Positions 1-57,928 of a stretch of DNA of 57,928 nt are shown in pieces. The notes beneath the pieces are model-generated. The model saw only the letters and a program-made list of their open reading frames with translations, was not told the DNA's origin and ran no database searches. This DNA is from Candidatus Thorarchaeota archaeon (GTDB lineage Archaea > Asgardarchaeota > Thorarchaeia > Thorarchaeales > Thorarchaeaceae): assembly GCA_003345555.1 (NCBI GenBank), contig PRDJ01000067.1, forward strand, positions 1-57,928, written 5' to 3'. Made by a program: the position numbers and the translations under genes. Numbering within the stretch: the stretch's first letter is position 1; each line of letters begins with the position of its first letter.

Positions 1-154
1 TCTGGCCTTGTTCCGATAGGATACGAATGGATGGCCGCGGGATACTCAATAGGATGTCGTTTTTGAGATATTGATAATTCACGGCTTGAGAATAAAGCTT
101 TGGCGCAATCATTCTTACTAGCCTATGCCGCAATAGTCGAAAGGTATTGTTCAT
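1..154 (-). CDS. Partial hypothetical protein, 3' end outside window
   Basis: An uninterrupted reading frame starts with ATG at 154 and runs off the left edge, giving 51 codons. A good ribosome binding site, GGTGAT, lies just before the ATG. The protein begins MNNTFRLLRHRL and is basic at its N-terminus. It follows the small gene at 166-321 by 11 bases on the same strand, so the two are probably co-transcribed downstream of the broken TFB-like gene. I do not recognise a family from this fragment. The start is well supported; the function cannot be judged. Confidence 0.5.
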   Translation of the reverse strand, partial: MNNTFRLLRHRLVRMIAPKLYSQAVNYQYLKNDILLSIPRPSIRILSEQGQ

Positions 155-165
155 TTCTCAATCAC

Positions 166-321
166 CTAGTCTCTAGTTCTCTTTCTTCTCTTGGCTTCGT
201 TCAGCACGATCTCAGCCGTCTCCTCGAGACCTGCATTCGATAGCAAGCCAATGACGTCGCGAATGTGGTCTATAGCTCGTGTCTCAATGCTCAAGTCGAC
301 TTGAATTTCTGTCTGTGTCAT
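166..321 (-). CDS. Small hypothetical protein (51 aa)
   Basis: A short acidic and helical protein beginning MTQTEIQVDLSIET and ending in a basic tail KRRKRTRD. I prefer the ATG at 321 over one 30 bases upstream because GGGGGTG sits 6 bases before it, and because this ATG overlaps the TGA stop of the TFB-like frame in an ATGA arrangement, a usual sign of translational coupling. The central part (residues about 14-45) looks like one or two amphipathic helices. No family recognised. Its place behind a transcription-factor-like gene suggests, without proving, a regulatory partner. Confidence 0.55.
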   Translation of the reverse strand: MTQTEIQVDLSIETRAIDHIRDVIGLLSNAGLEETAEIVLNEAKRRKRTRD

Positions 322-859
322 TGATTCACCCCCTCTAATTTGCGTTTCCAAAGCTCGCTGAAATGACCCCGAATCGTGTATTCTGCAATGCCTGCAGCTT
401 CGGTGATTGTCTTCTGTGTGAATGTGTGTTCACGCATTGCGTCAGTACAATGGACACAACTCGCAGCAAAGGCCGTCGGACGGGTCTCCAATTGGGCAGC
501 TCGAGATCACTTAGAAGCCTTCGTGCGTCTATCTCCAATTCTGCTAGGCATTCTATAGTGAGACCTCTTTCATATAGACGCTTGAGCACGGTCTCACTGG
601 CAAGCCGTGAGGATATCCTCGACAAATAGGTGACTGGATGAATGAGCGATACTGGCCCTAGCTTGGCGTTCGTTTTGAGTATTGCATCGTCGGGCTTACC
701 TTTTGTGATACGGGGAAATAAGATCCGAAGCTCGTGCTCATTGAGAGAGATATGCTGCTCTCGGCAAGCTCTCACTATAGCGACACTGACTAGAATGCCC
801 CTATCAGGAATTCCTTCGAGAAACTCACGAACGATCCTAGCGGCACGGTTGGTAAGTCC
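318..859 (-). pseudogene. Frame-broken, N-terminally truncated TFB-like transcription factor
   Basis: Two reading frames together resemble the cyclin core of archaeal transcription factor B. The first (open from 859 to about 490) reads like cyclin repeat 1 and the start of repeat 2: an ACREQHISLNEHEL stretch followed by HPVTYLSRISSRL, compare ACR..GI..TLDE and DPVDYVPRF in TFB. The end of repeat 2 lies in a different frame (about 500 down to 318), with RPTAFAAS, HTFTQKTITEAAGIAEYTIR, then HFSEL, matching the TFB recognition helix region. No zinc ribbon is present, since that space belongs to the divergent transporter at 941, and the first frame has no ATG. The second frame's TGA overlaps the next gene's ATG, so this frame was once translated. 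Either decay or a sequencing indel could explain the break. Confidence 0.6.
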
Positions 860-940
860 TTAATTCCGAACGTGTTACGTGATGGGTGCGTTTATACGCA
901 GGTCGTATCTCGCCGCTTCACCATTGGGTGCGGCTCAACC

Positions 941-1909
941 ATGGCATCTGCATCGACCAAAGACTACACCTTCCTCATATTGACTATGTTCTTCTGGGGA
1001 GGATCGTGGGTCTCTGGCAAGATCATAGTGACAACGGCGCCGGCTTTCACGATTGGGTTCCTCCGTTTCCTTCTTGCTAGTATCCTCCTCGTACCAGCAG
1101 CTTTCTTGTCCAATTCGCACAGGTCGAACGGTATCACACGGCACACTCTGATGCAATACGCCGCGATGGGATTCATCGGCATATTTGGCTACGGCATATT
1201 CTTCCTGACGGGTATGAGGTTTACGACGGCGGCTCAGGGATCGATTATTGCAGGAATAAACCCGGCTTCGGTGAGTCTTTGGGCCCACGTCGTTCATAAA
1301 GAGCGCCTCGACAGAAAGTGGAAGTACGGGGGTTTCGCTCTGAGTTTCCTTGGAGTTCTCTTCGTGATTGGGATCCACGCACTAATCGACTACCAACCAG
1401 ACTACATTATTGGTAACTTACTGATTCTCTGTGCTATGATGACGTGGGGCGCATATTCGACGATAGGAAAGAGCGCAATGAAGGTCAGTTCACCACTACA
1501 GACGACCGCAGGCAGTGTTGTATTCGGAACTCTGTTTTTCTCAATAGGAGCGATCTTCGAGGGCTTTTGGGCTCTCCCTGCGATGACTGACATGGTCTTT
1601 TGGACAAATGCGTTGTTTCTTGCAGTGCCTGTAACATTCCTTTCGTACATATTCTACTTCAGTGCAATCAATGATATCGGAGCAACGAGGTCCGCTGTGT
1701 TCATCAATCTGGTTCCAGTGTTTGGCGTGTTGTTGTCTCTTCTTATCCTTCAGGAAGCAATCTACTGGACGTTTGCAGTTGGCCTCATTCTTGTTGTCAC
1801 GGGCATAGCGATTATCAATTTCCCGGTGAAGAAGGGCATCGTGGCTGGCTCTGACTCCAATTCTGCCAATCGTGCGACACCTGAGACAGAAGCGCGGCTT
1901 TCCGCCTAG
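941..1909 (+). CDS. EamA/DMT-family transporter
   Basis: Drug/metabolite transporter of about 322 residues with ten predicted membrane segments arranged as two EamA repeats. The first repeat opens with FLILTMFFWGGSWVSGK, a typical EamA helix with a W-G-x-x-W core; the second starts near LLILCAMMTWGAYSTIGK. Such proteins export amino acids, nucleotides or other small metabolites; the substrate cannot be told. I chose the ATG at 941 because upstream codons (from 872) lack EamA character, although the ribosome site is weak. The C-terminal 25 residues are polar and probably cytoplasmic. It is transcribed away from the TFB-like remnant and precedes a PLP enzyme on the same strand. Confidence 0.85.
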   Translation: MASASTKDYTFLILTMFFWGGSWVSGKIIVTTAPAFTIGFLRFLLASILLVPAAFLSNSHRSNGITRHTLMQYAAMGFIGIFGYGIFFLTGMRFTTAAQGSIIAGINPASVSLWAHVVHKERLDRKWKYGGFALSFLGVLFVIGIHALIDYQPDYIIGNLLILCAMMTWGAYSTIGKSAMKVSSPLQTTAGSVVFGTLFFSIGAIFEGFWALPAMTDMVFWTNALFLAVPVTFLSYIFYFSAINDIGATRSAVFINLVPVFGVLLSLLILQEAIYWTFAVGLILVVTGIAIINFPVKKGIVAGSDSNSANRATPETEARLSA

Positions 1910-1959
1910 TCGGCGACCGGGGAGTAAGCTTTTGAGTTTCCACTCTTGAATCTTGAACT

Positions 1960-2925
1960 GTGATTTCTCTTCAGGACATTGCATCGGCCTATGACAGAAT
2001 CAAGGATGCGGCTACGAAGACGCCCGTGATGACGTCGCGTACCGTGAATCAAATGGCTCACTGCAAGGTTTTCTTCAAGTGTGAGAACTTCCAGCGCGCC
2101 GGAGCTTTCAAGTTCAGAGGCGCGTTCAATGCTGTATCGCAGCTTGATGATGGTGAGAAGAGACGAGGAGTGATAACGCACTCATCCGGTAATCATGCGC
2201 AAGCACTGGCCTTGGCTTCTTCGATATTGGGAATCAAATCTGTTGTCGTAATGCCACGCAACTCATCGAAGGTGAAGGTTGAGGCCACACGAGGGTATGG
2301 TGCAGAAGTAGTTCTCTGTGAACCGACCCTCGAATCACGTACGTCCACGGCTCAAAATCTAATCGCCGAACATGGCTACGTAATGATTCACCCATATAAC
2401 GACGAGAGGATAATCGCTGGTGCTGGGACTGCAGCGTTCGAACTCATACAGGAGGTGGGACCTCTGGACTGCATGCTCACGCCTGTCGGAGGCGGAGGTC
2501 TACTAAGCGGGACATCCATCGCAACAAAGGGCCTGTGCCCGGAAGCGAAGGTAATCGGGGCCGAACCAAAGAATGCAGATGATGCGGCGCGCTCATTCAA
2601 GACGAAGACGCTGCAGCAAAGCGTGAAACCTAGAACGATTGCGGACGGTCTGAGAACATCACTAGGGGACATCACTTTCCGAATAATCCTAGAGAACGCT
2701 GACGACATCGTCACGGTCTCTGAGAATGAGATTCTCGCGGCGATGAAGATTCTGTGGGAGCGTATGAAACTTGTCGTTGAACCGTCAGCTGCAGTCCCTC
2801 TTGCTGCTCTCCTATCAATCGGAGGTTCATTTAGAGAGAGTAAGGTTGGGATCATTCTGAGTGGCGGCAATCTGGAACTGGATGGTCTATTCCGAGAGTA
2901 TGAGCAGACCATAGCGAGAGAATGA
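1960..2925 (+). CDS. PLP-dependent threonine dehydratase / serine racemase
   Basis: Fold-type II PLP enzyme of 321 residues. The Schiff-base lysine is K51 in the FKFRGA motif, the substrate-carboxylate loop is SSGNHAQ (about 75-81), and the PLP phosphate loop is the glycine run GGGGLLSG (about 177-184). There is no C-terminal ACT domain, so it is not the isoleucine-feedback-controlled biosynthetic IlvA; it resembles catabolic threonine dehydratase (threonine to 2-oxobutyrate and ammonia) or serine racemase. The start is GTG at 1960, with an A/T-rich element AGCTTTTGAG about 28 bases before it, consistent with a near-leaderless transcript. Choosing between dehydratase and racemase needs phylogeny. 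Confidence 0.85.
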   Translation: MISLQDIASAYDRIKDAATKTPVMTSRTVNQMAHCKVFFKCENFQRAGAFKFRGAFNAVSQLDDGEKRRGVITHSSGNHAQALALASSILGIKSVVVMPRNSSKVKVEATRGYGAEVVLCEPTLESRTSTAQNLIAEHGYVMIHPYNDERIIAGAGTAAFELIQEVGPLDCMLTPVGGGGLLSGTSIATKGLCPEAKVIGAEPKNADDAARSFKTKTLQQSVKPRTIADGLRTSLGDITFRIILENADDIVTVSENEILAAMKILWERMKLVVEPSAAVPLAALLSIGGSFRESKVGIILSGGNLELDGLFREYEQTIARE

Positions 2926-3006
2926 GCCGTCTCCCCGGGCCGCCGGTCTTCGAGATTCCTTACCAAACGCATGTCAGCACGATAAGTAGAATCATTAAGG
3001 AGCAAG

Positions 3007-3552
3007 ATGACCATCTTGTGTATGGCTCGCAAGGTACTCATATGTTATGGCACTCGTTATGGATCTACAGCAGAAGTGGCCCAAGAGATAGGTAAGACAA
3101 TCCGAGAGCTTGGGGCGACAGCAGACATCCTCAACTTGAAAGAGACAAAGGTTCAGCCTGCTGGCTATGACCTCATCATAATAGGAAGTGGAATCCAAGC
3201 TGGGAAGTGGACAAGAGAACCGCTCGAATTCATAACCCGGAATAGAGATGCGCTTGCAGATACGAAAGTAGCCCTTTTCGTAGTGTGCGCTAGTGCTGGT
3301 TCACCAGACCAGTGCGACACGGCACAGACGAAATACCTCGACAAGATTGTCAGCTCATATCCCTATCTTCACATTGTCTCCACTGGGCTGTTCGGTGGTG
3401 TCTTCGATTTCAAGAAATACAGTGCTCCGGTCCGTATGTTGGTAAAGAGTATTGTCAAGAAGCAGACAGAAGATGACAACTTGCCAGAGAGAATTGACAT
3501 GCGCGACTGGGACAAGGTCCGTTCATGGGCCAGGTCAGTTATGCAGTTGTAG
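3007..3552 (+). CDS. Flavodoxin-domain protein (HemG-like)
   Basis: Single flavodoxin fold of 181 residues. The FMN phosphate loop appears near the N-terminus as GTRYGSTAEVA, and the isoalloxazine-side loop as GSGIQAGKWTREPLEF, which is the pattern of HemG/protoporphyrinogen-oxidase-like flavodoxins rather than of short electron-transfer flavodoxins. The start at 3007 has AAGGAG just upstream; a second ATG at 3022 is possible. The next gene, 55 bases on, encodes an iron-sulfur CDGSH protein, so the pair may exchange electrons. A HemG role in heme synthesis is uncertain since no other heme gene is present here. Confidence 0.8.
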   Translation: MTILCMARKVLICYGTRYGSTAEVAQEIGKTIRELGATADILNLKETKVQPAGYDLIIIGSGIQAGKWTREPLEFITRNRDALADTKVALFVVCASAGSPDQCDTAQTKYLDKIVSSYPYLHIVSTGLFGGVFDFKKYSAPVRMLVKSIVKKQTEDDNLPERIDMRDWDKVRSWARSVMQL

Positions 3553-3607
3553 AGCTAGACCTGCCTCTGCCGGCAGGTTCATGACTCGCGCATTGTGAGC
3601 TTCTGTT

Positions 3608-4342
3608 ATGCCAAAGACTCCTAAGAGGGTCCTCGCCAATAATGAACCAAAAGTGGTAATCACAAAGGATGGTCCATATCTCGTATCAGGCCGCATCCCA
3701 CTCATCAAGGAAGTCGCAATTATAGGCAAAGATGGCCAACCTGAGAGATGGGGGATCACATCTAGATATCCACAGCAGGAAGACTATGCATTATGCCGAT
3801 GCGGCGAATCACGAAACATGCCCTTCTGCGATGGAACGCACGTAACCATACGATTCGATGGCAAAGAGACTGCTGGCAAGAAAACCTACCTTGAGAGTGC
3901 CAGCAAGATTACAGGTCCCACGATTGATCTGACGGATGAACAGGACTTGTGTGCAGGAGCAAGATTTTGTCACAAATCAGGAGGCACGTGGGCGAATGTA
4001 AGAAAGTCTGACAACCCCAAGGCGAGAGAAGATGCGGTAGTCTCCGCGGGCAATTGCTCTGCCGGGCGACTAGTCGTTTGGGATAAGGCGACTGGAAAAC
4101 CGATAGAACCCGCTTTCGAGCCCACGATCAGTTTGACTGAGGATCCAGAGAGGGGAGTAAGCGGGCCAATATGGTTGAAAGGATGCATATCTTTTGAGTC
4201 TGCAGACGGTCGCAAGTATGAGACAAGAAACCGCGTGACCCTCTGCAGGTGCGGGAAGTCGAGGAACAAACCGTTCTGTGATGGAAGTCATGTTTCAGTA
4301 AAGTTCAACGATGGCGATGAATCTCTCAAGGCCAAGCCTTGA
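3608..4342 (+). CDS. CDGSH - 4Fe-4S - CDGSH iron-sulfur protein
   Basis: A 244-residue protein with three cluster modules. Two CDGSH domains flank it: C63, C65, C74 and H78 (motif CRCGESRNMPFCDGTH) and C213, C215, C224 and H228 (CRCGKSRNKPFCDGSH), each with the three-Cys one-His set of a [2Fe-2S] cluster. Between them lies a region with C115, C121 and C150 (NCSAGRL) that matches the divergent 4Fe-4S mono-cluster domain often fused to CDGSH proteins. Known members are soluble redox or cluster-transfer proteins with no fixed substrate. The start ATG at 3608 follows the flavodoxin gene, and co-transcription is likely. Exact function is unknown. Confidence 0.88.
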   Translation: MPKTPKRVLANNEPKVVITKDGPYLVSGRIPLIKEVAIIGKDGQPERWGITSRYPQQEDYALCRCGESRNMPFCDGTHVTIRFDGKETAGKKTYLESASKITGPTIDLTDEQDLCAGARFCHKSGGTWANVRKSDNPKAREDAVVSAGNCSAGRLVVWDKATGKPIEPAFEPTISLTEDPERGVSGPIWLKGCISFESADGRKYETRNRVTLCRCGKSRNKPFCDGSHVSVKFNDGDESLKAKP

Positions 4343-4406
4343 AGAAGAGCCTCAAGATTCTGGGCGTCTGACTTCATGGATTGACTACGAAGAGCCCTCA
4401 AGTGTC

Positions 4407-5012
4407 TCATGAATCGTCTAGGTAGCCTTTGGCGACGGAATTGTCTATCAGGCCCTTGGCGTAAGCCCACAATCTCTTGGACGCCTTCTCAACATGCTTG
4501 TTCCGTTGAAGGACCTGTGATTTCTTGATGCCATGGACCCTCCATGCGTGGCCTTCGGTATTGTAATTCAGAAGAAGCGGCTGCAACCTGTCCAAGGCCG
4601 CGGCGTAGCGCGCCTCCGCTGTCTTCATTTCAACGAACTCATCCCACAAAGCGTGCAGTTCTTTCGCCTGGTCTGAAGGAAGAATCGCGAAGACTTTGTC
4701 TGCGGCGCCGTTCTCTCTCTTGACTTGGTCCTTTACTCCCTCCACGTCATAACAGAATGTGTCTCCCGCGAATATCTCAACAAGGTCATGTATGAGTAGC
4801 ATCTTCATTACTTTGAGAAGACTAACATCCTTATCGTCAAGATGCTCAAAGAGAACGAGGGACATTAATGCAAGATGCCATGAGTGCTCCGCATCATTCT
4901 CTTGACGACGAGTCCGAGTAAGAACAGTCTGTCTGAGCACTTCCTTGAGTTGGTCTGCGAGTACAAGGAAGTCAATCTGCCGGGAGAGCCGTTCCGATGA
5001 AGCATCAGTCAA
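4407..5012 (-). CDS. HD-domain phosphohydrolase (YfbR/HDDC2-like)
   Basis: A 201-residue HD hydrolase. The metal site is visible as the first histidine and paired residues in AEHSWHLALMS and the HD dyad in LLIHDLVEI, the order seen in YfbR/HDDC2 5'-deoxynucleotidases. The family removes phosphate from dNMPs, so a house-cleaning role in nucleotide pools is reasonable. The reading frame extends upstream to 5276, but that part overlaps the divergent polymerase gene and has no HD character; I place the start at TTG 5012, where GGAGG lies 8 bases upstream and the family's N-terminal helix (SRQIDFLVLADQLK) begins. It is divergent from DNA polymerase IV. Confidence 0.82.
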   Translation of the reverse strand: MTDASSERLSRQIDFLVLADQLKEVLRQTVLTRTRRQENDAEHSWHLALMSLVLFEHLDDKDVSLLKVMKMLLIHDLVEIFAGDTFCYDVEGVKDQVKRENGAADKVFAILPSDQAKELHALWDEFVEMKTAEARYAAALDRLQPLLLNYNTEGHAWRVHGIKKSQVLQRNKHVEKASKRLWAYAKGLIDNSVAKGYLDDS

Positions 5013-5207
5013 TCTGGTCTTTGCCTCCAATCCGAACAGGCGGAGCCTTCCAAGACCTACTTGAAGCCTTCTGTTTGGACCCTTGCAGCAAACAACACTG
5101 TGATTAGCTTCGGACCTCTCTCCCCTACGGATTAGTATCTTTGGCAGCAGTGTGTGTGCCCTGAATATCGAAGCGCACTTGTGCAACGCATATGCCGGCC
5201 GCACGCG

Positions 5208-6308
5208 ATGGATTGCTGGATTATGCATGTGGATATGGATGCCTTCTTTGCATCCGTAGAGCAGTTCAGGGTTCACCCAGAGACACAGGGACTACCTGTC
5301 TGTGTAGGTCCAGATCCTAAGCGCGGCTTCAGAGGCGTGGTCCGGTCAGCGTCATACGAAGCCAGAGCTTATGGCGTCAAGTCAGGAATGCCAGTCTCAG
5401 CTGCCTCCAGACTCTGTCCTACTGCTGTATTTGTGAGCAGTGACTTCTCGAACTACGTCAATGCTTCCGACGAAATGATACAAATACTGAGGGAATATGC
5501 GGATGGCGGTCGAGTAAGAAAAGCCAGTATTGACGAAGCGTACATAGAAGTTACAGAAAAGGTTGCCAAGTACTCGAACCCTGTACAGCTAGCACATGAG
5601 ATACGAGGCAATATCAAGACCCGCACCAACCTCCCTTGTTCGGTTGGCATCGCGCCCAACATGGCTGTCGCGAAAGTGGCGACAGGACGCGGGAAACCCA
5701 ATGGGATTACGCTCGTGAGTCAAGGTGCAGACAGCGTGGCTAGGTTCCTTGCACCTCTCAGCGTACGGGTGGTCAGCGGAGTAGGACAGAAAACGGGCGA
5801 GCGGCTTCATGCTTTCGGCATCGAGACGCTGGGTCAAGTGCAACGAATGTCCGTCGCCGACCTGTGGCCGATCATGGGCAGGGCATCAAGCTGGCTGCAT
5901 CAAATGTCTCTAGGAATTGATGAGAGGCCGCTTCTCGACAGCGGTCATCATATGAGAGGATCGATAAGCCATGACTCCACGTTCATGGAGGATGTGGACC
6001 CCGAGGCAATTGATGTCCTGTGTGGTACCCTCACTGATATGTGTACGAGAATCGCCGAGAAGACCAGATCGAAGGGATTGCTATTTCGAGTACTTACTGT
6101 TAAGATACGATACAGAGATTTCACAACGGTCCAAGCAAGCAGGTCCTTACCAGTAGGAACTGATAGCTCCCACGACTTATGTCGTGGAGTCCTCGACCTC
6201 TTCAACAAGAGACGCAGAATGGACTTGCCAATCCGCCTCCTCGGAGTCAAAGTGTCCGATCTCAGTGAAAAGGAAGATCAGACAACACTAACGCAGTTCT
6301 TCCGATGA
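5208..6308 (+). CDS. dinB: Y-family DNA polymerase IV with C-terminal PIP box
   Basis: A 366-residue translesion polymerase of the DinB/Dpo4 group. Catalytic carboxylates are visible in the N-terminal HVDMDAFF (D9, first palm strand) and in SIDEAYIE (D and E of the second motif). The fingers YEARAYGVKSGMP motif and the helix-hairpin-helix VSGVGQKTGERLHAFGIETLG follow, then the little-finger domain. The last residues QTTLTQFF form a textbook archaeal PCNA-interacting PIP box (Q-x-x-L-x-x-F-F). I start at ATG 5208; ATG 5223 is an alternative. It copies past damaged template bases when bound to PCNA. No SOS-type operator is visible. Confidence 0.93.
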   Translation: MDCWIMHVDMDAFFASVEQFRVHPETQGLPVCVGPDPKRGFRGVVRSASYEARAYGVKSGMPVSAASRLCPTAVFVSSDFSNYVNASDEMIQILREYADGGRVRKASIDEAYIEVTEKVAKYSNPVQLAHEIRGNIKTRTNLPCSVGIAPNMAVAKVATGRGKPNGITLVSQGADSVARFLAPLSVRVVSGVGQKTGERLHAFGIETLGQVQRMSVADLWPIMGRASSWLHQMSLGIDERPLLDSGHHMRGSISHDSTFMEDVDPEAIDVLCGTLTDMCTRIAEKTRSKGLLFRVLTVKIRYRDFTTVQASRSLPVGTDSSHDLCRGVLDLFNKRRRMDLPIRLLGVKVSDLSEKEDQTTLTQFFR

Positions 6309-6449
6309 CGTGATTGATGATTGGGTCGATCTGGAACGAAGACACAAGAATCCGCTGTACTCCTATACTTGAGCCAATGCCCTTATCTGGCGGTAACATA
6401 CGAAGTGAGGGACATCTGGTCAGTTTGAGTCCGAGTCGCGGGTGCTCAT

Positions 6450-7373
6450 ATGGTGCACGAACATGATGTGGTTCAGGGCATGACGGGTGAGGAACTCGTT
6501 GGCCTTGCTCGTGCGCTCAAGATTCCACTCACTAATCGAACGATTCCGAGAAGCCGGCTCTTGGATACAATCTTGAAGATTCTGGAGACTCTTGAGACAG
6601 CCGGAAGTAAGCCAAGTCTTCACTCTCCCGCCATCAAATTGCAGAGTGTCGACAAACGATTTGGCAACAAGTTCGCGATTCGCAACCTCAACCTGTCTAT
6701 CAAGCCAGGGGAAATCATCGGACTTGTGGGACCAAATGGTGCGGGAAAGACGACCACACTAAGAATCATAACCGGGATTATCGCTCCGTCGCGAGGTACT
6801 GTCGCGGTAGACGGATTCGACATGAAGAAGAAGCCCCTGCAGGCCAAGCAGAGAATCGGATACATACCAGAGCGTCCGACCTGCTACCAGAGTCTCAGAG
6901 TTAGGGAGTACCTGACTTTCGTTGCCCGTGTCTATGGAGTCCCCAAGCCAACCATGTTGATTAGGTTGAAGGAATACACGGAGCTGTTTCAACTGAAGCC
7001 GCTTCTCAGCAGCTTCATTGGAACGCTCTCAAGAGGCAATCTGCAAAGAATCTTACTGGCAGGAATCTTTGTGCGAGAGCCGCCCTATGTTCTAGCTCTT
7101 GACGAACCCATCTATGGCTTGGACCCCCGTGGAGCATGGATTCTGAAGAAGCTTGTGAGGAAGATCAGAGATGAGGGGTCATGTGCGGTCATATCCACGC
7201 ATACTCTTGAAATAGCGCAAGGGCTATGCGATAGATTCGTTATCATGAATGAGGGCGATGTCGTAGGCGAAGGGACCTTGGAGGAACTGCTGGCCCAGCA
7301 TAAGAGTGCACTCACTCTAGAGGAAGTGTTCCTCGAACTAACTGGGGGAATTCCAGAGGAACAGGGTGTGTAG
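6450..7373 (+). CDS. ABC transporter ATP-binding protein with N-terminal extension
   Basis: ABC ATPase of 307 residues. Walker A is GPNGAGKTT (about 94-102), Walker B LALDEP, and the H-switch STHTLE. The signature motif is LSRGN rather than LSGGQ, a degenerate form. The first 55 residues precede the ABC domain and look like a small helical SAP/HeH-like module (EELVGLARALKIPL, RSRLLDTILKILE), which is unusual for an exporter ATPase; the similarity is only suggestive. The stop overlaps the start of the permease gene at 7366 by 8 bases, so they form one export system of the ABC-2-like type. Cargo is unknown. Confidence 0.88.
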   Translation: MVHEHDVVQGMTGEELVGLARALKIPLTNRTIPRSRLLDTILKILETLETAGSKPSLHSPAIKLQSVDKRFGNKFAIRNLNLSIKPGEIIGLVGPNGAGKTTTLRIITGIIAPSRGTVAVDGFDMKKKPLQAKQRIGYIPERPTCYQSLRVREYLTFVARVYGVPKPTMLIRLKEYTELFQLKPLLSSFIGTLSRGNLQRILLAGIFVREPPYVLALDEPIYGLDPRGAWILKKLVRKIRDEGSCAVISTHTLEIAQGLCDRFVIMNEGDVVGEGTLEELLAQHKSALTLEEVFLELTGGIPEEQGV

Positions 7374-8955
7374 GTTGGTCACCACTTATATTGTCGTGAA
7401 GAACGAGCTACGTCAACTCCTGAATCACTTGTCTAGGACGATCAGGACACCGTCGCTACTGATTTTCTATGTCATCATGATCCTTGGTACCTACTTCGCT
7501 ATGACCGTCTTCGCCGCAATATACAGCTTTGCGACTCTGATAGGCGGCTTGTCGGATCTTCTGAAGGAGTTTGTAGAACCGGCAGTCGTGTTTTCGGCGA
7601 TGGGCCTATTCACTCTTTCCTCGGTCTTCTCGGGCTATATAGGCAGTGGGCCGTCCTCATCTCTTGAGACGGCCGACGAGTATGTAATCATGCCTGCACC
7701 GGTCAGGCCCCATCAGCTGCTTCTCGGCCGTTATGTCAGACGGCTCGTGCGCCGTATCTCTATTGCTGCAATAGTGCTTTTCACGCTCGCACCGGTGATC
7801 ATGACAGATTGGCCGCTTTTCATCCCCTTGTTGATGTTTGTTCTGTCAACGCTGCTTTTCTTTGAGTTCAACCATTTTCTTGGAGGAGTGACCTCTCAAC
7901 TGAAGACGAGAGTCAACGCGAGGACACGTAGCAGACTCCGATACATGACTCCTTTTGTCGTAGGAGTAGTAATGCTCTTGCCCACACTTGGCCAAGTTGT
8001 ACCCGACCCCAGTATCATACTCATCGTACCCTCCAATGTCTTCTCGATGCTGGTTCTAGGGCTCGCCGGTATCTACTACTCTGGCATAAGCGAAGAGGTG
8101 GCTATGATATTCCTAATCATGGGCTACTTCATAGGCCTTCTGACACTGGCTAACCTTTGCGATCAGAGCTTGTATGAATCTTTCTCGGCGGCGAACTCTG
8201 TCAAAGAATCCGAAAGTCGAGTTGGAAGGATAATTCACGGAAGCGTGGATTTCTCAGACAGCAGATTCAGTGATCCGATGGCATGGATAATAGTCAAGGA
8301 CTTCTGGAGCCGCATGCGCGCCCCCTTTCAGTTCTGGAAGTACGTCTACTTCGCTGTAGGCATGTCACTCGTCCTATGGTTGAACGTGGCTGAACCTCCA
8401 TGGATGGCGCCAGTGCGTATTCCTCCGCAGCTGAGTGTGTCGGCAGTCCCCGCGTTTCTAATAATGTTGGTTGTCTTGTGCCAGATTTCAAGCATGAATG
8501 CTATGGTCTCCTTCCTGGACGAGAAGGACAATGTCTACTTGCTAAAAGCGAGTCCCTTCAGGAGGACAGATATTGTGCTGGCAAAGTATCTGGGAAGTCT
8601 GCTCGAGGGCACGATATCCTTCTTGCCTATGTTAGGACTCTTTGTCTACTTCTTTCACCCGCAGGGTTCATTCGTGTATCTGCCCCTGGCCATCCCTCTT
8701 GTCATTCTGTTCAATGCCTCAGGAGTAATGATTGGTTCTTACGTGCCGGTTCTCACGAATGATCCGGAAAACGCGCCTATTGCGATGGTCTTCTCTTTCC
8801 CAACCATCAATCTTGTCATGGGAGCCGCTATTGTGATTGTAGTAAACACGTTCCTCAAGACCGAGTTCCTTCTTCTGGTGCTTCCTGTGGTTGTCACCCT
8901 TCTGGCGGCTCTCTTCCTTTGTCTATCAGTCATCGCACTTGGTTCGTTTAAGTGA
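7366..8955 (+). CDS. ABC exporter permease
   Basis: Integral membrane protein of 529 residues with about twelve hydrophobic segments in two halves, separated by a cytoplasmic stretch around residues 260-330. It begins at GTG 7366, overlapping the ATPase gene by 8 bases, with GAGGAACAGG as ribosome site. The arrangement of a large one-chain permease behind a CcmA-like ATPase is typical of ABC-2-type exporters that move lipids, peptides or drugs in archaea. The family is otherwise undefined; I do not see a conserved ABC2_membrane signature well enough to name it. Confidence 0.82.
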   Translation: MCRLVTTYIVVKNELRQLLNHLSRTIRTPSLLIFYVIMILGTYFAMTVFAAIYSFATLIGGLSDLLKEFVEPAVVFSAMGLFTLSSVFSGYIGSGPSSSLETADEYVIMPAPVRPHQLLLGRYVRRLVRRISIAAIVLFTLAPVIMTDWPLFIPLLMFVLSTLLFFEFNHFLGGVTSQLKTRVNARTRSRLRYMTPFVVGVVMLLPTLGQVVPDPSIILIVPSNVFSMLVLGLAGIYYSGISEEVAMIFLIMGYFIGLLTLANLCDQSLYESFSAANSVKESESRVGRIIHGSVDFSDSRFSDPMAWIIVKDFWSRMRAPFQFWKYVYFAVGMSLVLWLNVAEPPWMAPVRIPPQLSVSAVPAFLIMLVVLCQISSMNAMVSFLDEKDNVYLLKASPFRRTDIVLAKYLGSLLEGTISFLPMLGLFVYFFHPQGSFVYLPLAIPLVILFNASGVMIGSYVPVLTNDPENAPIAMVFSFPTINLVMGAAIVIVVNTFLKTEFLLLVLPVVVTLLAALFLCLSVIALGSFK

Positions 8956-9165
8956 ATGAAGTGTCGGGCTTCGGCTATGATGAATCTCCACGCGTCTAGT
9001 TGTGACCAATGAGTTCCGACAAACAATGATTATACAGCCAAGCACAGAAATACAGTTGACCGGATGCATGTGCAGCTAGGGGTTGTAGACTCGGACCATT
9101 TCTCAGACGACCAAGATGGACGCGACAAATCCCTCGACTTGTGATCGGTAAGTGAAAGGACGGCT

Positions 9166-10965
9166 GTGGTGTTGTCGGAGAGTACGGACACTAAGAAAAA
9201 CGGCGTATCGAATAATCCGTATCATGACATTCTCCGAATGGCAAACGATGGAATAGCCGTCGTTCGGGATGGCCAGATTGTCTTTCTCAATCCCGCTTTT
9301 GCAAAGATGATTGGCTACGAGGAGTCAGAACTTCTCGGAAAGAGCTTTGAATCGTTTCTTGATCCTGTTGCATCTCATCTCTACAAAGAAAAACAGGAGC
9401 AGTTTGGGTTCGGGCAGCGAAACAGACCCTCATTTCGTGCAAGATTCATCAGAAGCGACAAGAGCATAATGATTGCCGACGTCAGTACTGCGGACTTCGC
9501 ATTTCAGGGACAACTGGCACTAGTAGTGCTAGTAAGGGATGTGACCCACCAGCTACAACTCGAAAGCCTTCTTGAGCAATCAGAGTCTCGCTACAGGATG
9601 CTGTTTGAATCTTCGCCGATAGCATATTTCGCCATTAGTGCCCGCGGAATCATTCAGGGAATGAACAATGCAGCAGAGAAGCTGCTTGGGTTCAAGTCTG
9701 ATGATTTGCTGCACAGGAGTGTTTCATCGCTTCTTCCCAAGGCTACGACAGAGATAGAGAGGACCAAATCAGTGTTATCAGAGGCTCTCGAAGGGCGGAC
9801 AATCAAAGATGCGGAAATCAAGCTTGGCACCTCCGCTGACGATGACGTGTGGGTGAGTGTGAGCTCTGGACTTCTGCCAATGGACGGACAATCGTCGACA
9901 ATAGGCCTGATTGCCCTGGACATCCATCAAAGGAAGACTGCAGAGGAGAGAGAGAGGGCGCAACGGGAACGTGCGAACCTGTACCTCGAAGTCACCACTC
10001 ATGATTTGAACAACGTGAATCAAACTCTTCTCTTTGTAATGGATCTCATGGAACTCCTGCCTGATCTCTCGGACGAAATGAAGCAGTTGGTGCGTCAGAG
10101 CAATTGGAATGTCAGAAGATCAGCCAGAATGATTTCAAACCTAAAACGCCTCATGTCACTGAGAGACAACCCGCCCCGTATTGGCAGAATAGATCCCTAT
10201 CATCCACTTCAGAGAGCGGTTGATTCGGTACAGCTGGACTTCCCGTGGAAGAGCATCAACATGAAAAGCAACCTGGGTGAAGGTATGTTCTTTCTGGCAG
10301 CTCATTCAGACCTTGAAACTGCTTTCTTCAACATAATCCACAACTCTGCTACTTACGACGACCGAGAATCGGTGGAGGTTGATGTCACGGTAAGCAGGGA
10401 TGAATCAAGCGAAAGCATCCGGTTCGAATTCTGCGACAGGGGTCCTGGCATTCCAGATGCTCTCAAAGAGTCTGTTTTCAAACGAAGCGGCAGTCCTGAC
10501 AAGCAGTCAGTCGGAAGAGGACTGGGCCTGACTCTTGTCGACGCTATTGTAGAAGGGCTTGGCGGGAAGGTGTGGGTAGAAGATCGGGTCGAGGGTCACC
10601 CATCACAAGGGTCGAGATTCGTGGTGCTGATTCCTGAATGGACCGAACTAATCATTCCTTCCTGTGGAAGACCTACGTGCATAACCTTCTACAAGTCGGA
10701 CCACTGTCTGTTCTGTGAGCAAGTGTATTCTATGGTAATTGCTGGAATGCAGGAATTCGGCATTCCAGCAAGGATGGTCCAGATTGTCAACGTGGACGAT
10801 CCGAACGCAGGAATTCCAGTGAGAGATGTGCCCATAGTGCCCCTTGTAAGAATCTGCAAAGAACAGGAACTGACTGGACTTGTCTCAGATGACCAAGTTC
10901 GGTCCGCTTTGTTGACAATGGTCGTCAAGTCGTGCTATCCAGTGTACTGGGGTATACGTTCATGA
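9166..10965 (+). CDS. PAS-PAS histidine kinase fused to thioredoxin-like domain
   Basis: Cytoplasmic sensor kinase of 599 residues with no membrane segment. PAS 1 (about 16-125) starts ILRMANDGIAVVRDGQIVF; PAS 2 (about 140-250) starts YRMLFESSPIAYFAIS. The likely phospho-acceptor helix holds THDLNNVNQTLL, a variant H-box. The ATPase domain shows an N-box (FFNIIHNSA), G1 (DRGPGIP) and G2 (GRGLGLTL). The last 90 residues are a thioredoxin/glutaredoxin-like fold with CLFC after a TFYKS strand and a cis-proline loop DVPIVPL. No response regulator is adjacent. The fusion suggests a redox-regulated kinase, in keeping with the sulfur-transfer genes next door. Start is GTG 9166 behind AAAGGA. Confidence 0.85.
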   Translation: MVLSESTDTKKNGVSNNPYHDILRMANDGIAVVRDGQIVFLNPAFAKMIGYEESELLGKSFESFLDPVASHLYKEKQEQFGFGQRNRPSFRARFIRSDKSIMIADVSTADFAFQGQLALVVLVRDVTHQLQLESLLEQSESRYRMLFESSPIAYFAISARGIIQGMNNAAEKLLGFKSDDLLHRSVSSLLPKATTEIERTKSVLSEALEGRTIKDAEIKLGTSADDDVWVSVSSGLLPMDGQSSTIGLIALDIHQRKTAEERERAQRERANLYLEVTTHDLNNVNQTLLFVMDLMELLPDLSDEMKQLVRQSNWNVRRSARMISNLKRLMSLRDNPPRIGRIDPYHPLQRAVDSVQLDFPWKSINMKSNLGEGMFFLAAHSDLETAFFNIIHNSATYDDRESVEVDVTVSRDESSESIRFEFCDRGPGIPDALKESVFKRSGSPDKQSVGRGLGLTLVDAIVEGLGGKVWVEDRVEGHPSQGSRFVVLIPEWTELIIPSCGRPTCITFYKSDHCLFCEQVYSMVIAGMQEFGIPARMVQIVNVDDPNAGIPVRDVPIVPLVRICKEQELTGLVSDDQVRSALLTMVVKSCYPVYWGIRS

Positions 10966-11076
10966 ATATTGGATATCATTCTATTGTCCTTTGAGAAACA
11001 GCAGTGTGCTGACCCCCAGAGAGGTCAGACACACTAGGAGTATGGGACTGAATGAATTCCAGTATGGCCGCGCGGT

Positions 11077-11439
11077 CTAGAAGAACATGACCCTGTCATG
11101 CTTGAGGACATCGTTTACCATAGCGGCTGCGCCGGCTATCACGATTCTCTTGTCGCGGAAGTCCTTCTCGGTGAGCTTGCGGAACGTAGCAGAGTTGGAA
11201 CAGATCTCAATCTTTCCTCCTGCATCTAGGAAGGAGCTGATCAGGTCAGGCAGGGGTGGAAAGCCCGGAGCCTTGATCTTTTCTGCAATGCCTTTCTTCA
11301 TCAGATACACTGCGTCCATCATCAGGAAGATCTTCACGTCGACATCCAGTGTCTGTGCGGTTGTCCCGGTTACAAACGGTCCGTAGCAGCGTTCTGCAGC
11401 TTCTGGACCCCATTGTCCGACTATGTATAGGCTTGGCAT
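11077..11439 (-). CDS. DsrE-family sulfur-carrier-like protein
   Basis: A 120-residue DsrE/DsrF/YchN-fold protein. The pattern of an early strand (LYIVGQWG), the FLMMDAVYLMKKG segment and the late ICSNSATFRKL element with its cysteine is characteristic: the cysteine in GGKIEICSNS corresponds to the sulfur-carrying position in many DsrE proteins. Members pass persulfide sulfur to partners such as TusA. It is the second gene of a two-gene minus-strand unit behind a small membrane protein (13-base gap), and a TusA-family gene lies divergently just beyond, which supports a sulfur-relay module. Whether it serves thiolation or dissimilatory sulfur metabolism is not decided by sequence. Confidence 0.85.
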   Translation of the reverse strand: MPSLYIVGQWGPEAAERCYGPFVTGTTAQTLDVDVKIFLMMDAVYLMKKGIAEKIKAPGFPPLPDLISSFLDAGGKIEICSNSATFRKLTEKDFRDKRIVIAGAAAMVNDVLKHDRVMFF

Positions 11440-11452
11440 TAACTTGTCACCT

Positions 11453-11848
11453 CTAGACTAACGCTATCTGCGTGTAGTACAACACCATTCCGAGCGCCAG
11501 AAACAGGGTCACAAGTAGGTTTGAGATGTGAGAGCTGTGTATGGGCCCGCCCTGCATCGTCTTGAGCAGGATTGGTAGCACTTTCCCAAACTCCATCAAC
11601 GTTGCGACGAGCAGGAAGATGAAGTCGACTATCAGCAGAATATGCAACAGGTCAAACATGACATACATTGCCGGTGGGAAGAGCAGTTGGTAAAGGAGCG
11701 CAATCATTGCCACCAGCATCGCTATCATGAGCGTCATGACCTGGCTCATGAGATACATACCCATTCGTCTGGCAAGCATGAAACCCGAGAACATCGTGCT
11801 CATGCCCAGTGCGAACAGTATGAAAAGCATGATCTGGAATACAGCCAT
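11453..11848 (-). CDS. Small four-helix membrane protein
   Basis: A 131-residue hydrophobic protein with about four membrane segments, beginning MAVFQIMLFILFALGMS. Methionine is unusually frequent, especially in the first two segments. No family recognised. It is the first gene of the unit with the DsrE protein, separated by 13 bases, and diverges from a TusA-family gene 114 bases away. A role in moving sulfur compounds or anchoring the relay at the membrane is plausible by context only. Confidence 0.7.
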   Translation of the reverse strand: MAVFQIMLFILFALGMSTMFSGFMLARRMGMYLMSQVMTLMIAMLVAMIALLYQLLFPPAMYVMFDLLHILLIVDFIFLLVATLMEFGKVLPILLKTMQGGPIHSSHISNLLVTLFLALGMVLYYTQIALV

Positions 11849-11962
11849 GGTTTTCTACCTAATTCTCCGGAACCGCAGATTTGCTCAAATAACTCTGTCG
11901 AAAGAGGCGCTAGAGTAAGGAATAATAGGCCTAGTCCAAGAAGCAAATCTCGAGGTTCTAGA

Positions 11963-12202
11963 ATGCCGAATTACACTGTAGCTCGAGAGCTCGATGCATC
12001 CGGAATGAGATGCCCAATGCCCGTGCTTGAGATGAAGAAAGCGATTACCCAGATCAAGGTCGGTGAGGTTGTCAAGGTAATCGCAACTGATGTTGGCACG
12101 AAGAAAGACTTTCCTGCTTGGGCCGAACGAACGGGTAATGAGATTCTGGAAATGAAGGAAGAGAGCAACAGAATCATATGGTTCATCAAGCGCCTGAAAT
12201 GA
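11963..12202 (+). CDS. TusA/SirA-family sulfurtransferase
   Basis: A 79-residue TusA-like protein. The defining motif near the N-terminus is present: LDASGMRCPMPVLEMKKAI, with the persulfide cysteine C17 followed by the CPMP turn, then a helix and the strand pair GEVVKVIATD. TusA proteins shuttle sulfur as a cysteine persulfide. The ATG at 11963 is the right start: the frame is open further upstream to 11642, but that part is antisense to the membrane-protein gene. It is divergent from the DsrE unit, forming a compact sulfur-transfer locus. Confidence 0.9.
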   Translation: MPNYTVARELDASGMRCPMPVLEMKKAITQIKVGEVVKVIATDVGTKKDFPAWAERTGNEILEMKEESNRIIWFIKRLK

Positions 12203-12374
12203 ATATTGCACTCCCGCAGAGCTCACAGATGGTACGTGGGAAATGCGAGGAAGGGATTTGTGGTTCCGGTTTCGCTCTTGAGGCGTGAGAACGTACTCAC
12301 CGCGGAATCTTCTTCGTGAACATCAGAACATTGTTAATATAGCGGCGATAGAAAATTCGTTAAAGGTGTCCCCG

Positions 12375-12767
12375 ATGGCCGCAATAGACGATATAGAAAA
12401 GATTCTGAAGCAAGTGGGAATCAAGTACACGCGAGACCAAAAAGTAATCACCATGCGCTGGAAGACGGATCACTTCGACGACCTAAAGGTCAAGATCACC
12501 ACAAACAATGACGACTCGTGGACGTATGTCGTAGCGCCGTTCACGAGCATTTCGCAAGTTGACGAAAGCGTGAAGAGTAAATTCTTCTACGATATGCTGA
12601 AAGAGTCGTGGAAGGCAAACGGAGTGAAGTATGTTATTGATAACGACGATGACATAATCGTTATCTCTGAAACGAATGACACTGATTTAACAGCGCAGGA
12701 AGTCCAGACCCTCGTGAACCATGTTGTTCATGCCTGCGATGTACTTTGGGAAATATACCCCTCATGA
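12375..12767 (+). CDS. YbjN / type III chaperone-like fold protein
   Basis: A 130-residue acidic protein. It starts at ATG 12375, with AAAGGTG 6 bases upstream, and reads MAAIDDIEKILKQVGIKY; an upstream in-frame ATG at 12285 has no ribosome site. The sequence alternates a first helix, strands (KVITMRWKT, DDLKVKITTN, TYVVAPFT), a helix (KFFYDMLKESW), two strands and a last helix (AQEVQTLVNHVVHACD), the order of the YbjN/CesT-like chaperone fold. The assignment is by fold pattern and is tentative. An A/T-rich element (GTTAATATA) lies about 40 bases upstream. Confidence 0.65.
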   Translation: MAAIDDIEKILKQVGIKYTRDQKVITMRWKTDHFDDLKVKITTNNDDSWTYVVAPFTSISQVDESVKSKFFYDMLKESWKANGVKYVIDNDDDIIVISETNDTDLTAQEVQTLVNHVVHACDVLWEIYPS

Positions 12768-12957
12768 GCTTCCAAGAACCTGCTTTTTGATATCTGCCTT
12801 CAGACTCCCGGCCAGTCGGAGGACCGACCTGGAAGGCCGTCCTCTTTCTTGTTCTCTGGGTCTGGAGTACCTATCAGATTGGTCCTTGGCGAGTACTGGG
12901 AGAAAGCATAGACAGCATATTGATAAGAGCCCGGTCCTGCGCGGAAGCGGGACCAAT

Positions 12958-13515
12958 ATGAGTCGCAACGTTGCCAATCCAGTATCGTCTCAGGATGACA
13001 AAGAGAAACTGGTTCTAGTACTTCTAACAAAGAGAACAGGATATCTACTCTACTATGTGTTTGGTGCGTTGATCTCAGGCGTCGGTGTTCTTGGCAATGT
13101 TGCAGGAGCCGCTGGGTTCATCGAGCATACCTGGACGAGTTGGGTGCTTAGTATTGTAGTAATAATCTGCGGCAGTCTTGTGATTTCAGCAGCGGAGATA
13201 AAGAGGAGATTCACTCTCTATATTCTGACCACTTGGAACGTGAGAATAAGGAAGGGAATAACAAAGAGGACAACTGTCCGTGTTTTCTATGACGAGATAT
13301 CAGCTGTTGGTACATCAACGAAACTTGAAGAGAAAGACTTCGGAATTGGAGATTTGAAGGTGTACTCGAACGATAACAGCGAGGACCCTGCCGTGGTGTT
13401 TGCTGATATCAACAACCCAGAAGGGATCCGTGAGATTGTTCTTCGTATGATTCAGACAATCCCATCTCCTCTGCCTTGGGCTCACATCCCCAAGACACGA
13501 ACTGTCGTGTTCTGA
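12958..13515 (+). CDS. Membrane-anchored PH-like domain protein
   Basis: A 185-residue protein starting at ATG 12958. Two membrane segments (about 27-50 and 60-82) form a hairpin, followed by a soluble domain with TLYILTTWNVRIRKGI, the usual strand pattern of bacterial PH (bPH2/DUF304) domains, then FYDEISAVGTST and a closing segment INNPEGIREIVLRMIQ. Such proteins are membrane-bound with a lipid- or peptide-binding PH fold; their roles are mostly unknown. The frame is open upstream to 12721, but that part overlaps the preceding gene and is not PH-like. Confidence 0.7.
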   Translation: MSRNVANPVSSQDDKEKLVLVLLTKRTGYLLYYVFGALISGVGVLGNVAGAAGFIEHTWTSWVLSIVVIICGSLVISAAEIKRRFTLYILTTWNVRIRKGITKRTTVRVFYDEISAVGTSTKLEEKDFGIGDLKVYSNDNSEDPAVVFADINNPEGIREIVLRMIQTIPSPLPWAHIPKTRTVVF

Positions 13516-13615
13516 TAGGGCGCCTCGTGCGGATTGGTGAACCTGGCAGCTGCCTCCCTGTGTATCACTTGGGTAAGGCTAAGGGTTATCATTCATGGCG
13601 TGCGCATGTATACCC

Positions 13616-13780
13616 ATGACGAGACATCTAACAGTGAAGATACCCGAAGACTTCAAAATGATGTGGTACAGGAAGAACCTGCAATATGGCCTCGGTTACT
13701 CGTCTTTTCCTGAGTTCATAAAAGACTGCATGCGGCGTCGTTTTGAAGAAATCGACAGCGCGCGCGGCAAGGTCGGCTAG
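13616..13780 (+). CDS. Small protein, possible ribbon-helix-helix
   Basis: A 54-residue protein beginning MTRHLTVKIPEDF. The strand HLTVKIPEDF followed by two helices (KMMWYRKNLQ and FPEFIKDCMRRRFEEI) resembles a MetJ/Arc ribbon-helix-helix DNA-binding unit, which dimerises through its N-terminal strand. An in-frame ATG at 13595 would add seven residues, MACACIP. Neither start has a strong ribosome site. If real, it is likely a local transcription regulator. The call is tentative. Confidence 0.55.
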   Translation: MTRHLTVKIPEDFKMMWYRKNLQYGLGYSSFPEFIKDCMRRRFEEIDSARGKVG

Positions 13781-13938
13781 GCGTGACATAAGTCGAAACA
13801 TGCGGTGACAAGACGGTTAGGAAGTTAACCCTGGCAAGCAGACCAGATTGTGGCCATTGACGTCGGTGTTCTTCTCAACGTCTAGATTGTCAGTTTAGAA
13901 GAAAAGCATAGCATGTTGATGGGAAATATGTCTGAAGT

Positions 13939-14025
13939 ATGACAGAAGAGAAGTGCAGAAAGTGTCATTCATCGAGGATTGTGTGGCGTGATGTAGTTTT
14001 TGACGTTAGTCGGGATTCCGCTTAA
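13939..14025 (+). CDS. Possible mini-gene with CxxC knuckle (28 aa)
   Basis: A short frame, ATG 13939 to TAA 14023-14025, encodes MTEEKCRKCHSSRIVW and twelve more residues. The C-x2-C knuckle with a following S-x-x-I-V-W strand looks like the first half of a zinc ribbon; a second CxxC is missing, so this could be a remnant or chance. It ends in the TATA-like region proposed for the next gene. Weak evidence only. Confidence 0.22.
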   Translation: MTEEKCRKCHSSRIVWRDVVFDVSRDSA

Positions 14026-14031
14026 GTTAAG
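14021..14031 (+). promoter_or_regulatory. Candidate TATA box for the first dehydratase gene
   Basis: The A/T-rich element CTTAAGTTAAG lies about 40 bases before GTG 14066. With the usual archaeal TATA-to-start distance of about 25 bases, transcription would begin near 14050, which favours GTG 14066 over ATG 14036 as the translation start. Visual call. Confidence 0.4.
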
Positions 14032-14065
14032 TACCATGGATTCGTGTGTGTTGCAGTGGCTTTTG

Positions 14066-15499
14066 GTGAAGACCGGAAACGAATACCTGCAGAAACTCTA
14101 TCAGATGAAACCGAATGTAATTATCGATGGGAAAAAAGTCAAACGTGACGACCCGCGACTTCAAGCAGTCGCTCAGATAATGGCATTAACATTAGATAAG
14201 GTCGAGGATCCGGAGTTCAAGGATCTTCTCAATGTAGAGTCTCAGAAGTTTGGAACAATCAGTCGATTCACGAATATCCATCAAAGTGTTGATGACCTTC
14301 TAAAGAAGCAGGAATTGACGAGAAAGTTATGTCGCGAAACCGGCGGTTGCGTTTTTCGGTGTATGGGCATTGACGCAATGAATGCATTGTCAATCATCAC
14401 TCATCGAGCTGAAGCAATGACTGGACAACCCTATAATCAGAGATTCTTGAAGTATCTAGACTACTGGCAAGAGAACAACATTGTCGGTAGTTGCGCACAG
14501 ACAGATCCCAAGGGAAATAGAGCTCTGAGACCTCATGAACAAGCAGACCCTGACCTATACCTCCGGGTCGTTGAGCATCGGGATGATGGTATTGTCGTTC
14601 GAGGAGCGAAGAATCACATAACAGCTGCTGCAGTAGCAGAGGAGATCATAGTCCTTCCCACACGAATGCTCACCCCTGAGGAAGATCAATATGCTGTTGC
14701 GTTTGCGGTTCCTGGCGATTGGGACGGCGTACAGCTCGTCACTCGCGCATCTAGCCACAAACGTGAGAGGTTCGCGTGTCCGATGGGCGAATTTGGAGAC
14801 GTGGAGAATTTCATCATCTTTGACGACGCCTTTATTCCGAATGATCGTGTCTTTCTGAGCGGACGCAAAGGAGAACATGCACTTGGAGGATTTGCCGCCC
14901 TGCTTTTCGCACTCTATCATCGACATAGCTATACCGGATGCAAGCCAGCAAGTTCAGAGATAATATTGGGTTTCAGTGCACTGGTAAGTGAGTATAACGG
15001 AATCGAGGACAAAACCCACGTGCAATCGAAACTTGCTGATTTGATTAGTGTAAGTGAACTGGTCTACGCAGCGGGAATTGCTGCAGCACATAAGGCATCA
15101 AAGGATGAATCAGGGACAATGATTCCAGATGCAGTCTTCTGTAATGTTGGCAGGAAACATGCAGGGAAGAGTTACTACCACGAGCTTGAGATTCTGTCTG
15201 ACTTAGCAGGAGGTCTACCTGCAACACTTCCTCACGAAGAGGACTTCTATGACGAGAGCATTGGACCACTCCTTCAGAAATACATCAAACGAAAAGAAGA
15301 CGTGTCGTCTGAAGACGTCTACAAGCTGTATAGAGCTCTCTCGGATATCCTATGTTCCTCGATTGGAGGTGTAACAGCAGTAGCTGGGCTTCACGGTGGA
15401 GGGAGTCCACAAATGGAGGATATTGCTATCCTGAAAGGGTATGACGTAGAGCTGAGGAAGAGAATCGCAAAGCACCTTGCAGGAATTCCGGAAAGCTAA
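14066..15499 (+). CDS. 4-hydroxybutyryl-CoA dehydratase-family protein, divergent paralog
   Basis: A 477-residue member of the FAD and [4Fe-4S] family of 4-hydroxybutyryl-CoA dehydratase/vinylacetyl-CoA isomerase (AbfD). The cluster ligands are kept: C95 and C99 in CVFRC, and the H-x6-C pair in YHRHSYTGC. This separates it from HpaB-type monooxygenases, which lack them. The segment equivalent to HQTGAINSHEH in the second paralog (24824) is HITAAAVAEEI here, so the active-site loop differs and the substrate may not be 4-hydroxybutyryl-CoA. Start GTG 14066 aligns with the family's N-terminus (KTGNEYLQKL); ATG 14036 is an alternative. It converges with the acyl-CoA synthetase gene. Confidence 0.85.
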   Translation: MKTGNEYLQKLYQMKPNVIIDGKKVKRDDPRLQAVAQIMALTLDKVEDPEFKDLLNVESQKFGTISRFTNIHQSVDDLLKKQELTRKLCRETGGCVFRCMGIDAMNALSIITHRAEAMTGQPYNQRFLKYLDYWQENNIVGSCAQTDPKGNRALRPHEQADPDLYLRVVEHRDDGIVVRGAKNHITAAAVAEEIIVLPTRMLTPEEDQYAVAFAVPGDWDGVQLVTRASSHKRERFACPMGEFGDVENFIIFDDAFIPNDRVFLSGRKGEHALGGFAALLFALYHRHSYTGCKPASSEIILGFSALVSEYNGIEDKTHVQSKLADLISVSELVYAAGIAAAHKASKDESGTMIPDAVFCNVGRKHAGKSYYHELEILSDLAGGLPATLPHEEDFYDESIGPLLQKYIKRKEDVSSEDVYKLYRALSDILCSSIGGVTAVAGLHGGGSPQMEDIAILKGYDVELRKRIAKHLAGIPES

Positions 15500-15647
15500 T
15501 CTTTCAGATTTGCTGTCGAAGTCCACGGGCTTGCTAAATCAGAGAATCGAATAAGGCATACTCCGAAGTAGTTGCAATGTTGAGAAGAACCTCTGATATG
15601 GTTTCAATATCAAGGCAGTATGATCTTGAGATGCTGAAGGCAAACTG

Positions 15648-17342
15648 TCAGTGTTTCTGTTCCTCTGCCCTCTTGGCTTCTTGCTCTCTCAGATCTCTTC
15701 GAAGCACTTTGCCCACTAGTGTTTCAGGAAGTTCCTTTCTAAATTCAATGAACTTGGGAACTTTGTAGGGTGACACACTTTTCCTGCAAAACTCCCGGAT
15801 TCCATTTTCAAGTTCGGCGCTTGCCTTGAACCCTTCCTTCAAGACTACATACGCCTTGACTAGTTCACTCCCCTTCAACTTCGGGTCTGGAATGCCAATG
15901 ACAGCCGCGTTCTCAATAGCTTCATGTTCAAATAGCACATCTTCGACCTCTCGTGGATAGACCTTGAATCCACTAACATCGATCATGTCCTTCTTCCTGT
16001 CCATTATGAAGAAGTAGCCATCCTCATCCATTCTTCCTATGTCGCCAGTCAAGAGCCATCTATCTTTGATTTGAGAATCAGTGGCCTCCGGTTTGTTCCA
16101 ATAACCCATCATGACTTGGGGCCCTCTGATCATTATCTCGCCCTGCTCTCCTACAGGCATAATCTTAGTGTAGTCGTCGGTATCTACGATTCTCACCTCT
16201 GTGTCTGGAAGTGGCACACCTATAGACCCTACTTTCCGCAATCCAATGATAGGATTGCTGTGAGTGACTGGAGAGCATTCGGTAAGACCGTATCCTTCAA
16301 TTATGACGCAGCCAGTTCTTTCCTCAAACTCATGCAAAACCTCGGGCGGCATAGCCGCAGCACCAGTATTGCAGAATCGTATTGACCTCAGGTCCTTTGC
16401 ATAGTCTTCAAGGTCATCTCGTTCCAATAGCTTCATGTACATCGTTGGCACGCCGGGAAACATCGACGGTTTGGTTTCTCGAACAATCTCGAATAGTGAT
16501 TTCTGATCTCGAGCATCAGGATTCAAGGCAATCCGAGAAGCATTGTATATCCATACATTCATGCAAACTGTCATTCCGTAAATATGGAATAAAGGCAAGT
16601 TAGTAAGTCCTGTCTCCTTTCCTTTCTCCATTTGCGAAGAAACCAAGGTGTATACAGCAATACAGTTTGAAAGCAAGTTATAGTGTGTAAGCATGGCTCC
16701 TTTCGGAAGTCCTGAAGTTCCACCTGTGTATTGAAGCACCGCGATTGTTTTCTTAGGATCGATTTCGAATTGTGGCGGATTGGGCTTTGTTCTGCTTATC
16801 AGATTCAGAAACTGCATTGTCCCCGATATCTCAGGGGGGTCTCTTGGAGCATTTGGGATGAAATCCATGACACTAGTAATGATAATGTTCCTGAGTCGCG
16901 TACGGTCTTTGATATTGTTGATTTTCTCAAGCTGAGCATCCCAAGCTATGATGGTTTCGGCCCCGGAATCATTGAGCTGGTACGCCAGCTCTGGCTCGGT
17001 CAATAACACGCTGCATGCCGTTACAATCCCGCCCGCTTTAAGAATCCCATAGAAACTGAATAGGAATTGCGGGAAGTTCGGAATCATGATTGCAACTGTA
17101 TCACCTTTCTTCACACCCAGATTCTGAAGCGCTGTAGCAAGTCGGTCAGCTATGTCCTTGAATTCCTTGTATGATATCTTCCTCTTCTGGAACCAAATCG
17201 CAGTATGATTTCCGAACTGATTTGCAGAATTGTCCAGTATCTCATATAGGTTCATTTCAGGATAGTCTATATGTTCGGGTACACCTTGGTCATAGTGCTC
17301 TAGCCATGGTTTAGCTGCATACGGGTCTTCGCTCATCTTCAT
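15648..17342 (-). CDS. AMP-forming acyl-CoA synthetase
   Basis: A 564-residue ANL-superfamily ligase that activates a carboxylic acid to its CoA thioester via an acyl-adenylate. Motifs are complete: the P-loop-like YTGGTSGLPKGAMLTHYN, YGLTECSP, the hinge region TGDIGRMDEDGYFF, DRKKDMIDVSGFKVYP, and the catalytic lysine near the C-terminus in GKVLRRDLRE. It resembles the FadD-like long- and medium-chain group, but acid specificity cannot be read. It is the last gene of the minus-strand unit that begins with a Liv-type binding protein, 12 bases after the HEAT protein, so the likely substrate is whatever the transporter imports. Start ATG 17342 has GAAGGAAG upstream. Confidence 0.92.
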   Translation of the reverse strand: MKMSEDPYAAKPWLEHYDQGVPEHIDYPEMNLYEILDNSANQFGNHTAIWFQKRKISYKEFKDIADRLATALQNLGVKKGDTVAIMIPNFPQFLFSFYGILKAGGIVTACSVLLTEPELAYQLNDSGAETIIAWDAQLEKINNIKDRTRLRNIIITSVMDFIPNAPRDPPEISGTMQFLNLISRTKPNPPQFEIDPKKTIAVLQYTGGTSGLPKGAMLTHYNLLSNCIAVYTLVSSQMEKGKETGLTNLPLFHIYGMTVCMNVWIYNASRIALNPDARDQKSLFEIVRETKPSMFPGVPTMYMKLLERDDLEDYAKDLRSIRFCNTGAAAMPPEVLHEFEERTGCVIIEGYGLTECSPVTHSNPIIGLRKVGSIGVPLPDTEVRIVDTDDYTKIMPVGEQGEIMIRGPQVMMGYWNKPEATDSQIKDRWLLTGDIGRMDEDGYFFIMDRKKDMIDVSGFKVYPREVEDVLFEHEAIENAAVIGIPDPKLKGSELVKAYVVLKEGFKASAELENGIREFCRKSVSPYKVPKFIEFRKELPETLVGKVLRRDLREQEAKRAEEQKH

Positions 17343-17354
17343 AGACTTCCTTCG

Positions 17355-18695
17355 CTACTGTCCACCTATTAAGTCGAGTGCCTCTTGAGCAGCCTCAGAA
17401 ACATAGTCATACTTGTCATGAAGCAAATTCTCTAGAGCTGGAATAAGGCTGGCGTTTGACACTCCTACCTTTCCAAGAGCCTCCGATGCACGCCATCTAA
17501 CATCCGGCTTATCATCGCCTAATGCATCCACGAGAGCAGGAATTGAAGTAGAAGCAGATGGACCCAGTTTCCCAAGGCTTAGTGCAGCTTCACGACGCAC
17601 AATGCTCTTCTCATCTGCCAGAGCATCCACCAATGCTTGGACAACTGAATCATCAGGAACTCCGATCTTGCCTAATGCTCTGGAAGCCTCTGCACGAATG
17701 TCAGTCCCTCCACTTTTCAAGGTCTCGATTAAAGTCGGAATTGCATCCACAGCCTCCTTGCCAATACCTCCAACCGTAGAGATTATTATAATCTTCATTT
17801 GTTTCTTAGCCCAGGGATATGAGGCCACTAATGCAGGAATTGCGTCTTTTCCAATTGACCGAAGCGCATCAGCTGCTTTTCCACGGACACTCTCAACTCT
17901 GTCCTTCAACAGTGAGGCAATAGAGCCGATTATCTTCGGGTCAGCTACTTTCATCTCACCCAAGGCTTCTATCGCTCCCTCCCGGACAACGGGATTCGGG
18001 TGGTTGATAACCTCTAATACGGATGGGATGGCTGGCTCACGAATCTGAACAAGGGTGTTTATTGACCTATATCGTACTCTCCAATCATCGTCTTCCAGAG
18101 TCCTGACTAGAGTTGGAATTGCCTCAGTTGAGCCCTTGCCGATTCTCTCTATAGCTTGAGCCGATGCTGTCCTTATGGTCCATCCTGAATCTGTCAGACT
18201 TTGTATTAATCTTGGAATCGCTTCGTGTGCACCATGTCCCATTCTTCCCAATGATTTTGCAGCTTCAGTTCGAACCTCTTCATCTTGATCATCGAGAGCT
18301 GCAACCAGGCTTGAAACAGCCACGTCTGATGCAATTCCTATTCTGCCCAGCGAGATTGCTGCCTCTTTTCTTACTGATACTTCTTGGTCAGTCAATAGAA
18401 TAGATAACTTGGGGATGGCGTCGACTGCACCCTCCCCGATTCTTCCAAGCGACCTTGCAGCTTCTCGACAGATACTCCAATCTTTATCCTCTAGGCAATC
18501 TACCAGTTTTGAAACACTGCTGGCGGCTTTTTCACCTAGTTCTCCCAAGGACAGTGCTGCATTGAATCGAATTGACCGAATGTCACTAGCTAGACACTCA
18601 ACTATCTCACCTATGATGCTTGAATCCTTCTCTGCTCTTGCTACAACTAGCTCGACTTTCGCATCACGCAAAAGGTCTTCCAGAGATGCCGACAC
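17355..18695 (-). CDS. HEAT-repeat (PBS-lyase type) protein
   Basis: A 446-residue soluble protein made almost wholly of about thirteen HEAT repeats of 31-36 residues. The repeat reads roughly AIPxLxxxLxDxxxxVRxxAAxSLGxIG, for example KEAAISLGRIG, TEAAKSLGRMG, REAALSLGKLG. There are no catalytic motifs. Such proteins are scaffolds. Its place between the transporter ATPase LivF and the acyl-CoA synthetase, with gaps of about 11 bases on both sides, is unusual and suggests that it holds the ligase or ATPases together at the membrane; that is inference. Confidence 0.9.
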   Translation of the reverse strand: MSASLEDLLRDAKVELVVARAEKDSSIIGEIVECLASDIRSIRFNAALSLGELGEKAASSVSKLVDCLEDKDWSICREAARSLGRIGEGAVDAIPKLSILLTDQEVSVRKEAAISLGRIGIASDVAVSSLVAALDDQDEEVRTEAAKSLGRMGHGAHEAIPRLIQSLTDSGWTIRTASAQAIERIGKGSTEAIPTLVRTLEDDDWRVRYRSINTLVQIREPAIPSVLEVINHPNPVVREGAIEALGEMKVADPKIIGSIASLLKDRVESVRGKAADALRSIGKDAIPALVASYPWAKKQMKIIIISTVGGIGKEAVDAIPTLIETLKSGGTDIRAEASRALGKIGVPDDSVVQALVDALADEKSIVRREAALSLGKLGPSASTSIPALVDALGDDKPDVRWRASEALGKVGVSNASLIPALENLLHDKYDYVSEAAQEALDLIGGQ

Positions 18696-18706
18696 TATGA
18701 TACCTC

Positions 18707-19420
18707 CTAAATCCCAAGATATACTCTCTTGATTCGAGGCTCCTTCTCGAGCTCTTCTCTTGTTCCACTCATCTCTATCTTTCCATCTTCGAGAACATAA
18801 ATGGTATCAGCAACTGCCATTGCCAATACTGCATCTTGTTCGACCAGGAGAGTTGTAGTCCCCTCTTGTTTTATCTGTAGTATGGCTTCAAAGATCCTGC
18901 TTTTCACCTTTGGCGCAAGTCCCAGTGAAGGTTCGTCCAGAAGCAAGAGTTTCGGATTGGCCATCAGTGACCTGGCAATGGCCAGCATTTGTTGTTCACC
19001 ACCACTCAGAGTGCCTGCTCGTTGTTTCATTCGTTCATGTAGTCTTGGAAAGATTTCAAACACGAAGTCCAAGAGTTTTGAGTACTTCGCTTTGTCTTTC
19101 AAAGTGAATGCGCCAAGCTGAATGTTTTCCATGACAGTCATATCATAGAACAGCCGTCTACGTTCTGGGCAATGAGCAATACCCCTTCCTGCAATCTCAT
19201 GTGCCTCCAGTTCGTCAATCCTTTCACCATTGAAGATGATTCTGCCGCGGTCTATCTCCTCCAGTCCCGATATTGCTCGAAGCAGAGTGGTCTTTCCAGC
19301 ACCATTTGGACCGATTACAGCATCTAGTGAATTGTCCTCCACTGTGAGATTAATCTCTTCGAGAGCTTTTGCTTTTCCATAGTAATGATAGACTTTCTTC
19401 AGCTCAAGCAAACCCTTCAC
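18707..19420 (-). CDS. livF: Branched-chain-type ABC transporter ATPase, LivF-like
   Basis: A 237-residue ABC ATPase. Walker A GPNGAGKTT, signature LSGGEQQ, Walker B LLLLDEPSLGLAP and the E-Q of VEQDAVLAMAVAD are all present; the last feature and the GLAP pattern are typical of LivF. I start at GTG 19420, overlapping the end of livG by 17 bases, because residues before it have no ABC character; TTG 19411 is an alternative. It forms the asymmetric ATPase pair with LivG. Family substrates include branched amino acids, amides and aromatic or alicyclic carboxylates. Confidence 0.92.
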   Translation of the reverse strand: MKGLLELKKVYHYYGKAKALEEINLTVEDNSLDAVIGPNGAGKTTLLRAISGLEEIDRGRIIFNGERIDELEAHEIAGRGIAHCPERRRLFYDMTVMENIQLGAFTLKDKAKYSKLLDFVFEIFPRLHERMKQRAGTLSGGEQQMLAIARSLMANPKLLLLDEPSLGLAPKVKSRIFEAILQIKQEGTTTLLVEQDAVLAMAVADTIYVLEDGKIEMSGTREELEKEPRIKRVYLGI

Positions 19421-20144
19421 CTCTGCCCAGATATGCCTCAAGCACAATCTTGTTGCTTGCGACCTCTTTAGGTGGTCCTTCTGCAATCAGCCTTCCTTGA
19501 TGCATGGCAATGACTCTGGGTACTAGTGTCATTAGCTCCCTCAGAACATGTCCAGTCATGAAAACGGTAACACCTTCCTCATGTAGCTGCTCAATCAGTC
19601 TGGTTATACCTGCACTCTCTTCATGAGCAAGACCGCTAAATGGTTCATCAAGAAGAAGAAACTCCGGATTTGTCCCAAGCGCCTTTCCTATTTCGAGTTT
19701 CCTCAGGTCCCCATGTGGCAAGATTACTGGAGGAAGTCTTGCTTTGTCTACTAAGCCAACTGACGCCAGAATCGAACTCGCAGCCGCATCTATTCCGACT
19801 TCTCCAAATGCCTCCCTTCCGCGAGGTGACAGGCAAGCAACTGAGATATTATCGAGAAGGCTGAGAAAACGAAACGAGCGAACCAACTGAAAGGTTCGAG
19901 CCAGCCCCAGATTGACAATCTGATAAGGTCTTTTTCCAGTTATGTCCACTCCGTTGAAACGGACGGAACCCGAGTTGGGTTTTTCAAACCCTGATATCAA
20001 CTGAAAAAGCGTGGTCTTGCCAGCTCCATTGGGTCCAATGAGGCCCAGAATCTCTCCTCGGTGTACCTCGAAATTGACATCATTGACAGCAGTCAGTCCG
20101 CCAAACTTCTTCGTTAGATTCTTTACTTCCAGAATCAGACCCAT
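19404..20144 (-). CDS. livG: Branched-chain-type ABC transporter ATPase, LivG-like
   Basis: A 246-residue ABC ATPase with Walker A GPNGAGKTT, the LivG-type Walker B LLLDEPFSGLAHEES and an H-switch-like TGHVLRE. The signature position reads LPHGDLRKLEIGKAL (normally LSYGxQR), the expected LivG-like slightly divergent form. Start ATG 20144 has GAGGAAGG immediately upstream and sits one base after the permease stop. It is the partner of LivF in the same operon. Confidence 0.92.
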   Translation of the reverse strand: MGLILEVKNLTKKFGGLTAVNDVNFEVHRGEILGLIGPNGAGKTTLFQLISGFEKPNSGSVRFNGVDITGKRPYQIVNLGLARTFQLVRSFRFLSLLDNISVACLSPRGREAFGEVGIDAAASSILASVGLVDKARLPPVILPHGDLRKLEIGKALGTNPEFLLLDEPFSGLAHEESAGITRLIEQLHEEGVTVFMTGHVLRELMTLVPRVIAMHQGRLIAEGPPKEVASNKIVLEAYLGRGEGFA

Positions 20145-20145
20145 C

Positions 20146-21126
20146 TTACCTTCCTCGTATCTTATCCCATAGATCCCGTACATGTTCTAAGAACGGATTC
20201 ATCACGCCTTCTTCAGAGAATCGGATAATAAGAATCAGAAGTGTAGCAAATATCAGTAACGAAGCTGCTGCTAGTGGCCTCAGGAACTCACTTAGTAATG
20301 TGAACAGGAATGATCCAACAATCGATCCATAGATTGTCGCAATCCCTCCAATAGAGGCCATTATGATTGCGTAGAAGGAGTAGAGTGGCTGATAAACAGC
20401 AGGATTTACCGCAGTTATGTCCAAGACGAAAAGAGCGCCTGATATTCCAGCAAATAGACCACTTACCATGAATGCGACAAGTTTGTAGACGGTTGTGTTA
20501 ATCCCTGCAGCGTCTGCGCCTACTTCATCATCTCTGATTGCTTTGAGGATTGTGCCAAGCCTCGAATCGACAATGGCACGCATAATGATCAATGAAGCAA
20601 CCATGAAAGCTGCCATGATATAAAATTCGACAAAGACGCTTCCGATATTGGGCAACGCAGAGATGCCCTCTGTACCGCCAAGCCAAGTCCCTGTTAAGAA
20701 CAGATTGTAGAGAATCAGCGCAAATGCCAGAGTCCCGAGAGCCAAATATGGTCCCTTCAGTCTTAGACATGGAATCCCTATTAGAAGACTGAATACCACA
20801 GCCCAGCCCGTACCAATGAAGATCGCAAGAAACCAGGGCGCTCCAACGAATTTTACAAATGCCGCTGTTACGTATCCTGATATCCCAAAAAAAGCTGCAT
20901 GCCCGAAGCTAACTTGTCCTGCAAAACCTGCTAGTAAGTCCCAGCTGGCAGCGAATATTGTAAGTATCATTGCAGTGATGACGATTCTTGCTAGATACTC
21001 CCTTCCAGTCAGTGGAACCAGTAGTAATCCCACTAAGCAGAGTAGTGTTATGCCACCCCGAAAGGAGAGAGCCCACACTCTGAAACGACTTAAGCGCGAC
21101 CGCCAATCGAACTGGAGTTTCATCAT
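20146..21126 (-). CDS. livM: Branched-chain-type ABC transporter permease, LivM-like
   Basis: A 326-residue permease with eight to ten membrane segments. The LivM signature around the middle is clear: LLAGFAGQVSFGHAAFFGISGY, followed by the EAA-like loop RLGTILKAIRDDEVGADAAGIN that contacts the ATPase, and GLFAGISGALF. Gene order livK-livH-livM-livG-livF with gaps of 1-3 bases or overlaps shows one transcription unit. The family imports amino acids or small carboxylates. Confidence 0.93.
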   Translation of the reverse strand: MMKLQFDWRSRLSRFRVWALSFRGGITLLCLVGLLLVPLTGREYLARIVITAMILTIFAASWDLLAGFAGQVSFGHAAFFGISGYVTAAFVKFVGAPWFLAIFIGTGWAVVFSLLIGIPCLRLKGPYLALGTLAFALILYNLFLTGTWLGGTEGISALPNIGSVFVEFYIMAAFMVASLIIMRAIVDSRLGTILKAIRDDEVGADAAGINTTVYKLVAFMVSGLFAGISGALFVLDITAVNPAVYQPLYSFYAIIMASIGGIATIYGSIVGSFLFTLLSEFLRPLAAASLLIFATLLILIIRFSEEGVMNPFLEHVRDLWDKIRGR

Positions 21127-21129
21127 TGA

Positions 21130-22023
21130 TTACTGCAGCCTCTTCTTTCCTAGCAGTCCTTGCGGTCTGACCAATAGCATTACAAGTATCACAATAAGCG
21201 GGACTATTTGAGAGAAACTCGGGCTTATGAGATAGTCAGTCAGTGTTGTTGCGTATCCCATTACATATGCACCAAGAATGCTCCCCGGAATACTGCCCAT
21301 ACCTCCAAAGATCGTTACTGAAAACGCAAGCAGAAGATATCCCCAGCCGATTCTCGGGGCGATATAATTCCCCGGAGCGTATAAGACTGCAGCAAACCCT
21401 ACAAGCAATGCTGATATCATTACACTAGTCATCATTACCATATCGGTGTTGATTCCAACGAGTTCCGCCGCTTCAGGATCTTGAGAGACTGCTCGAATCG
21501 ACTTCCCTATCGTCGATTTACTGATGAATAGGGTCACCAATGTAACTAGTATCACAGACCCAAATACCAACGCTAGTAACTGCGCTGGAAACGTTATTCC
21601 AAGGAGTGTGACGGTTCCTGGAACAACCGGCACAATGTAGTGAGTCTTTGGATCTCCTACGAATTTCACGAACTGTTCGAAAAAGAATGCCATTGCGAAC
21701 GTTACCAGCACGACGCCAATGTGCGATTTCTGTAGTGGCTTCATGAGACCCAGGTATGTGACTGCTCCAATCGTTACCACGGAGCTCAAACCCACAACTG
21801 CGGCTATGCCGAAAACAAGGGGATAGTATGATAGTCCAGGAATTGATGTCAAGAGATGGATAGTCCAATAGACTATGTAAGCTGTAATGAGGAAGAATGC
21901 CCCATGAGCCAGATTCAGCAGTCCTCCTACGCCGTATACCAGAGAGAACCCTAAGGCTAGGAGAGCCAAGAGGGCTCCTTGTATCGTGCCGAATATCAGT
22001 ATTTCTTCCAACAATATGCTCAC
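21130..22023 (-). CDS. livH: Branched-chain-type ABC transporter permease, LivH-like
   Basis: A 297-residue permease with about eight membrane segments. The LivH hallmark LVYGVGGLLNLAHGAFFLIT follows the first helix, the coupling loop reads TIGKSIRAVSQDPEAAELVGIN, and a G-rich segment FGGMGSIPGSILGAYVMG closes the transport core. It is separated from livM by 3 bases. A strong hairpin lies between it and the binding-protein gene, so it may be expressed less than the binding protein. Confidence 0.93.
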   Translation of the reverse strand: MSILLEEILIFGTIQGALLALLALGFSLVYGVGGLLNLAHGAFFLITAYIVYWTIHLLTSIPGLSYYPLVFGIAAVVGLSSVVTIGAVTYLGLMKPLQKSHIGVVLVTFAMAFFFEQFVKFVGDPKTHYIVPVVPGTVTLLGITFPAQLLALVFGSVILVTLVTLFISKSTIGKSIRAVSQDPEAAELVGINTDMVMMTSVMISALLVGFAAVLYAPGNYIAPRIGWGYLLLAFSVTIFGGMGSIPGSILGAYVMGYATTLTDYLISPSFSQIVPLIVILVMLLVRPQGLLGKKRLQ

Positions 22024-22068
22024 CTAACATTGAACCAGATGACTAGGAGTTGTTTCAAGACAAGAAAG

Positions 22069-22092
22069 CCCCCCCTATAAAAAAAGGGGGGG
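22069..22092 (-). terminator. Strong GC hairpin between binding protein and permease genes
   Basis: A perfect inverted repeat with 8-base arms (CCCCCCCT and AGGGGGGG) and an 8-base A/T loop lies 31 bases after the binding-protein stop and 45 bases before livH. On the minus strand the hairpin is followed by CTTTCTTG. Its position suits partial termination or RNA processing that would leave more binding-protein message than permease message, a familiar arrangement in ABC importer operons. The structure is seen; the role is inferred. Confidence 0.6.
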
Positions 22093-22123
22093 AGTCGTAT
22101 TCAACTGGTACCATGTCTGTAAC

Positions 22124-23509
22124 TTACGGGTTAATGCCCCAGGGCGGAAGTACCAATGGTGCTGTCACTATTGAGTCCGGATAGAGCAGACCCCCTGTTT
22201 TCACGACTTGCTTATGGCCACCTGCCTGCCATTGACACATCAGTGCCACGCTATAGATCTTGGGACCGATGTATCCCAGGAACAAATCATGACTCGAAGT
22301 GAAAGCAGTGTTTCCACCCGCAGCTTCGAACGGAGCAGTGATGTTCATATCTTCCAGATGGGGAATAATCAATGTCGAGTTAAACGACTGTGCTCGGTGG
22401 ATACCTTCTTTTAGAATGTACATGGAGTCATAGCTCCCTACTGCAGTATAGAGAGGTTCTGACTTGAACTTCGCAAGAAAGGCATCCCAGAATGGAATTG
22501 TCACTGCTGTCTTGTTGGTTCGGAGCGTGGACTGTAATTCGATTTCGTACTGACAGCCGCCACCGGTCTCGTTCCAATAGGAGTCAAGTTGGCTCATCAC
22601 GTCAATACCGGCCATGACAGTCTTTGGCTTTACACTAGCATACTGGGTACTCATGAGAATTCCACCCTGTGCAGAAATGATTGGAACTGTTATTTGAGCC
22701 CCCGCAGCATCAATCTGCTGCCAGTATGTTGCAAAGTTAGCAGCCTCAGCTGTAATTGGGTAAGGAACCTCCTTTACGACCGTCATATTGTATAACGGCA
22801 AGTACCCGTTGAGGAATTGACTCATACCCACAGTCCAATCGAGGTCTTCACGGATGATAGCGACTTTCGAAATAGTAGTGTTCAATACGGCACCCATGTA
22901 GCCCTTCAGATATATCAAGTACTTCAGAAGCGACATTGCTAATGAGGTGGAGTTAATTGGCATAGTACGGAAGAAGTACTTATAGACGGCATAGTTGTTA
23001 GTAACATTCGAACAGAATATATCGGTAGAAGCGCCTGTACCAAATAAGAGCATCTTCTCATCCATTACGATGTCTCTATATGCCAGCAACGATTCGGTCC
23101 TGAATCCGCCTATTATGAATTGGGCTCCATCTTCTGTGATAATCTTCGTTGCAGCTGCAGTCCCTTTAGATATATCAAGACTAGCATCAGCTTCAGCCGT
23201 GTCTTCTGCGACAAGTCCGAAGTAGTACGGTAGGCCACCAACGGTCACACCGCCTGCGCTGTTTATCTGATCGCACGCCAAATAAGCTCCCATCCATGCT
23301 CCTTCGCCCTGGATTTCAAACATAGGATCTAGGATTCCTACGACGATAATCCGTTCACGGGGAGTTCCAGCAGGAGCGCCAGGTGTGACTAGCTGACCTA
23401 TGACTACTGCACCATAAGGAGCAGCAGGAAGGAGTAGATATAGCCCGACACCTACGCCCGCTATTACTATGATGATGAGAGCTATGGCTAGGATTTGTTT
23501 ACTTTCCAT
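22124..23509 (-). CDS. Periplasmic-binding-type substrate-binding protein of Liv-like ABC importer
   Basis: A 461-residue extracytoplasmic binding protein. An N-terminal membrane anchor (about residues 6-28, QILAIALIIIVIAGVGVGLY) is followed by a type I periplasmic binding fold: IIVVGILDPMFEIQGEGAWMG at the start of lobe 1, LACDQINSAGGVTVGG, then AQFIIGGFRTESLLA. It shows several N-x-S/T sites, as expected for an exported archaeal glycoprotein. It is longer than typical LivK. It leads the operon behind a clear TATA box and a strong ribosome site (AAGGAG). The ligand is unknown; the acyl-CoA synthetase in the operon argues for a carboxylic acid over an amino acid. Confidence 0.9.
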   Translation of the reverse strand: MESKQILAIALIIIVIAGVGVGLYLLLPAAPYGAVVIGQLVTPGAPAGTPRERIIVVGILDPMFEIQGEGAWMGAYLACDQINSAGGVTVGGLPYYFGLVAEDTAEADASLDISKGTAAATKIITEDGAQFIIGGFRTESLLAYRDIVMDEKMLLFGTGASTDIFCSNVTNNYAVYKYFFRTMPINSTSLAMSLLKYLIYLKGYMGAVLNTTISKVAIIREDLDWTVGMSQFLNGYLPLYNMTVVKEVPYPITAEAANFATYWQQIDAAGAQITVPIISAQGGILMSTQYASVKPKTVMAGIDVMSQLDSYWNETGGGCQYEIELQSTLRTNKTAVTIPFWDAFLAKFKSEPLYTAVGSYDSMYILKEGIHRAQSFNSTLIIPHLEDMNITAPFEAAGGNTAFTSSHDLFLGYIGPKIYSVALMCQWQAGGHKQVVKTGGLLYPDSIVTAPLVLPPWGINP

Positions 23510-23570
23510 AGACTTCTCTCCTTCATCTCCTCTCCATCTGAGATGTAGTCGATTCTATAACTAAGGCTTC

Positions 23571-23580
23571 TATTTAAGCA
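23571..23580 (-). promoter_or_regulatory. TATA box of the importer operon
   Basis: On the minus strand the element reads TGCTTAAATA, centred about 66 bases before the binding-protein ATG at 23509. Transcription would begin near 23550, leaving a leader of about 40 bases that contains AAGGAGAG as the ribosome site. It is one of the best archaeal TATA matches in the window and would drive the whole seven-gene unit. Confidence 0.6.
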
Positions 23581-23773
23581 TTGGTGAATTTCTACTGCTT
23601 TTGCCCACACATTTGATTGAATTTCGGCAAAGAACCCTTTGAGCGAGCAGCAGGCGACTTAGCAACAGGCCTTGCGCCTGCACTGCCGAAGCATCTGTCC
23701 GAGTACTGTGGCTATTGATGTCGTGCTTATGCCTACTCCAACAAGACAATCATGAGACCGGCAAATCCTCGGA

Positions 23774-24658
23774 CTACTCTCGAGCTGGTTCCCATTCCGA
23801 AGGTATGTGCAATCGCGGTTCTTGCTTGTAGTAGGCCAAGACCTTTTCGAACTCATTGTTGACGTTGACAGTCATCCTTGCGACGCGGTCGTACAGCCTC
23901 AAGGTCTCTTTGTTTGGGCGTGGGTCACTCAGTCTGTGGTCTAGGAATCCCCAGCCCCCATCCCAAGGCAGAATCTCGATCTTGTTGAGAGATAGAAAGT
24001 CCCGCACGACATTTCCCCAGACGAACCAAGGTCCGTGCATGTCCATAATGCCGAATTTGTCAGGGTCAGCTTTTCCCGTGCGGTACATTTCCCAAGCCCT
24101 GCCGCCGGTGATAAATCCCTCTGGTGGAACGTCCAACGAGTCAAATGAGATGTGAAGGGCTTCCCTTTGAAACGAGTCGAGCTGAGAGTCTACCATTGTC
24201 CAACGTTTCAGTTTCGCATTCCAGTATTCGCAGACCCAATGATCCTCATAGTGGTCGGGCAAGAAATACGTGCCGAACCCACAGCGAGCTCTTGCTGGTA
24301 TGCCCTTATGCCGCAGTATTGTACAGAGAAGGACAGAGAAATCCCTGCAATTTCCCACTTGTCGCTTGTTCAAAGGTCTAGGTACAGTCAGCGGCTGGTC
24401 GTTCTCTTCGGACATGTGTGCAAGTTTCTCAACGACCGGGCGAATCTGGAGGGTGAGCTTTTGATGTTCAGTCAAAGCCAAGCCCATTCGTTCAGCCCAG
24501 AAGACATGGACCAAATTGCTTTGAACGACCTGACAAATCGAGACCATGTCGTCAGGAATGCCTGCCAGCATAGATGCATGGGTGCCAGGGTTAGTCATCA
24601 CGCCCGGGGTCGAGTAGAACGAGAGAGGATTCACGACTTGCCGCTGGAATCCGGGCAC
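23774..24658 (-). CDS. Transglutaminase-like cysteine protease-fold protein
   Basis: A protein of up to 294 residues with the transglutaminase core. The catalytic cysteine sits in GNCRDFSVLLCTILRHKG, the histidine in DHWVCEYW and the aspartate in WTMVDSQLD, in correct order and spacing for the archaeal and bacterial Transglut_core family. Such proteins are usually peptidases or amidases. No signal peptide, so it is likely cytoplasmic. The C-terminal 100 residues (after MYRTGKADPDKFGIMD) are conserved-looking but unassigned. Starts GTG 24658 and ATG 24598 are both possible, neither with a strong ribosome site. It is divergent from the dehydratase gene at 24824. Confidence 0.85.
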   Translation of the reverse strand: MPGFQRQVVNPLSFYSTPGVMTNPGTHASMLAGIPDDMVSICQVVQSNLVHVFWAERMGLALTEHQKLTLQIRPVVEKLAHMSEENDQPLTVPRPLNKRQVGNCRDFSVLLCTILRHKGIPARARCGFGTYFLPDHYEDHWVCEYWNAKLKRWTMVDSQLDSFQREALHISFDSLDVPPEGFITGGRAWEMYRTGKADPDKFGIMDMHGPWFVWGNVVRDFLSLNKIEILPWDGGWGFLDHRLSDPRPNKETLRLYDRVARMTVNVNNEFEKVLAYYKQEPRLHIPSEWEPARE

Positions 24659-24775
24659 TTAAGTCTGGGGGCGTTCTCCTCTCGGCGACAATCGGCACAT
24701 AGCGCATTCTTCCAGCTCTAGAACACGATGCGACACTAGAAATGAGCAAGAACCTGCATCTATCGAACGGGCTAA

Positions 24776-24788
24776 GAGCTAATATGTG
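24776..24788 (+). promoter_or_regulatory. Candidate TATA box for the second dehydratase gene
   Basis: GAGCTAATATGTG lies about 42 bases before ATG 24824, giving a predicted start of transcription near 24807 and a short leader. GGAG at 24811-24814 serves as ribosome site. Visual call. Confidence 0.4.
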
Positions 24789-24823
24789 TCCATACTCGTA
24801 CAACACGAACGGAGTAATCGCAT

Positions 24824-26287
24824 ATGCCACTCATGACAGGCAAGGAATATCGGGACAGTCTCAGAAAGAGGAAACCGCTCACGATATTTCTCCACGGAGA
24901 GAAGATCGAGAACCCTACTGAGCATCCAATAATAAAGGCATCAATAAACTCAGTTGCACTGACATATGATTTTGCTTCTGACCCTCAGTATCGTGACGTA
25001 ATGACCGCCAAGTCTTCACTGACCGGCAACACGATTAATCGCTTCTGTCATCTGCACCAAAGCACCGACGACCTACAGAATAAGGTTCGTATGTTGAGAC
25101 TGCTTGGCCAAAAATGTGGAACGTGCTTCCAGAGGTGCGTGGGCATGGACGCATTGAACGCGGTCTTCATCACGACGTACGAAATTGACCAGACTCATGG
25201 AACAGACTATCATGACCGGTTCACAGAGTATGTGAAGTTGGCGGAGAAAAAGGACTGGACCATTGACGGAGCCATGACTGACCCAAAGGGGGACAGGAGC
25301 AAGCGTCCTTCTGAACAGAGGGACCCCGATGTCTACGTCCATGTTGTGGAGCGACGAAAAGACGGAGTTGTCATTCGTGGTGCAAAGGCTCATCAAACCG
25401 GGGCCATTAATTCGCATGAACACCTCATAATGCCTACCGCCTCACTGCAAAGTGAAGATCGTGACTATGCCATTTGCTGTGCCGTCCCTTCAGACTCGCC
25501 AGGTATCACCTACTATTACGGGCGACAGTCGTCAGATATGCGTAGACTCGATGAAAGTACAGAGGGGGACATCGATTGTGGCAATCCGATCTACGGAGGC
25601 CAAGAATGTCTCGTTGTCTATGACAACGTGTTTGTACCGAACGATCGCATCTTCATGAACGGGGAGACCGAGCTCTGTGGAAGACTTGTCGAATCATTTG
25701 CGGCCTATCACCGCCAGAGTTACGGGGGCTGCAAAGTAGGCGTTGGAGATGTCCTAATCGGTGCAGCTGCTACAATCGCGGAGTACAACGGCGTCCTTCA
25801 AGCATCCCACATCCGAGAGAAACTCACAGAAATGACGCATCTGAACGAGACCCTATATTCCTGCGGCATGGCATGCTCGGCGTGTGGTACCAAGACTCCC
25901 GCAGGAAACTACCTTGTGGATATCCTGCTCGCGAATGTATGCAAACAGAACGTCACGAGATTCCCCTTTGAGATTGCCCGCATTTTACAGGATATTGCGG
26001 GTGGACTCTTCGTCACCTGCCCGAGTGCCCGCGAGCTGCGAAATCCACAGACTCGCAAGGTAATCGAGAAGTATTTGGCCGGGGCCGAAGGAGTTGACAC
26101 GGTGAATCGCATAAAGATGCTTAGACTGATCGAGAACCTCACCCTGGGAAGGGCAGCAGTTGGTTACTTGGCAGAGTCAATGCACGGTGCGGGCTCGCCT
26201 CAGGCACAGAGAATCATGATTCATCGTTTGTCGAATATCGAAGAGAAGAAGAAGATGGCCAAACAGCTGGCACAAATCGAGGAATAG
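24824..26287 (+). CDS. abfD: 4-hydroxybutyryl-CoA dehydratase / vinylacetyl-CoA isomerase
   Basis: A 487-residue AbfD-family enzyme that dehydrates 4-hydroxybutyryl-CoA to crotonyl-CoA by a ketyl-radical route using FAD and one [4Fe-4S] cluster. All cluster ligands are present with the spacing of the clostridial enzyme: C101 and C105 (CFQRC), H296 and C303 (HRQSYGGC), compared with C99, C103, H292 and C299. The family motifs MTDPKGDRS (about 151-159) and AHQTGAINSHEH (189-200) are intact, so this is the more canonical of the two paralogs. In archaea the enzyme acts in the hydroxypropionate/dicarboxylate-4-hydroxybutyrate cycles or in 4-aminobutyrate fermentation; no other cycle gene is in view. 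Confidence 0.92.
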   Translation: MPLMTGKEYRDSLRKRKPLTIFLHGEKIENPTEHPIIKASINSVALTYDFASDPQYRDVMTAKSSLTGNTINRFCHLHQSTDDLQNKVRMLRLLGQKCGTCFQRCVGMDALNAVFITTYEIDQTHGTDYHDRFTEYVKLAEKKDWTIDGAMTDPKGDRSKRPSEQRDPDVYVHVVERRKDGVVIRGAKAHQTGAINSHEHLIMPTASLQSEDRDYAICCAVPSDSPGITYYYGRQSSDMRRLDESTEGDIDCGNPIYGGQECLVVYDNVFVPNDRIFMNGETELCGRLVESFAAYHRQSYGGCKVGVGDVLIGAAATIAEYNGVLQASHIREKLTEMTHLNETLYSCGMACSACGTKTPAGNYLVDILLANVCKQNVTRFPFEIARILQDIAGGLFVTCPSARELRNPQTRKVIEKYLAGAEGVDTVNRIKMLRLIENLTLGRAAVGYLAESMHGAGSPQAQRIMIHRLSNIEEKKKMAKQLAQIEE

Positions 26288-26325
26288 TATTCTCCAACTG
26301 ATATCTGACTCTGAGGTCTTCAGGT

Positions 26326-27723
26326 ATGGGCAATGTCACCTTGGATGTGTGCCGAGGAAACGAAAAGGGGTCCATTGAGGTACCCGACGAGTCAGTATAC
26401 CTTGGTGCTCAAGGGTTGACATCTATCGACCTGCGCCCACTCTCAGAGTCAGGAAAACTGCAGAATCTGTGGTTATATAATAACCAAATCAGTAGCTTGG
26501 ACCTGACGCCTCTGGCTTCCTGCTCTCGCCTCCGTTCTCTTTCCTTGCGGGACAACTGTCTCGACTCACTGGATTTGGTGCCACTTCAGAAATGTGCTCG
26601 GCTTGAAGATCTCGACTTGTCAGATAATAGAATGACAGCAGTAGACCTTGGACCTCTTGGCAGCTGTAGCAACCTCCACCGTCTCGATATCAGCGGCAAT
26701 TCCCTCAATCGAATTGTGTTACAACCCTTGGTTTCCTGTTCAAGTCTCAGAGCCCTAACAATGGGACAATCCGAATCGGGTTCTCCGGAGTCTGCCAAGC
26801 CAGAGGGAGGCATGGATATGAAACAGGGTTCTGATTCTCATCTTGCTGAGGCTGTTGATGTAAGTCCGTTGTTCTGGTGCGATCAGTTGTCCGCCGTCAC
26901 GGTCAGAGGGGAAGTCGGTCTGACGCTGGACCCTGCTCTCTGGTACATCGGGGCAGCAAAGGTCTTTTCAAACACGGAGATGGTGACATCTGCTCTGCAC
27001 GATAAGTCCTCTCCGATATTAGCTTGGATGAACAAGTCGCTATTCTCTAGGTTGGGGCCTCTCAGCTATGAAGCAGTCGTCACTCAGACCAGTACTCAAG
27101 CACTTCAAACCATGATTACTGGCAACATCAGGAAAGTGTCAAAGAGGTACTGGTTTCATGCACAAAAGGGTCTGCTCGAAGGGTTTGCGCTGCGAGAGCT
27201 TTCAGGATATGATGGTAACCCGCTATCTATCTTGGACCTGCCATCCTGCCCCCAAGAGTACGCTTCACTTAGGACTGCCTTGCGGAGCCATGTTGTAGAG
27301 TTAGTTCGCAAGCAGATTGCTGCAGGTGGGCCCACGCTATTCATAGACGTTGACGCTTTGCTCACCGACGATGAATCAACGTTGGCTGAGGCGGTCGTAC
27401 GGGCTAGGCGGGAGGAAATTGACAGACTAAGTGTGCCAACTGATGGGCATTTCGCGGACATCAGCCGACTAATCGTAACAAGCTATGGGCATTCAATTGT
27501 CAGGGCTCTAGGCGAACAGCGGATGAGGATCCCTTTGATGGATTTCGAAAAGGTTCTCGCTGCCCTAAGAGATTCAGGGTTTAGTATCAAGAGTGACCGT
27601 GGAAAGCCTGGTAGATTCAGGCTCCCTGTTGCCCCAAAGGTTTCTGGTAGCCTGATCAGTTTCGTTGTCGAAAGCAGTCTAGACCTCTTGCCATCGAGAC
27701 CAGCGACTATCACGAATACTTGA
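26326..27723 (+). CDS. Leucine-rich repeat protein with unknown C-terminal domain
   Basis: A 465-residue soluble protein. Residues about 28-150 form five or six leucine-rich repeats of 23 residues with the pattern LxxLxLxxNxLxxLDLxPLxxC; the repeated DL-x-PL and a cysteine at each turn are distinctive. A polar linker (about 150-175) rich in S, G and E leads to a last repeat-like stretch, then a C-terminal region of about 250 residues (ALWYIGAAKVFS onward) with mixed helices and no recognised motif. LRR modules bind other proteins. It follows the dehydratase gene by 38 bases and could be co-transcribed. Confidence 0.85.
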   Translation: MGNVTLDVCRGNEKGSIEVPDESVYLGAQGLTSIDLRPLSESGKLQNLWLYNNQISSLDLTPLASCSRLRSLSLRDNCLDSLDLVPLQKCARLEDLDLSDNRMTAVDLGPLGSCSNLHRLDISGNSLNRIVLQPLVSCSSLRALTMGQSESGSPESAKPEGGMDMKQGSDSHLAEAVDVSPLFWCDQLSAVTVRGEVGLTLDPALWYIGAAKVFSNTEMVTSALHDKSSPILAWMNKSLFSRLGPLSYEAVVTQTSTQALQTMITGNIRKVSKRYWFHAQKGLLEGFALRELSGYDGNPLSILDLPSCPQEYASLRTALRSHVVELVRKQIAAGGPTLFIDVDALLTDDESTLAEAVVRARREEIDRLSVPTDGHFADISRLIVTSYGHSIVRALGEQRMRIPLMDFEKVLAALRDSGFSIKSDRGKPGRFRLPVAPKVSGSLISFVVESSLDLLPSRPATITNT

Positions 27724-27743
27724 CGAAGCGGCCCGAAGAACTG

Positions 27744-28682
27744 TTAGGAGAGCTTCAGATCATCTGATTGAGGAGTCTGTTCGCTCTGAACCGGAGCGAT
27801 TCGTTCAATTTGGACTTCTCGGGCCCCAAGTCGTCTGGCAAGGCGTCGAACGATATTGGTCGTCCAGCCCAGCGTAAGCTCATTGAGTATAATGACAGGC
27901 ATTACGAAAGACATAATCAGTAGGGGAAGCCCTATTGTCGTGAAAACACTGAGCGCTATGTTCGGGGCGGTCATTGGCTGTGCCATCAAGAAGAAAGGTC
28001 GATAGAAGTAGCGGAAGAACATCGTGATAGGATAGCCCAGGAGAGCAAACCCACCAATATAGCTGTTGTACCAGCGGCCAACCCCCTCCGTATCAGGGGG
28101 ACGGCGATTCTCAAGCTGCTTTGGCTTGAGATGACTAACGATGCCGCTATCATCCAGGGCCCAAGTCGGCATGAGAATCGCGAGGGCTACGGGAAGAACG
28201 ACCATTGAAGACAAGAGAGAAAGCAGAGGGTCTAGTACCGTCGTCGCCAAAACTCCGGTAATAGTTGAATCCGATTGAAAGGGCCAGTTGTTGACAAAAC
28301 TAAGTAGAAGGTCTCCAGAAGAAAGAGCAAACATGGCAGGCACCACAGCACGTCTCGTCATTCGAAAGCCTCCGAACCTCGTTCCCAATGTCATAACGCT
28401 TTGAGTGTACGCCGTTGTCTTGACAAGTCTGTTCGCCACCAGCATCAAACATGCTAACGGGACCGTAAGAATGAGGAACTCAACTAGATACAGGGGGATA
28501 ACAACTAATAGAAGGGTCCTTGCGTCCGAAGGCGTGGGACCTGCGACTACGGGCAGCAGATTGTAGCCTGGCTTTGCTGCGAATAGCCGCTCTGACATAC
28601 CATTGACGACAAGAACAGTCAGAGTCAATCCGACCACTATGAATAGAAACGGCAGGAGGAACCGCTTACTTTGTGAAGACAT
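27744..28682 (-). CDS. Multi-pass membrane protein, unknown
   Basis: A 312-residue protein with about six membrane segments, starting MSSQSKRFLLPFLFIVVG. Between the third and fourth segments there is a short R-rich loop (RFGGFRMTRRA), and the C-terminal 35 residues (REVQIERIAP onward) are soluble. I recognise no family. It ends convergently with the leucine-rich repeat gene and is transcribed after cofE, 106 bases away. A 10-base palindrome lies in its leader. Confidence 0.65.
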   Translation of the reverse strand: MSSQSKRFLLPFLFIVVGLTLTVLVVNGMSERLFAAKPGYNLLPVVAGPTPSDARTLLLVVIPLYLVEFLILTVPLACLMLVANRLVKTTAYTQSVMTLGTRFGGFRMTRRAVVPAMFALSSGDLLLSFVNNWPFQSDSTITGVLATTVLDPLLSLLSSMVVLPVALAILMPTWALDDSGIVSHLKPKQLENRRPPDTEGVGRWYNSYIGGFALLGYPITMFFRYFYRPFFLMAQPMTAPNIALSVFTTIGLPLLIMSFVMPVIILNELTLGWTTNIVRRLARRLGAREVQIERIAPVQSEQTPQSDDLKLS

Positions 28683-28700
28683 GCAGATACCATACCAGAA

Positions 28701-28710
28701 ACCGTACGGT
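28701..28710. promoter_or_regulatory. Short perfect palindrome in the leader
   Basis: ACCGTACGGT, a perfect 10-base palindrome, sits 19-28 bases upstream of the membrane-protein start at 28682, between a weak TATA-like element (CTTAGATTA on the minus strand) and the ATG. The place suits a repressor operator; no regulator can be tied to it. Confidence 0.3.
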
Positions 28711-28788
28711 GCTAATCTAAGGGTTGTTGTGATGAACCGACATGCTTGCTCTTTTCAGGTCAAAGCACATCTTAGTGCGAATCTCAGT

Positions 28789-29574
28789 CTATCGGCCCGT
28801 AGTAGTGAAGCGGGGATCTCCACGGAACAGGTCTTCAGACACTGCCCTCACAATATCCCTCGCCGCACCGGGTTCAGATTCATACTTGACGCCCCGGATT
28901 AGAGCTACAGGAATTCCTTCATCGGCTTGTCCCATGACGAGCTCTGCTGCTTCTGCGAGTTCATCAGCCAAACAAACAAGCGATGAAGTCAAGTGACGTC
29001 CGTACAAATCCTCCTTTCCGGCATTCCGGAAAAACGGAGACATTCCTGCGACACCGATAGCTGCATTCACGGCGCCTAGTCGCCAAGGTCTTCCGTGTGT
29101 ATCCGTGATGATGACGGGCATATGCACTCCCAATTCCTTGGACAGGCGATAATGGAGTCTTCGAGCTGACTCATCGGGGTCGGCTGGTAACGCTATGTAG
29201 CTCCCTAGTGGGGCATTCTTCTGATCTACTCCAGAAAAGTCTGTGACAATCCCCTGCTTGGTCTTGGTAATGAGAACGGGCTCTTCACGGATGACTTCTA
29301 CTGCCTCCCTCAGAGCGACTTCCACCTTCTGAGCGCTCCTGCCAGTTGTCGCCGCGATCTGCGTCGCCTTTGCTGAGGGCTCGATCTCGGCATTGTAAAA
29401 GACTCGGCCTTCAGCCATCGAGACAATGGAATGCGTTACGACGAGTACGTCGCCGGGGCGCGGTCTAATGCGAGGCCGCCTGAAAGCTTTCATGATAACG
29501 GAGGCGAGATCGTCGCCAGGTTCTATGATTGGGATTCCTGTCAGCGGTACTATCTCCAAGCTATGCGCAGTCAT
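28789..29574 (-). CDS. cofE: Coenzyme F420-0:L-glutamate ligase
   Basis: A 261-residue CofE enzyme that adds gamma-linked glutamates to F420-0 using GTP, the last step of coenzyme F420 synthesis. Family features are clear: the N-terminal LEIVPLTGIPIIEPGDDLA, the DVLVVTHSIVSMAEGR segment, VLITKTKQGIVTDFSGVDQKNAPLGSYIALP and the metal-site region VIITDTHGRPWRLGAVNAAIGVAGM. Length fits the family. Its presence shows that the organism makes F420. It follows an ECF-type membrane protein by 17 bases on the same strand, so the two form an operon. Confidence 0.95.
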   Translation of the reverse strand: MTAHSLEIVPLTGIPIIEPGDDLASVIMKAFRRPRIRPRPGDVLVVTHSIVSMAEGRVFYNAEIEPSAKATQIAATTGRSAQKVEVALREAVEVIREEPVLITKTKQGIVTDFSGVDQKNAPLGSYIALPADPDESARRLHYRLSKELGVHMPVIITDTHGRPWRLGAVNAAIGVAGMSPFFRNAGKEDLYGRHLTSSLVCLADELAEAAELVMGQADEGIPVALIRGVKYESEPGAARDIVRAVSEDLFRGDPRFTTTGR

Positions 29575-29591
29575 GTGGGTCTCACCCTTCG

Positions 29592-30260
29592 CTAGTCAGA
29601 AGCGGAGTCTTGTGCTCTGTTCCGTTGCATCTCCTCAGAGCTGAGCTCCAGAATCCTCCTCGATTCGGCGTATGCACCATCCCCAAGTCCCGCCTGAGCA
29701 GCCAGTCTCTGGGGTATCAGGCTGTAGAAAGTGAATCCCCCCGCGATGTTGATGACGGCTTGGACAACGTTCCAAGGAACTATCAATACTGACAATGCAT
29801 ATGCCGCTTGCGGCGTGAGTGCGTAGAACACGGGCAGAAGTGCCGTGTTGACAAAGAACATGCCAACTGCTCTAAATGCGCAGCCAAAGATCAAGTACAG
29901 TGTCAGCTTCACAATCCGGTTCTTGCTCTTTCTCGCTCCTAGTAACCAAGCCGTGGCCATCCCTATCAACATGAGTGACTCTGCGGACACCTTGAATATG
30001 GCACCTGCGGGATTTCGATATCCTATTGAAATCCACATGACCGCCACAGAGAAAAACGAGTACACTATCCCCAGGCCTTGAAAGACTATCACGATGAGAA
30101 TGCCTGTCCAGTCGATGTTCATCCCGACTACTCCGGTCTTGAAGGTCGTCACCCCGACGATGGGGACGACCTGAGATGCAGCAACCATGGCCGTGAAAAC
30201 AGCAAGAAGCGATATGCTCTTGGAATCTTTTCTAATCGGATGTCTTTCAAACCAAGTCAT
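29592..30260 (-). CDS. ECF-transporter S-component-like membrane protein
   Basis: About 222 residues with five or six membrane segments. The first helix after a basic N-terminus, SISLLAVFTAMVAASQVVP, has the small-residue A-x-x-x-A face typical of vitamin-specific ECF S components that dock on the T subunit. The start at ATG 30260 has GAGAAGG 8 bases upstream; the frame is open to 30296. No energising ECF ATPase is nearby, so it would have to share one. Being first in a unit with cofE, it might import a flavin-like or vitamin precursor; this is conjecture. Confidence 0.65.
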   Translation of the reverse strand: MTWFERHPIRKDSKSISLLAVFTAMVAASQVVPIVGVTTFKTGVVGMNIDWTGILIVIVFQGLGIVYSFFSVAVMWISIGYRNPAGAIFKVSAESLMLIGMATAWLLGARKSKNRIVKLTLYLIFGCAFRAVGMFFVNTALLPVFYALTPQAAYALSVLIVPWNVVQAVINIAGGFTFYSLIPQRLAAQAGLGDGAYAESRRILELSSEEMQRNRAQDSASD

Positions 30261-30430
30261 CGCCGATGCCTTCTCGCCAACACTAGACCTGACCAATAAC
30301 GGGCTCGTTCGCGTTGAGGCGTCGTAACTCGATTAAAACCCACCGATGTATTCTGTTCCTATTCATTACATGCCGTTGTGCAGGCAAAGCTTTTCACTAG
30401 GCGCGTTTTCTGAAAGGTAAGTGAACTGGA

Positions 30431-32176
30431 ATGTTTCTTACTCGCCGCGAGAGTTACCCTCTTGACCAGATGATAGATGTAGCTGCCGGAAGAACACGAG
30501 CCGACCTAGTACTCAAGAACGGGTCTGTTGTCAACGTCTTCACAGGAGAGGTCAGCGAAGGAGACGTTGCTATTCATGGGGGGTTCATTGCGGGTGTCGG
30601 ACAATATGTCGGCAACGAGGTCATCGATATCAAAGGGAGATACGTCGCGCCTTCTTTCATCGATGGACATGTTCACATCGAGTCATCCATGGTGATGCCC
30701 ATGGAATTTGCCAGGGCGGTCGTTCCTCATGGCACAGGAGCGGTCGTCGCGGATCCCCATGAAATCGCCAATGTTCTTGGCATGGAAGGCATCATGTACA
30801 TGAGCAAGAGCATGAGAGGAGGACCGCTCGAAGTCTACGTGATGCTTCCGTCGTGTGTGCCGTCGACAGAGTTCGAAACGAGTGGTGTGTCACTTGACTC
30901 CCTTGACATCCAGCCATTGATGACAGAGTCCTATGTTCTCGGACTCGCTGAGGTGATGAACTACCCGGGAGTAGTATACAAAGACCCCCAGATCCTCGAT
31001 AAGATACGTGTGTCGCTGAAGCTCGGCAAAAGAATCGACGGGCACTGCCCGCAAATCGCGGGGTCTGACCTGATGGCATATAGTGCCGCCAGAATATCTT
31101 CAGACCATGAGTGTACTTCTTTTGACGAAGCCAAACGGAAGCTTGGAGTCGGGATGCACATCCATATCAGGGAAGGCTCGACAGCGAAGAATCTGCATGA
31201 CCTCGCTCCTCTCGTTACTCCACAGACTGCCATGTCATGCAGCTTTGTTACTGACGACCGAAACACATTGGACCTTATGACCAAGGGCCATATTGACAGT
31301 ATGATCAGGGAGGCCATCAAGATTGGAGTCGACCCTGTCGTCGCAATCAAGGTGGCGACCCTATCAACTGCTTGCCATTATGGTTTGCGATATCTTGGTG
31401 CCGTTGCACCAGGCTATGTTGCAGACCTTGTGGTTCTGGATTCTCTAGACCTCATTGGTGTTGACATGGTATTCAAGCAAGGAGTGCTCGTGGCAAAGGA
31501 TGGCAAAATGGTTGACACATTTGGAATTCAGGAACAGCCCAGATTGCGTAGGTCCGTCAACATCCATTTCCTAGAACCCAAGGACTTCCAAGTCAAGGCT
31601 CGCGGTCCTACCATGAACGTGATAGGAATGATACCGAACCAGATTGTGACCAAGAGGTTGATAGAGGCGCCGAGGGTGATTGAAGGGTTCGTTGTACCGG
31701 ATATAGACAGGGATATTGCGAAGGTAGCCATCATAGAACGGCACAACGCCACAGAGCCACGTGCAATAGGATTCGTAAAAGGAATGGGAATCAAGGAAGG
31801 AGCGATGGTTTCGTCGATAGCTCACGACAGTCACAATATAGTCGCCGTTGCCACAAACGACCACGACCTCATAGAGGCTGCAGTGCAGATTGTTAGGATG
31901 CAGGGGGGCCTAGCAATTGTCCGCGATGGAGAGGTACTGGCTTCGTTGCCGTTGCCGATTGCCGGGTTGATGTCAGACAGGCACATTGAGGAAGTCACTG
32001 AAGGTCTCAAGCAGTTGAAGGAGGCTGCACATGCTCTGGGCAGCAACGTCGAAGACCCGTTCATGGCCATGGCGTTTTTGTCATTGCCGGTTATCCCAGA
32101 ACTGAAGATAACTGACATGGGCCTAATTCACGTCAAGAGGTTCAGAATCATTGACCTGTTCGACACACAGGAATGA
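30431..32176 (+). CDS. ade: Adenine deaminase
   Basis: A 581-residue Ade-type amidohydrolase converting adenine to hypoxanthine and ammonia in purine salvage. Motifs include YVAPSFIDGHVHIESSM with the metal-binding H-x-H, ADPHEIANVLG, the histidine of DGHCPQIAG, and SSDHECTSFDEA with its aspartate. The C-terminal Ade-specific domain follows with SSIAHDSHNIVAVATND and GGLAIVRDGEVLASLPLPIAGLMS. Length and order match the family throughout. It is transcribed divergently from the S-component gene. ATG 30431 follows GAAAGGTAAGTG. Confidence 0.95.
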   Translation: MFLTRRESYPLDQMIDVAAGRTRADLVLKNGSVVNVFTGEVSEGDVAIHGGFIAGVGQYVGNEVIDIKGRYVAPSFIDGHVHIESSMVMPMEFARAVVPHGTGAVVADPHEIANVLGMEGIMYMSKSMRGGPLEVYVMLPSCVPSTEFETSGVSLDSLDIQPLMTESYVLGLAEVMNYPGVVYKDPQILDKIRVSLKLGKRIDGHCPQIAGSDLMAYSAARISSDHECTSFDEAKRKLGVGMHIHIREGSTAKNLHDLAPLVTPQTAMSCSFVTDDRNTLDLMTKGHIDSMIREAIKIGVDPVVAIKVATLSTACHYGLRYLGAVAPGYVADLVVLDSLDLIGVDMVFKQGVLVAKDGKMVDTFGIQEQPRLRRSVNIHFLEPKDFQVKARGPTMNVIGMIPNQIVTKRLIEAPRVIEGFVVPDIDRDIAKVAIIERHNATEPRAIGFVKGMGIKEGAMVSSIAHDSHNIVAVATNDHDLIEAAVQIVRMQGGLAIVRDGEVLASLPLPIAGLMSDRHIEEVTEGLKQLKEAAHALGSNVEDPFMAMAFLSLPVIPELKITDMGLIHVKRFRIIDLFDTQE

Positions 32177-32189
32177 GCGCGGTCGTGGG

Positions 32190-33023
32190 TCATTTACTAG
32201 CCAGGCCGAGAATCTTTCTCGCCTCTCTGAGCTGCTTGCGCTTCTCATACCCGACTGCAACAGCAACAGCGGAACCAATGAACACAAGTAGACTTGCCGA
32301 GCCGAAGGCAGCTAACAGCACAGGGACCAAGTAGGGGTATGGATAGTATCTGAGGTTGAAGAAGAAGCCTCGTTCAAGAAGCAACATGACTTCCACAATA
32401 AGCAGTATGAGGAGCATTACTCCCGAGGCCAGCTGCCTTTCATGGATATAGACCTGGAGTGCCGTCTGCAACAATATCGCTGCGATGAGATTTCCCAGAA
32501 TGCCAAGAATGACAACTGCATCTCCTCTAATGAAGAAGTACGGAACGTTGGATCGTACAAGTCCCCATTGTGTGAAGAACTGGATGTATAACATGCCCAG
32601 AATGAAGATGAGTTCGAAAACCATCATGAGAACCGCGCCTGCGCCCGTAGTGCGGAGAACCTTTCCATCCACGGAATCTGACCAATCCATGTTTGTGAGC
32701 CGCTGATAATCAGGATTCACTACCTGTGCCCAGCCACTTGCAGCAACGCATTCCTCTTTGAGGCAGTTCGCAATAGTGAACAGTTTTCCGGCATAGTCCC
32801 CAATCCGCTTCTGCACACATTCTTCGCAAATCAAGTCCCCACAGACATTGCACACGGCCACTGCAAGTCTCCCAGAGTGATTCACACAGTCTCTTTTCTG
32901 CGAACTTCCCAAGACAGGGCTGGCGCAAAACTCACATCTGTTCACTCTGTCTTTGGGTCCAACTTTGACAGCTCCGCCACAGACAGGGCACCGAATCGTT
33001 TCCGTAGACGTGATCGTGATCAC
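32190..33023 (-). CDS. Zinc-finger membrane protein (downstream copy)
   Basis: About 277 residues. The N-terminal 90 residues hold two cysteine-rich units: CPVCGG...CEFC (zinc ribbon) and a B-box-like group C..H...CNVCGDLICEECV...C; four or five membrane helices follow. I start it at GTG 33023, which overlaps the TGA of the upstream gene as GTGA, a coupling signal; the GGAGGTG there doubles as ribosome site. It is clearly related in plan to the upstream gene, which has the same ribbon plus B-box in its middle. Function unknown; the cytoplasmic zinc domain may bind ubiquitin-like or other proteins. Confidence 0.75.
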   Translation of the reverse strand: MITITSTETIRCPVCGGAVKVGPKDRVNRCEFCASPVLGSSQKRDCVNHSGRLAVAVCNVCGDLICEECVQKRIGDYAGKLFTIANCLKEECVAASGWAQVVNPDYQRLTNMDWSDSVDGKVLRTTGAGAVLMMVFELIFILGMLYIQFFTQWGLVRSNVPYFFIRGDAVVILGILGNLIAAILLQTALQVYIHERQLASGVMLLILLIVEVMLLLERGFFFNLRYYPYPYLVPVLLAAFGSASLLVFIGSAVAVAVGYEKRKQLREARKILGLASK

Positions 33024-34420
33024 CTCCGAAAGAAGCCTTCCGCAGCCGCAGATTCCTTCTTGGCATCTGAACGCTGCCACGAGCGACTGGGAGCTCGCAG
33101 CCCGGACTCCTTTTCCTTGACCGGCTCGCGTCTGATGACCGCTCTCTCTCTAGCTTGGTCTAGCGAAATGAAGTCCGTTCGACGTATTATGCGGACGGCC
33201 TCGACTGTCACACTCACGAGACCGGCATAGAACAGTATTGGGACAATCACAATCGCTCCCAAAAGAAGTGCAATGCCGGTCACCACAGGGATAGCTATGA
33301 TTGCTATGATGATAGCTAGGATAAAGGCTCCGGCGTTATCATTCCCGTGCGAACTATGGCTCATCGATGAGAGAGCTTGACCCGCGATTCTTAGGGCGTA
33401 GGGCATGATTCCAAAGTACTTGCGCAGGAACCTGCCGTACAGTGAACCGAATCGCGAAAACCTTGAGCCAGCCTTCGAGAAAAGCTGGTCGATTGGAATG
33501 ACCAGAGAAGCCGTTGTAACTGCGGGTCGGAATCGCCCTTCGAAGCATTTGGAGCACAAGAAGACCGTAGATCCTGTCCATTTCACATCCACCGGTGGTT
33601 CTTGGGCAGTTAGACATCGACGACAGAAACGCTCACCGCATACTGCACAGGCGGCTGCCGCGAGGTACTCGGGATGGTTCTTGCAGGGCATGAAGACGCC
33701 GCTCAGTGCGAGCCTGACACCGCAGAAATCACACCGAATCGTATTGTCCGCTTCAGCTTTTGTTAGAGGAGTAGCGCCACCGCAGTTAGAGCATAGAATT
33801 GCCATTCCTTCTTCACTTGTCACCTTGCGCGTCTGCATTATGCGCTGACCCTGCTCCTTCGTCACGACGGCCCGGCCATCACTTCCGAGAAGGTCAGTCG
33901 ACAATGGCGTCGGCATCAATCCATATTCAATCAGTCTAGCCCGCGTCCGGTCTCTCTCAATTCGGACGCCCTTCGCCGGCACCACGCTTTTCCATCTGAC
34001 AAGCAGGTACAGCACGAATACGATTTGCGTGAAAAGTACCAGGGCGGCAACATAGCCGACCGCTACGTCGGTGACAAGTCCAAACCAAGGGACTGCCCAG
34101 TGATACTGGATTCCCCAGTTAACAATAAAATAGCTCACTAGTGCTATTGCCGCTATGCTGTAGAGTACCTGCGCGATTACTGCATTTCTCCTAAGGTCAT
34201 CAACGTAGTTGCCTATTACCAAACAAGGAATTCCCACGAAAATCATGATAACAAGGGCGTACAAGTGGCCAACAGTAGGGATTAATGGACTGCCGGTGAG
34301 CCAAGCCGAAAAGATACCCAGTGATACGATGATACTAAAGATACCAAACGACATCTGGGTAATCCCTATTACTCTGAGGCCACGAGGACGGTGGAATATC
34401 GTGTCGGCCATGTCGCTCAA
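33020..34420 (-). CDS. Zinc-finger membrane protein (upstream copy)
   Basis: A 466-residue protein. Four membrane helices (about 18-155) are followed by a cytoplasmic part with a zinc ribbon (CSNCGG ... CDFCG) and a B-box-like unit (CKNHPEYLAAAACAVCGERFCRRC ... CSKC, written here across positions about 245-310), then two further membrane helices rich in isoleucine, and a basic tail ending in EGFFRR. The B-box-like order C-x2-H then CxxC and CxxC is shared with the downstream gene, with which it is translationally coupled. No enzyme motif. Such zinc-plus-membrane proteins recur in archaea without assigned function. Confidence 0.75.
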   Translation of the reverse strand: MSDMADTIFHRPRGLRVIGITQMSFGIFSIIVSLGIFSAWLTGSPLIPTVGHLYALVIMIFVGIPCLVIGNYVDDLRRNAVIAQVLYSIAAIALVSYFIVNWGIQYHWAVPWFGLVTDVAVGYVAALVLFTQIVFVLYLLVRWKSVVPAKGVRIERDRTRARLIEYGLMPTPLSTDLLGSDGRAVVTKEQGQRIMQTRKVTSEEGMAILCSNCGGATPLTKAEADNTIRCDFCGVRLALSGVFMPCKNHPEYLAAAACAVCGERFCRRCLTAQEPPVDVKWTGSTVFLCSKCFEGRFRPAVTTASLVIPIDQLFSKAGSRFSRFGSLYGRFLRKYFGIMPYALRIAGQALSSMSHSSHGNDNAGAFILAIIIAIIAIPVVTGIALLLGAIVIVPILFYAGLVSVTVEAVRIIRRTDFISLDQARERAVIRREPVKEKESGLRAPSRSWQRSDAKKESAAAEGFFRR

Positions 34421-34672
34421 GTCGCTAACCTCTCCCTATCAGCAATCAGAAACGCTATGGAGTCAGCACCACCGTGATTCTAGCATGCACTTTTCTGCTT
34501 TGCGTCCTTCAAGTCAGGAACCGACTCACTAACGCCCACGCAAGGCAGCCACTCTGACACAATTCTCATAAGTGGATAGTGGAAACACCATTGACTCAGC
34601 CTGTGATTTGCCGCTTCACTCGCGGCAAACCCGTTCCGTTCTGAGACGTCTCTTCACTTGGGTGATATACCA

Positions 34673-35671
34673 GTGGTGTTCGAAACTGTTCCAAGATACA
34701 GACTTGCTTTTCTTCCAACTCCGCTTCATCCAATGAGGAATCTTGGTAGAACACTGGGCCTTGATGAACTCTGGATTAAGAGAGATGACATGACGGGACC
34801 GAGCTTCGGGGGCAACAAGACAAGGAAGCTCGAGTTTGTAATAGGCGATGCGAGGGAGCATGACTGCGATACACTTGTAACCGTTGGTGCAGTACAGAGC
34901 AACCATTGCAGACAAACGGCCGCTGCCGCCGCGGCTGCAGGAATGCGGAGTGTTCTTCTGCTTGCTGGTAAGGAACCGGAAGACTACACTGGTAATCTTC
35001 TTCTTGACAAGCTGTACGGAGCTGAACTGAAGTTCTTTCCGGATGAAAACTTCATGTCGCTGAATGAGAAACTGGGAGTGGTTGTGTCCACGCTAGAGGA
35101 ACTTGGCTTGAAACCCTATGCCATCCCTGCTGGAGCCGCAACCCCGATTGGCTCACTGGCTTACGCGGCGGCTATGGAAGAACTGAAAGTACAGCTCGAG
35201 AAGGCAGATCTCACTCCGCAGCACATCATTGTTGCGACGAGTACTGGCGGCACTCTCGCCGGTCTCATCGCAGGAGCCCGCTCAGCTGGAATTGATGCCA
35301 ACATCCTCGGTATTGACGTGTATGACTCTGCCGAGTCTGCAGTCAGTAGGGTTCAGCAGCTCGTTGAGAGAATGATTAGAGAGTTCCCGTCATTAGTTCC
35401 AAGATTCACTCCCGAGATCTCGATCACGGACCGTTTCACGGGAAACGGATATGGACTGATGGACGGAGCCGATCGTAAGGCAATCGAGATGTTCGCCAAG
35501 CTCGAAGGAATTCTGCTTGACCCTGTGTACACAGGAAAGGCAGGCGCTGGGCTCATTGAGATGGCGCTATCAGGAGAAATAGCTGCCGACAGTCCAACTC
35601 TCTTCTGGCACACAGGCGGAACTCCCGCTCTCTTTGCGTATTCCGGAGAGTTGACAAGGGACGTCCAGTAA
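34673..35671 (+). CDS. D-cysteine desulfhydrase / ACC deaminase-family PLP enzyme
   Basis: About 332 residues. The family motifs are present: LPTPLHPM near the start, KRDDMTGPSFGGNKTRKLEF with the PLP lysine in GGNKTRK, GAVQSNHCRQTA, and the phosphate loop STGGTLAGL. Family members degrade D-cysteine to pyruvate, hydrogen sulfide and ammonia, or deaminate 1-aminocyclopropane-1-carboxylate. The most likely starts are GTG 34673 or 34676, which have GGGTGATA upstream; TTG 34658 is less likely. Which activity applies cannot be settled by eye. It stands alone between divergent and same-strand neighbours. Confidence 0.88.
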   Translation: MVFETVPRYRLAFLPTPLHPMRNLGRTLGLDELWIKRDDMTGPSFGGNKTRKLEFVIGDAREHDCDTLVTVGAVQSNHCRQTAAAAAAAGMRSVLLLAGKEPEDYTGNLLLDKLYGAELKFFPDENFMSLNEKLGVVVSTLEELGLKPYAIPAGAATPIGSLAYAAAMEELKVQLEKADLTPQHIIVATSTGGTLAGLIAGARSAGIDANILGIDVYDSAESAVSRVQQLVERMIREFPSLVPRFTPEISITDRFTGNGYGLMDGADRKAIEMFAKLEGILLDPVYTGKAGAGLIEMALSGEIAADSPTLFWHTGGTPALFAYSGELTRDVQ

Positions 35672-35786
35672 GCTTCTCAGTTCGTCCCTGCTGCAACTTC
35701 GTTCCAGACAAGTTCGGATGCAGCTATGAGTTTAAGAACGGACACTTATAGTCGATATGGAATTCTAACGACCGTCAGAGGGTAAT

Positions 35787-36746
35787 GTGTTGAAGCGAAA
35801 AGAGGAAACGGCCTTTGCCGATGCATTTCAAGATCGGCTAGCAGTAGCATCAACAGAGAAAGTACGGATGGTAATCCGGGAGCAGTATAAAGATGCATTC
35901 GACATACTTCAAGATTGCGAAAATGCGAACTTGATACCAGCAATAATCGGCCCACCCGGTGTGGGCAAGACGCTTCTTCTGAGAGCATATGCTCAGAAGA
36001 CCAATCGATTGTTTGAATGGGTGACAGGGGACGAAGGAGTTCGTCCGTCGCATCTGATAGGATCCTTCAATCCCGCTCTCGTTCTCAACAAAGGATTCAG
36101 TCTCGACTCGTTCGAGCCCGGCCCTTTGCTTAGGGCAATGGTCTTCGGAGGGGTCTTCGGCCTAAACGAAGGCAATCGTCTGCCTGAGTATGTCCAAAAC
36201 TCTCTGCTTGAGCCCTTTGAGGAGTTCAGTGTCAGCGTCCAAAGGCTCGGCAGGATAAAGGCACATGACGGCTTCTTTCCAGTCCTTACAATGAATCCAG
36301 ACGAGATGGCCGGGGCCCACAGACTCAGCGAGGCTTTTAGGGACAGAGTGCGCGTCTGGATTAAGTTAGGATACCCGCGTAAAGAGACAGAGATTGAAAT
36401 CATCCGAGTGAACTGTCCAGAGTACAAGCTGACCGATCATGTACTCGACAGCATCTACAGTCTAGTGTCAGCCACAAGGACCAATGCCGACATCGAGGTA
36501 CCCGCATCGATTCGTGCGGGCATCTCAATTGCTCGGCTAGCGGCTGAGATGTCTCGACGGGAAAAACGAGAAATCACGCATGAAGTCCTATCACATGCTG
36601 CTCATCATGTACTACTTGGGGGATTGAAGTTCCGGCCGGGCATTGACCTTGACCCAGCGGTGAGTCTCCTTGTCAGCAGAGCTTTAGCCTCCAGTCGCGC
36701 GGTGGCTACTGAGTCCAAGTCGGATGAAGAAGACACAGAGGCGTAA
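35787..36746 (+). CDS. MoxR-family AAA ATPase
   Basis: A 319-residue AAA+ ATPase. Walker A is GPPGVGKT; sensor 1 is VLTMNPDE; the arginine-finger region is SEAFRDRVRVW. The Walker B motif reads VFGLNEGNRLPEYVQN, with asparagine where the usual MoxR has aspartate before the glutamate (LDEINR). MoxR proteins act with VWA-domain partners to remodel proteins or insert metal cofactors, and exactly such a partner follows 18 bases downstream. Start GTG 35787 has GAGGGTAAT upstream and a TATA-like CTTATAG about 39 bases before it. Confidence 0.88.
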   Translation: MLKRKEETAFADAFQDRLAVASTEKVRMVIREQYKDAFDILQDCENANLIPAIIGPPGVGKTLLLRAYAQKTNRLFEWVTGDEGVRPSHLIGSFNPALVLNKGFSLDSFEPGPLLRAMVFGGVFGLNEGNRLPEYVQNSLLEPFEEFSVSVQRLGRIKAHDGFFPVLTMNPDEMAGAHRLSEAFRDRVRVWIKLGYPRKETEIEIIRVNCPEYKLTDHVLDSIYSLVSATRTNADIEVPASIRAGISIARLAAEMSRREKREITHEVLSHAAHHVLLGGLKFRPGIDLDPAVSLLVSRALASSRAVATESKSDEEDTEA

Positions 36747-36764
36747 CTTGGCGGTGCTTGAACT

Positions 36765-39293
36765 ATGACGAGCGGCCCGGCGTTAACACCGGATATGAGT
36801 AATGTTCCCTTCTTCGCATACGAGTTCATTCACAGGATGAGACTGAGTCCCGATGCGAAAATCAAGCCTAGTATCCGTCAGACACAGGCGATTCCGGGAC
36901 TCCTTTCTTCGCGATTCTTCAGGAACGGACGCTTGACGCTAGACGATTTCGTCGAAGCTGCTGTGTTTACCACTTTTCCTCCCGACCAGGAGTTGGCTCG
37001 GATGATTGCCGAAGATATCGTTCTTGGGAAGTCATCGGAGAAAAAGGAGGAAGGCGTCGCCGTAGAGCCTCAGGAACAACGTATCAATGCAGATGCACTT
37101 CAGATTGTAATACAACAGATACGACGTGAACAGGAACTTGCTAAGAAGATCAAAAAGGAACTAGTACAGGCGGGCTATGACTACCTTCAGAAGCTTCGGG
37201 ATAGGCAGGACTCTTCGCTTTATGATGCTGCCCATGACTACCTTAGCGACGGTGACATCGTGCTGCAAGGGATCTCGAACGACAGAGAGCTGAAGAAAGC
37301 CGCTTCACAGCAACTTCTCGACAGGGCAGGTAACTTGACGAGTAAGGACATCCTCAATTCTCAGGTGCTAGATGCCCTCAACGAACTGTCTACAACAGAG
37401 AATGCAGCAGAACGGCTCGCCGCTAAAGCATTACGATGCGACGCTGATGTTACGGCCCAGTTTCAACAACTCGCGTCTTGGGACCCAGCAACCGCTGCAA
37501 AGGCGCTGCACTACATGGAAGATATCAAGGCCCCGAAGAAGGCACAGAGGCAGGAGATGGATAGGGTATTGCAGCAGGCCCTTCAGGATCTCAGTCAAGC
37601 GGGCAGCTACTCAGCCGAGCTGGGCAGATTGCCCGAGAATCTGTCTCAACTCATCACTGCTGCTGCCAGCAAGTTCGCCCTCGCCGACTCGTTCGAGTTT
37701 GCCAAACAAATCCAAGGCGGATCAGGACAAGACATGCGTGAGGAAGTCATGCAGGGGTACGATAGCCAGTACGATTCTGGTGGATCGTCTAACGTCGATG
37801 CAAGACAGCTGGCAGAAAATGCAATGGATAGCCCGAGCTGGAACAACCTTGTTGACAAACTTGTCAGTGACGCAGTCCAGAATGCTGACTCCCGTTCAAC
37901 ACCAGCTGAGTATCTGGCACAAGAGCTGCGTGAGTATGCCGGTCTCCGTCAAAAGCTACCTGATGCCGCCACAGGGCGGAAATGGGATGAGTCCATGCAG
38001 AGGCTCGCTGATGCGACTGCAGCTCGTGCTACGAGCAAGACTCATCTCCGTCAAATCGTCAAGTCATCATCGAATGCAGGCAGGGCCCCTTCTGCCGACG
38101 CGATTAAGAACGCTGGAAAGCGTTTGGGTATGAGCGAAGAGGAGATACTCGAACTCCTCAACCCCTCCTTTCAGACCATCAAGAATCTGATTCAGCGAGG
38201 TGTTTCCAGCTTCGACAGACTTCACGACCTGATGTCTGCGGCCGGACTGACTCGGGACCAGCTAAGGCAGCTTGCGGACTTAGCTTTCTCTAAAGATAAT
38301 GAAGGAGCACTAGGAGCCATAGCACATATTGACCTTCATGCAGCTCTTGGCAGCGCATCTCCCAGATCCGGATACAGAGGCAGGGCCGGTCCTCAAGGGG
38401 CGACAGTGTCCGACAAACCGTATCAACCCCGGCTAGACAAGGTCATGGGCGGCCTTCTTGGCGGCCCTGCAACGAACATTGTCAGAATGTGGTTCGCGTA
38501 TCGGGACGAAGTACCAGAGGAAGTCAATACTAGACTCAGGGAGATTGCCAAGAAGTTCCTAATCGATCTGGGCCAGCGATTCGCTCGTCAGACAATGGGG
38601 ACTTCAATGCTTGGGGGACTGCAGGAGAGTTCTACGATTAGGCCATACAGAATAGGAGACGAGACCGACCTGATAGACCTTGAGGAGACCATCGATTGCC
38701 TTCTTTCTCAAGGAAGGACTAGTCTCCAAACCCTGAGTCCTGAGGACTTTCTAATCAATGAAATGTACCAAGGGCACAGAGCCTTCTTCTGGGCGCTGGA
38801 CAAGTCAGGCTCCATGGACAGTTCCGAAAAGCTTGGGATGCTCGCCATCGCAGTAATGGCTGGAGTCTTCGCCGTACAGAGAGATGACTTCGGAGTAGTT
38901 CTCTTCGATAACGAGACACACATTGTGAAACGAATGGACGATAGACGCGCTTCGATAGACAAGGTCGTTGCTGACCTGCTTGATGTCAGGGCCGGAGGCG
39001 GGACAGGTGCTCGGACGTCCATTGCTCTCGCGTTGGCCAGTTTCAAACAGACAAGGGCAAAGGAGAGAATCCTGATGTTGAGCACCGACATGTATTTGAG
39101 CGACCTTCAGACCTGCGAAGAACTTGCACGTGACCTCAAACAACAAGACATCAAGTTAATCATAATCGTGCCCAGAATCTCCTACGATTCGGAGGGAGCC
39201 GATTCTCTGGCTAGAGCAGGGCATGGAACAGTTTTGCACATATCCAGTATAGAGGAACTCCCCGAGAGGCTACTCCAGCTCACGAACTACTAG
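36765..39293 (+). CDS. VWA-domain protein, partner of MoxR ATPase
   Basis: An 842-residue soluble protein. The C-terminal 190 residues are a von Willebrand A domain with an intact metal site: DKSGS (the D-x-S-x-S), the threonine in GGGTGARTS, and the aspartate in LMLSTDMYLSD. The N-terminal 600 residues are largely helical, rich in A, Q and D, and unassigned; they include alternating helix-forming stretches such as RREQELAKKIKKEL. MoxR/VWA pairs work as chaperones, and the long helical region may bind the client. Start ATG 36765 is 18 bases after the ATPase stop; ATG 36795 is possible. Confidence 0.88.
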   Translation: MTSGPALTPDMSNVPFFAYEFIHRMRLSPDAKIKPSIRQTQAIPGLLSSRFFRNGRLTLDDFVEAAVFTTFPPDQELARMIAEDIVLGKSSEKKEEGVAVEPQEQRINADALQIVIQQIRREQELAKKIKKELVQAGYDYLQKLRDRQDSSLYDAAHDYLSDGDIVLQGISNDRELKKAASQQLLDRAGNLTSKDILNSQVLDALNELSTTENAAERLAAKALRCDADVTAQFQQLASWDPATAAKALHYMEDIKAPKKAQRQEMDRVLQQALQDLSQAGSYSAELGRLPENLSQLITAAASKFALADSFEFAKQIQGGSGQDMREEVMQGYDSQYDSGGSSNVDARQLAENAMDSPSWNNLVDKLVSDAVQNADSRSTPAEYLAQELREYAGLRQKLPDAATGRKWDESMQRLADATAARATSKTHLRQIVKSSSNAGRAPSADAIKNAGKRLGMSEEEILELLNPSFQTIKNLIQRGVSSFDRLHDLMSAAGLTRDQLRQLADLAFSKDNEGALGAIAHIDLHAALGSASPRSGYRGRAGPQGATVSDKPYQPRLDKVMGGLLGGPATNIVRMWFAYRDEVPEEVNTRLREIAKKFLIDLGQRFARQTMGTSMLGGLQESSTIRPYRIGDETDLIDLEETIDCLLSQGRTSLQTLSPEDFLINEMYQGHRAFFWALDKSGSMDSSEKLGMLAIAVMAGVFAVQRDDFGVVLFDNETHIVKRMDDRRASIDKVVADLLDVRAGGGTGARTSIALALASFKQTRAKERILMLSTDMYLSDLQTCEELARDLKQQDIKLIIIVPRISYDSEGADSLARAGHGTVLHISSIEELPERLLQLTNY

Positions 39294-39295
39294 AT

Positions 39296-40033
39296 CTAGG
39301 GAACAAAACCGGGCTTCGGCGCAAGCGATTTGTCCTTCACTTCCGATACCCAAAACTTGTAGGCACAGGCATACTCAGTTCCTCTCACATCCAAGAACCT
39401 TGAAGAGAACAACGACCTTAGACAGGTCATGAATCTGTAGAATGGGTCCCTCGGTCTAGATATCTCAGCTAGGCAGTTGATTTGGTAGCCCGGAGCGACA
39501 GACTGGCCGGGCTGGGCCCACATGAAAGACAGTGCCACTCTTGGGTCTCGTTGGATGTTTGAGTAAGTCGCTTCCTTAAACATCTCGACTGCTCCAAGCC
39601 TCATTCTGTCAATCTTCATGTCGTCTATGTAGAGCCGCTTGTAGATGTCTATCCGTTCCTGCAACGTCTGCTTGAATGGCCTACCCTGAAGGGCCAAAAG
39701 CTCACCCTCGATCTCATCGACTGTCTCATCAATGGCTTGGTCTGTTAGAGTGAGTCTCACAATCTTTGTGGCTGCGTTGATGGGAAAGGGTCCCGAGGAA
39801 TTAAGAGTGCAAACAGCGGGTTTCATGACTGTGGAGCTGTAGAGCTCCTCCACCCTTGCATATGCCTCGGTATTGCCATCAAGAGCCGAAGCCATAGCCT
39901 CATAGATTGGGTCCGGCAATGCGTTGAGAGGATAGCAGACAGTTATCTGATCGGGAAATGTGACCTCGACTCTTCTCCTTTCGCGGTCAACGAACCAGCT
40001 TACGGAACTGCCCTCTATTGGCAGGGTACTCAC
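39296..40033 (-). CDS. Hypothetical protein, unknown family
   Basis: A 245-residue soluble protein ending 2 bases from the VWA gene, convergently. It has mixed strands and helices, with a central charged helix (AIDETVDEIEGELLALQ) and a long basic segment (QERIDIYKRLYIDDMKIDRMR). Several cysteines are scattered, with no pattern. The frame is open to GTG 40054, but a strong TATA element centred at 40065 predicts transcription from about 40040, so GTG 40033 (reading MSTLPIEGSSVSWF) is the better start and would give a nearly leaderless message. I recognise no family. Confidence 0.7.
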   Translation of the reverse strand: MSTLPIEGSSVSWFVDRERRRVEVTFPDQITVCYPLNALPDPIYEAMASALDGNTEAYARVEELYSSTVMKPAVCTLNSSGPFPINAATKIVRLTLTDQAIDETVDEIEGELLALQGRPFKQTLQERIDIYKRLYIDDMKIDRMRLGAVEMFKEATYSNIQRDPRVALSFMWAQPGQSVAPGYQINCLAEISRPRDPFYRFMTCLRSLFSSRFLDVRGTEYACAYKFWVSEVKDKSLAPKPGFVP

Positions 40034-40060
40034 TCTCAGAATCGTACAAAGCACATATTA

Positions 40061-40070
40061 GATATAATGT
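40061..40070 (-). promoter_or_regulatory. TATA box for the hypothetical gene at 39296
   Basis: On the minus strand ACATTATATC is a close match to the archaeal TATA box. Its centre is about 32 bases from GTG 40033, which decides the start choice because GTG 40054 would lie upstream of the predicted transcription start. Confidence 0.55.
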
Positions 40071-40209
40071 AATGTGTGACGTTCTAGCGCGGTCGCGGAA
40101 CGGTCGAGCGCTATTTCATCTGGACTAAGTTCCAGTAACGTAGCTGAAAAGAATGACAAGACAGATAGGGGATACTGGGTAACTTGGAACGTTGCTTGGA
40201 GTCACGATA

Positions 40210-40494
40210 ATGGTCGAGTCCTTTGAGATAGACGAACAGGCAAGGCTCATACCGGCTGAGGAGTACGCAACTCACACGGACTCCCACAAGGTATTGGTCT
40301 TCGTAGACCATGAGAACAGAATCGTCTATCTATGGCGCGGCAAGAAGGCGACTTTCATGACCAAACTCATGGGTACACGTGTGGCAGCCCGTCTGAGCCA
40401 CACATATCCTGATTACCATGTTCGTCCGATATCGGAGGACAATGAACCTGCTGCTTTCCTAGCCCTTATTGGCCTAGACCATGCCTTGGACTGA
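40210..40494 (+). CDS. Small gelsolin-like domain protein
   Basis: A 94-residue protein that fits a single gelsolin-homology domain: strand KVLVFVDHENRI, strand VYLWRGKKA (compare VxVWxGKxA in gelsolins), helix FMTKLMGTRVAARLSHTYP, strand YHVRPISED and a closing NEPAAFLALIG (compare EPxxFxxxF). Gelsolin domains bind actin; Asgard archaea encode one- and two-domain forms. The calcium-site residues are not obvious, so actin binding is unproven, and related short proteins in other archaea may do something else. Start ATG 40210 follows GGAG by 8 bases; the frame extends to 40192. It stands alone ahead of a wHTH regulator. Confidence 0.6.
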   Translation: MVESFEIDEQARLIPAEEYATHTDSHKVLVFVDHENRIVYLWRGKKATFMTKLMGTRVAARLSHTYPDYHVRPISEDNEPAAFLALIGLDHALD

Positions 40495-40521
40495 ATCTGA
40501 ACCGCGACGCATAGGCAATAG

Positions 40522-40529
40522 TGCTTAAG
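40522..40529 (+). promoter_or_regulatory. Candidate TATA box for the wHTH gene
   Basis: TGCTTAAG is centred about 20 bases before ATG 40545, which would put the transcript start on or next to the start codon (a leaderless message). It favours ATG 40545 over GTG 40521. Visual call. Confidence 0.4.
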
Positions 40530-40544
40530 CCACCATGGCAAGTG

Positions 40545-40922
40545 ATGTCCGTGTCCGTTGATCCCAGAGCGCGTCTACATTGGATTCGGAACGTACGCAG
40601 AGGTCTCCTTGCTCGAACCAGTATAATCAGGAGGCTCGAACAGCAAGAGTGGACAACCGTCCAAGACCTAGCCTACGACGTGAACCTGACCGCAGCCACC
40701 ATTCTCTACCATCTGCATCATATGCATAGCGAGAGCATCGTGGAGAGAGAAGCCCAAGGTAGAAGATGGGGAATGGGAGCACGCCATCAGGCATCGCTTG
40801 CTGACTATCTGAAGCCCGAAAAGCCTCGGAGAAAGGGAGAATCTGGTAGTTCAAAGAAGACAAACACGAATCCCCCAAAGCTGTCTACTCGGAGCAGGAA
40901 TCGGAAGAGAATCAGGCGATGA
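40545..40922 (+). CDS. Winged helix-turn-helix regulator (ArsR-like)
   Basis: A 125-residue DNA-binding protein. The helix-turn-helix reads WTTVQDLAYDVNLTAATILYHLHHM with the recognition helix TAATILYHLHHM, and the wing follows as SIVEREAQGRRWGM, the pattern of archaeal ArsR/DUF-type wHTH proteins. The C-terminal 45 residues are strongly basic (KPRRKGESGSSKKTN and RSRNRKRIRR), likely adding non-specific DNA affinity. I prefer ATG 40545 as start. It has no metal-binding cysteines. The target is unknown. Confidence 0.78.
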   Translation: MSVSVDPRARLHWIRNVRRGLLARTSIIRRLEQQEWTTVQDLAYDVNLTAATILYHLHHMHSESIVEREAQGRRWGMGARHQASLADYLKPEKPRRKGESGSSKKTNTNPPKLSTRSRNRKRIRR

Positions 40923-41019
40923 GAACCATAGGTTACTTCCCTTCGCCGGCATCGCCAAGGTCTCGGTAAGAATGAAGAAGACGGTCGCAATGGATTCCGA
41001 TCTTTTTGCCACGGAAAGT

Positions 41020-41028
41020 CATTTATGA
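41020..41028 (+). promoter_or_regulatory. TATA box for the surface protein at 41053
   Basis: CATTTATGA is centred about 29 bases before GTG 41053, giving a nearly leaderless transcript. GGGAG just before the start gives an alternative, ribosome-site-based TTG at 41059. Visual call. Confidence 0.45.
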
Positions 41029-41052
41029 TTGCGCGTCTAGCTCCATTCGGGA

Positions 41053-41598
41053 GTGCTTTTGAGACCTGATCGCTTTGGTGAACGTGTCTGTGCTTTGGTG
41101 TTCGCCGCGATTGTAGTCTTGTCCTTCGCCGTTCCAGAATCCTCAGGTGAAGAAACTACCACAACCATGGGTACTGATCCCAAGATCCTCCTTCCATTCC
41201 CACCAGGCGCGCAAGTAGTGCTTTCGGCGTACTGGTCCTTCACCCCCAACGTGACGTACGACTTTTCGTTTTGGGTAGATGACTCCGACGGAATTGACTG
41301 TGTGATTGTCAGGTACATGCTGCTTTCACAGAGTGTCTGGCACAACATCTCAGCGACAGCAACAGAGGGAAATGCAACAAGAAGCTACTACGAAACCAGC
41401 TTCACTGGTTCTAAAGAAGGCCTGGATTGGAAGGTCTTTGCCAATGACAGTATGGGTCACTATACCGAGAACGGAACTATCAGGTATTTGACAGACACTT
41501 TCGTAGTGGATCCGAAAATCGTTCTTGTCATCGTGGCTCCAGTGTGGCTTGTTATCGCTGCACTAGTTCTACACAGAGGAAGAAGACAACAGCTGTGA
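41053..41598 (+). CDS. Surface protein with signal peptide and C-terminal anchor
   Basis: A 181-residue exported protein. A signal peptide (FGERVCALVFAAIVVLSFA, about 8-26) precedes a threonine-rich linker, then a beta-rich domain of about 110 residues (VVLSAYWSFTPNVTYDFSFW and so on) with at least five N-x-S/T glycosylation sites, and a membrane helix near the end (IVLVIVAPVWLVIAALVL) with a basic cytoplasmic tail RGRRQQL. The domain pattern resembles an Ig-like or fibronectin-like sandwich; the exact family is not clear. It has the same topology as the duplicated pair at 42810 and 43721. Confidence 0.7.
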   Translation: MLLRPDRFGERVCALVFAAIVVLSFAVPESSGEETTTTMGTDPKILLPFPPGAQVVLSAYWSFTPNVTYDFSFWVDDSDGIDCVIVRYMLLSQSVWHNISATATEGNATRSYYETSFTGSKEGLDWKVFANDSMGHYTENGTIRYLTDTFVVDPKIVLVIVAPVWLVIAALVLHRGRRQQL

Positions 41599-41641
41599 AA
41601 TCGAGCATTGCATTGATATGCTGGGCTAGCTCAGGGGAGCT

Positions 41642-42577
41642 TCAGGTTCCATAGAGTGCCAGTGCGTTCTCCCAGTATATCCGTTTCAGAACACTTCTGG
41701 ACAGCGACAGACCGTTGATGAATGTGCCCCCGGAGTTCTTGGTGTCTTCATCTACGAATGGCAGTGGAACTCCGCGAACGTTGGTCTCCCACAACAGCCT
41801 TTCGGTCAGGAAGCGCCCCTCATAGTATTCCCGTTCAAGTGAGCGAGCCACACAATCAGTGCCAAAGAGGATTCTGCGACAGTAACGAGTTACGAACGCC
41901 CTTGCTCTCTTAGGGTCTTTGCCGAGCTCTCTTGCCATCCATCTGGCGGAACCAGTGTCGACATAAAGGTTAGGATAGGTGTCGAACATCCGCCCCAGAT
42001 TGTCGAGCCGAGAGAGTTCGGGCTGTGCGCCAAAGTGTGCGGCCTGGAATCTTAGATGCGCGCTTCTTGACAGTCTTTTTTCAAAGTCTCCAATATGGCT
42101 CTCTTTTGTTCCGTAGACTTCACTATTGGAGTACTTAGTTGCATAGTACGTGTCAGGGTCTGCTATGTGAATGACAACTGGAACCTGGAAATCAGAAAGA
42201 AGGCCGAAGAACATATCGAATTGCCCATCGTTTACAGGAGGAATCGGTTTCGCTCCTTCCGGAATCCGGTCTCTCCAAGATGGAGCAAAATGCATCTTCG
42301 CCACAGAGTAGCCTTGCTCTCTCATCGAGGCGATTTCATTTCTTATGCCTGTGGGGTCATCCGTAAGCAGTGTATTGCCGAAGAAGAACTTGGCAAAGAC
42401 GAAACGCCCGGGGTACAATTCTCGAAAGCGTGAGGACTGAGGACTATGCAGAATCAGAAGTGCTCTCTCAACGCCGAATTTCCTACCAGTCCCCACCATA
42501 AGTTTGAGAGCAGACTCGTCGGCCGCGTGAGAATGTGCATCAAACAGCGGGCCATCGTATGGAAGATCCTTCTCCAA
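41642..42577 (-). CDS. TIM-barrel amidohydrolase
   Basis: A 311-residue metal-dependent hydrolase of the amidohydrolase-2 type. The first metal pair is the H-x-H of FDAHSHAAD; histidines in VVIHIADPD and QAAHFGAQPE, and the aspartate in ILFGTDCVAR, complete the site. The reaction is unknown; the family covers decarboxylases and hydrolases of ring or lactone substrates. The frame is open to 42742, but that part has no amidohydrolase character. TTG 42577, with GAGGA 8 bases upstream, is the best start. Confidence 0.82.
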   Translation of the reverse strand: MEKDLPYDGPLFDAHSHAADESALKLMVGTGRKFGVERALLILHSPQSSRFRELYPGRFVFAKFFFGNTLLTDDPTGIRNEIASMREQGYSVAKMHFAPSWRDRIPEGAKPIPPVNDGQFDMFFGLLSDFQVPVVIHIADPDTYYATKYSNSEVYGTKESHIGDFEKRLSRSAHLRFQAAHFGAQPELSRLDNLGRMFDTYPNLYVDTGSARWMARELGKDPKRARAFVTRYCRRILFGTDCVARSLEREYYEGRFLTERLLWETNVRGVPLPFVDEDTKNSGGTFINGLSLSRSVLKRIYWENALALYGT

Positions 42578-42809
42578 GCGAGATTCCTCGCATTCAGTCT
42601 CGAACGACCCTGTACAAAACCGTTGAGATAAGTAACATTGAGTTTTCCTTTCGCGGTTGCGGAAGAACTTTTCTCTCGCTTTGCCTGTTGTCCGGACGGC
42701 GCCCAGTGGTTGAAGCCAGATTGCAGGCAGGCTCGCACGCAATCTTTTTCATCAATTGTGGTCATGCAAAGTCAGCCATTTTCGACTGGCTTTAGGGAGA
42801 TCTGAACAA

Positions 42810-43505
42810 ATGAAACGCGCACTACAAGTGCTGATCGCGCTTGCGATTTCGAGCCTGTTTCTTGCGTCCCCCGTGTCTGCAGCCTCGAACCAAGGCCTGT
42901 CCTGGGGGGTGCAACTCCACGATAGGCTGAACTACACGCTGGCTGTCAACAATGCGACGTTTCACATGAGTGAAGCGTTCTACTTGAACGTCACTGCAGA
43001 CCCGCCTGCAATACCCGATTCCATGACTCTATTGAGTCAGGTTCCGACTGTGGACCTAGATGCCTGGTGGACCAATGGCACCGAGATGCAGATAGAATAT
43101 GCAATACTGTTCTGGGTGCTTGTCGACCTACCCTTCGGGACAGGGGTGGTTCTACCCATTGGCAACTTCACACTGCTTGAACAGCTGGTCCAGACCTATA
43201 TACTGTGGAGCAGTTCGACTGTATTTGTGGGCGATTCACAAAGTTGGGGAATGAAACTGGTCCAAGCCCACCCCGGCTACAACTCCACACTTGAGGCGAC
43301 ATATCAGCGAAACGACGGTGCTCTGGCAACGGTAAGCGCGACTTCAACTAACAACACGTCGCATGCCACCATTGGCAGCCTGCAGATAACGCGAGGTCTG
43401 CCACTCGACATCATAGGGTGGATTCGAGAGAACATACTGATGGTCGGTGCTGGTGTCCTTGTCGTCGTGATCGTGGGCGCTGTCGTCTGCATGAAGAGGA
43501 AATAG
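42810..43505 (+). CDS. Exported membrane-anchored surface protein, copy 1
   Basis: A 231-residue protein with a signal peptide (MKRALQVLIALAISSLFLAS, cleavage after SAA or SAAS), an extracellular domain of about 170 residues with many N-x-S/T sites, and a C-terminal helix (ENILMVGAGVLVVVIVGAVV) followed by MKRK. The mid-region WVLVDLPFGTGVVLPIGNFTLL is hydrophobic and shared with copy 2. No known domain. ATG 42810 has AGGGAG upstream. It is probably glycosylated and displayed on the cell surface; ligand unknown. Confidence 0.78.
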   Translation: MKRALQVLIALAISSLFLASPVSAASNQGLSWGVQLHDRLNYTLAVNNATFHMSEAFYLNVTADPPAIPDSMTLLSQVPTVDLDAWWTNGTEMQIEYAILFWVLVDLPFGTGVVLPIGNFTLLEQLVQTYILWSSSTVFVGDSQSWGMKLVQAHPGYNSTLEATYQRNDGALATVSATSTNNTSHATIGSLQITRGLPLDIIGWIRENILMVGAGVLVVVIVGAVVCMKRK

Positions 43506-43514
43506 GTCATCTTG

Positions 43515-43543
43515 GGGGCTTCTGCCCCTGCTCCTTTCTTTTC
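43515..43543 (+). terminator. Hairpin and T-rich tail after copy 1
   Basis: GGGGC, loop TTCT, GCCCC (43515-43528) begins 9 bases after the stop, followed by a pyrimidine tract CTCCTTTCTTTT. The same structure follows copy 2. It has the form of an intrinsic terminator; archaea mostly use T tracts, which are present. Confidence 0.6.
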
Positions 43544-43720
43544 GCTTCCAGATGTGATTGCAGTTCTCAGTGTCTGTTTCCAGTGGACACCAGAATCCAA
43601 ACTCAGGTCTTCTCGCGGCCAATGTGGTACCAAATGGCCGACGGCGCACACAATGCTTTTCTTCAATTGGATGGCTGGTAATCGTGCCATTTTCAAGTGG
43701 TTTTAGGGAGAATCTAGCAA

Positions 43721-44425
43721 ATGAAACGCGCACTACAACTGCTCATCGCGCTTGCGATTTCTGCAGTGTTTTTTGTGTCCCCGGTTGCAGCAGCTACTAA
43801 CCAAGGATTGGAATGGGCTGTGGCAAGCGGTGACGCCTTCAACTTCCATCTGACCTCTACTGGCGTAACAAATATGAGCCTCAACGAAGCTCTGTACATG
43901 AACATCACCAGTGCCATGCCAGCCATACCGAATTCCATGACCACATGGGCCGAAGTTCCTTACCCGGACGTGGGCTGGTGGTGGTCGAGTAATGGGACCA
44001 CGATTGGTCTGTACGGTCTGCTGTTCCTAGGGCTATTGGCCCTCGGTACGCCATTTGTTCTGCCCACCGGGAACTTCACCCTGCTTGGGAACTTGATAAA
44101 GACCTACGTGATGTGGAATAGCACCACAACCCACTACGCCAATAGCACTCTCTATTGGGGCCTCACGTATTCAGATACTGAGGACGACGAAACGAATACC
44201 CTTCAGGTGTCATATCTCAAGAGTGATGGCGTTCTAGCTCGCTATGTTATTGGGTCCTCCAACAGCACATCACATGAGACGGTGAGCGTATCGTTTATCA
44301 GAGATAACCTGCCGGCTGAAGGGTTTGACATCATTGGCTTCATACAGCAAAACATGCTCCTAGTCGGAGCTGGGGTACTTGTGATCGTAATCATAGGTGC
44401 TGTCGTCTGCATGAAGAGGAAATAG
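43721..44425 (+). CDS. Exported membrane-anchored surface protein, copy 2
   Basis: A 234-residue paralog of the protein at 42810. The signal peptide (MKRALQLLIALAISAVFFVS) and C-terminal anchor (MLLVGAGVLVIVIIGAVVCMKRK) are nearly the same, while the extracellular domain has diverged, keeping ATNQGLEWAV, the NSMT block, LPTGNFTLL and KSDGVLA. Six or more N-x-S/T sites are seen. The conserved ends with changing middle suggest fast change of the exposed surface. ATG 43721 has AGGGAG 10 bases upstream. Function unknown. Confidence 0.78.
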   Translation: MKRALQLLIALAISAVFFVSPVAAATNQGLEWAVASGDAFNFHLTSTGVTNMSLNEALYMNITSAMPAIPNSMTTWAEVPYPDVGWWWSSNGTTIGLYGLLFLGLLALGTPFVLPTGNFTLLGNLIKTYVMWNSTTTHYANSTLYWGLTYSDTEDDETNTLQVSYLKSDGVLARYVIGSSNSTSHETVSVSFIRDNLPAEGFDIIGFIQQNMLLVGAGVLVIVIIGAVVCMKRK

Positions 44426-44432
44426 ACTACGT

Positions 44433-44464
44433 CAGGGGCTTCTGCCCCTGCTCTTCCTTTTTCC
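44433..44464 (+). terminator. Hairpin and T-rich tail after copy 2
   Basis: CAGGGGC, loop TTCT, GCCCCTG forms a perfect 7-base stem (44433-44450), followed by CTCTTCCTTTTTCCC. It begins 7 bases after the stop codon and is a homolog of the hairpin after copy 1. Confidence 0.65.
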
Positions 44465-44495
44465 CTCCGAATGACTTCACGGTTAGAAAGGATTA

Positions 44496-45848
44496 CTAGG
44501 CCAGCTCTGAGTCCTGTGTTAGCTTAGACCAGAGAGCCCGGGCTGATTTTCTGCATACAGCTGACACCGATTCATCCGGAATCGATTTCAGTTTCCCATT
44601 CTGAACTGCCAGCCGACCGTTGACATAGACGTGCATCACGTCTCTTCCCGTGAATGTGTTTACTAGGTGGCCCACAACAGAGCTCGAATCAACGGGAGTG
44701 GCGACCCTAGTGGCGTCAAGAAGAACCAGGTCCGCCAGTTTCCCCGGCTCGATGCTCCCAATCATGTTGTCAAGTCCATAGCATCTAGCACCTTCGATTG
44801 TGGCCATCCTGAATACTTGCTCTGGACCTATCGCACTCGGGTTTCTCGTCGCAAGCCTGTGTACGGTCAGCGCACATCTCATATTCTCAAACGGGTCGAA
44901 TATCCAGCCGTCATTGCCAAGGCCGACAGTAATGCCCCTTGCCAGCATATCAGGCACAGGTGCAGTACCAACGGCATTCAGCATGTTGCTCATTGGATTG
45001 TGGGCCACTGCCGCGTTGTTTTTGCGTATCAGACCGAGTTCGTGGTCGTTAACGTGGACACAATGTGCAAGCACCGTCCGAGGTCTCAAGACCCCAAGTC
45101 TGGCGAGCCTTTCGACAGTTCTTTCTCCCCGCTTTTCCAGATTGTGATAGAGATCCACGAGACCTTCCGAAGTGTGAATAGTCAAAGGGATTCCATTCTC
45201 TGATGCCGCGTTTGTTGCCTCTGTGACTACTTCATCGTTGACAGTGAAGGAAGCATGAAGGCTCATCATCGCGGAGGTCAGTCCTCTGGTTCTTGCACAG
45301 ACCTTAGCAAAACGAACATTTTCTTTGATGCCGCGCTCTGCTTCATCACTACCATTGCGTTCAGTAATCTCAAAAGCCAACATCGAGCGAATTCCAATCT
45401 GCCGATTCGAATCAGCAATCGCATCCAGTACGCCCTCAATCGAATTCGGACCTGAATAGGTATCGGCGAAAAAGGTGGAACCGTTGCGAATCATATCGGC
45501 CGACGCTGCAAGCGCACTAGCTCTTGCATCCTCGATAGTCAAAGCCTCGTCAAGTGGCCACCAAACCCTCTGGAGAATCTGAGCAAAGTCTGTCGGGGGT
45601 TCAATATTGAGTGAAGCTCCTCTCAGAAGAATGCCATACAGGTGAGTATGAGCAGTGACCAAGCCCGGAATAACGACACATCCCGTAGCATCTACTACGA
45701 CATCCGACCGAGAACGCGGCTCTCCCTTTCCGACCTCCGATATCTTGTCGCTCTCGATTCTAACGTAACCGGGGAAGATTCTTCCCTGTGTGTCACCCGT
45801 GACAATCAGCCCGCCCTTGATGAGAGTTGATTCGACCATGTCAATCAA
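44496..45848 (-). CDS. SsnA/MtaD-type aminohydrolase
   Basis: A 450-residue amidohydrolase of the chlorohydrolase/cytosine-deaminase-like class. The metal motif GLVTAHTHLYG (H-x-H), the histidine of LHASF, the HTSEG motif, HCVHVND and the late aspartate in LGNDGWIFDPF are in order. Family members deaminate or dechlorinate rings (S-adenosylhomocysteine and 5'-methylthioadenosine deaminase, atrazine chlorohydrolase, SsnA of unknown role). The strongest likeness, by the NDGW and ENMRCALTVHRL region, is to SsnA. ATG 45848 or 45839 is the start. It stands alone. Confidence 0.88.
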   Translation of the reverse strand: MIDMVESTLIKGGLIVTGDTQGRIFPGYVRIESDKISEVGKGEPRSRSDVVVDATGCVVIPGLVTAHTHLYGILLRGASLNIEPPTDFAQILQRVWWPLDEALTIEDARASALAASADMIRNGSTFFADTYSGPNSIEGVLDAIADSNRQIGIRSMLAFEITERNGSDEAERGIKENVRFAKVCARTRGLTSAMMSLHASFTVNDEVVTEATNAASENGIPLTIHTSEGLVDLYHNLEKRGERTVERLARLGVLRPRTVLAHCVHVNDHELGLIRKNNAAVAHNPMSNMLNAVGTAPVPDMLARGITVGLGNDGWIFDPFENMRCALTVHRLATRNPSAIGPEQVFRMATIEGARCYGLDNMIGSIEPGKLADLVLLDATRVATPVDSSSVVGHLVNTFTGRDVMHVYVNGRLAVQNGKLKSIPDESVSAVCRKSARALWSKLTQDSELA

Positions 45849-45961
45849 TCCTGCGTGTTTGTTATCACGTTCAGTCAGATGACGCTATGTCTCAAACAGA
45901 AGCACCTAGATGGAGCTTTCGGCCGAGAACACATTGAGAGAGTGTTCGACACTCTGAAGCC

Positions 45962-47491
45962 CTAGGGCTCCATATCAGCCACGCTGACTCTGTCCTTTCC
46001 AGAACGGTACACAATGCCGTCTCGTTCAAGCTGCTCCAGCACGGAGTCGAACTCTTGGTCATCGAGACCCGAAGACGCAGCACTGTTTCTCAGTTTAGAT
46101 ATCTCCACTACTTTTCCCGTAGTAGCAGTCATGTTTCGAAGTAGCCTCATGAAAGTGTCAGCAGGCGTGGATTCTATCTGCGTGATGATAGGCTCTTGTT
46201 CGACCTCAGTGGTTTCTTTAGTTGGTACTGGCCGCCGCGACTTGGCGGCATCGCGCGCACCGAGCAGAGCAGCCATGAGATCTACGCTGGCATTCTGTCT
46301 AGGCGCACTAGCTGGTTTGCTGGCACCAAGATCCTCAAGGCTGACTCCCTGAGGGGCCTCCTTGCTGCCTCCCGCCTCTTCTTCCTCTGACATTACGGGG
46401 ATAGGAAACGACTCGATGAGACTTACTCCGAGCCAGCTCGAGCCAATATCGGTGTTCGCAGGCGCCGCTTCTAGGAGCTGAGCTCTGAATTCCTTCTCTG
46501 TCTTCTCGCGCTGAGCAGAGAGGTTGGAGTCACGGCAGGGCTCCGAACCGAGCCGCAATAGAGTTCTTCCGGCAAGCCCATGCACTCTTGCGTGAGGATC
46601 CCGCACGAGGTATCCCAGTATCTTCAGAAGAGGAAGAAACCTGGAGCCTTTGACGTTCATGTCATCTAGTAGGGCCTGCTTCACACGCCAGTCTCCATCT
46701 GCGATTAGGTCCATGATGATGCCTGCCGGCGCAATGACCCCCAGCTTGGCGACCGCCTGTGCAACCTGAGATCTGACCTGCCAGTTGCCGTGTTTCAAGA
46801 ACGGAGAAAGGAACTGGACGGTCTTAGGATTGACGAGCGGGCATATGTAGGCTGCCAAGTCAGCTCTTTTCTCGGCCGCGCTTTGACATACCATCTTCAG
46901 TAGGTTGCCGCGTGTTGTTTCGGGAAATGCTGTCAGTCTCTGAACACTACCGAAACTCAATGTTTCCACTCGTTCGGAGACCAGTTCTTTCACCCACTGA
47001 GTACCAACAGCCCCAAGTAGGGCCATGATGCCCACGATTGTTGGCTGATGCTCTCGCCCGAGAGACTGTAGAGCTTCGACCCAACGCTTCTGCTCTGCTG
47101 TAGAGATTGGGCCCCCGGTCTGAGTGAACTTCTCTTCAATGCCTTGGAGGACCTGCTCACGCTCAGCAGGATTAACTTCCTTGAGCTGCGAAGCGAGTTC
47201 TCGGACGTACTGACCGTACGCGTTCTGGCCTGCCACCCTGAGAGCTGCTTTCCTGATAACGGGGTCGTCGGCCTTTGAAACGCTCATGGCCTTTGGAAGG
47301 AGAGACCTTGTCACAGGTTGTGTAGCCAAGTGGCTAGCCGCCTCGTACATCTCGGCCAAGTTGGGAGAATCCAAGTTCCAAGCAATGACACGGAGTTGAT
47401 TGATTGCCTTCCGCTCAGCCTCTGAAACACTTACCTTCGTTTTCATTGGCTTTGCGTTCTTTCCTTTCAAAGCAATCATCTCCAATCTCAC
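45962..47491 (-). CDS. ARM/HEAT-repeat protein with C-terminal winged helix
   Basis: A 509-residue soluble protein. Residues about 20-320 are helical ARM/HEAT-like repeats, for example the HGNWQVRSQVAQAVAKLG and DGDWRVKQALLDDM units. A disordered acidic and proline-rich linker (about 360-425) follows, then a winged-helix unit at the end (TFMRLLRNMTATTGKVVEIS and LDDQEFDSVLEQLERDGIVYRSG), like the C-terminal wHTH of MCM proteins. The GTG start at 47491 overlaps the TGA of the upstream gene (GTGA), so the two are coupled. Likely a protein or nucleic-acid scaffold; no named family. Confidence 0.75.
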   Translation of the reverse strand: MRLEMIALKGKNAKPMKTKVSVSEAERKAINQLRVIAWNLDSPNLAEMYEAASHLATQPVTRSLLPKAMSVSKADDPVIRKAALRVAGQNAYGQYVRELASQLKEVNPAEREQVLQGIEEKFTQTGGPISTAEQKRWVEALQSLGREHQPTIVGIMALLGAVGTQWVKELVSERVETLSFGSVQRLTAFPETTRGNLLKMVCQSAAEKRADLAAYICPLVNPKTVQFLSPFLKHGNWQVRSQVAQAVAKLGVIAPAGIIMDLIADGDWRVKQALLDDMNVKGSRFLPLLKILGYLVRDPHARVHGLAGRTLLRLGSEPCRDSNLSAQREKTEKEFRAQLLEAAPANTDIGSSWLGVSLIESFPIPVMSEEEEAGGSKEAPQGVSLEDLGASKPASAPRQNASVDLMAALLGARDAAKSRRPVPTKETTEVEQEPIITQIESTPADTFMRLLRNMTATTGKVVEISKLRNSAASSGLDDQEFDSVLEQLERDGIVYRSGKDRVSVADMEP

Positions 47492-48408
47492 TTACGATCA
47501 GATAGTGGAGGCTGCCGCTCCTGCGATTTTCTTCGTTGTCTTGTTTTGGGATGACCATGATGAGGCTTTGGCTTGAATTCTGCCTCACCCGGGGACCGAC
47601 CAACATATTCTGTCAAGTTGGTCTGAACTCCCGAGCCTCGAGATTCAACGGCTTTCGTTGGCTTTCGGCCTGCGTATTCCTTCACTGGCCCGCCAATGAT
47701 AGTTGCCTGTTCTGTCTCAGGAGCGGCGCCAGCTGTGGCCTCCTCGCCAATCTCAATGTCGACAAGCATGTGCTCATAGCTCTCAAGCAAAGAGGTCACA
47801 CGAGGATCCTGCTCCTCCAGTCTGTCTTCTTTGATAGCGAGCTGTCTGAGCAGAGTCCGTCCGATAACAGAATTGGACAAGGGCCTTAGATTGAGATATC
47901 CCTTCATGATTTTCGGTTTCGCGCGCCTGAACTCCTCTAACTGTGCTTGTCGCAAGACGGGCACGAGAAAACCAAGACCGTCCGCAGAGAGACCCAAAGG
48001 AGTCAGGTGTTTGATTTCGCCGCCTGCTATCATATCTGAAACAATGTCTGATAGGAACTTCCGGACATTACGCTGCGCCTCTTTCCATGATTGTTGCTTG
48101 GTAATTTTTCTGACAACCTCCTCCGTGGTTACATCAAGGGCCAAGCTGAGTGAGGTCAAACCCACAGCTCCGAACACTGCATCTCGTAGAAGTAGGAGCG
48201 TGTTCGAGAAATCAGAGTCTGGCTTCCTAGAAAGCAAGCGCTTCTCAAGAACTGGGTAGACTGAATGCCATGGATACTTTGACTTGTTAATCCAGTAGCC
48301 TTCGAGTGTTTCCGCGACTGCAGAGAAGTCGCCACGCCTACTCATGTCGCTTACCATGTCGATAAATGCCATCTTGTCCGTGGCGACACTTTGGCGTTCG
48401 GTGGCCAT
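47488..48408 (-). CDS. Hypothetical helical protein coupled to ARM/wHTH protein
   Basis: About 306 residues. The first 210 are mostly helical and resemble ARM/HEAT-like packing without a clear repeat; the remainder is a disordered tail rich in G, P, E and K that ends with strongly basic segments (KPKPHHGHPKTRQRRKSQER). I start at ATG 48408 (MATERQSVATDKM), with GGAG 8 bases upstream; the frame is open to 48441. Its stop overlaps the next gene's GTG. The shared build with the downstream protein suggests that they work as a pair, possibly on DNA or RNA. Family unknown. Confidence 0.68.
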   Translation of the reverse strand: MATERQSVATDKMAFIDMVSDMSRRGDFSAVAETLEGYWINKSKYPWHSVYPVLEKRLLSRKPDSDFSNTLLLLRDAVFGAVGLTSLSLALDVTTEEVVRKITKQQSWKEAQRNVRKFLSDIVSDMIAGGEIKHLTPLGLSADGLGFLVPVLRQAQLEEFRRAKPKIMKGYLNLRPLSNSVIGRTLLRQLAIKEDRLEEQDPRVTSLLESYEHMLVDIEIGEEATAGAAPETEQATIIGGPVKEYAGRKPTKAVESRGSGVQTNLTEYVGRSPGEAEFKPKPHHGHPKTRQRRKSQERQPPLSDRK

Positions 48409-48528
48409 GGTCAGTTCTCCGCTCGTTTGACAAGCAGGCAAGAGACTTGCATTTGGTGCTTTTGATTGTATCGTGCGGTCATAGGGTGCATTCAGATAGA
48501 AAGCACGCCCGAACTTGGCAATAGCTGC

Positions 48529-49035
48529 CTATGGACTTGGAATCCATCTTCGCACACGTCGCGCATAGTCTGCATACGCATTTCCAAATCGCTTAGAGAG
48601 ATCTCGCTCTTCATACGCGGCAATTCGGTCATAGAAAACGAACATGATGGCAAAGAGGTCAACACAGAATATGGAGAAGGTTGCTACAGTGAGTCCCAAG
48701 TCGATGAATAGGCTTCCCAGATACATGGGGTGACGCACATGAGAAAAAACGCTCTCTTCAATTACGCGGGGTGGATCTCGAACTTGCCCAAATACGACTC
48801 TGTTCGATGCACGATGAAGCCAGATTCCCAGAAGGATAAAGAAGCCTGCAAGCAAAACACCAGTATACAGTAGGGAATAGCCAACTGAAACTGTCGACAA
48901 ACGGAATACGAAAGAGTCAGCTATCCATAGGATCAAGAACGCGAGTTGGAACAGCGCTTGGCCTCGGTCACCCCATGGATGCTCGGGACCTAGGTCTGCT
49001 CTTTGACGTCTATGGACGTTGCTTTCGTGTTGCAT
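48529..49035 (-). CDS. Isoprenylcysteine/phospholipid methyltransferase-like membrane protein
   Basis: A 168-residue membrane enzyme of the ICMT/PEMT fold with four or so helices. The cofactor-binding motif is clear: VFSHVRHPMYLGSLFIDLG (R-H-P-M-Y), then EERDLSKRFGNAYADYARRVRRWIP (E-E-x-x-L and R-W-I-P end). Such enzymes methylate isoprenylcysteine or lipid headgroups using S-adenosylmethionine. The substrate in archaea is unknown; an ether-lipid headgroup is plausible. ATG 49035 gives a hydrophilic first 22 residues. Confidence 0.82.
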   Translation of the reverse strand: MQHESNVHRRQRADLGPEHPWGDRGQALFQLAFLILWIADSFVFRLSTVSVGYSLLYTGVLLAGFFILLGIWLHRASNRVVFGQVRDPPRVIEESVFSHVRHPMYLGSLFIDLGLTVATFSIFCVDLFAIMFVFYDRIAAYEERDLSKRFGNAYADYARRVRRWIPSP

Positions 49036-49183
49036 GTAGTGTCAGCATTGCCTGTCTGTCGAGTTTCATATCACATTATCGGTATGAGTGGTCACATTGC
49101 AGATCCACGCATTGTGATTCTCGTTCATGTGGAAGCATTCTTTCTGCTTGGATGCCGATATGAGGCAGGCTCTTTTGGTGCGA

Positions 49184-49804
49184 TTACTCTAACAGAACCT
49201 TCACACCGCTCTGCCAGATAGATTCACCCATGCGCTTGTACCCTTCCACGCTTAGGTGAAGCCCGTCGCCACTATCGAATTCCGGGGCCAAGAGACCTTG
49301 CTCGTCTGAAAGGCTGTTGAATAAGTCCACCACAACAAGGCCATCGTATTCTTTACCCGATGTGCGAATCATCTCATTGAGTCGAGCTTGCGTTTCTTGC
49401 AGGCCAGGATACTCGAATCCGATTGGCGGAACGGTACAACCTACTACTCGCGAGCCTCTGTCGAGTGCATGCTCCCAAAGTGATTCCACGTAAGTACAGA
49501 TCGTCCGAGAATCGCCACCCCATCCAATATCATTGCTGCCGCCTAGGATTATGACAGCACGATAGCTGCCTACGTTCATCGCTTTCTTTAGACGCGGCAA
49601 CATATGTCGCACAAGCTCCCCGGGCTCGCCCTGATTGTCGAAGTCAATGTGGAGCCCTCGCTCTTTGCTCGCCACTCTGACAAGCCAGTAGCCATACTGG
49701 GATTTCTCATCACCAGAATGATCGAGCGGGTCATATCCAGGTGTGCCTGCCGTAAGACTATCGCCAAAACCTAGTACCCGAATGACCGCTTCACTTTTGC
49801 CCAA
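49184..49804 (-). CDS. SGNH/GDSL-type esterase
   Basis: A 206-residue hydrolase with the block structure of the SGNH family: block I LGFGDSLTAG with nucleophile serine, block II glycine in NQGEPGELV, block III GGSNDIG, and block V DGLHLSVEGY with catalytic Asp and His. No signal peptide, so it is cytoplasmic. It acts on ester bonds of unknown substrate. Start TTG 49804 has GGAAG upstream and overlaps the coiled-coil gene by 14 bases. Confidence 0.88.
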   Translation of the reverse strand: MGKSEAVIRVLGFGDSLTAGTPGYDPLDHSGDEKSQYGYWLVRVASKERGLHIDFDNQGEPGELVRHMLPRLKKAMNVGSYRAVIILGGSNDIGWGGDSRTICTYVESLWEHALDRGSRVVGCTVPPIGFEYPGLQETQARLNEMIRTSGKEYDGLVVVDLFNSLSDEQGLLAPEFDSGDGLHLSVEGYKRMGESIWQSGVKVLLE

Positions 49805-50351
49805 GCGCTTCCAGCTCTTTGCAGACGTCCATCTTTCTTACCAAGAGAGTCTGCCCCCGCTTTATGAGCTCTTCGAGTTCACGCTCGTATTCGGCCTTGT
49901 CAATGCGCCCTTTTTCGAATCTTCTTTCAAGGTCTTCTCTTAGCCGCCTAACTTCTTCAATTTCGGAGTCGATGGACTTCTGTTTTACCTTCAGTAGTAT
50001 CCGGTTCTTGCCATCAGCTGAAGCGACTGTCGCGGATTTCAGCTGTCCGCCAATCTGACCCTGTGATCCCGCAGCCTTAAGCGACTCAGTTCTGTGTACG
50101 GCAAGCGGATTACTTCGAGGCCGAGAAGGGTCGAAGCCCGCGGCACTCATCCGTAGGGCGGCTCCTGTTAGTTCGTCTTTCGCTGCGCCCTTCCCAATGG
50201 GATTGCCCTTGAATCCACTCTCTCCCATCGGGCCTTGTGCTTCCTGGCTCAGTGTAGAGTCCTCAATGGCTAGCTTACCGAGAAGTTCCCTGTACTTCTT
50301 GAGACGTTCCTCTGGGGTCGACACCTTTGCAGCTTTGAGACCGCTCGGCAT
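49791..50351 (-). CDS. Coiled-coil protein with SHOCT-like end
   Basis: A 186-residue protein. Residues about 14-25 and 125-185 are helical; the latter hold a coiled coil (SEIEEVRRLREDLERRF) followed by EKGRIDKAEYERELEELIKRG, which has the short G-x-I-x-x-x-E-Y pattern of SHOCT domains. The middle is polar and probably disordered. The stop lies 14 bases inside the SGNH hydrolase gene. Function unknown; it may be an oligomeric adaptor. Confidence 0.65.
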   Translation of the reverse strand: MPSGLKAAKVSTPEERLKKYRELLGKLAIEDSTLSQEAQGPMGESGFKGNPIGKGAAKDELTGAALRMSAAGFDPSRPRSNPLAVHRTESLKAAGSQGQIGGQLKSATVASADGKNRILLKVKQKSIDSEIEEVRRLREDLERRFEKGRIDKAEYERELEELIKRGQTLLVRKMDVCKELEALGQK

Positions 50352-50496
50352 AGTCCATTATCTCCGGCGACACAGGACATGTAGACGGGTCTAGAGTGAA
50401 GAAAACCCGATTTACATACAGAATCTCGTGTATTAAGGCTACTTTGGTTGGGTCACCACCCAGCAATAGACCTTCAACGGGCAGAGATAGTAGCAA
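50275..50496 (-). CDS. Possible small protein overlapping the coiled-coil gene
   Basis: A 73-residue frame from TTG 50496 has AGGAG 4 bases upstream, and its first 50 residues (LLGGDPTKVALIHEILYVNR and so on) look protein-like. It then overlaps the coiled-coil gene start by 77 bases. It could be a real small gene, or the N-terminal part of the coiled-coil gene joined by a frame break. Weak support. Confidence 0.3.
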   Translation of the reverse strand: MLLSLPVEGLLLGGDPTKVALIHEILYVNRVFFTLDPSTCPVSPEIMDYAERSQSCKGVDPRGTSQEVQGTSR

Positions 50497-50635
50497 TGTC
50501 TCCTAATAACACGAGCTACGCGAGGAACTGACGTGGGCGCAGCCATGAACCCGCAAAAGGTCCATGCCGATGTCAGACTGAATCCTTTTTAGCAAACATT
50601 ACCCTATATGAGACTGATCATGGATCGGGGAAAGG

Positions 50636-51313
50636 TTGACTTTGAGCAACACAGATTTCTTCAACATAATCACAGCCTTCAACTGGGCGACCCTCCCACT
50701 TGTTGGAATCACTTGGGTTCTTGGAGTCCTATGCTATTACTTGCCCTCCAGGAAGACGGTTTATTCGAACCAGCTCGTGTCGTTGATTCTAGCCTATGTC
50801 TGGTCGGTGGCGGGGATTGTATTTGGTCTCATCTACTTCCGTTCGTTTGTCCCGGTCATCTTTGGGTTTCCTTTCGTCTGGTTTGGCTATACCATTGCCG
50901 CAGTCTTTACGCTTCAGGGTCTTATCTTGCTGTATTTCGGCGTGTTTCAGAAGGCTCTCTCTTTCAAGAACAAGACGGGGCTGTCGTACGTAATAGGAAC
51001 CATTCTCATGACGTATGCGATTGGGCTCTACCAGCTCATCGCTATGGTGAGCGGCCACTCGCCCGTCTCATATCCTGCGTTCGGGACCGCTCCCGGTCCA
51101 GTTGCCGTGTTCACCATCGGCCTGTTGTTATGGGCAGACAAGCGCATACCATCGATTGTCCTGATTCTGCCTAGCATCTTTGGAATCACCGGAATCCTGT
51201 CTGTTCTAGCCTTGGGAGTCTACGCTGACATTGGACTGTTTATCTCAGGAGTGATTGGATTCTTCCTCGTGTTCCGGCATCACAGGATGAAGACGACCCA
51301 CGATACGGATTAG
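50636..51313 (+). CDS. Seven-helix membrane protein (DUF6064-like)
   Basis: A 225-residue protein with seven membrane segments and short loops. The segment FGTAPGPVAVFTIGLLLWADKRIP resembles the FGxAPCPxTIFTFGLLL motif of DUF6064 proteins, known only as predicted membrane proteins. Start TTG 50636 or, better spaced from GGAAAGG, TTG 50642. No charged residues inside the helices indicate a transporter; the function is unknown. Confidence 0.72.
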   Translation: MTLSNTDFFNIITAFNWATLPLVGITWVLGVLCYYLPSRKTVYSNQLVSLILAYVWSVAGIVFGLIYFRSFVPVIFGFPFVWFGYTIAAVFTLQGLILLYFGVFQKALSFKNKTGLSYVIGTILMTYAIGLYQLIAMVSGHSPVSYPAFGTAPGPVAVFTIGLLLWADKRIPSIVLILPSIFGITGILSVLALGVYADIGLFISGVIGFFLVFRHHRMKTTHDTD

Positions 51314-51420
51314 TGTTCATGTGTTTGAATATCCGACGCAGTCTGCGTCGTGACGAATGCAGCATCCCGTCCTTGGTTGCGCTATCGTTTCCCAGATATC
51401 CGGCTAGAGCATTTCAGTCA

Positions 51421-52620
51421 TTAGAAGAAAGTGGGCTCGATCTCCGTAACATGCGTCGGGGCCTTCATGGAGACTGTGGATGCCGGGGAGAGTACTTCTA
51501 CGAGCTCGTAGTCCTTCGTTCCTAGGCCCAGCTTCTCTGCATAGTCCACAACGATGTATGGGTTCTTCATCGGCCCGTGTATTCTCTGGAACGGATGGAG
51601 GTTCACTTTGCGGTCGAGGTTTGGTCTGAAATAGAGAGGTATCATTGATTCATTCAAACCCTCTTTCGCGATTAAATCCAGAGTGGCCTTTTCTATCGCA
51701 ACGATGTCTCGAGAACCAAGAACTCCTATGTCGTTGACAATGCAGGGCTGTGCGAATGGCCAACAGTCGCAATACGGGATAATCTCAATTGCGAAGTTAA
51801 TGAAGAATCTCTTCTCCTTGGGGATGTTCTCCAGCACCTTGCTAGTGCCTATGGCCATCATCTCTTGGAATGCTGAGAAGTGCTCTTGCTTTATCTCAAG
51901 ACAGCCAGCGCCTTTGTCCACCTCAATGCACTTCATGCACTGATTGCACATGTCGAACTCGACGTTCAGCCTATGCTCATCATTCTTGTACGTAATCAAG
52001 TGCTCAGGACATGATTCGACCAGCTTCTTTGCATGTTCGGGCGTGCACTTGTCCGGATTCCAATATGGGATTGACTGCCAGATAGTGTGATACTTGTTCC
52101 AGCGGCTCTGTGCTGAAAACGCTCCGATAGCTAGATTCTTGATTGCGCCGCCGTAGCCACAGGTGTTGTGACCTTTGGCGTGAGACAGATCAATGAGTGC
52201 ATCTGAGTCATGGAGAACGCCGCCCATTTCGAGGAACTCGACTCCTTTGAAATCGATATTCACTTTGTAGAGATACTTGTCTTTCACACCGTCGAATGGT
52301 ATCAAAGGGCAGCCGCAGGTTTCCGACGTGTACCCGCGATTGACCGCGTTGTACACGGAAGTCGGATTATCTGTTATGAATGGAAATGCACCGGTCTTTT
52401 TGACCGCTTCGACTACTCGCCGCACAAAGAACACAGGAATAGTCTGATAATTATCCTCATATCCAAGGTGCATCTTGATGGCGACCTTGTCCTTCTTTTG
52501 GATGGTGGACAAGTCGAGTTTCTTGACAATCTCATCAACCTTGGCAGCAAAGCTAGCAAACTTCGCTCTATTGCCTTGCTTCACAGACCCAAAGTATACC
52601 TTAGCTCGCTGGGAACTCAT
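51421..52620 (-). CDS. DUF362-domain iron-sulfur protein
   Basis: A 399-residue protein of the DUF362 type. The N-terminal domain is typical: VAIKMHLGYEDNYQTIPVFFVRRVVEAV, DNPTSVYNAV, LSHAKGHNTCGYGGAIKNLAIG. A ferredoxin-like cysteine group CNQCMKC then a single C (GCLE) and further PYCDC with QPC suggests at least one [4Fe-4S] cluster. The protein family is widespread in anaerobic archaea and bacteria, with no settled function. ATG 52620 is the start; the gene is monocistronic and convergent with the membrane protein. Confidence 0.88.
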   Translation of the reverse strand: MSSQRAKVYFGSVKQGNRAKFASFAAKVDEIVKKLDLSTIQKKDKVAIKMHLGYEDNYQTIPVFFVRRVVEAVKKTGAFPFITDNPTSVYNAVNRGYTSETCGCPLIPFDGVKDKYLYKVNIDFKGVEFLEMGGVLHDSDALIDLSHAKGHNTCGYGGAIKNLAIGAFSAQSRWNKYHTIWQSIPYWNPDKCTPEHAKKLVESCPEHLITYKNDEHRLNVEFDMCNQCMKCIEVDKGAGCLEIKQEHFSAFQEMMAIGTSKVLENIPKEKRFFINFAIEIIPYCDCWPFAQPCIVNDIGVLGSRDIVAIEKATLDLIAKEGLNESMIPLYFRPNLDRKVNLHPFQRIHGPMKNPYIVVDYAEKLGLGTKDYELVEVLSPASTVSMKAPTHVTEIEPTFF

Positions 52621-52698
52621 ATGCTAATCAGCTACAAGTCCTGAATAAGTCTGTTACGAAGGGACATCTATGGCGAGTATCTAGTGACACTGGCCTAT

Positions 52699-53244
52699 TC
52701 AGACATTCGGGATTCCGAACACTCTACGAACCATTGTGCCTAGACCAAGAGCCGACAGCATGTACCATGACCAGAACCACAGACCGAACCCGGCACCGGA
52801 AACATATACTCCTAGCCAAGGTTCCAGAAATGGAATAGCGTTTTGAGGGTTGAATGGAAGAACCGCCACAGGAGCAGCACCATATAGTCCGTTGAGAATG
52901 GCAAAGATAATCAGGAACGGGACGTAGAACACACAGCATGGCTTCATTCTGGCGCTCTGCATCGACAACTGAATCTGCATAATGCGTGATTGATCATTGG
53001 TTAGTTCCTGCAAGAGGACTGGGTCCATAGTCTTTCTTGCCTCGCTGAGCTTCCTCTGCCATGCCCGAAGCTCCTCTTGCCCTGTTTTGAGCTTCTCAAC
53101 GTCGACCATCTTGACCGTGATGACGCTTGAAATGACAGCCAGCAGGACACCGACGGCCAGCACGAACGCTGCAGACCATGGCATCGTAGAAACAGGACGG
53201 AGGAAGTTGATGATAGCTCCGAAGATATCGCTCCATACATCCAT
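52699..53244 (-). CDS. EMC3/TMCO1-type membrane insertase (DUF106)
   Basis: A 181-residue Oxa1-superfamily protein with three membrane segments. The build matches archaeal DUF106 and eukaryotic EMC3/TMCO1: first helix AAFVLAVGVLLAVISSVITV, a cytoplasmic coiled coil (VEKLKTGQEELRAWQRKLSEARK), a second helix with MKPCCVFYVPFLIIFAIL, and a third region WFWSWYMLSALG. Such proteins insert membrane proteins from the ribosome. ATG 53244 is preferred over 53256. No neighbouring translocon genes are seen. Confidence 0.85.
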   Translation of the reverse strand: MDVWSDIFGAIINFLRPVSTMPWSAAFVLAVGVLLAVISSVITVKMVDVEKLKTGQEELRAWQRKLSEARKTMDPVLLQELTNDQSRIMQIQLSMQSARMKPCCVFYVPFLIIFAILNGLYGAAPVAVLPFNPQNAIPFLEPWLGVYVSGAGFGLWFWSWYMLSALGLGTMVRRVFGIPNV

Positions 53245-53355
53245 AGTGGCGACCAACCGACGCTAGTTTGAATCCTGACCAGTCAAGGTCACCGTATATA
53301 CGTTCCGCAGAATCCGTCGAAAGCGCCAGACTTGGATGCTTCGGGGTCTCTCTGT

Positions 53356-53489
53356 TTGCTTTGACCTAGGCCGCAGTACACGCTCAGTAGCTCAGGTATG
53401 CGTAAAGCTGATGGCCCGGTACACGCTGTGTTTCAGCTGTTGCGCGCCAAACATACCTGAGTCAGCCTGAGGCAAAGCTGCCAAAGCAA
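53356..53489. ncRNA. Candidate structured RNA or nested operator
   Basis: Nested perfect complements: TTGCTTTG (53356-53363) with CAAAGCAA (53482-53489); CTCAGGTATG (53391-53400) with CATACCTGAG (53452-53461); AGCTGA (53406-53411) with TCAGCT (53433-53438); and ACAC (53421-53424) with GTGT (53428-53431). They could stack as a long imperfect hairpin of 134 bases. It might be a transcript or a DNA-binding site; strand and expression are unknown. The D-arm-like TAGCTCAGG is not part of a tRNA. Confidence 0.35.
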
Positions 53490-53546
53490 GCCAAGAGAAG
53501 CGTTTACCGGGAGACCCCGTTTCATTTATATTATGGTAACGTGTAC
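53376..53546. repeat. GTACACG motif cluster, left set
   Basis: GTACACGCT occurs at 53376-53384 and 53419-53427, and the inverted form CGTGTAC at 53540-53546, the last lying between the TATA box and the expected start of transcription of the gene at 53583. It is the same motif as in the 55131-55359 set across the reductase gene. A shared DNA-binding protein is the simplest reading. Confidence 0.5.
53523..53531 (+). promoter_or_regulatory. TATA box for the gene at 53583
   Basis: CATTTATAT within TTTCATTTATATTATGG is a strong archaeal TATA match, predicting transcription from about 53552 and a leader near 30 bases. An inverted GTACACG lies 9-15 bases downstream, where a bound protein would block the polymerase. 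Confidence 0.55.
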
Positions 53547-53582
53547 TCCGGACTCGTCTGCCGCCGGGAGGGCTAGACGCAA

Positions 53583-53852
53583 ATGCTGATGTTCACAAGG
53601 ATGCTTAGAAGACAAGGGTTCTACCGTGTTAAGAACCAGGAGGACCCAGTCTACATGAAACACAACGTAGGCATTGGTGGTGTCTACGTTCGCATTGAGA
53701 AGAAGAAGGCACTGCTTACCGTACGCGACTTAGGAATCGAAGAGGAATTCTCGAAGGTCAAGAAGCTCGAAGATTTCATAAACGAGCTTGAAGACAAGGC
53801 ATACCGCGAGAGATGTCTCATCGTCAACAAGATGAGGGGTTCTGGGTCTTAG
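53583..53852 (+). CDS. Small basic hypothetical protein
   Basis: An 89-residue charged protein beginning MLMFTRMLRRQGFYRV. Strands (GGVYVRIEKKKALLTVRDLG) in the middle are followed by a helix (FINELEDKAYRERCLI) and a short tail. It has a strong TATA box and a GTACACG site at its promoter. No family recognised; the strand-rich middle could bind nucleic acid or protein. It converges with the reductase gene 19 bases beyond. ATG 53589 is another possible start. Confidence 0.65.
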   Translation: MLMFTRMLRRQGFYRVKNQEDPVYMKHNVGIGGVYVRIEKKKALLTVRDLGIEEEFSKVKKLEDFINELEDKAYRERCLIVNKMRGSGS

Positions 53853-53871
53853 TCTGCCCGTCGGCTACGGA

Positions 53872-55074
53872 CTAACCAGAAATCTTTGAGCCCAAGTAGC
53901 TAGGCAAAACCGCCTTGATTGTGCTCGTGACAGACCTCATTCCGACCAGCATTTCAGCGATCGTTCTCGTGGTCTTCTCGGATTTGAGAAGTCTCGAACC
54001 AAAACCGGAGGATCCGCTGCGGACGAGCCGCTTCTGCAGCCATAGTCCCCATTTGAGATCAGAACCTATCTTCCCAATCCAAAGCCGCTCGTATCTCGAA
54101 AGGAACTTGGCTGAGAAGTCTCTTTCTCTGACGGCTTCCGCAGCGACAGTTCCGGCCGCGTCTCCTCCTATCATGGAGTAGTATATGCCCTCGCCAGTGA
54201 TTGGAGAACAGTGGCCGGCTGCGTCGCCAGCTAGGAGAATGTGTTCTGAAAACGAAGGCCTGACCACACCGGCTAGAGGCATCAGGGCGGCTTCCTTCTT
54301 CTCGACTTCGGCGCCTTCGAGTACCGATGTAATGAAGCCAGTGTTTTTCGTGATTCTCTCTAGGTATTCTGACAGTCCTACTTGGGATTGCTGGACACTC
54401 GTAACTAGACCCCCTGTCCCAATCGCCATTTCATGTCCTCTAGGAAACGCCCAGGCATATCCCCGAGGTGAGAACTCGGAACCGTAGAGGAAGTAATTTG
54501 CCTCCGGAAATGGAGGCATGGATTGACTGCGATGCATCTCAAACTGAACGGCGTAACCCATTCCGTCATTCGGAATGCGAGACCTGACTAATCCGGACTT
54601 GGCTGACACTGCGTTTACACCACTTGCATCAATCAGGATATTGCAGTTCAATTGCTGCTTCTCACCGCCCCTTATGTAACTTAGAGAACATCCACCAGAG
54701 GCAACTGCTACTGACTGAACCTCCGACGCGAGAGAAACACGCCGTGATGATCTGCTGACCGCCCGAAGCATCGCCTCTCCAAGTACCTTACGAGTCGCGT
54801 TGATCCCAACCGGCTCTTCGAAGTCAACAGTGGTCAACTCAACATTCGGAAACTTCATCCGAATGCTCCTTACAGGATACGAACCGGGTATCTCTCTGCT
54901 GCCAAGATGTTTCAAGGCTCTTGAAGGCATGAAACCCCCACATACCTTGTGCTCACATGGCACCTCCTCCTTACTCAATAGGACAAAATCGATGTCCAGC
55001 TGCTCAAGCCTTCTTGCCGCAGTCAGACCAGCGGGTCCAGCTCCGACTATTGCTACGTCAGTGTCTATCGTCAT
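53872..55074 (-). CDS. Geranylgeranyl-reductase-family FAD protein
   Basis: A 400-residue flavoprotein. The Rossmann motif is VAIVGAGPAGLTAARRLE; the KVCGGFMPSRAL segment, the substrate-cavity motif YAWAFPRG (compare YxWxFP), and GDAAGHCSPITGEGI near the FAD ribose are those of archaeal digeranylgeranylglycerophospholipid reductases, which saturate the isoprenoid chains of ether lipids. Assignment to this lipid role against a general GGR-like oxidase rests on the motif only. Its TATA box is near 55105, and two GTACACG sites 20 bases apart sit just upstream of it, suggesting regulation. Confidence 0.88.
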   Translation of the reverse strand: MTIDTDVAIVGAGPAGLTAARRLEQLDIDFVLLSKEEVPCEHKVCGGFMPSRALKHLGSREIPGSYPVRSIRMKFPNVELTTVDFEEPVGINATRKVLGEAMLRAVSRSSRRVSLASEVQSVAVASGGCSLSYIRGGEKQQLNCNILIDASGVNAVSAKSGLVRSRIPNDGMGYAVQFEMHRSQSMPPFPEANYFLYGSEFSPRGYAWAFPRGHEMAIGTGGLVTSVQQSQVGLSEYLERITKNTGFITSVLEGAEVEKKEAALMPLAGVVRPSFSEHILLAGDAAGHCSPITGEGIYYSMIGGDAAGTVAAEAVRERDFSAKFLSRYERLWIGKIGSDLKWGLWLQKRLVRSGSSGFGSRLLKSEKTTRTIAEMLVGMRSVTSTIKAVLPSYLGSKISG

Positions 55075-55100
55075 ATCTGTGCGACAAGATCGGATGCCGG

Positions 55101-55109
55101 TCTTAAAAC
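55101..55109 (-). promoter_or_regulatory. TATA box for the reductase
   Basis: Read on the minus strand the element is GTTTTAAGA, about 32 bases before ATG 55074, so transcription would begin near 55081 with a leader of only a few bases. The GTACACG pair lies 22-56 bases upstream of it, a place for an activator. Confidence 0.5.
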
Positions 55110-55130
55110 CTTGGCCTGAGTTTCTTGAAC

Positions 55131-55359
55131 GTACACGGGTGACACACTAGGTACACGCAGAACCTTGACAACCGTGTGGACTCGCAGAGAACGTGTACTG
55201 AAACTCACTTGGCAGTCATCTCAGCCGTGCTGAAATCCCAAGGCACACATCGCCTCCGCGACGACATAGATAGTAAACGCTGAAATCTGGTGGAAGTCCG
55301 CGGCCGCAGCTCCTCATACACACTCGACATCCGTACACGCTCGTTAGAAACCGTACACG
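55131..55359. repeat. GTACACG motif cluster, right set
   Basis: GTACACG occurs at 55131, 55151, 55333 and 55353, plus the inverted form CGTGTAC at 55192-55198. The two pairs, 55131/55151 and 55333/55353, both have starts exactly 20 bases apart, about two helical turns. The two right-hand copies extend to CCGTACACGCT. Position-conserved spacing argues against chance and for a cooperative DNA-binding protein. Confidence 0.6.
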
Positions 55360-55419
55360 CTTGTGATTCGAGAAAAAACGGTGCTCGAGATGGCAAAGTC
55401 TCAAGATGAGGGCCAAGGG

Positions 55420-56274
55420 TCACTGATGCTTCAGGAACGTGCCTGCCCTGTACTCATCGAAAGCGAGCGCCAATTCCTCTTCTGTGTTCATCACAATCGG
55501 TCCTGCCCATGCAACTGGCTCCCTTAGCGGCTTACCTGAGACCAAGAGAAAGCGAACCGACTGTCTTGCGGCACGAATTTGTACTTCTGTCCCGTCTCCG
55601 AACAGGACAAGGCTCTCAGAATCCACAGGGCTACTAGCTTTCTTGTCAAAGAATCCTTTGCCCTCAATGACGTAAGCGAAGCCAGTGTAGCTCTTCTTGA
55701 TTTCCCTTCTGAATACTGCTCCTAGAGGTACTATAACATCAAGGTACTCCGGGTCTGTCACTATTTCTCTGACTGGCCCGACCACACCATCTACTTCTCC
55801 GCAGATCACTCTGACCTTGGCCCCGCTGTCGAGCGAGACCTCCGGGATTTCAGCACTGTCGATTCCTCGGTATCTAGGGTCCATCATCTTGTGTGACGCC
55901 GGCAGATTCGCCCAAAGCTGGAATCCCGCCAGCATACCCTCTGTTCGCTGAGGCATCTCCTCGTGGATTATGCCGCTTCCCGCAGTCATCCACTGCACAT
56001 CCCCCGGCCCGATATCTCCACCATTTCCAAGGCTGTCTTTGTGTTTCACTCGTCCACTTAGCATGTAAGTTACGGTCTCTATTCCCCTGTGAGGGTGCCA
56101 CGGGAATCCGGCAATGTAGTCAGTGGGCTTCATTGAATGAAAGTCATCAAGCAATAGAAACGGATCGAGCTCCTTCACCTCGAAGAATCCGAAGGCTCGT
56201 TTGAGATGCACACCAGCGCCTTCAAGAGTTGGTTGGCTCCTCCAAACTTTCACGACACTTCGCTGTCTATCCAC
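55420..56274 (-). CDS. Pirin-family cupin protein
   Basis: A 284-residue pirin with two cupin domains. The N-terminal domain carries the iron-ligand set: HPHRGIETVTYML with two histidines, and SGIIHEEMP with His and Glu. The C-terminal cupin (AKVRVICGEVDGVVGP onward) lacks a metal set, as usual. Pirins are quercetinase-like oxygenases or redox-sensing regulators. ATG 56274 fits the family's N-terminal RSVVKVWRSQPT. An imperfect inverted repeat (arms AACTG and CAGTT, 56297-56318) lies in its leader. Confidence 0.92.
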   Translation of the reverse strand: MDRQRSVVKVWRSQPTLEGAGVHLKRAFGFFEVKELDPFLLLDDFHSMKPTDYIAGFPWHPHRGIETVTYMLSGRVKHKDSLGNGGDIGPGDVQWMTAGSGIIHEEMPQRTEGMLAGFQLWANLPASHKMMDPRYRGIDSAEIPEVSLDSGAKVRVICGEVDGVVGPVREIVTDPEYLDVIVPLGAVFRREIKKSYTGFAYVIEGKGFFDKKASSPVDSESLVLFGDGTEVQIRAARQSVRFLLVSGKPLREPVAWAGPIVMNTEEELALAFDEYRAGTFLKHQ

Positions 56275-56425
56275 GTGAGTCTCCTCCTATGACCTCAACT
56301 GCTGCTGGCAGCTCAGTTGGGCAACGTTCAGCAAGACGTCTGCCCGTTAACTAATGAAGACTTACATTCGACCTTTCTGCGGTGGCGGCCTGGTTGATAC
56401 CAGTGAGTTCATACACGGGAGGCTT

Positions 56426-57190
56426 TCAAGCCGGTCCAAATCTGATACGCTGGTATAGCATATAGATTGTCACCGGGATGATTATGAAGATGAACGGGAC
56501 AACCAAGCTGATATAGACTACGCCGAGTGGTGCCCACACGTTGAAGAGTGAAAACATTGGTCCCCATAGGACCGCGTCTCCAAACAATACTACACCAGTC
56601 CCGACCAAGTCCAAGAGTAGAGAGTTGAACGGTGCGCTGATCAGGAATACTATCCCTACGACCAGACAAAACACACTCCATGTCACGATTGTCCTCATTC
56701 CGATTCTCACGTACGGATAGTCGTCCCGTCTGTATTCGTCTTGCTTGATTCTAAGCAGAGCAATCAGTAGCTCTTCTGAGATGTTGACCCCACCCGACCC
56801 AACCATCACGATCAGTGTAAAGAGGAGAACTAGCAGTCCAGCTTGAAGGAGCCTGATTGACGAAATAAGCACCATGCCAAGGATCATCGCGGCGGACCCA
56901 AGGAGAACCGCGAACCAAAGGAATGTCGCAATCGTTCTGTCGGTCATTTGACGCTGAAACCATTCGCCAATTCGACCGTGTTTTGTAGTTCTCATAATGT
57001 CAATGTACCATTGATGTGAGAAACAGTTGCTGTATTCGGTCCTTCCTGAAAGGTCCAAGTTCGATACGTCGAATTGATTCTCAAGGGTCGTTCTCAAGAC
57101 CTTGTACCGTCCGAATCTCCTCAGTCGGAATAAGGCAGACATGATCAAGAGCACGCCGCTCAGAGCTAGTATAAGCGTCAACTCAATCAT
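56426..57190 (-). CDS. Multi-pass membrane protein, unknown
   Basis: A 254-residue protein with six membrane segments, two of them after an 80-residue N-terminal part that has a helix and a short soluble loop (YKVLRTTLENQFDVSNLDLSG, positions about 29-49). The last helix pair (VVYISLVVPFIFIIIPVTIYML) ends in YQRIRFGPA. No family recognised. It precedes pirin on the same strand with 151 bases between, so they are probably separate. Confidence 0.65.
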   Translation of the reverse strand: MIELTLILALSGVLLIMSALFRLRRFGRYKVLRTTLENQFDVSNLDLSGRTEYSNCFSHQWYIDIMRTTKHGRIGEWFQRQMTDRTIATFLWFAVLLGSAAMILGMVLISSIRLLQAGLLVLLFTLIVMVGSGGVNISEELLIALLRIKQDEYRRDDYPYVRIGMRTIVTWSVFCLVVGIVFLISAPFNSLLLDLVGTGVVLFGDAVLWGPMFSLFNVWAPLGVVYISLVVPFIFIIIPVTIYMLYQRIRFGPA

Positions 57191-57264
57191 TTATCATCAT
57201 TCTCAACTGGTTGTCCGGGCTCGCCCAAAGAGGGCATCAGGAGGAACCTGAGAAGTAAAACGAC

Positions 57265-57468
57265 TCACGGAGAACCGTCACTTGCTCCCGGCGTTCGCCG
57301 CCTACATAGTTCGTGGATATAAGCTATGCCCTGAACGAAAAGCCTGCAAATGTCTCCTGAGAAGAGAGCACGGGAAATCTCCATGTAAACCCTTGGTCTC
57401 CGCTTACGGGCTCCGTTATCCCTCAGTCTCACACTAGCCGAACCAGCGTCTGTGACCGTCTCACACAT
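57265..57468 (-). CDS. Possible small hypothetical protein
   Basis: A 67-residue frame starting ATG 57468, with AAAGAGAAG just upstream, reads MCETVTDAGSASVRLRDNG and contains a helix-like SGDICRLFVQGIAYIHELC. A TATA-like GAAATATAG on the minus strand near 57532 is roughly 65 bases upstream. Composition is basic. It is downstream of the palindromes at 57568 and 57628. Support is modest; it could be chance. Confidence 0.35.
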   Translation of the reverse strand: MCETVTDAGSASVRLRDNGARKRRPRVYMEISRALFSGDICRLFVQGIAYIHELCRRRTPGASDGSP

Positions 57469-57567
57469 TTTCTTCTCTTTGGATCCCTGCAGATTGGTGA
57501 GCGATATCTTATCACTATTCACCGATTCTATATTTCAAATGCTTGCTCTAATCGTACAGCCTTATTG

Positions 57568-57584
57568 TGGTACATGATGTACCA
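57568..57584. promoter_or_regulatory. Palindrome TGGTACAT-G-ATGTACCA
   Basis: A perfect 17-base palindrome with 8-base arms. It lies upstream of the small frame at 57265-57468 by about 100 bases. Symmetry of this kind is usual for a dimeric repressor site. Confidence 0.4.
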
Positions 57585-57627
57585 TTTGACGGCATAACAG
57601 TCTGGTTATGCTTTACACTAACGAATG

Positions 57628-57644
57628 TCGATGCATAGCATCGA
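57628..57644. promoter_or_regulatory. Palindrome TCGATGC-ATA-GCATCGA
   Basis: A second perfect inverted repeat with 7-base arms and a 3-base centre, 44 bases right of the first palindrome. The sequence differs from the first, so the sites are probably for different proteins, or one is a small hairpin. Confidence 0.35.
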
Positions 57645-57928
57645 TAGAATAGGCGACCTGTCCACCAAGCTCGTTTTGGTGCTGATGTGCTAGATTTCGC
57701 ATGGGTTGGTATATGGCGTCATACTCGAAGACCGAGTCATGATGTGGTCGGACCAGGAATAGACTCAGATAATCAGGGTTATCCTCGCAAAACAGTGCCA
57801 GTACATGGATAATGAGTACAGAAGCGACCGATTACCACTTGGTCGTTGATTGAGTGTATTCACAACCCGAATACGGACTTAGAATAAGAGACCTTCGCTA
57901 CTGATCTACGCAATCATAGCGATCGTTG

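Follow-up and report, generated by a model that had tools for sequence, protein, structure and literature searches.

According to the excerpted text of PMC3223731, very few of 22 COG0683 solute-binding proteins (SBPs) of R. palustris with mismatched annotation shifted with Leu/Ile/Val or short amides, whereas aromatic, fatty, or dicarboxylic acids were ligands for many. The same excerpt describes two SBPs, encoded beside the pim operon, with a ligand range like that of the operon's acyl-CoA ligase, PimA. Here, we describe a locus from Thorarchaeota (Asgard), located in a window of 57,928 nucleotides (i.e., the whole stretch of DNA that was analyzed), in which genes for a predicted Liv-family importer and for a ligase form a single unit. 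Most Asgard archaea are known only from assembled metagenomes; if the reading proposed below is true, it tells what carbon source they can use and by which route it enters the cell.

The original prediction placed at this locus a seven-gene minus-strand unit flanked by two plus-strand genes of the 4-hydroxybutyryl-CoA dehydratase (HCD) family that keep all [4Fe-4S] ligands. Our analysis agrees on both points: the unit is present with concordant family matches, and C99, C103, H292, and C299 (AbfD numbering) are found in both flanking proteins. The features are as follows.

14066..15499, plus strand: HCD_A, diverged 4-hydroxybutyryl-CoA dehydratase/HpaB-superfamily protein (family matches, alignment to AbfD, tree)
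15648..17342, minus strand: ACS, AMP-forming acyl-CoA synthetase (AMP-binding and AMP-binding_C)
17355..18695, minus strand: HEAT-repeat protein between LivF and ACS (HEAT repeats)
18707..19486, minus strand: LivF-like ATPase (ABC ATPase; start codon uncertain, family match from about 19402)
19404..20183, minus strand: LivG-like ATPase (ABC ATPase with BCA_ABC_TP_C tail)
20146..21126, minus strand: LivM-like permease (BPD_transp_2)
21130..22023, minus strand: LivH-like permease (BPD_transp_2)
22124..23509, minus strand: SBP, solute-binding protein (Peripla_BP_6)
23774..24658, minus strand: transglutaminase-core protein (neighbor, outside the conserved set)
24824..26287, plus strand: HCD_B, protein closely related to 4-hydroxybutyryl-CoA dehydratase/vinylacetyl-CoA isomerase (neighbor, outside the conserved set)

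The seven genes of the unit, read from SBP through LivH, LivM, LivG, LivF, and the HEAT-repeat gene to ACS, are separated by 100, 3, -38, -83, 11, and 12 bp. The transglutaminase-core gene, which the original prediction missed, sits between the SBP gene and HCD_B, the latter being 1.3 kb from the SBP gene. GC content at fourfold sites was 0.394 in HCD_A and the seven unit genes versus 0.520 in a comparison set of 34 other window genes that we picked (p 1e-6). The corresponding values were 0.54 for HCD_B, which is host-like, and 0.56 for the transglutaminase-core gene, which resembles the host region.

Taken together, the unit and HCD_A are best explained as a set for organic-acid uptake, CoA activation, and a subsequent step by HCD_A, a joint reading from sequence to which we assign a probability of roughly 54%. 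In this reading, a carboxylic acid would enter through a predicted Liv-family ABC importer and be joined to CoA by the AMP-forming ligase. HCD_A, a predicted diverged iron-sulfur flavoprotein, would then transform the resulting thioester, perhaps as a dehydratase/isomerase with altered chemistry. The HEAT-repeat protein may hold the ligase at the importer's ATPase. The product may then enter beta-oxidation-type enzymes encoded elsewhere in the genome, and the host genome encodes 3-hydroxyacyl-CoA dehydrogenase and acyl-CoA dehydrogenase domains.

The seven-gene order is common to other Thorarchaeota and Lokiarchaeota. Among 227 Asgard genomes, the SBP was found in 51, ACS (scored at an E value of 1e-200) in 50, and both in 44, a co-occurrence with a Fisher p value of about 7e-33 when relatedness is ignored. 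The block is conserved in related genomes, which the original prediction had set as a check on itself: the SBP and ACS genes lie less than 10 kb apart in 32 of the 44 genomes with both, on the same strand in 26 and on opposite strands in 6. Beyond the window, 20 SBP-bearing stretches were compared; the full order was present on one strand in 8 and with the SBP inverted in 2, contig ends interrupted the unit in 8, and the remaining 2 lacked it. G148, G151, and G025 (contig C30) have SBP homologues but no unit with them. Because the seven-gene order is repeated in other Asgard genomes, the arrangement reflects more than chance. The claim that no archaeal locus with this set had been described holds for the papers retrieved, judged by their titles and the openings of their abstracts. 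Some relatives have peptidase-family genes next to the unit (M3 in three Thorarchaeota and M28 in three Lokiarchaeota; one M3 and one M28 gene were domain scanned).

The importer is of the Liv/HAAT type, with a Peripla_BP SBP, two BPD_transp_2 permeases, and two ABC ATPases encoded together. This Liv-family subunit composition would also suit an importer of branched-chain or aromatic amino acids, with the ligase acting on the deaminated acid or being merely a convenient neighbor, an explanation that we consider unlikely but worth serious weight. The M3- or M28-family genes that some relatives carry next to the unit are in its favor. The predicted structure of the SBP (N-terminal helix at residues 3 to 25) has binders of leucine, 4-hydroxybenzoate, and amides among its fold neighbors at similar scores, which counts against the organic-acid reading. 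The ligand residues of LivJ, which we take to be S79, A100, T102, Y202, and E226, were paired with the SBP by hhalign and counted over 59 SBP sequences, the pairing being weak (24% identity, probability of 61%). Read through this weak pairing, the S79 position carries a hydroxyl (Thr in 50 and Ser in 9) and the E226 position Asp (52) or Asn (7), both consistent with an amino acid ligand; the A100 position is Gly in 59 of 59, and the T102 position is Ser in 33, Ala in 25, and Thr in 1, with an invariant Thr adjacent. The partner of Tyr202 (Ile277 in the window SBP), however, is aliphatic or Cys throughout (Ile in 32, Val in 22, Met in 2, Leu in 2, and Cys in 1), which on the same weak pairing argues against amino acid binding. 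Three further observations point the same way: the NCBIfam Liv binding-protein model PRK15404 gave only 26 bits for the SBP against a cutoff of 477; ACS is retained in the unit in Thorarchaeota and Lokiarchaeota alike; and R. palustris COG0683 SBPs rarely bound Leu/Ile/Val in the excerpted text (PMC3223731). The imported substrate is probably an acid and not an amino acid; a hydrophobic acid is the likeliest choice, whether fatty, dicarboxylic, or aromatic.

The assignment of ACS as an AMP-forming acyl-CoA synthetase is based on its AMP-binding and C-terminal domains and its motifs, the P-loop, YGxTE, TGD, and GK motifs all being intact in the window protein (among 13 sequences compared, the P-loop pattern matched 9, and the GK pattern, in the form used, matched no sequence but that of the window). 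A more specific identity as a PimA dicarboxylate-CoA ligase was not obtained with NCBIfam TIGR03205 (361.7 bits, under the cutoff of 705.6). The HEAT-repeat gene lies between LivF and ACS in Thorarchaeota and Lokiarchaeota units alike. What is unusual about the locus is the constant place of this protein between ATPase and ligase, which makes it a testable case of transport-coupled activation.

HCD_A matched HpaB_N/HpaB, with PDB entry 1u8v as its best structural match (323 bits); HCD_A and HCD_B were the only PF11794 matches found in the host genome (93% complete). In addition to the cluster ligands, HCD_A retains Y296, K300, T190, and E257 (AbfD numbering), and it differs from AbfD by Glu455 to Ala, Gln101 to Phe, Ala460 to Gly, and M149 to Q. 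The two neighboring HCD-family proteins differ from each other at positions 101, 149, 455, and 460, a difference missed in the original prediction. Glu455 is absent from all 114 aligned HCD_A relatives (Ala in 111 and Gly in 3; the best 120 of 5,153 matches minus 6 of 440 amino acids or shorter); the change of Q101 to F is a feature of HCD_A in Thorarchaeota and their nearest Asgard relatives. Since HCD_A has Ala at the Glu455 position, 4-hydroxybutyryl-CoA dehydration is not its natural prediction. In the tree (midpoint root), HCD_A falls in a clade separate from the AbfD clade with 100/100 support. Its scores against hydroxylases of known structure reached at most 160 bits versus 323 for AbfD, and it was not recognized as HpaB (4-hydroxyphenylacetate 3-monooxygenase) by NCBIfam TIGR02309 (190.8 bits, under the cutoff of 480.2). 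Among the best 120 of 5,153 matches, clade members occur, by record names, in Archaeoglobus, Dehalococcoidia, Anaerolineae, and Peptococcaceae, and the named relatives are mostly annotated as 4-hydroxyphenylacetate or aromatic ring hydroxylases, so that fixing the reaction of this clade would correct many annotations.

HCD_A could instead be a passenger, outside the pathway of a real importer-ligase unit. It is unlinked in G020, where it lies 1.6 Mb from the unit on one contig; it is missing from the SBP-bearing Thorarchaeota G001, G006, and G206; none was seen alongside the Lokiarchaeota units examined; and in family f18, 10 genomes carry HCD_A, none of them with the SBP. Against this, HCD_A adjoins the unit in five Thorarchaeota genomes, window included, and does so in two distinct arrangements, namely, directly upstream of the SBP on the same strand (G211, G213, and G216) and in convergent orientation to ACS (the window and G210). 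Of the family's 14 genomes with the SBP, 11 have HCD_A, against none of the 29 without the SBP (p 6e-8), and within genus g6, the counts are 8 of 9 versus 0 of 7 (p 0.0014). We therefore regard the passenger explanation as improbable, and HCD_A is likely, from its genomic distribution, a member of the gene set alongside the seven-gene unit in some Thorarchaeota. Of the two neighboring dehydratase-like genes, it is the one that this analysis singles out as worth assaying.

HCD_B also matched HpaB_N/HpaB, again has 1u8v as its top-scoring PDB entry (668 bits), lies inside the AbfD clade, and retains every AbfD position checked, including the four cluster ligands. It is nevertheless a separate resident of the locus. 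The sister species OWC3 has HCD_B in the syntenic place without the block, all 10 other Thorarchaeota that have both HCD_B and the SBP carry them on different contigs (several of which are short), and 9 Thorarchaeota have HCD_B without the SBP. Across the whole family, HCD_B occurs in 11 of 14 SBP-bearing versus 9 of 29 SBP-lacking genomes (p 0.008); as the association is clear neither within genus g6 (9 of 9 versus 5 of 7; p 0.18) nor in the rest of the family (2 of 5 versus 4 of 22; p 0.30), we read it as shared genus membership. HCD_B was rejected as part of the set on OWC3 synteny, host-like GC content, and separate contigs. The proposal that the dehydratases go with the importer-ligase block is supported for HCD_A, through linkage and co-occurrence, and is not supported for HCD_B. 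Import of 4-hydroxybutyrate or a similar hydroxy acid followed by activation and dehydration by HCD_B, as originally envisaged, has all three functions within one stretch and an AbfD-like enzyme 1.3 kb from the SBP gene in its favor, but is very improbable given the OWC3, contig, and GC evidence. 4-Hydroxybutyrate as the imported substrate is unsupported.

A bolder form of the uptake, activation, and HCD_A reading, which we offer as a speculation with the odds well against it, is vectorial thioesterification: the HEAT-repeat protein would dock ACS on LivF, trapping the acid as a CoA thioester on entry, and the HCD_A clade would be a large unrecognized group of [4Fe-4S]/FAD enzymes that dispense with the catalytic glutamate in their radical chemistry on CoA thioesters.

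Compared with known enzymes, AbfD (PDB 1u8v) and vinylacetyl-CoA Delta-isomerase (6vjr), HCD_B belongs to the AbfD clade with the checked positions retained. HCD_A shares with them the cluster ligands, Y296, K300, T190, and E257, but unlike AbfD it sits in a separate clade with E455 replaced by A, A460 by G, and M149 by Q. The E. coli LivJ/LivK-LivHMGF system has the same five subunit types as the Asgard importer; its liv locus has no ligase or HEAT gene in a 10-kb stretch ending inside livG, and the Asgard SBP and LivJ share 24% identity in the hhalign alignment, where the partner of Tyr202 is nonaromatic. RPA3723 and RPA3724 of R. palustris are presumably a Liv-type binding-protein pair. Together with pimFABCDE, they present a likeness to the Asgard locus in the excerpted text of PMC3223731, with ABC transporter genes beside an acyl-CoA ligase gene feeding beta-oxidation. 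A further likeness is the score of 362 bits that the NCBIfam model for PimA gave the window ACS, but this is below the model's cutoff of 705.6. Relative to that system as excerpted, the Asgard locus has its ligase gene inside the transporter unit, behind the HEAT-repeat gene, and in some Thorarchaeota an HCD-family gene accompanies the unit.

The original prediction was built on seven minus-strand genes and two plus-strand flanking genes of the HpaB/4-hydroxybutyryl-CoA dehydratase family, all of which are present, with one further gene between the unit and the second dehydratase-family gene:

Genes of the locus
14066-15499, plus strand: HCD_A, a diverged 4-hydroxybutyryl-CoA dehydratase/HpaB-family gene
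15648-23509, minus strand: the seven-gene unit, in the order Peripla_BP_6 binding protein (SBP), LivH, LivM, LivG, LivF, HEAT protein, and AMP-forming acyl-CoA synthetase (ACS)
23774-24658: transglutaminase-core gene
24824-26287, plus strand: HCD_B, a close relative of 4-hydroxybutyryl-CoA dehydratase (AbfD)

Intergenic gaps within the unit were 100, 3, -38, -83, 11, and 12 bp. The window belongs to the Thorarchaeota (Asgard). HCD_A and HCD_B were the only PF11794 matches in its 93%-complete genome (82 contigs, 2.28 Mb). Elsewhere in the window, DsrE and DUF5400 genes (11077-12202) face a TusA-like ORF, judged by eye; this group suggests a sulfur relay.

Among 227 Asgard genomes, SBP (threshold, E 1e-40) had matches in 51 and ACS (E 1e-200) in 50; both were found in 44 genomes, SBP alone in 7, and ACS alone in 6. 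The two genes lay within 10 kb of each other in 32 of the 44 genomes having both (sharing a strand in 26 and on opposite strands in 6) and on separate contigs in the remaining 12, so the block is conserved in related genomes, a point that the original prediction had left to be checked. Gene order was inspected in 20 SBP-bearing stretches from genomes other than that of the window. The full SBP-to-ACS order occupied one strand in eight (L158, L073, L177, L178, L179, L180, L181, and L187, the last with SBP split over two frames), was complete with SBP inverted in two (L183 and L184), and was interrupted by a contig end in eight (L071, L080, L159, L160, L161, L163, L165, and L182); L185 and L186 held SBP without the unit. 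Beyond these 20, SBP occurred without the unit on L079 and by itself on the short contig L074, L090 gave a weak SBP match, and in genome G022 SBP and a partial LivH (L076) lay ~120 kb from LivF, HEAT, and a partial ACS (L077). Records with an organism name that carry the unit or parts of it were from Thorarchaeota and Lokiarchaeota. The SBP protein had 377 relatives at E 1e-5 among 8000 scored candidates, and within the best 120 of these, many of them nameless, all organisms bearing a name were Asgard.

Other neighbors were seen beside the unit. On L178, L179, and L181 (Lokiarchaeota genus g50; assigned by Pfam on L178 and by BLAST cluster on the others), PcrB, UbiA, epimerase, aldehyde dehydrogenase, and M28 peptidase family genes head towards it on the same strand, and ferredoxin and aldehyde:ferredoxin oxidoreductase genes are convergent downstream. 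In three Thorarchaeota, an M3-peptidase-family gene is divergent from SBP (Pfam on L165; BLAST cluster on L158 and L163).

HCD_A goes with the unit. Across 43 family genomes (cutoff, at least 70% identity; the G022 match spans only 160 residues), it was found in 11 of 14 SBP-bearing versus 0 of 29 SBP-lacking genomes (p = 6e-8), with 8/9 versus 0/7 inside genus g6 (p = 0.0014) and 3/5 versus 0/22 outside it (p = 0.0034); these p values ignore relatedness. It was not found in the SBP-bearing genomes OWC3, G006, and G206 (83 to 90% complete). Of the 11 genomes carrying both, 5 had HCD_A <10 kb from the unit. In OWC2, HCD_A (92% identical to that of the window) converges on ACS, matching the window arrangement, and one metallo-beta-lactamase-family gene separates the two there; in G216, G211, and G213, it immediately precedes SBP in the same orientation, 190 to 205 bp away. 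It is unlinked in four genomes: in G022, it lies 118 kb from SBP and 11 kb from the ACS fragment; in G020, a single contig has SBP at 2.08 Mb and HCD_A at 0.50 Mb; and in G217 and G221, it is on a different contig from SBP. In G208 and G209, it is at or near a contig end. In family f18, ten genomes had HCD_A at 71 to 74% identity and none had SBP. An HCD_A-family gene also lies near 3-hydroxyacyl-CoA dehydrogenase and luciferase-like monooxygenase genes on L171 (Pfam) and L172 (BLAST cluster), from G195 and G028, respectively.

HCD_B behaved differently. In OWC3, of the same genus as the window, its neighborhood is syntenic (adenine deaminase, CofE, LRR protein, HCD_B ... bPH2, 12285 gene), and the corresponding place holds different genes, without the unit, HCD_A, or the transglutaminase gene; the OWC3 transporter sits on another contig. 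By eye, that place (L072, 11741-14334) has a GNAT-like ORF and a 427-aa ORF resembling a membrane transporter. An LRR protein gene adjoins HCD_B in the window (26326-27723); in OWC3, a 42% identical counterpart occupies the same flank of HCD_B, from which a 920-aa ORF separates it. HCD_B (76 to 85% identity) was found in 19 of the 42 family genomes other than that of the window, leaving out G020, whose match was its HCD_A at 38%. It was off the SBP contig in 10 of the 10 other members with both, several such contigs being short; the firmest cases are OWC2 (SBP contig of 151 kb) and OWC3 (synteny). Fourfold-site GC was 0.394 for HCD_A plus the seven unit genes versus 0.520 for 34 other window genes of our choosing (p = 1e-6). 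HCD_B had a value of 0.54 and the transglutaminase gene one of 0.56; bPH2, which adjoins HCD_A, was likewise low (0.398; 108 sites). On the basis of OWC3 synteny, linkage and co-occurrence, and fourfold-site GC, the island extends from HCD_A as far as SBP, whereas HCD_B is resident at the locus. Placing both flanking dehydratases in one set was therefore supported for HCD_A but not for HCD_B.

The two proteins also separate by sequence. In a midpoint-rooted tree of 29 sequences, HCD_B grouped with AbfD, and HCD_A belonged to a different clade with 100/100 support. The AbfD literature treats the cluster ligands, Glu455, and Gln101 (AbfD numbering) as important for catalysis. Among 114 aligned HCD_A relatives (the 120 best-scoring of 5153 matches, less 6 short ones), C99, C103, H292, C299, Y296, and K300 were kept in all, T190 in 112, and E257 in 107. 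At position 455, 111 relatives have Ala and 3 have Gly; positions 460 and 149 were Gly and Gln, respectively, in all 114; and at position 101, 73 have Phe and 37 have Gln. In the 29-sequence tree, Phe101 occurred only in one six-row Asgard subclade that includes HCD_A. Two Asgard sequences on the AbfD side (L020 and L038) are also without Glu455, so its loss is shared by more than a single clade.

In the ACS tree, the window sequence (genus g1) paired with OWC2 of genus g6 (100/99) inside a clade of g6 sequences (98/96), and G006, a g6 member, fell outside that clade with G206 (85/83). These placements, in a tree of ACS sequences other than that of OWC3, would be compatible with transfer between Thorarchaeota.

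Gene content, order, linkage, composition, and residues are observations, from which we infer a possible function. The predicted importer would bring in a carboxylic acid, a thioester would be made from it, and the HEAT protein may serve as a scaffold; HCD_A would act on the thioester, with the product passing into beta-oxidation-type steps. For HCD_B-type enzymes, a possible home is the dicarboxylate/4-hydroxybutyrate cycle. Its full gene set is reported from two Lokiarchaeia MAGs (PMC9802188), another reason to separate HCD_A from HCD_B.

The unit was not found described in titles and abstract openings of the papers listed for Thorarchaeota, Asgard, and Lokiarchaeota (PMC9802188, PMC10116835, and PMC8359953 included), among which subscription journals were thinly covered. 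Importer and ligase genes are already known as neighbors; what is new is the HEAT protein, together with a diverged member of the HCD family.
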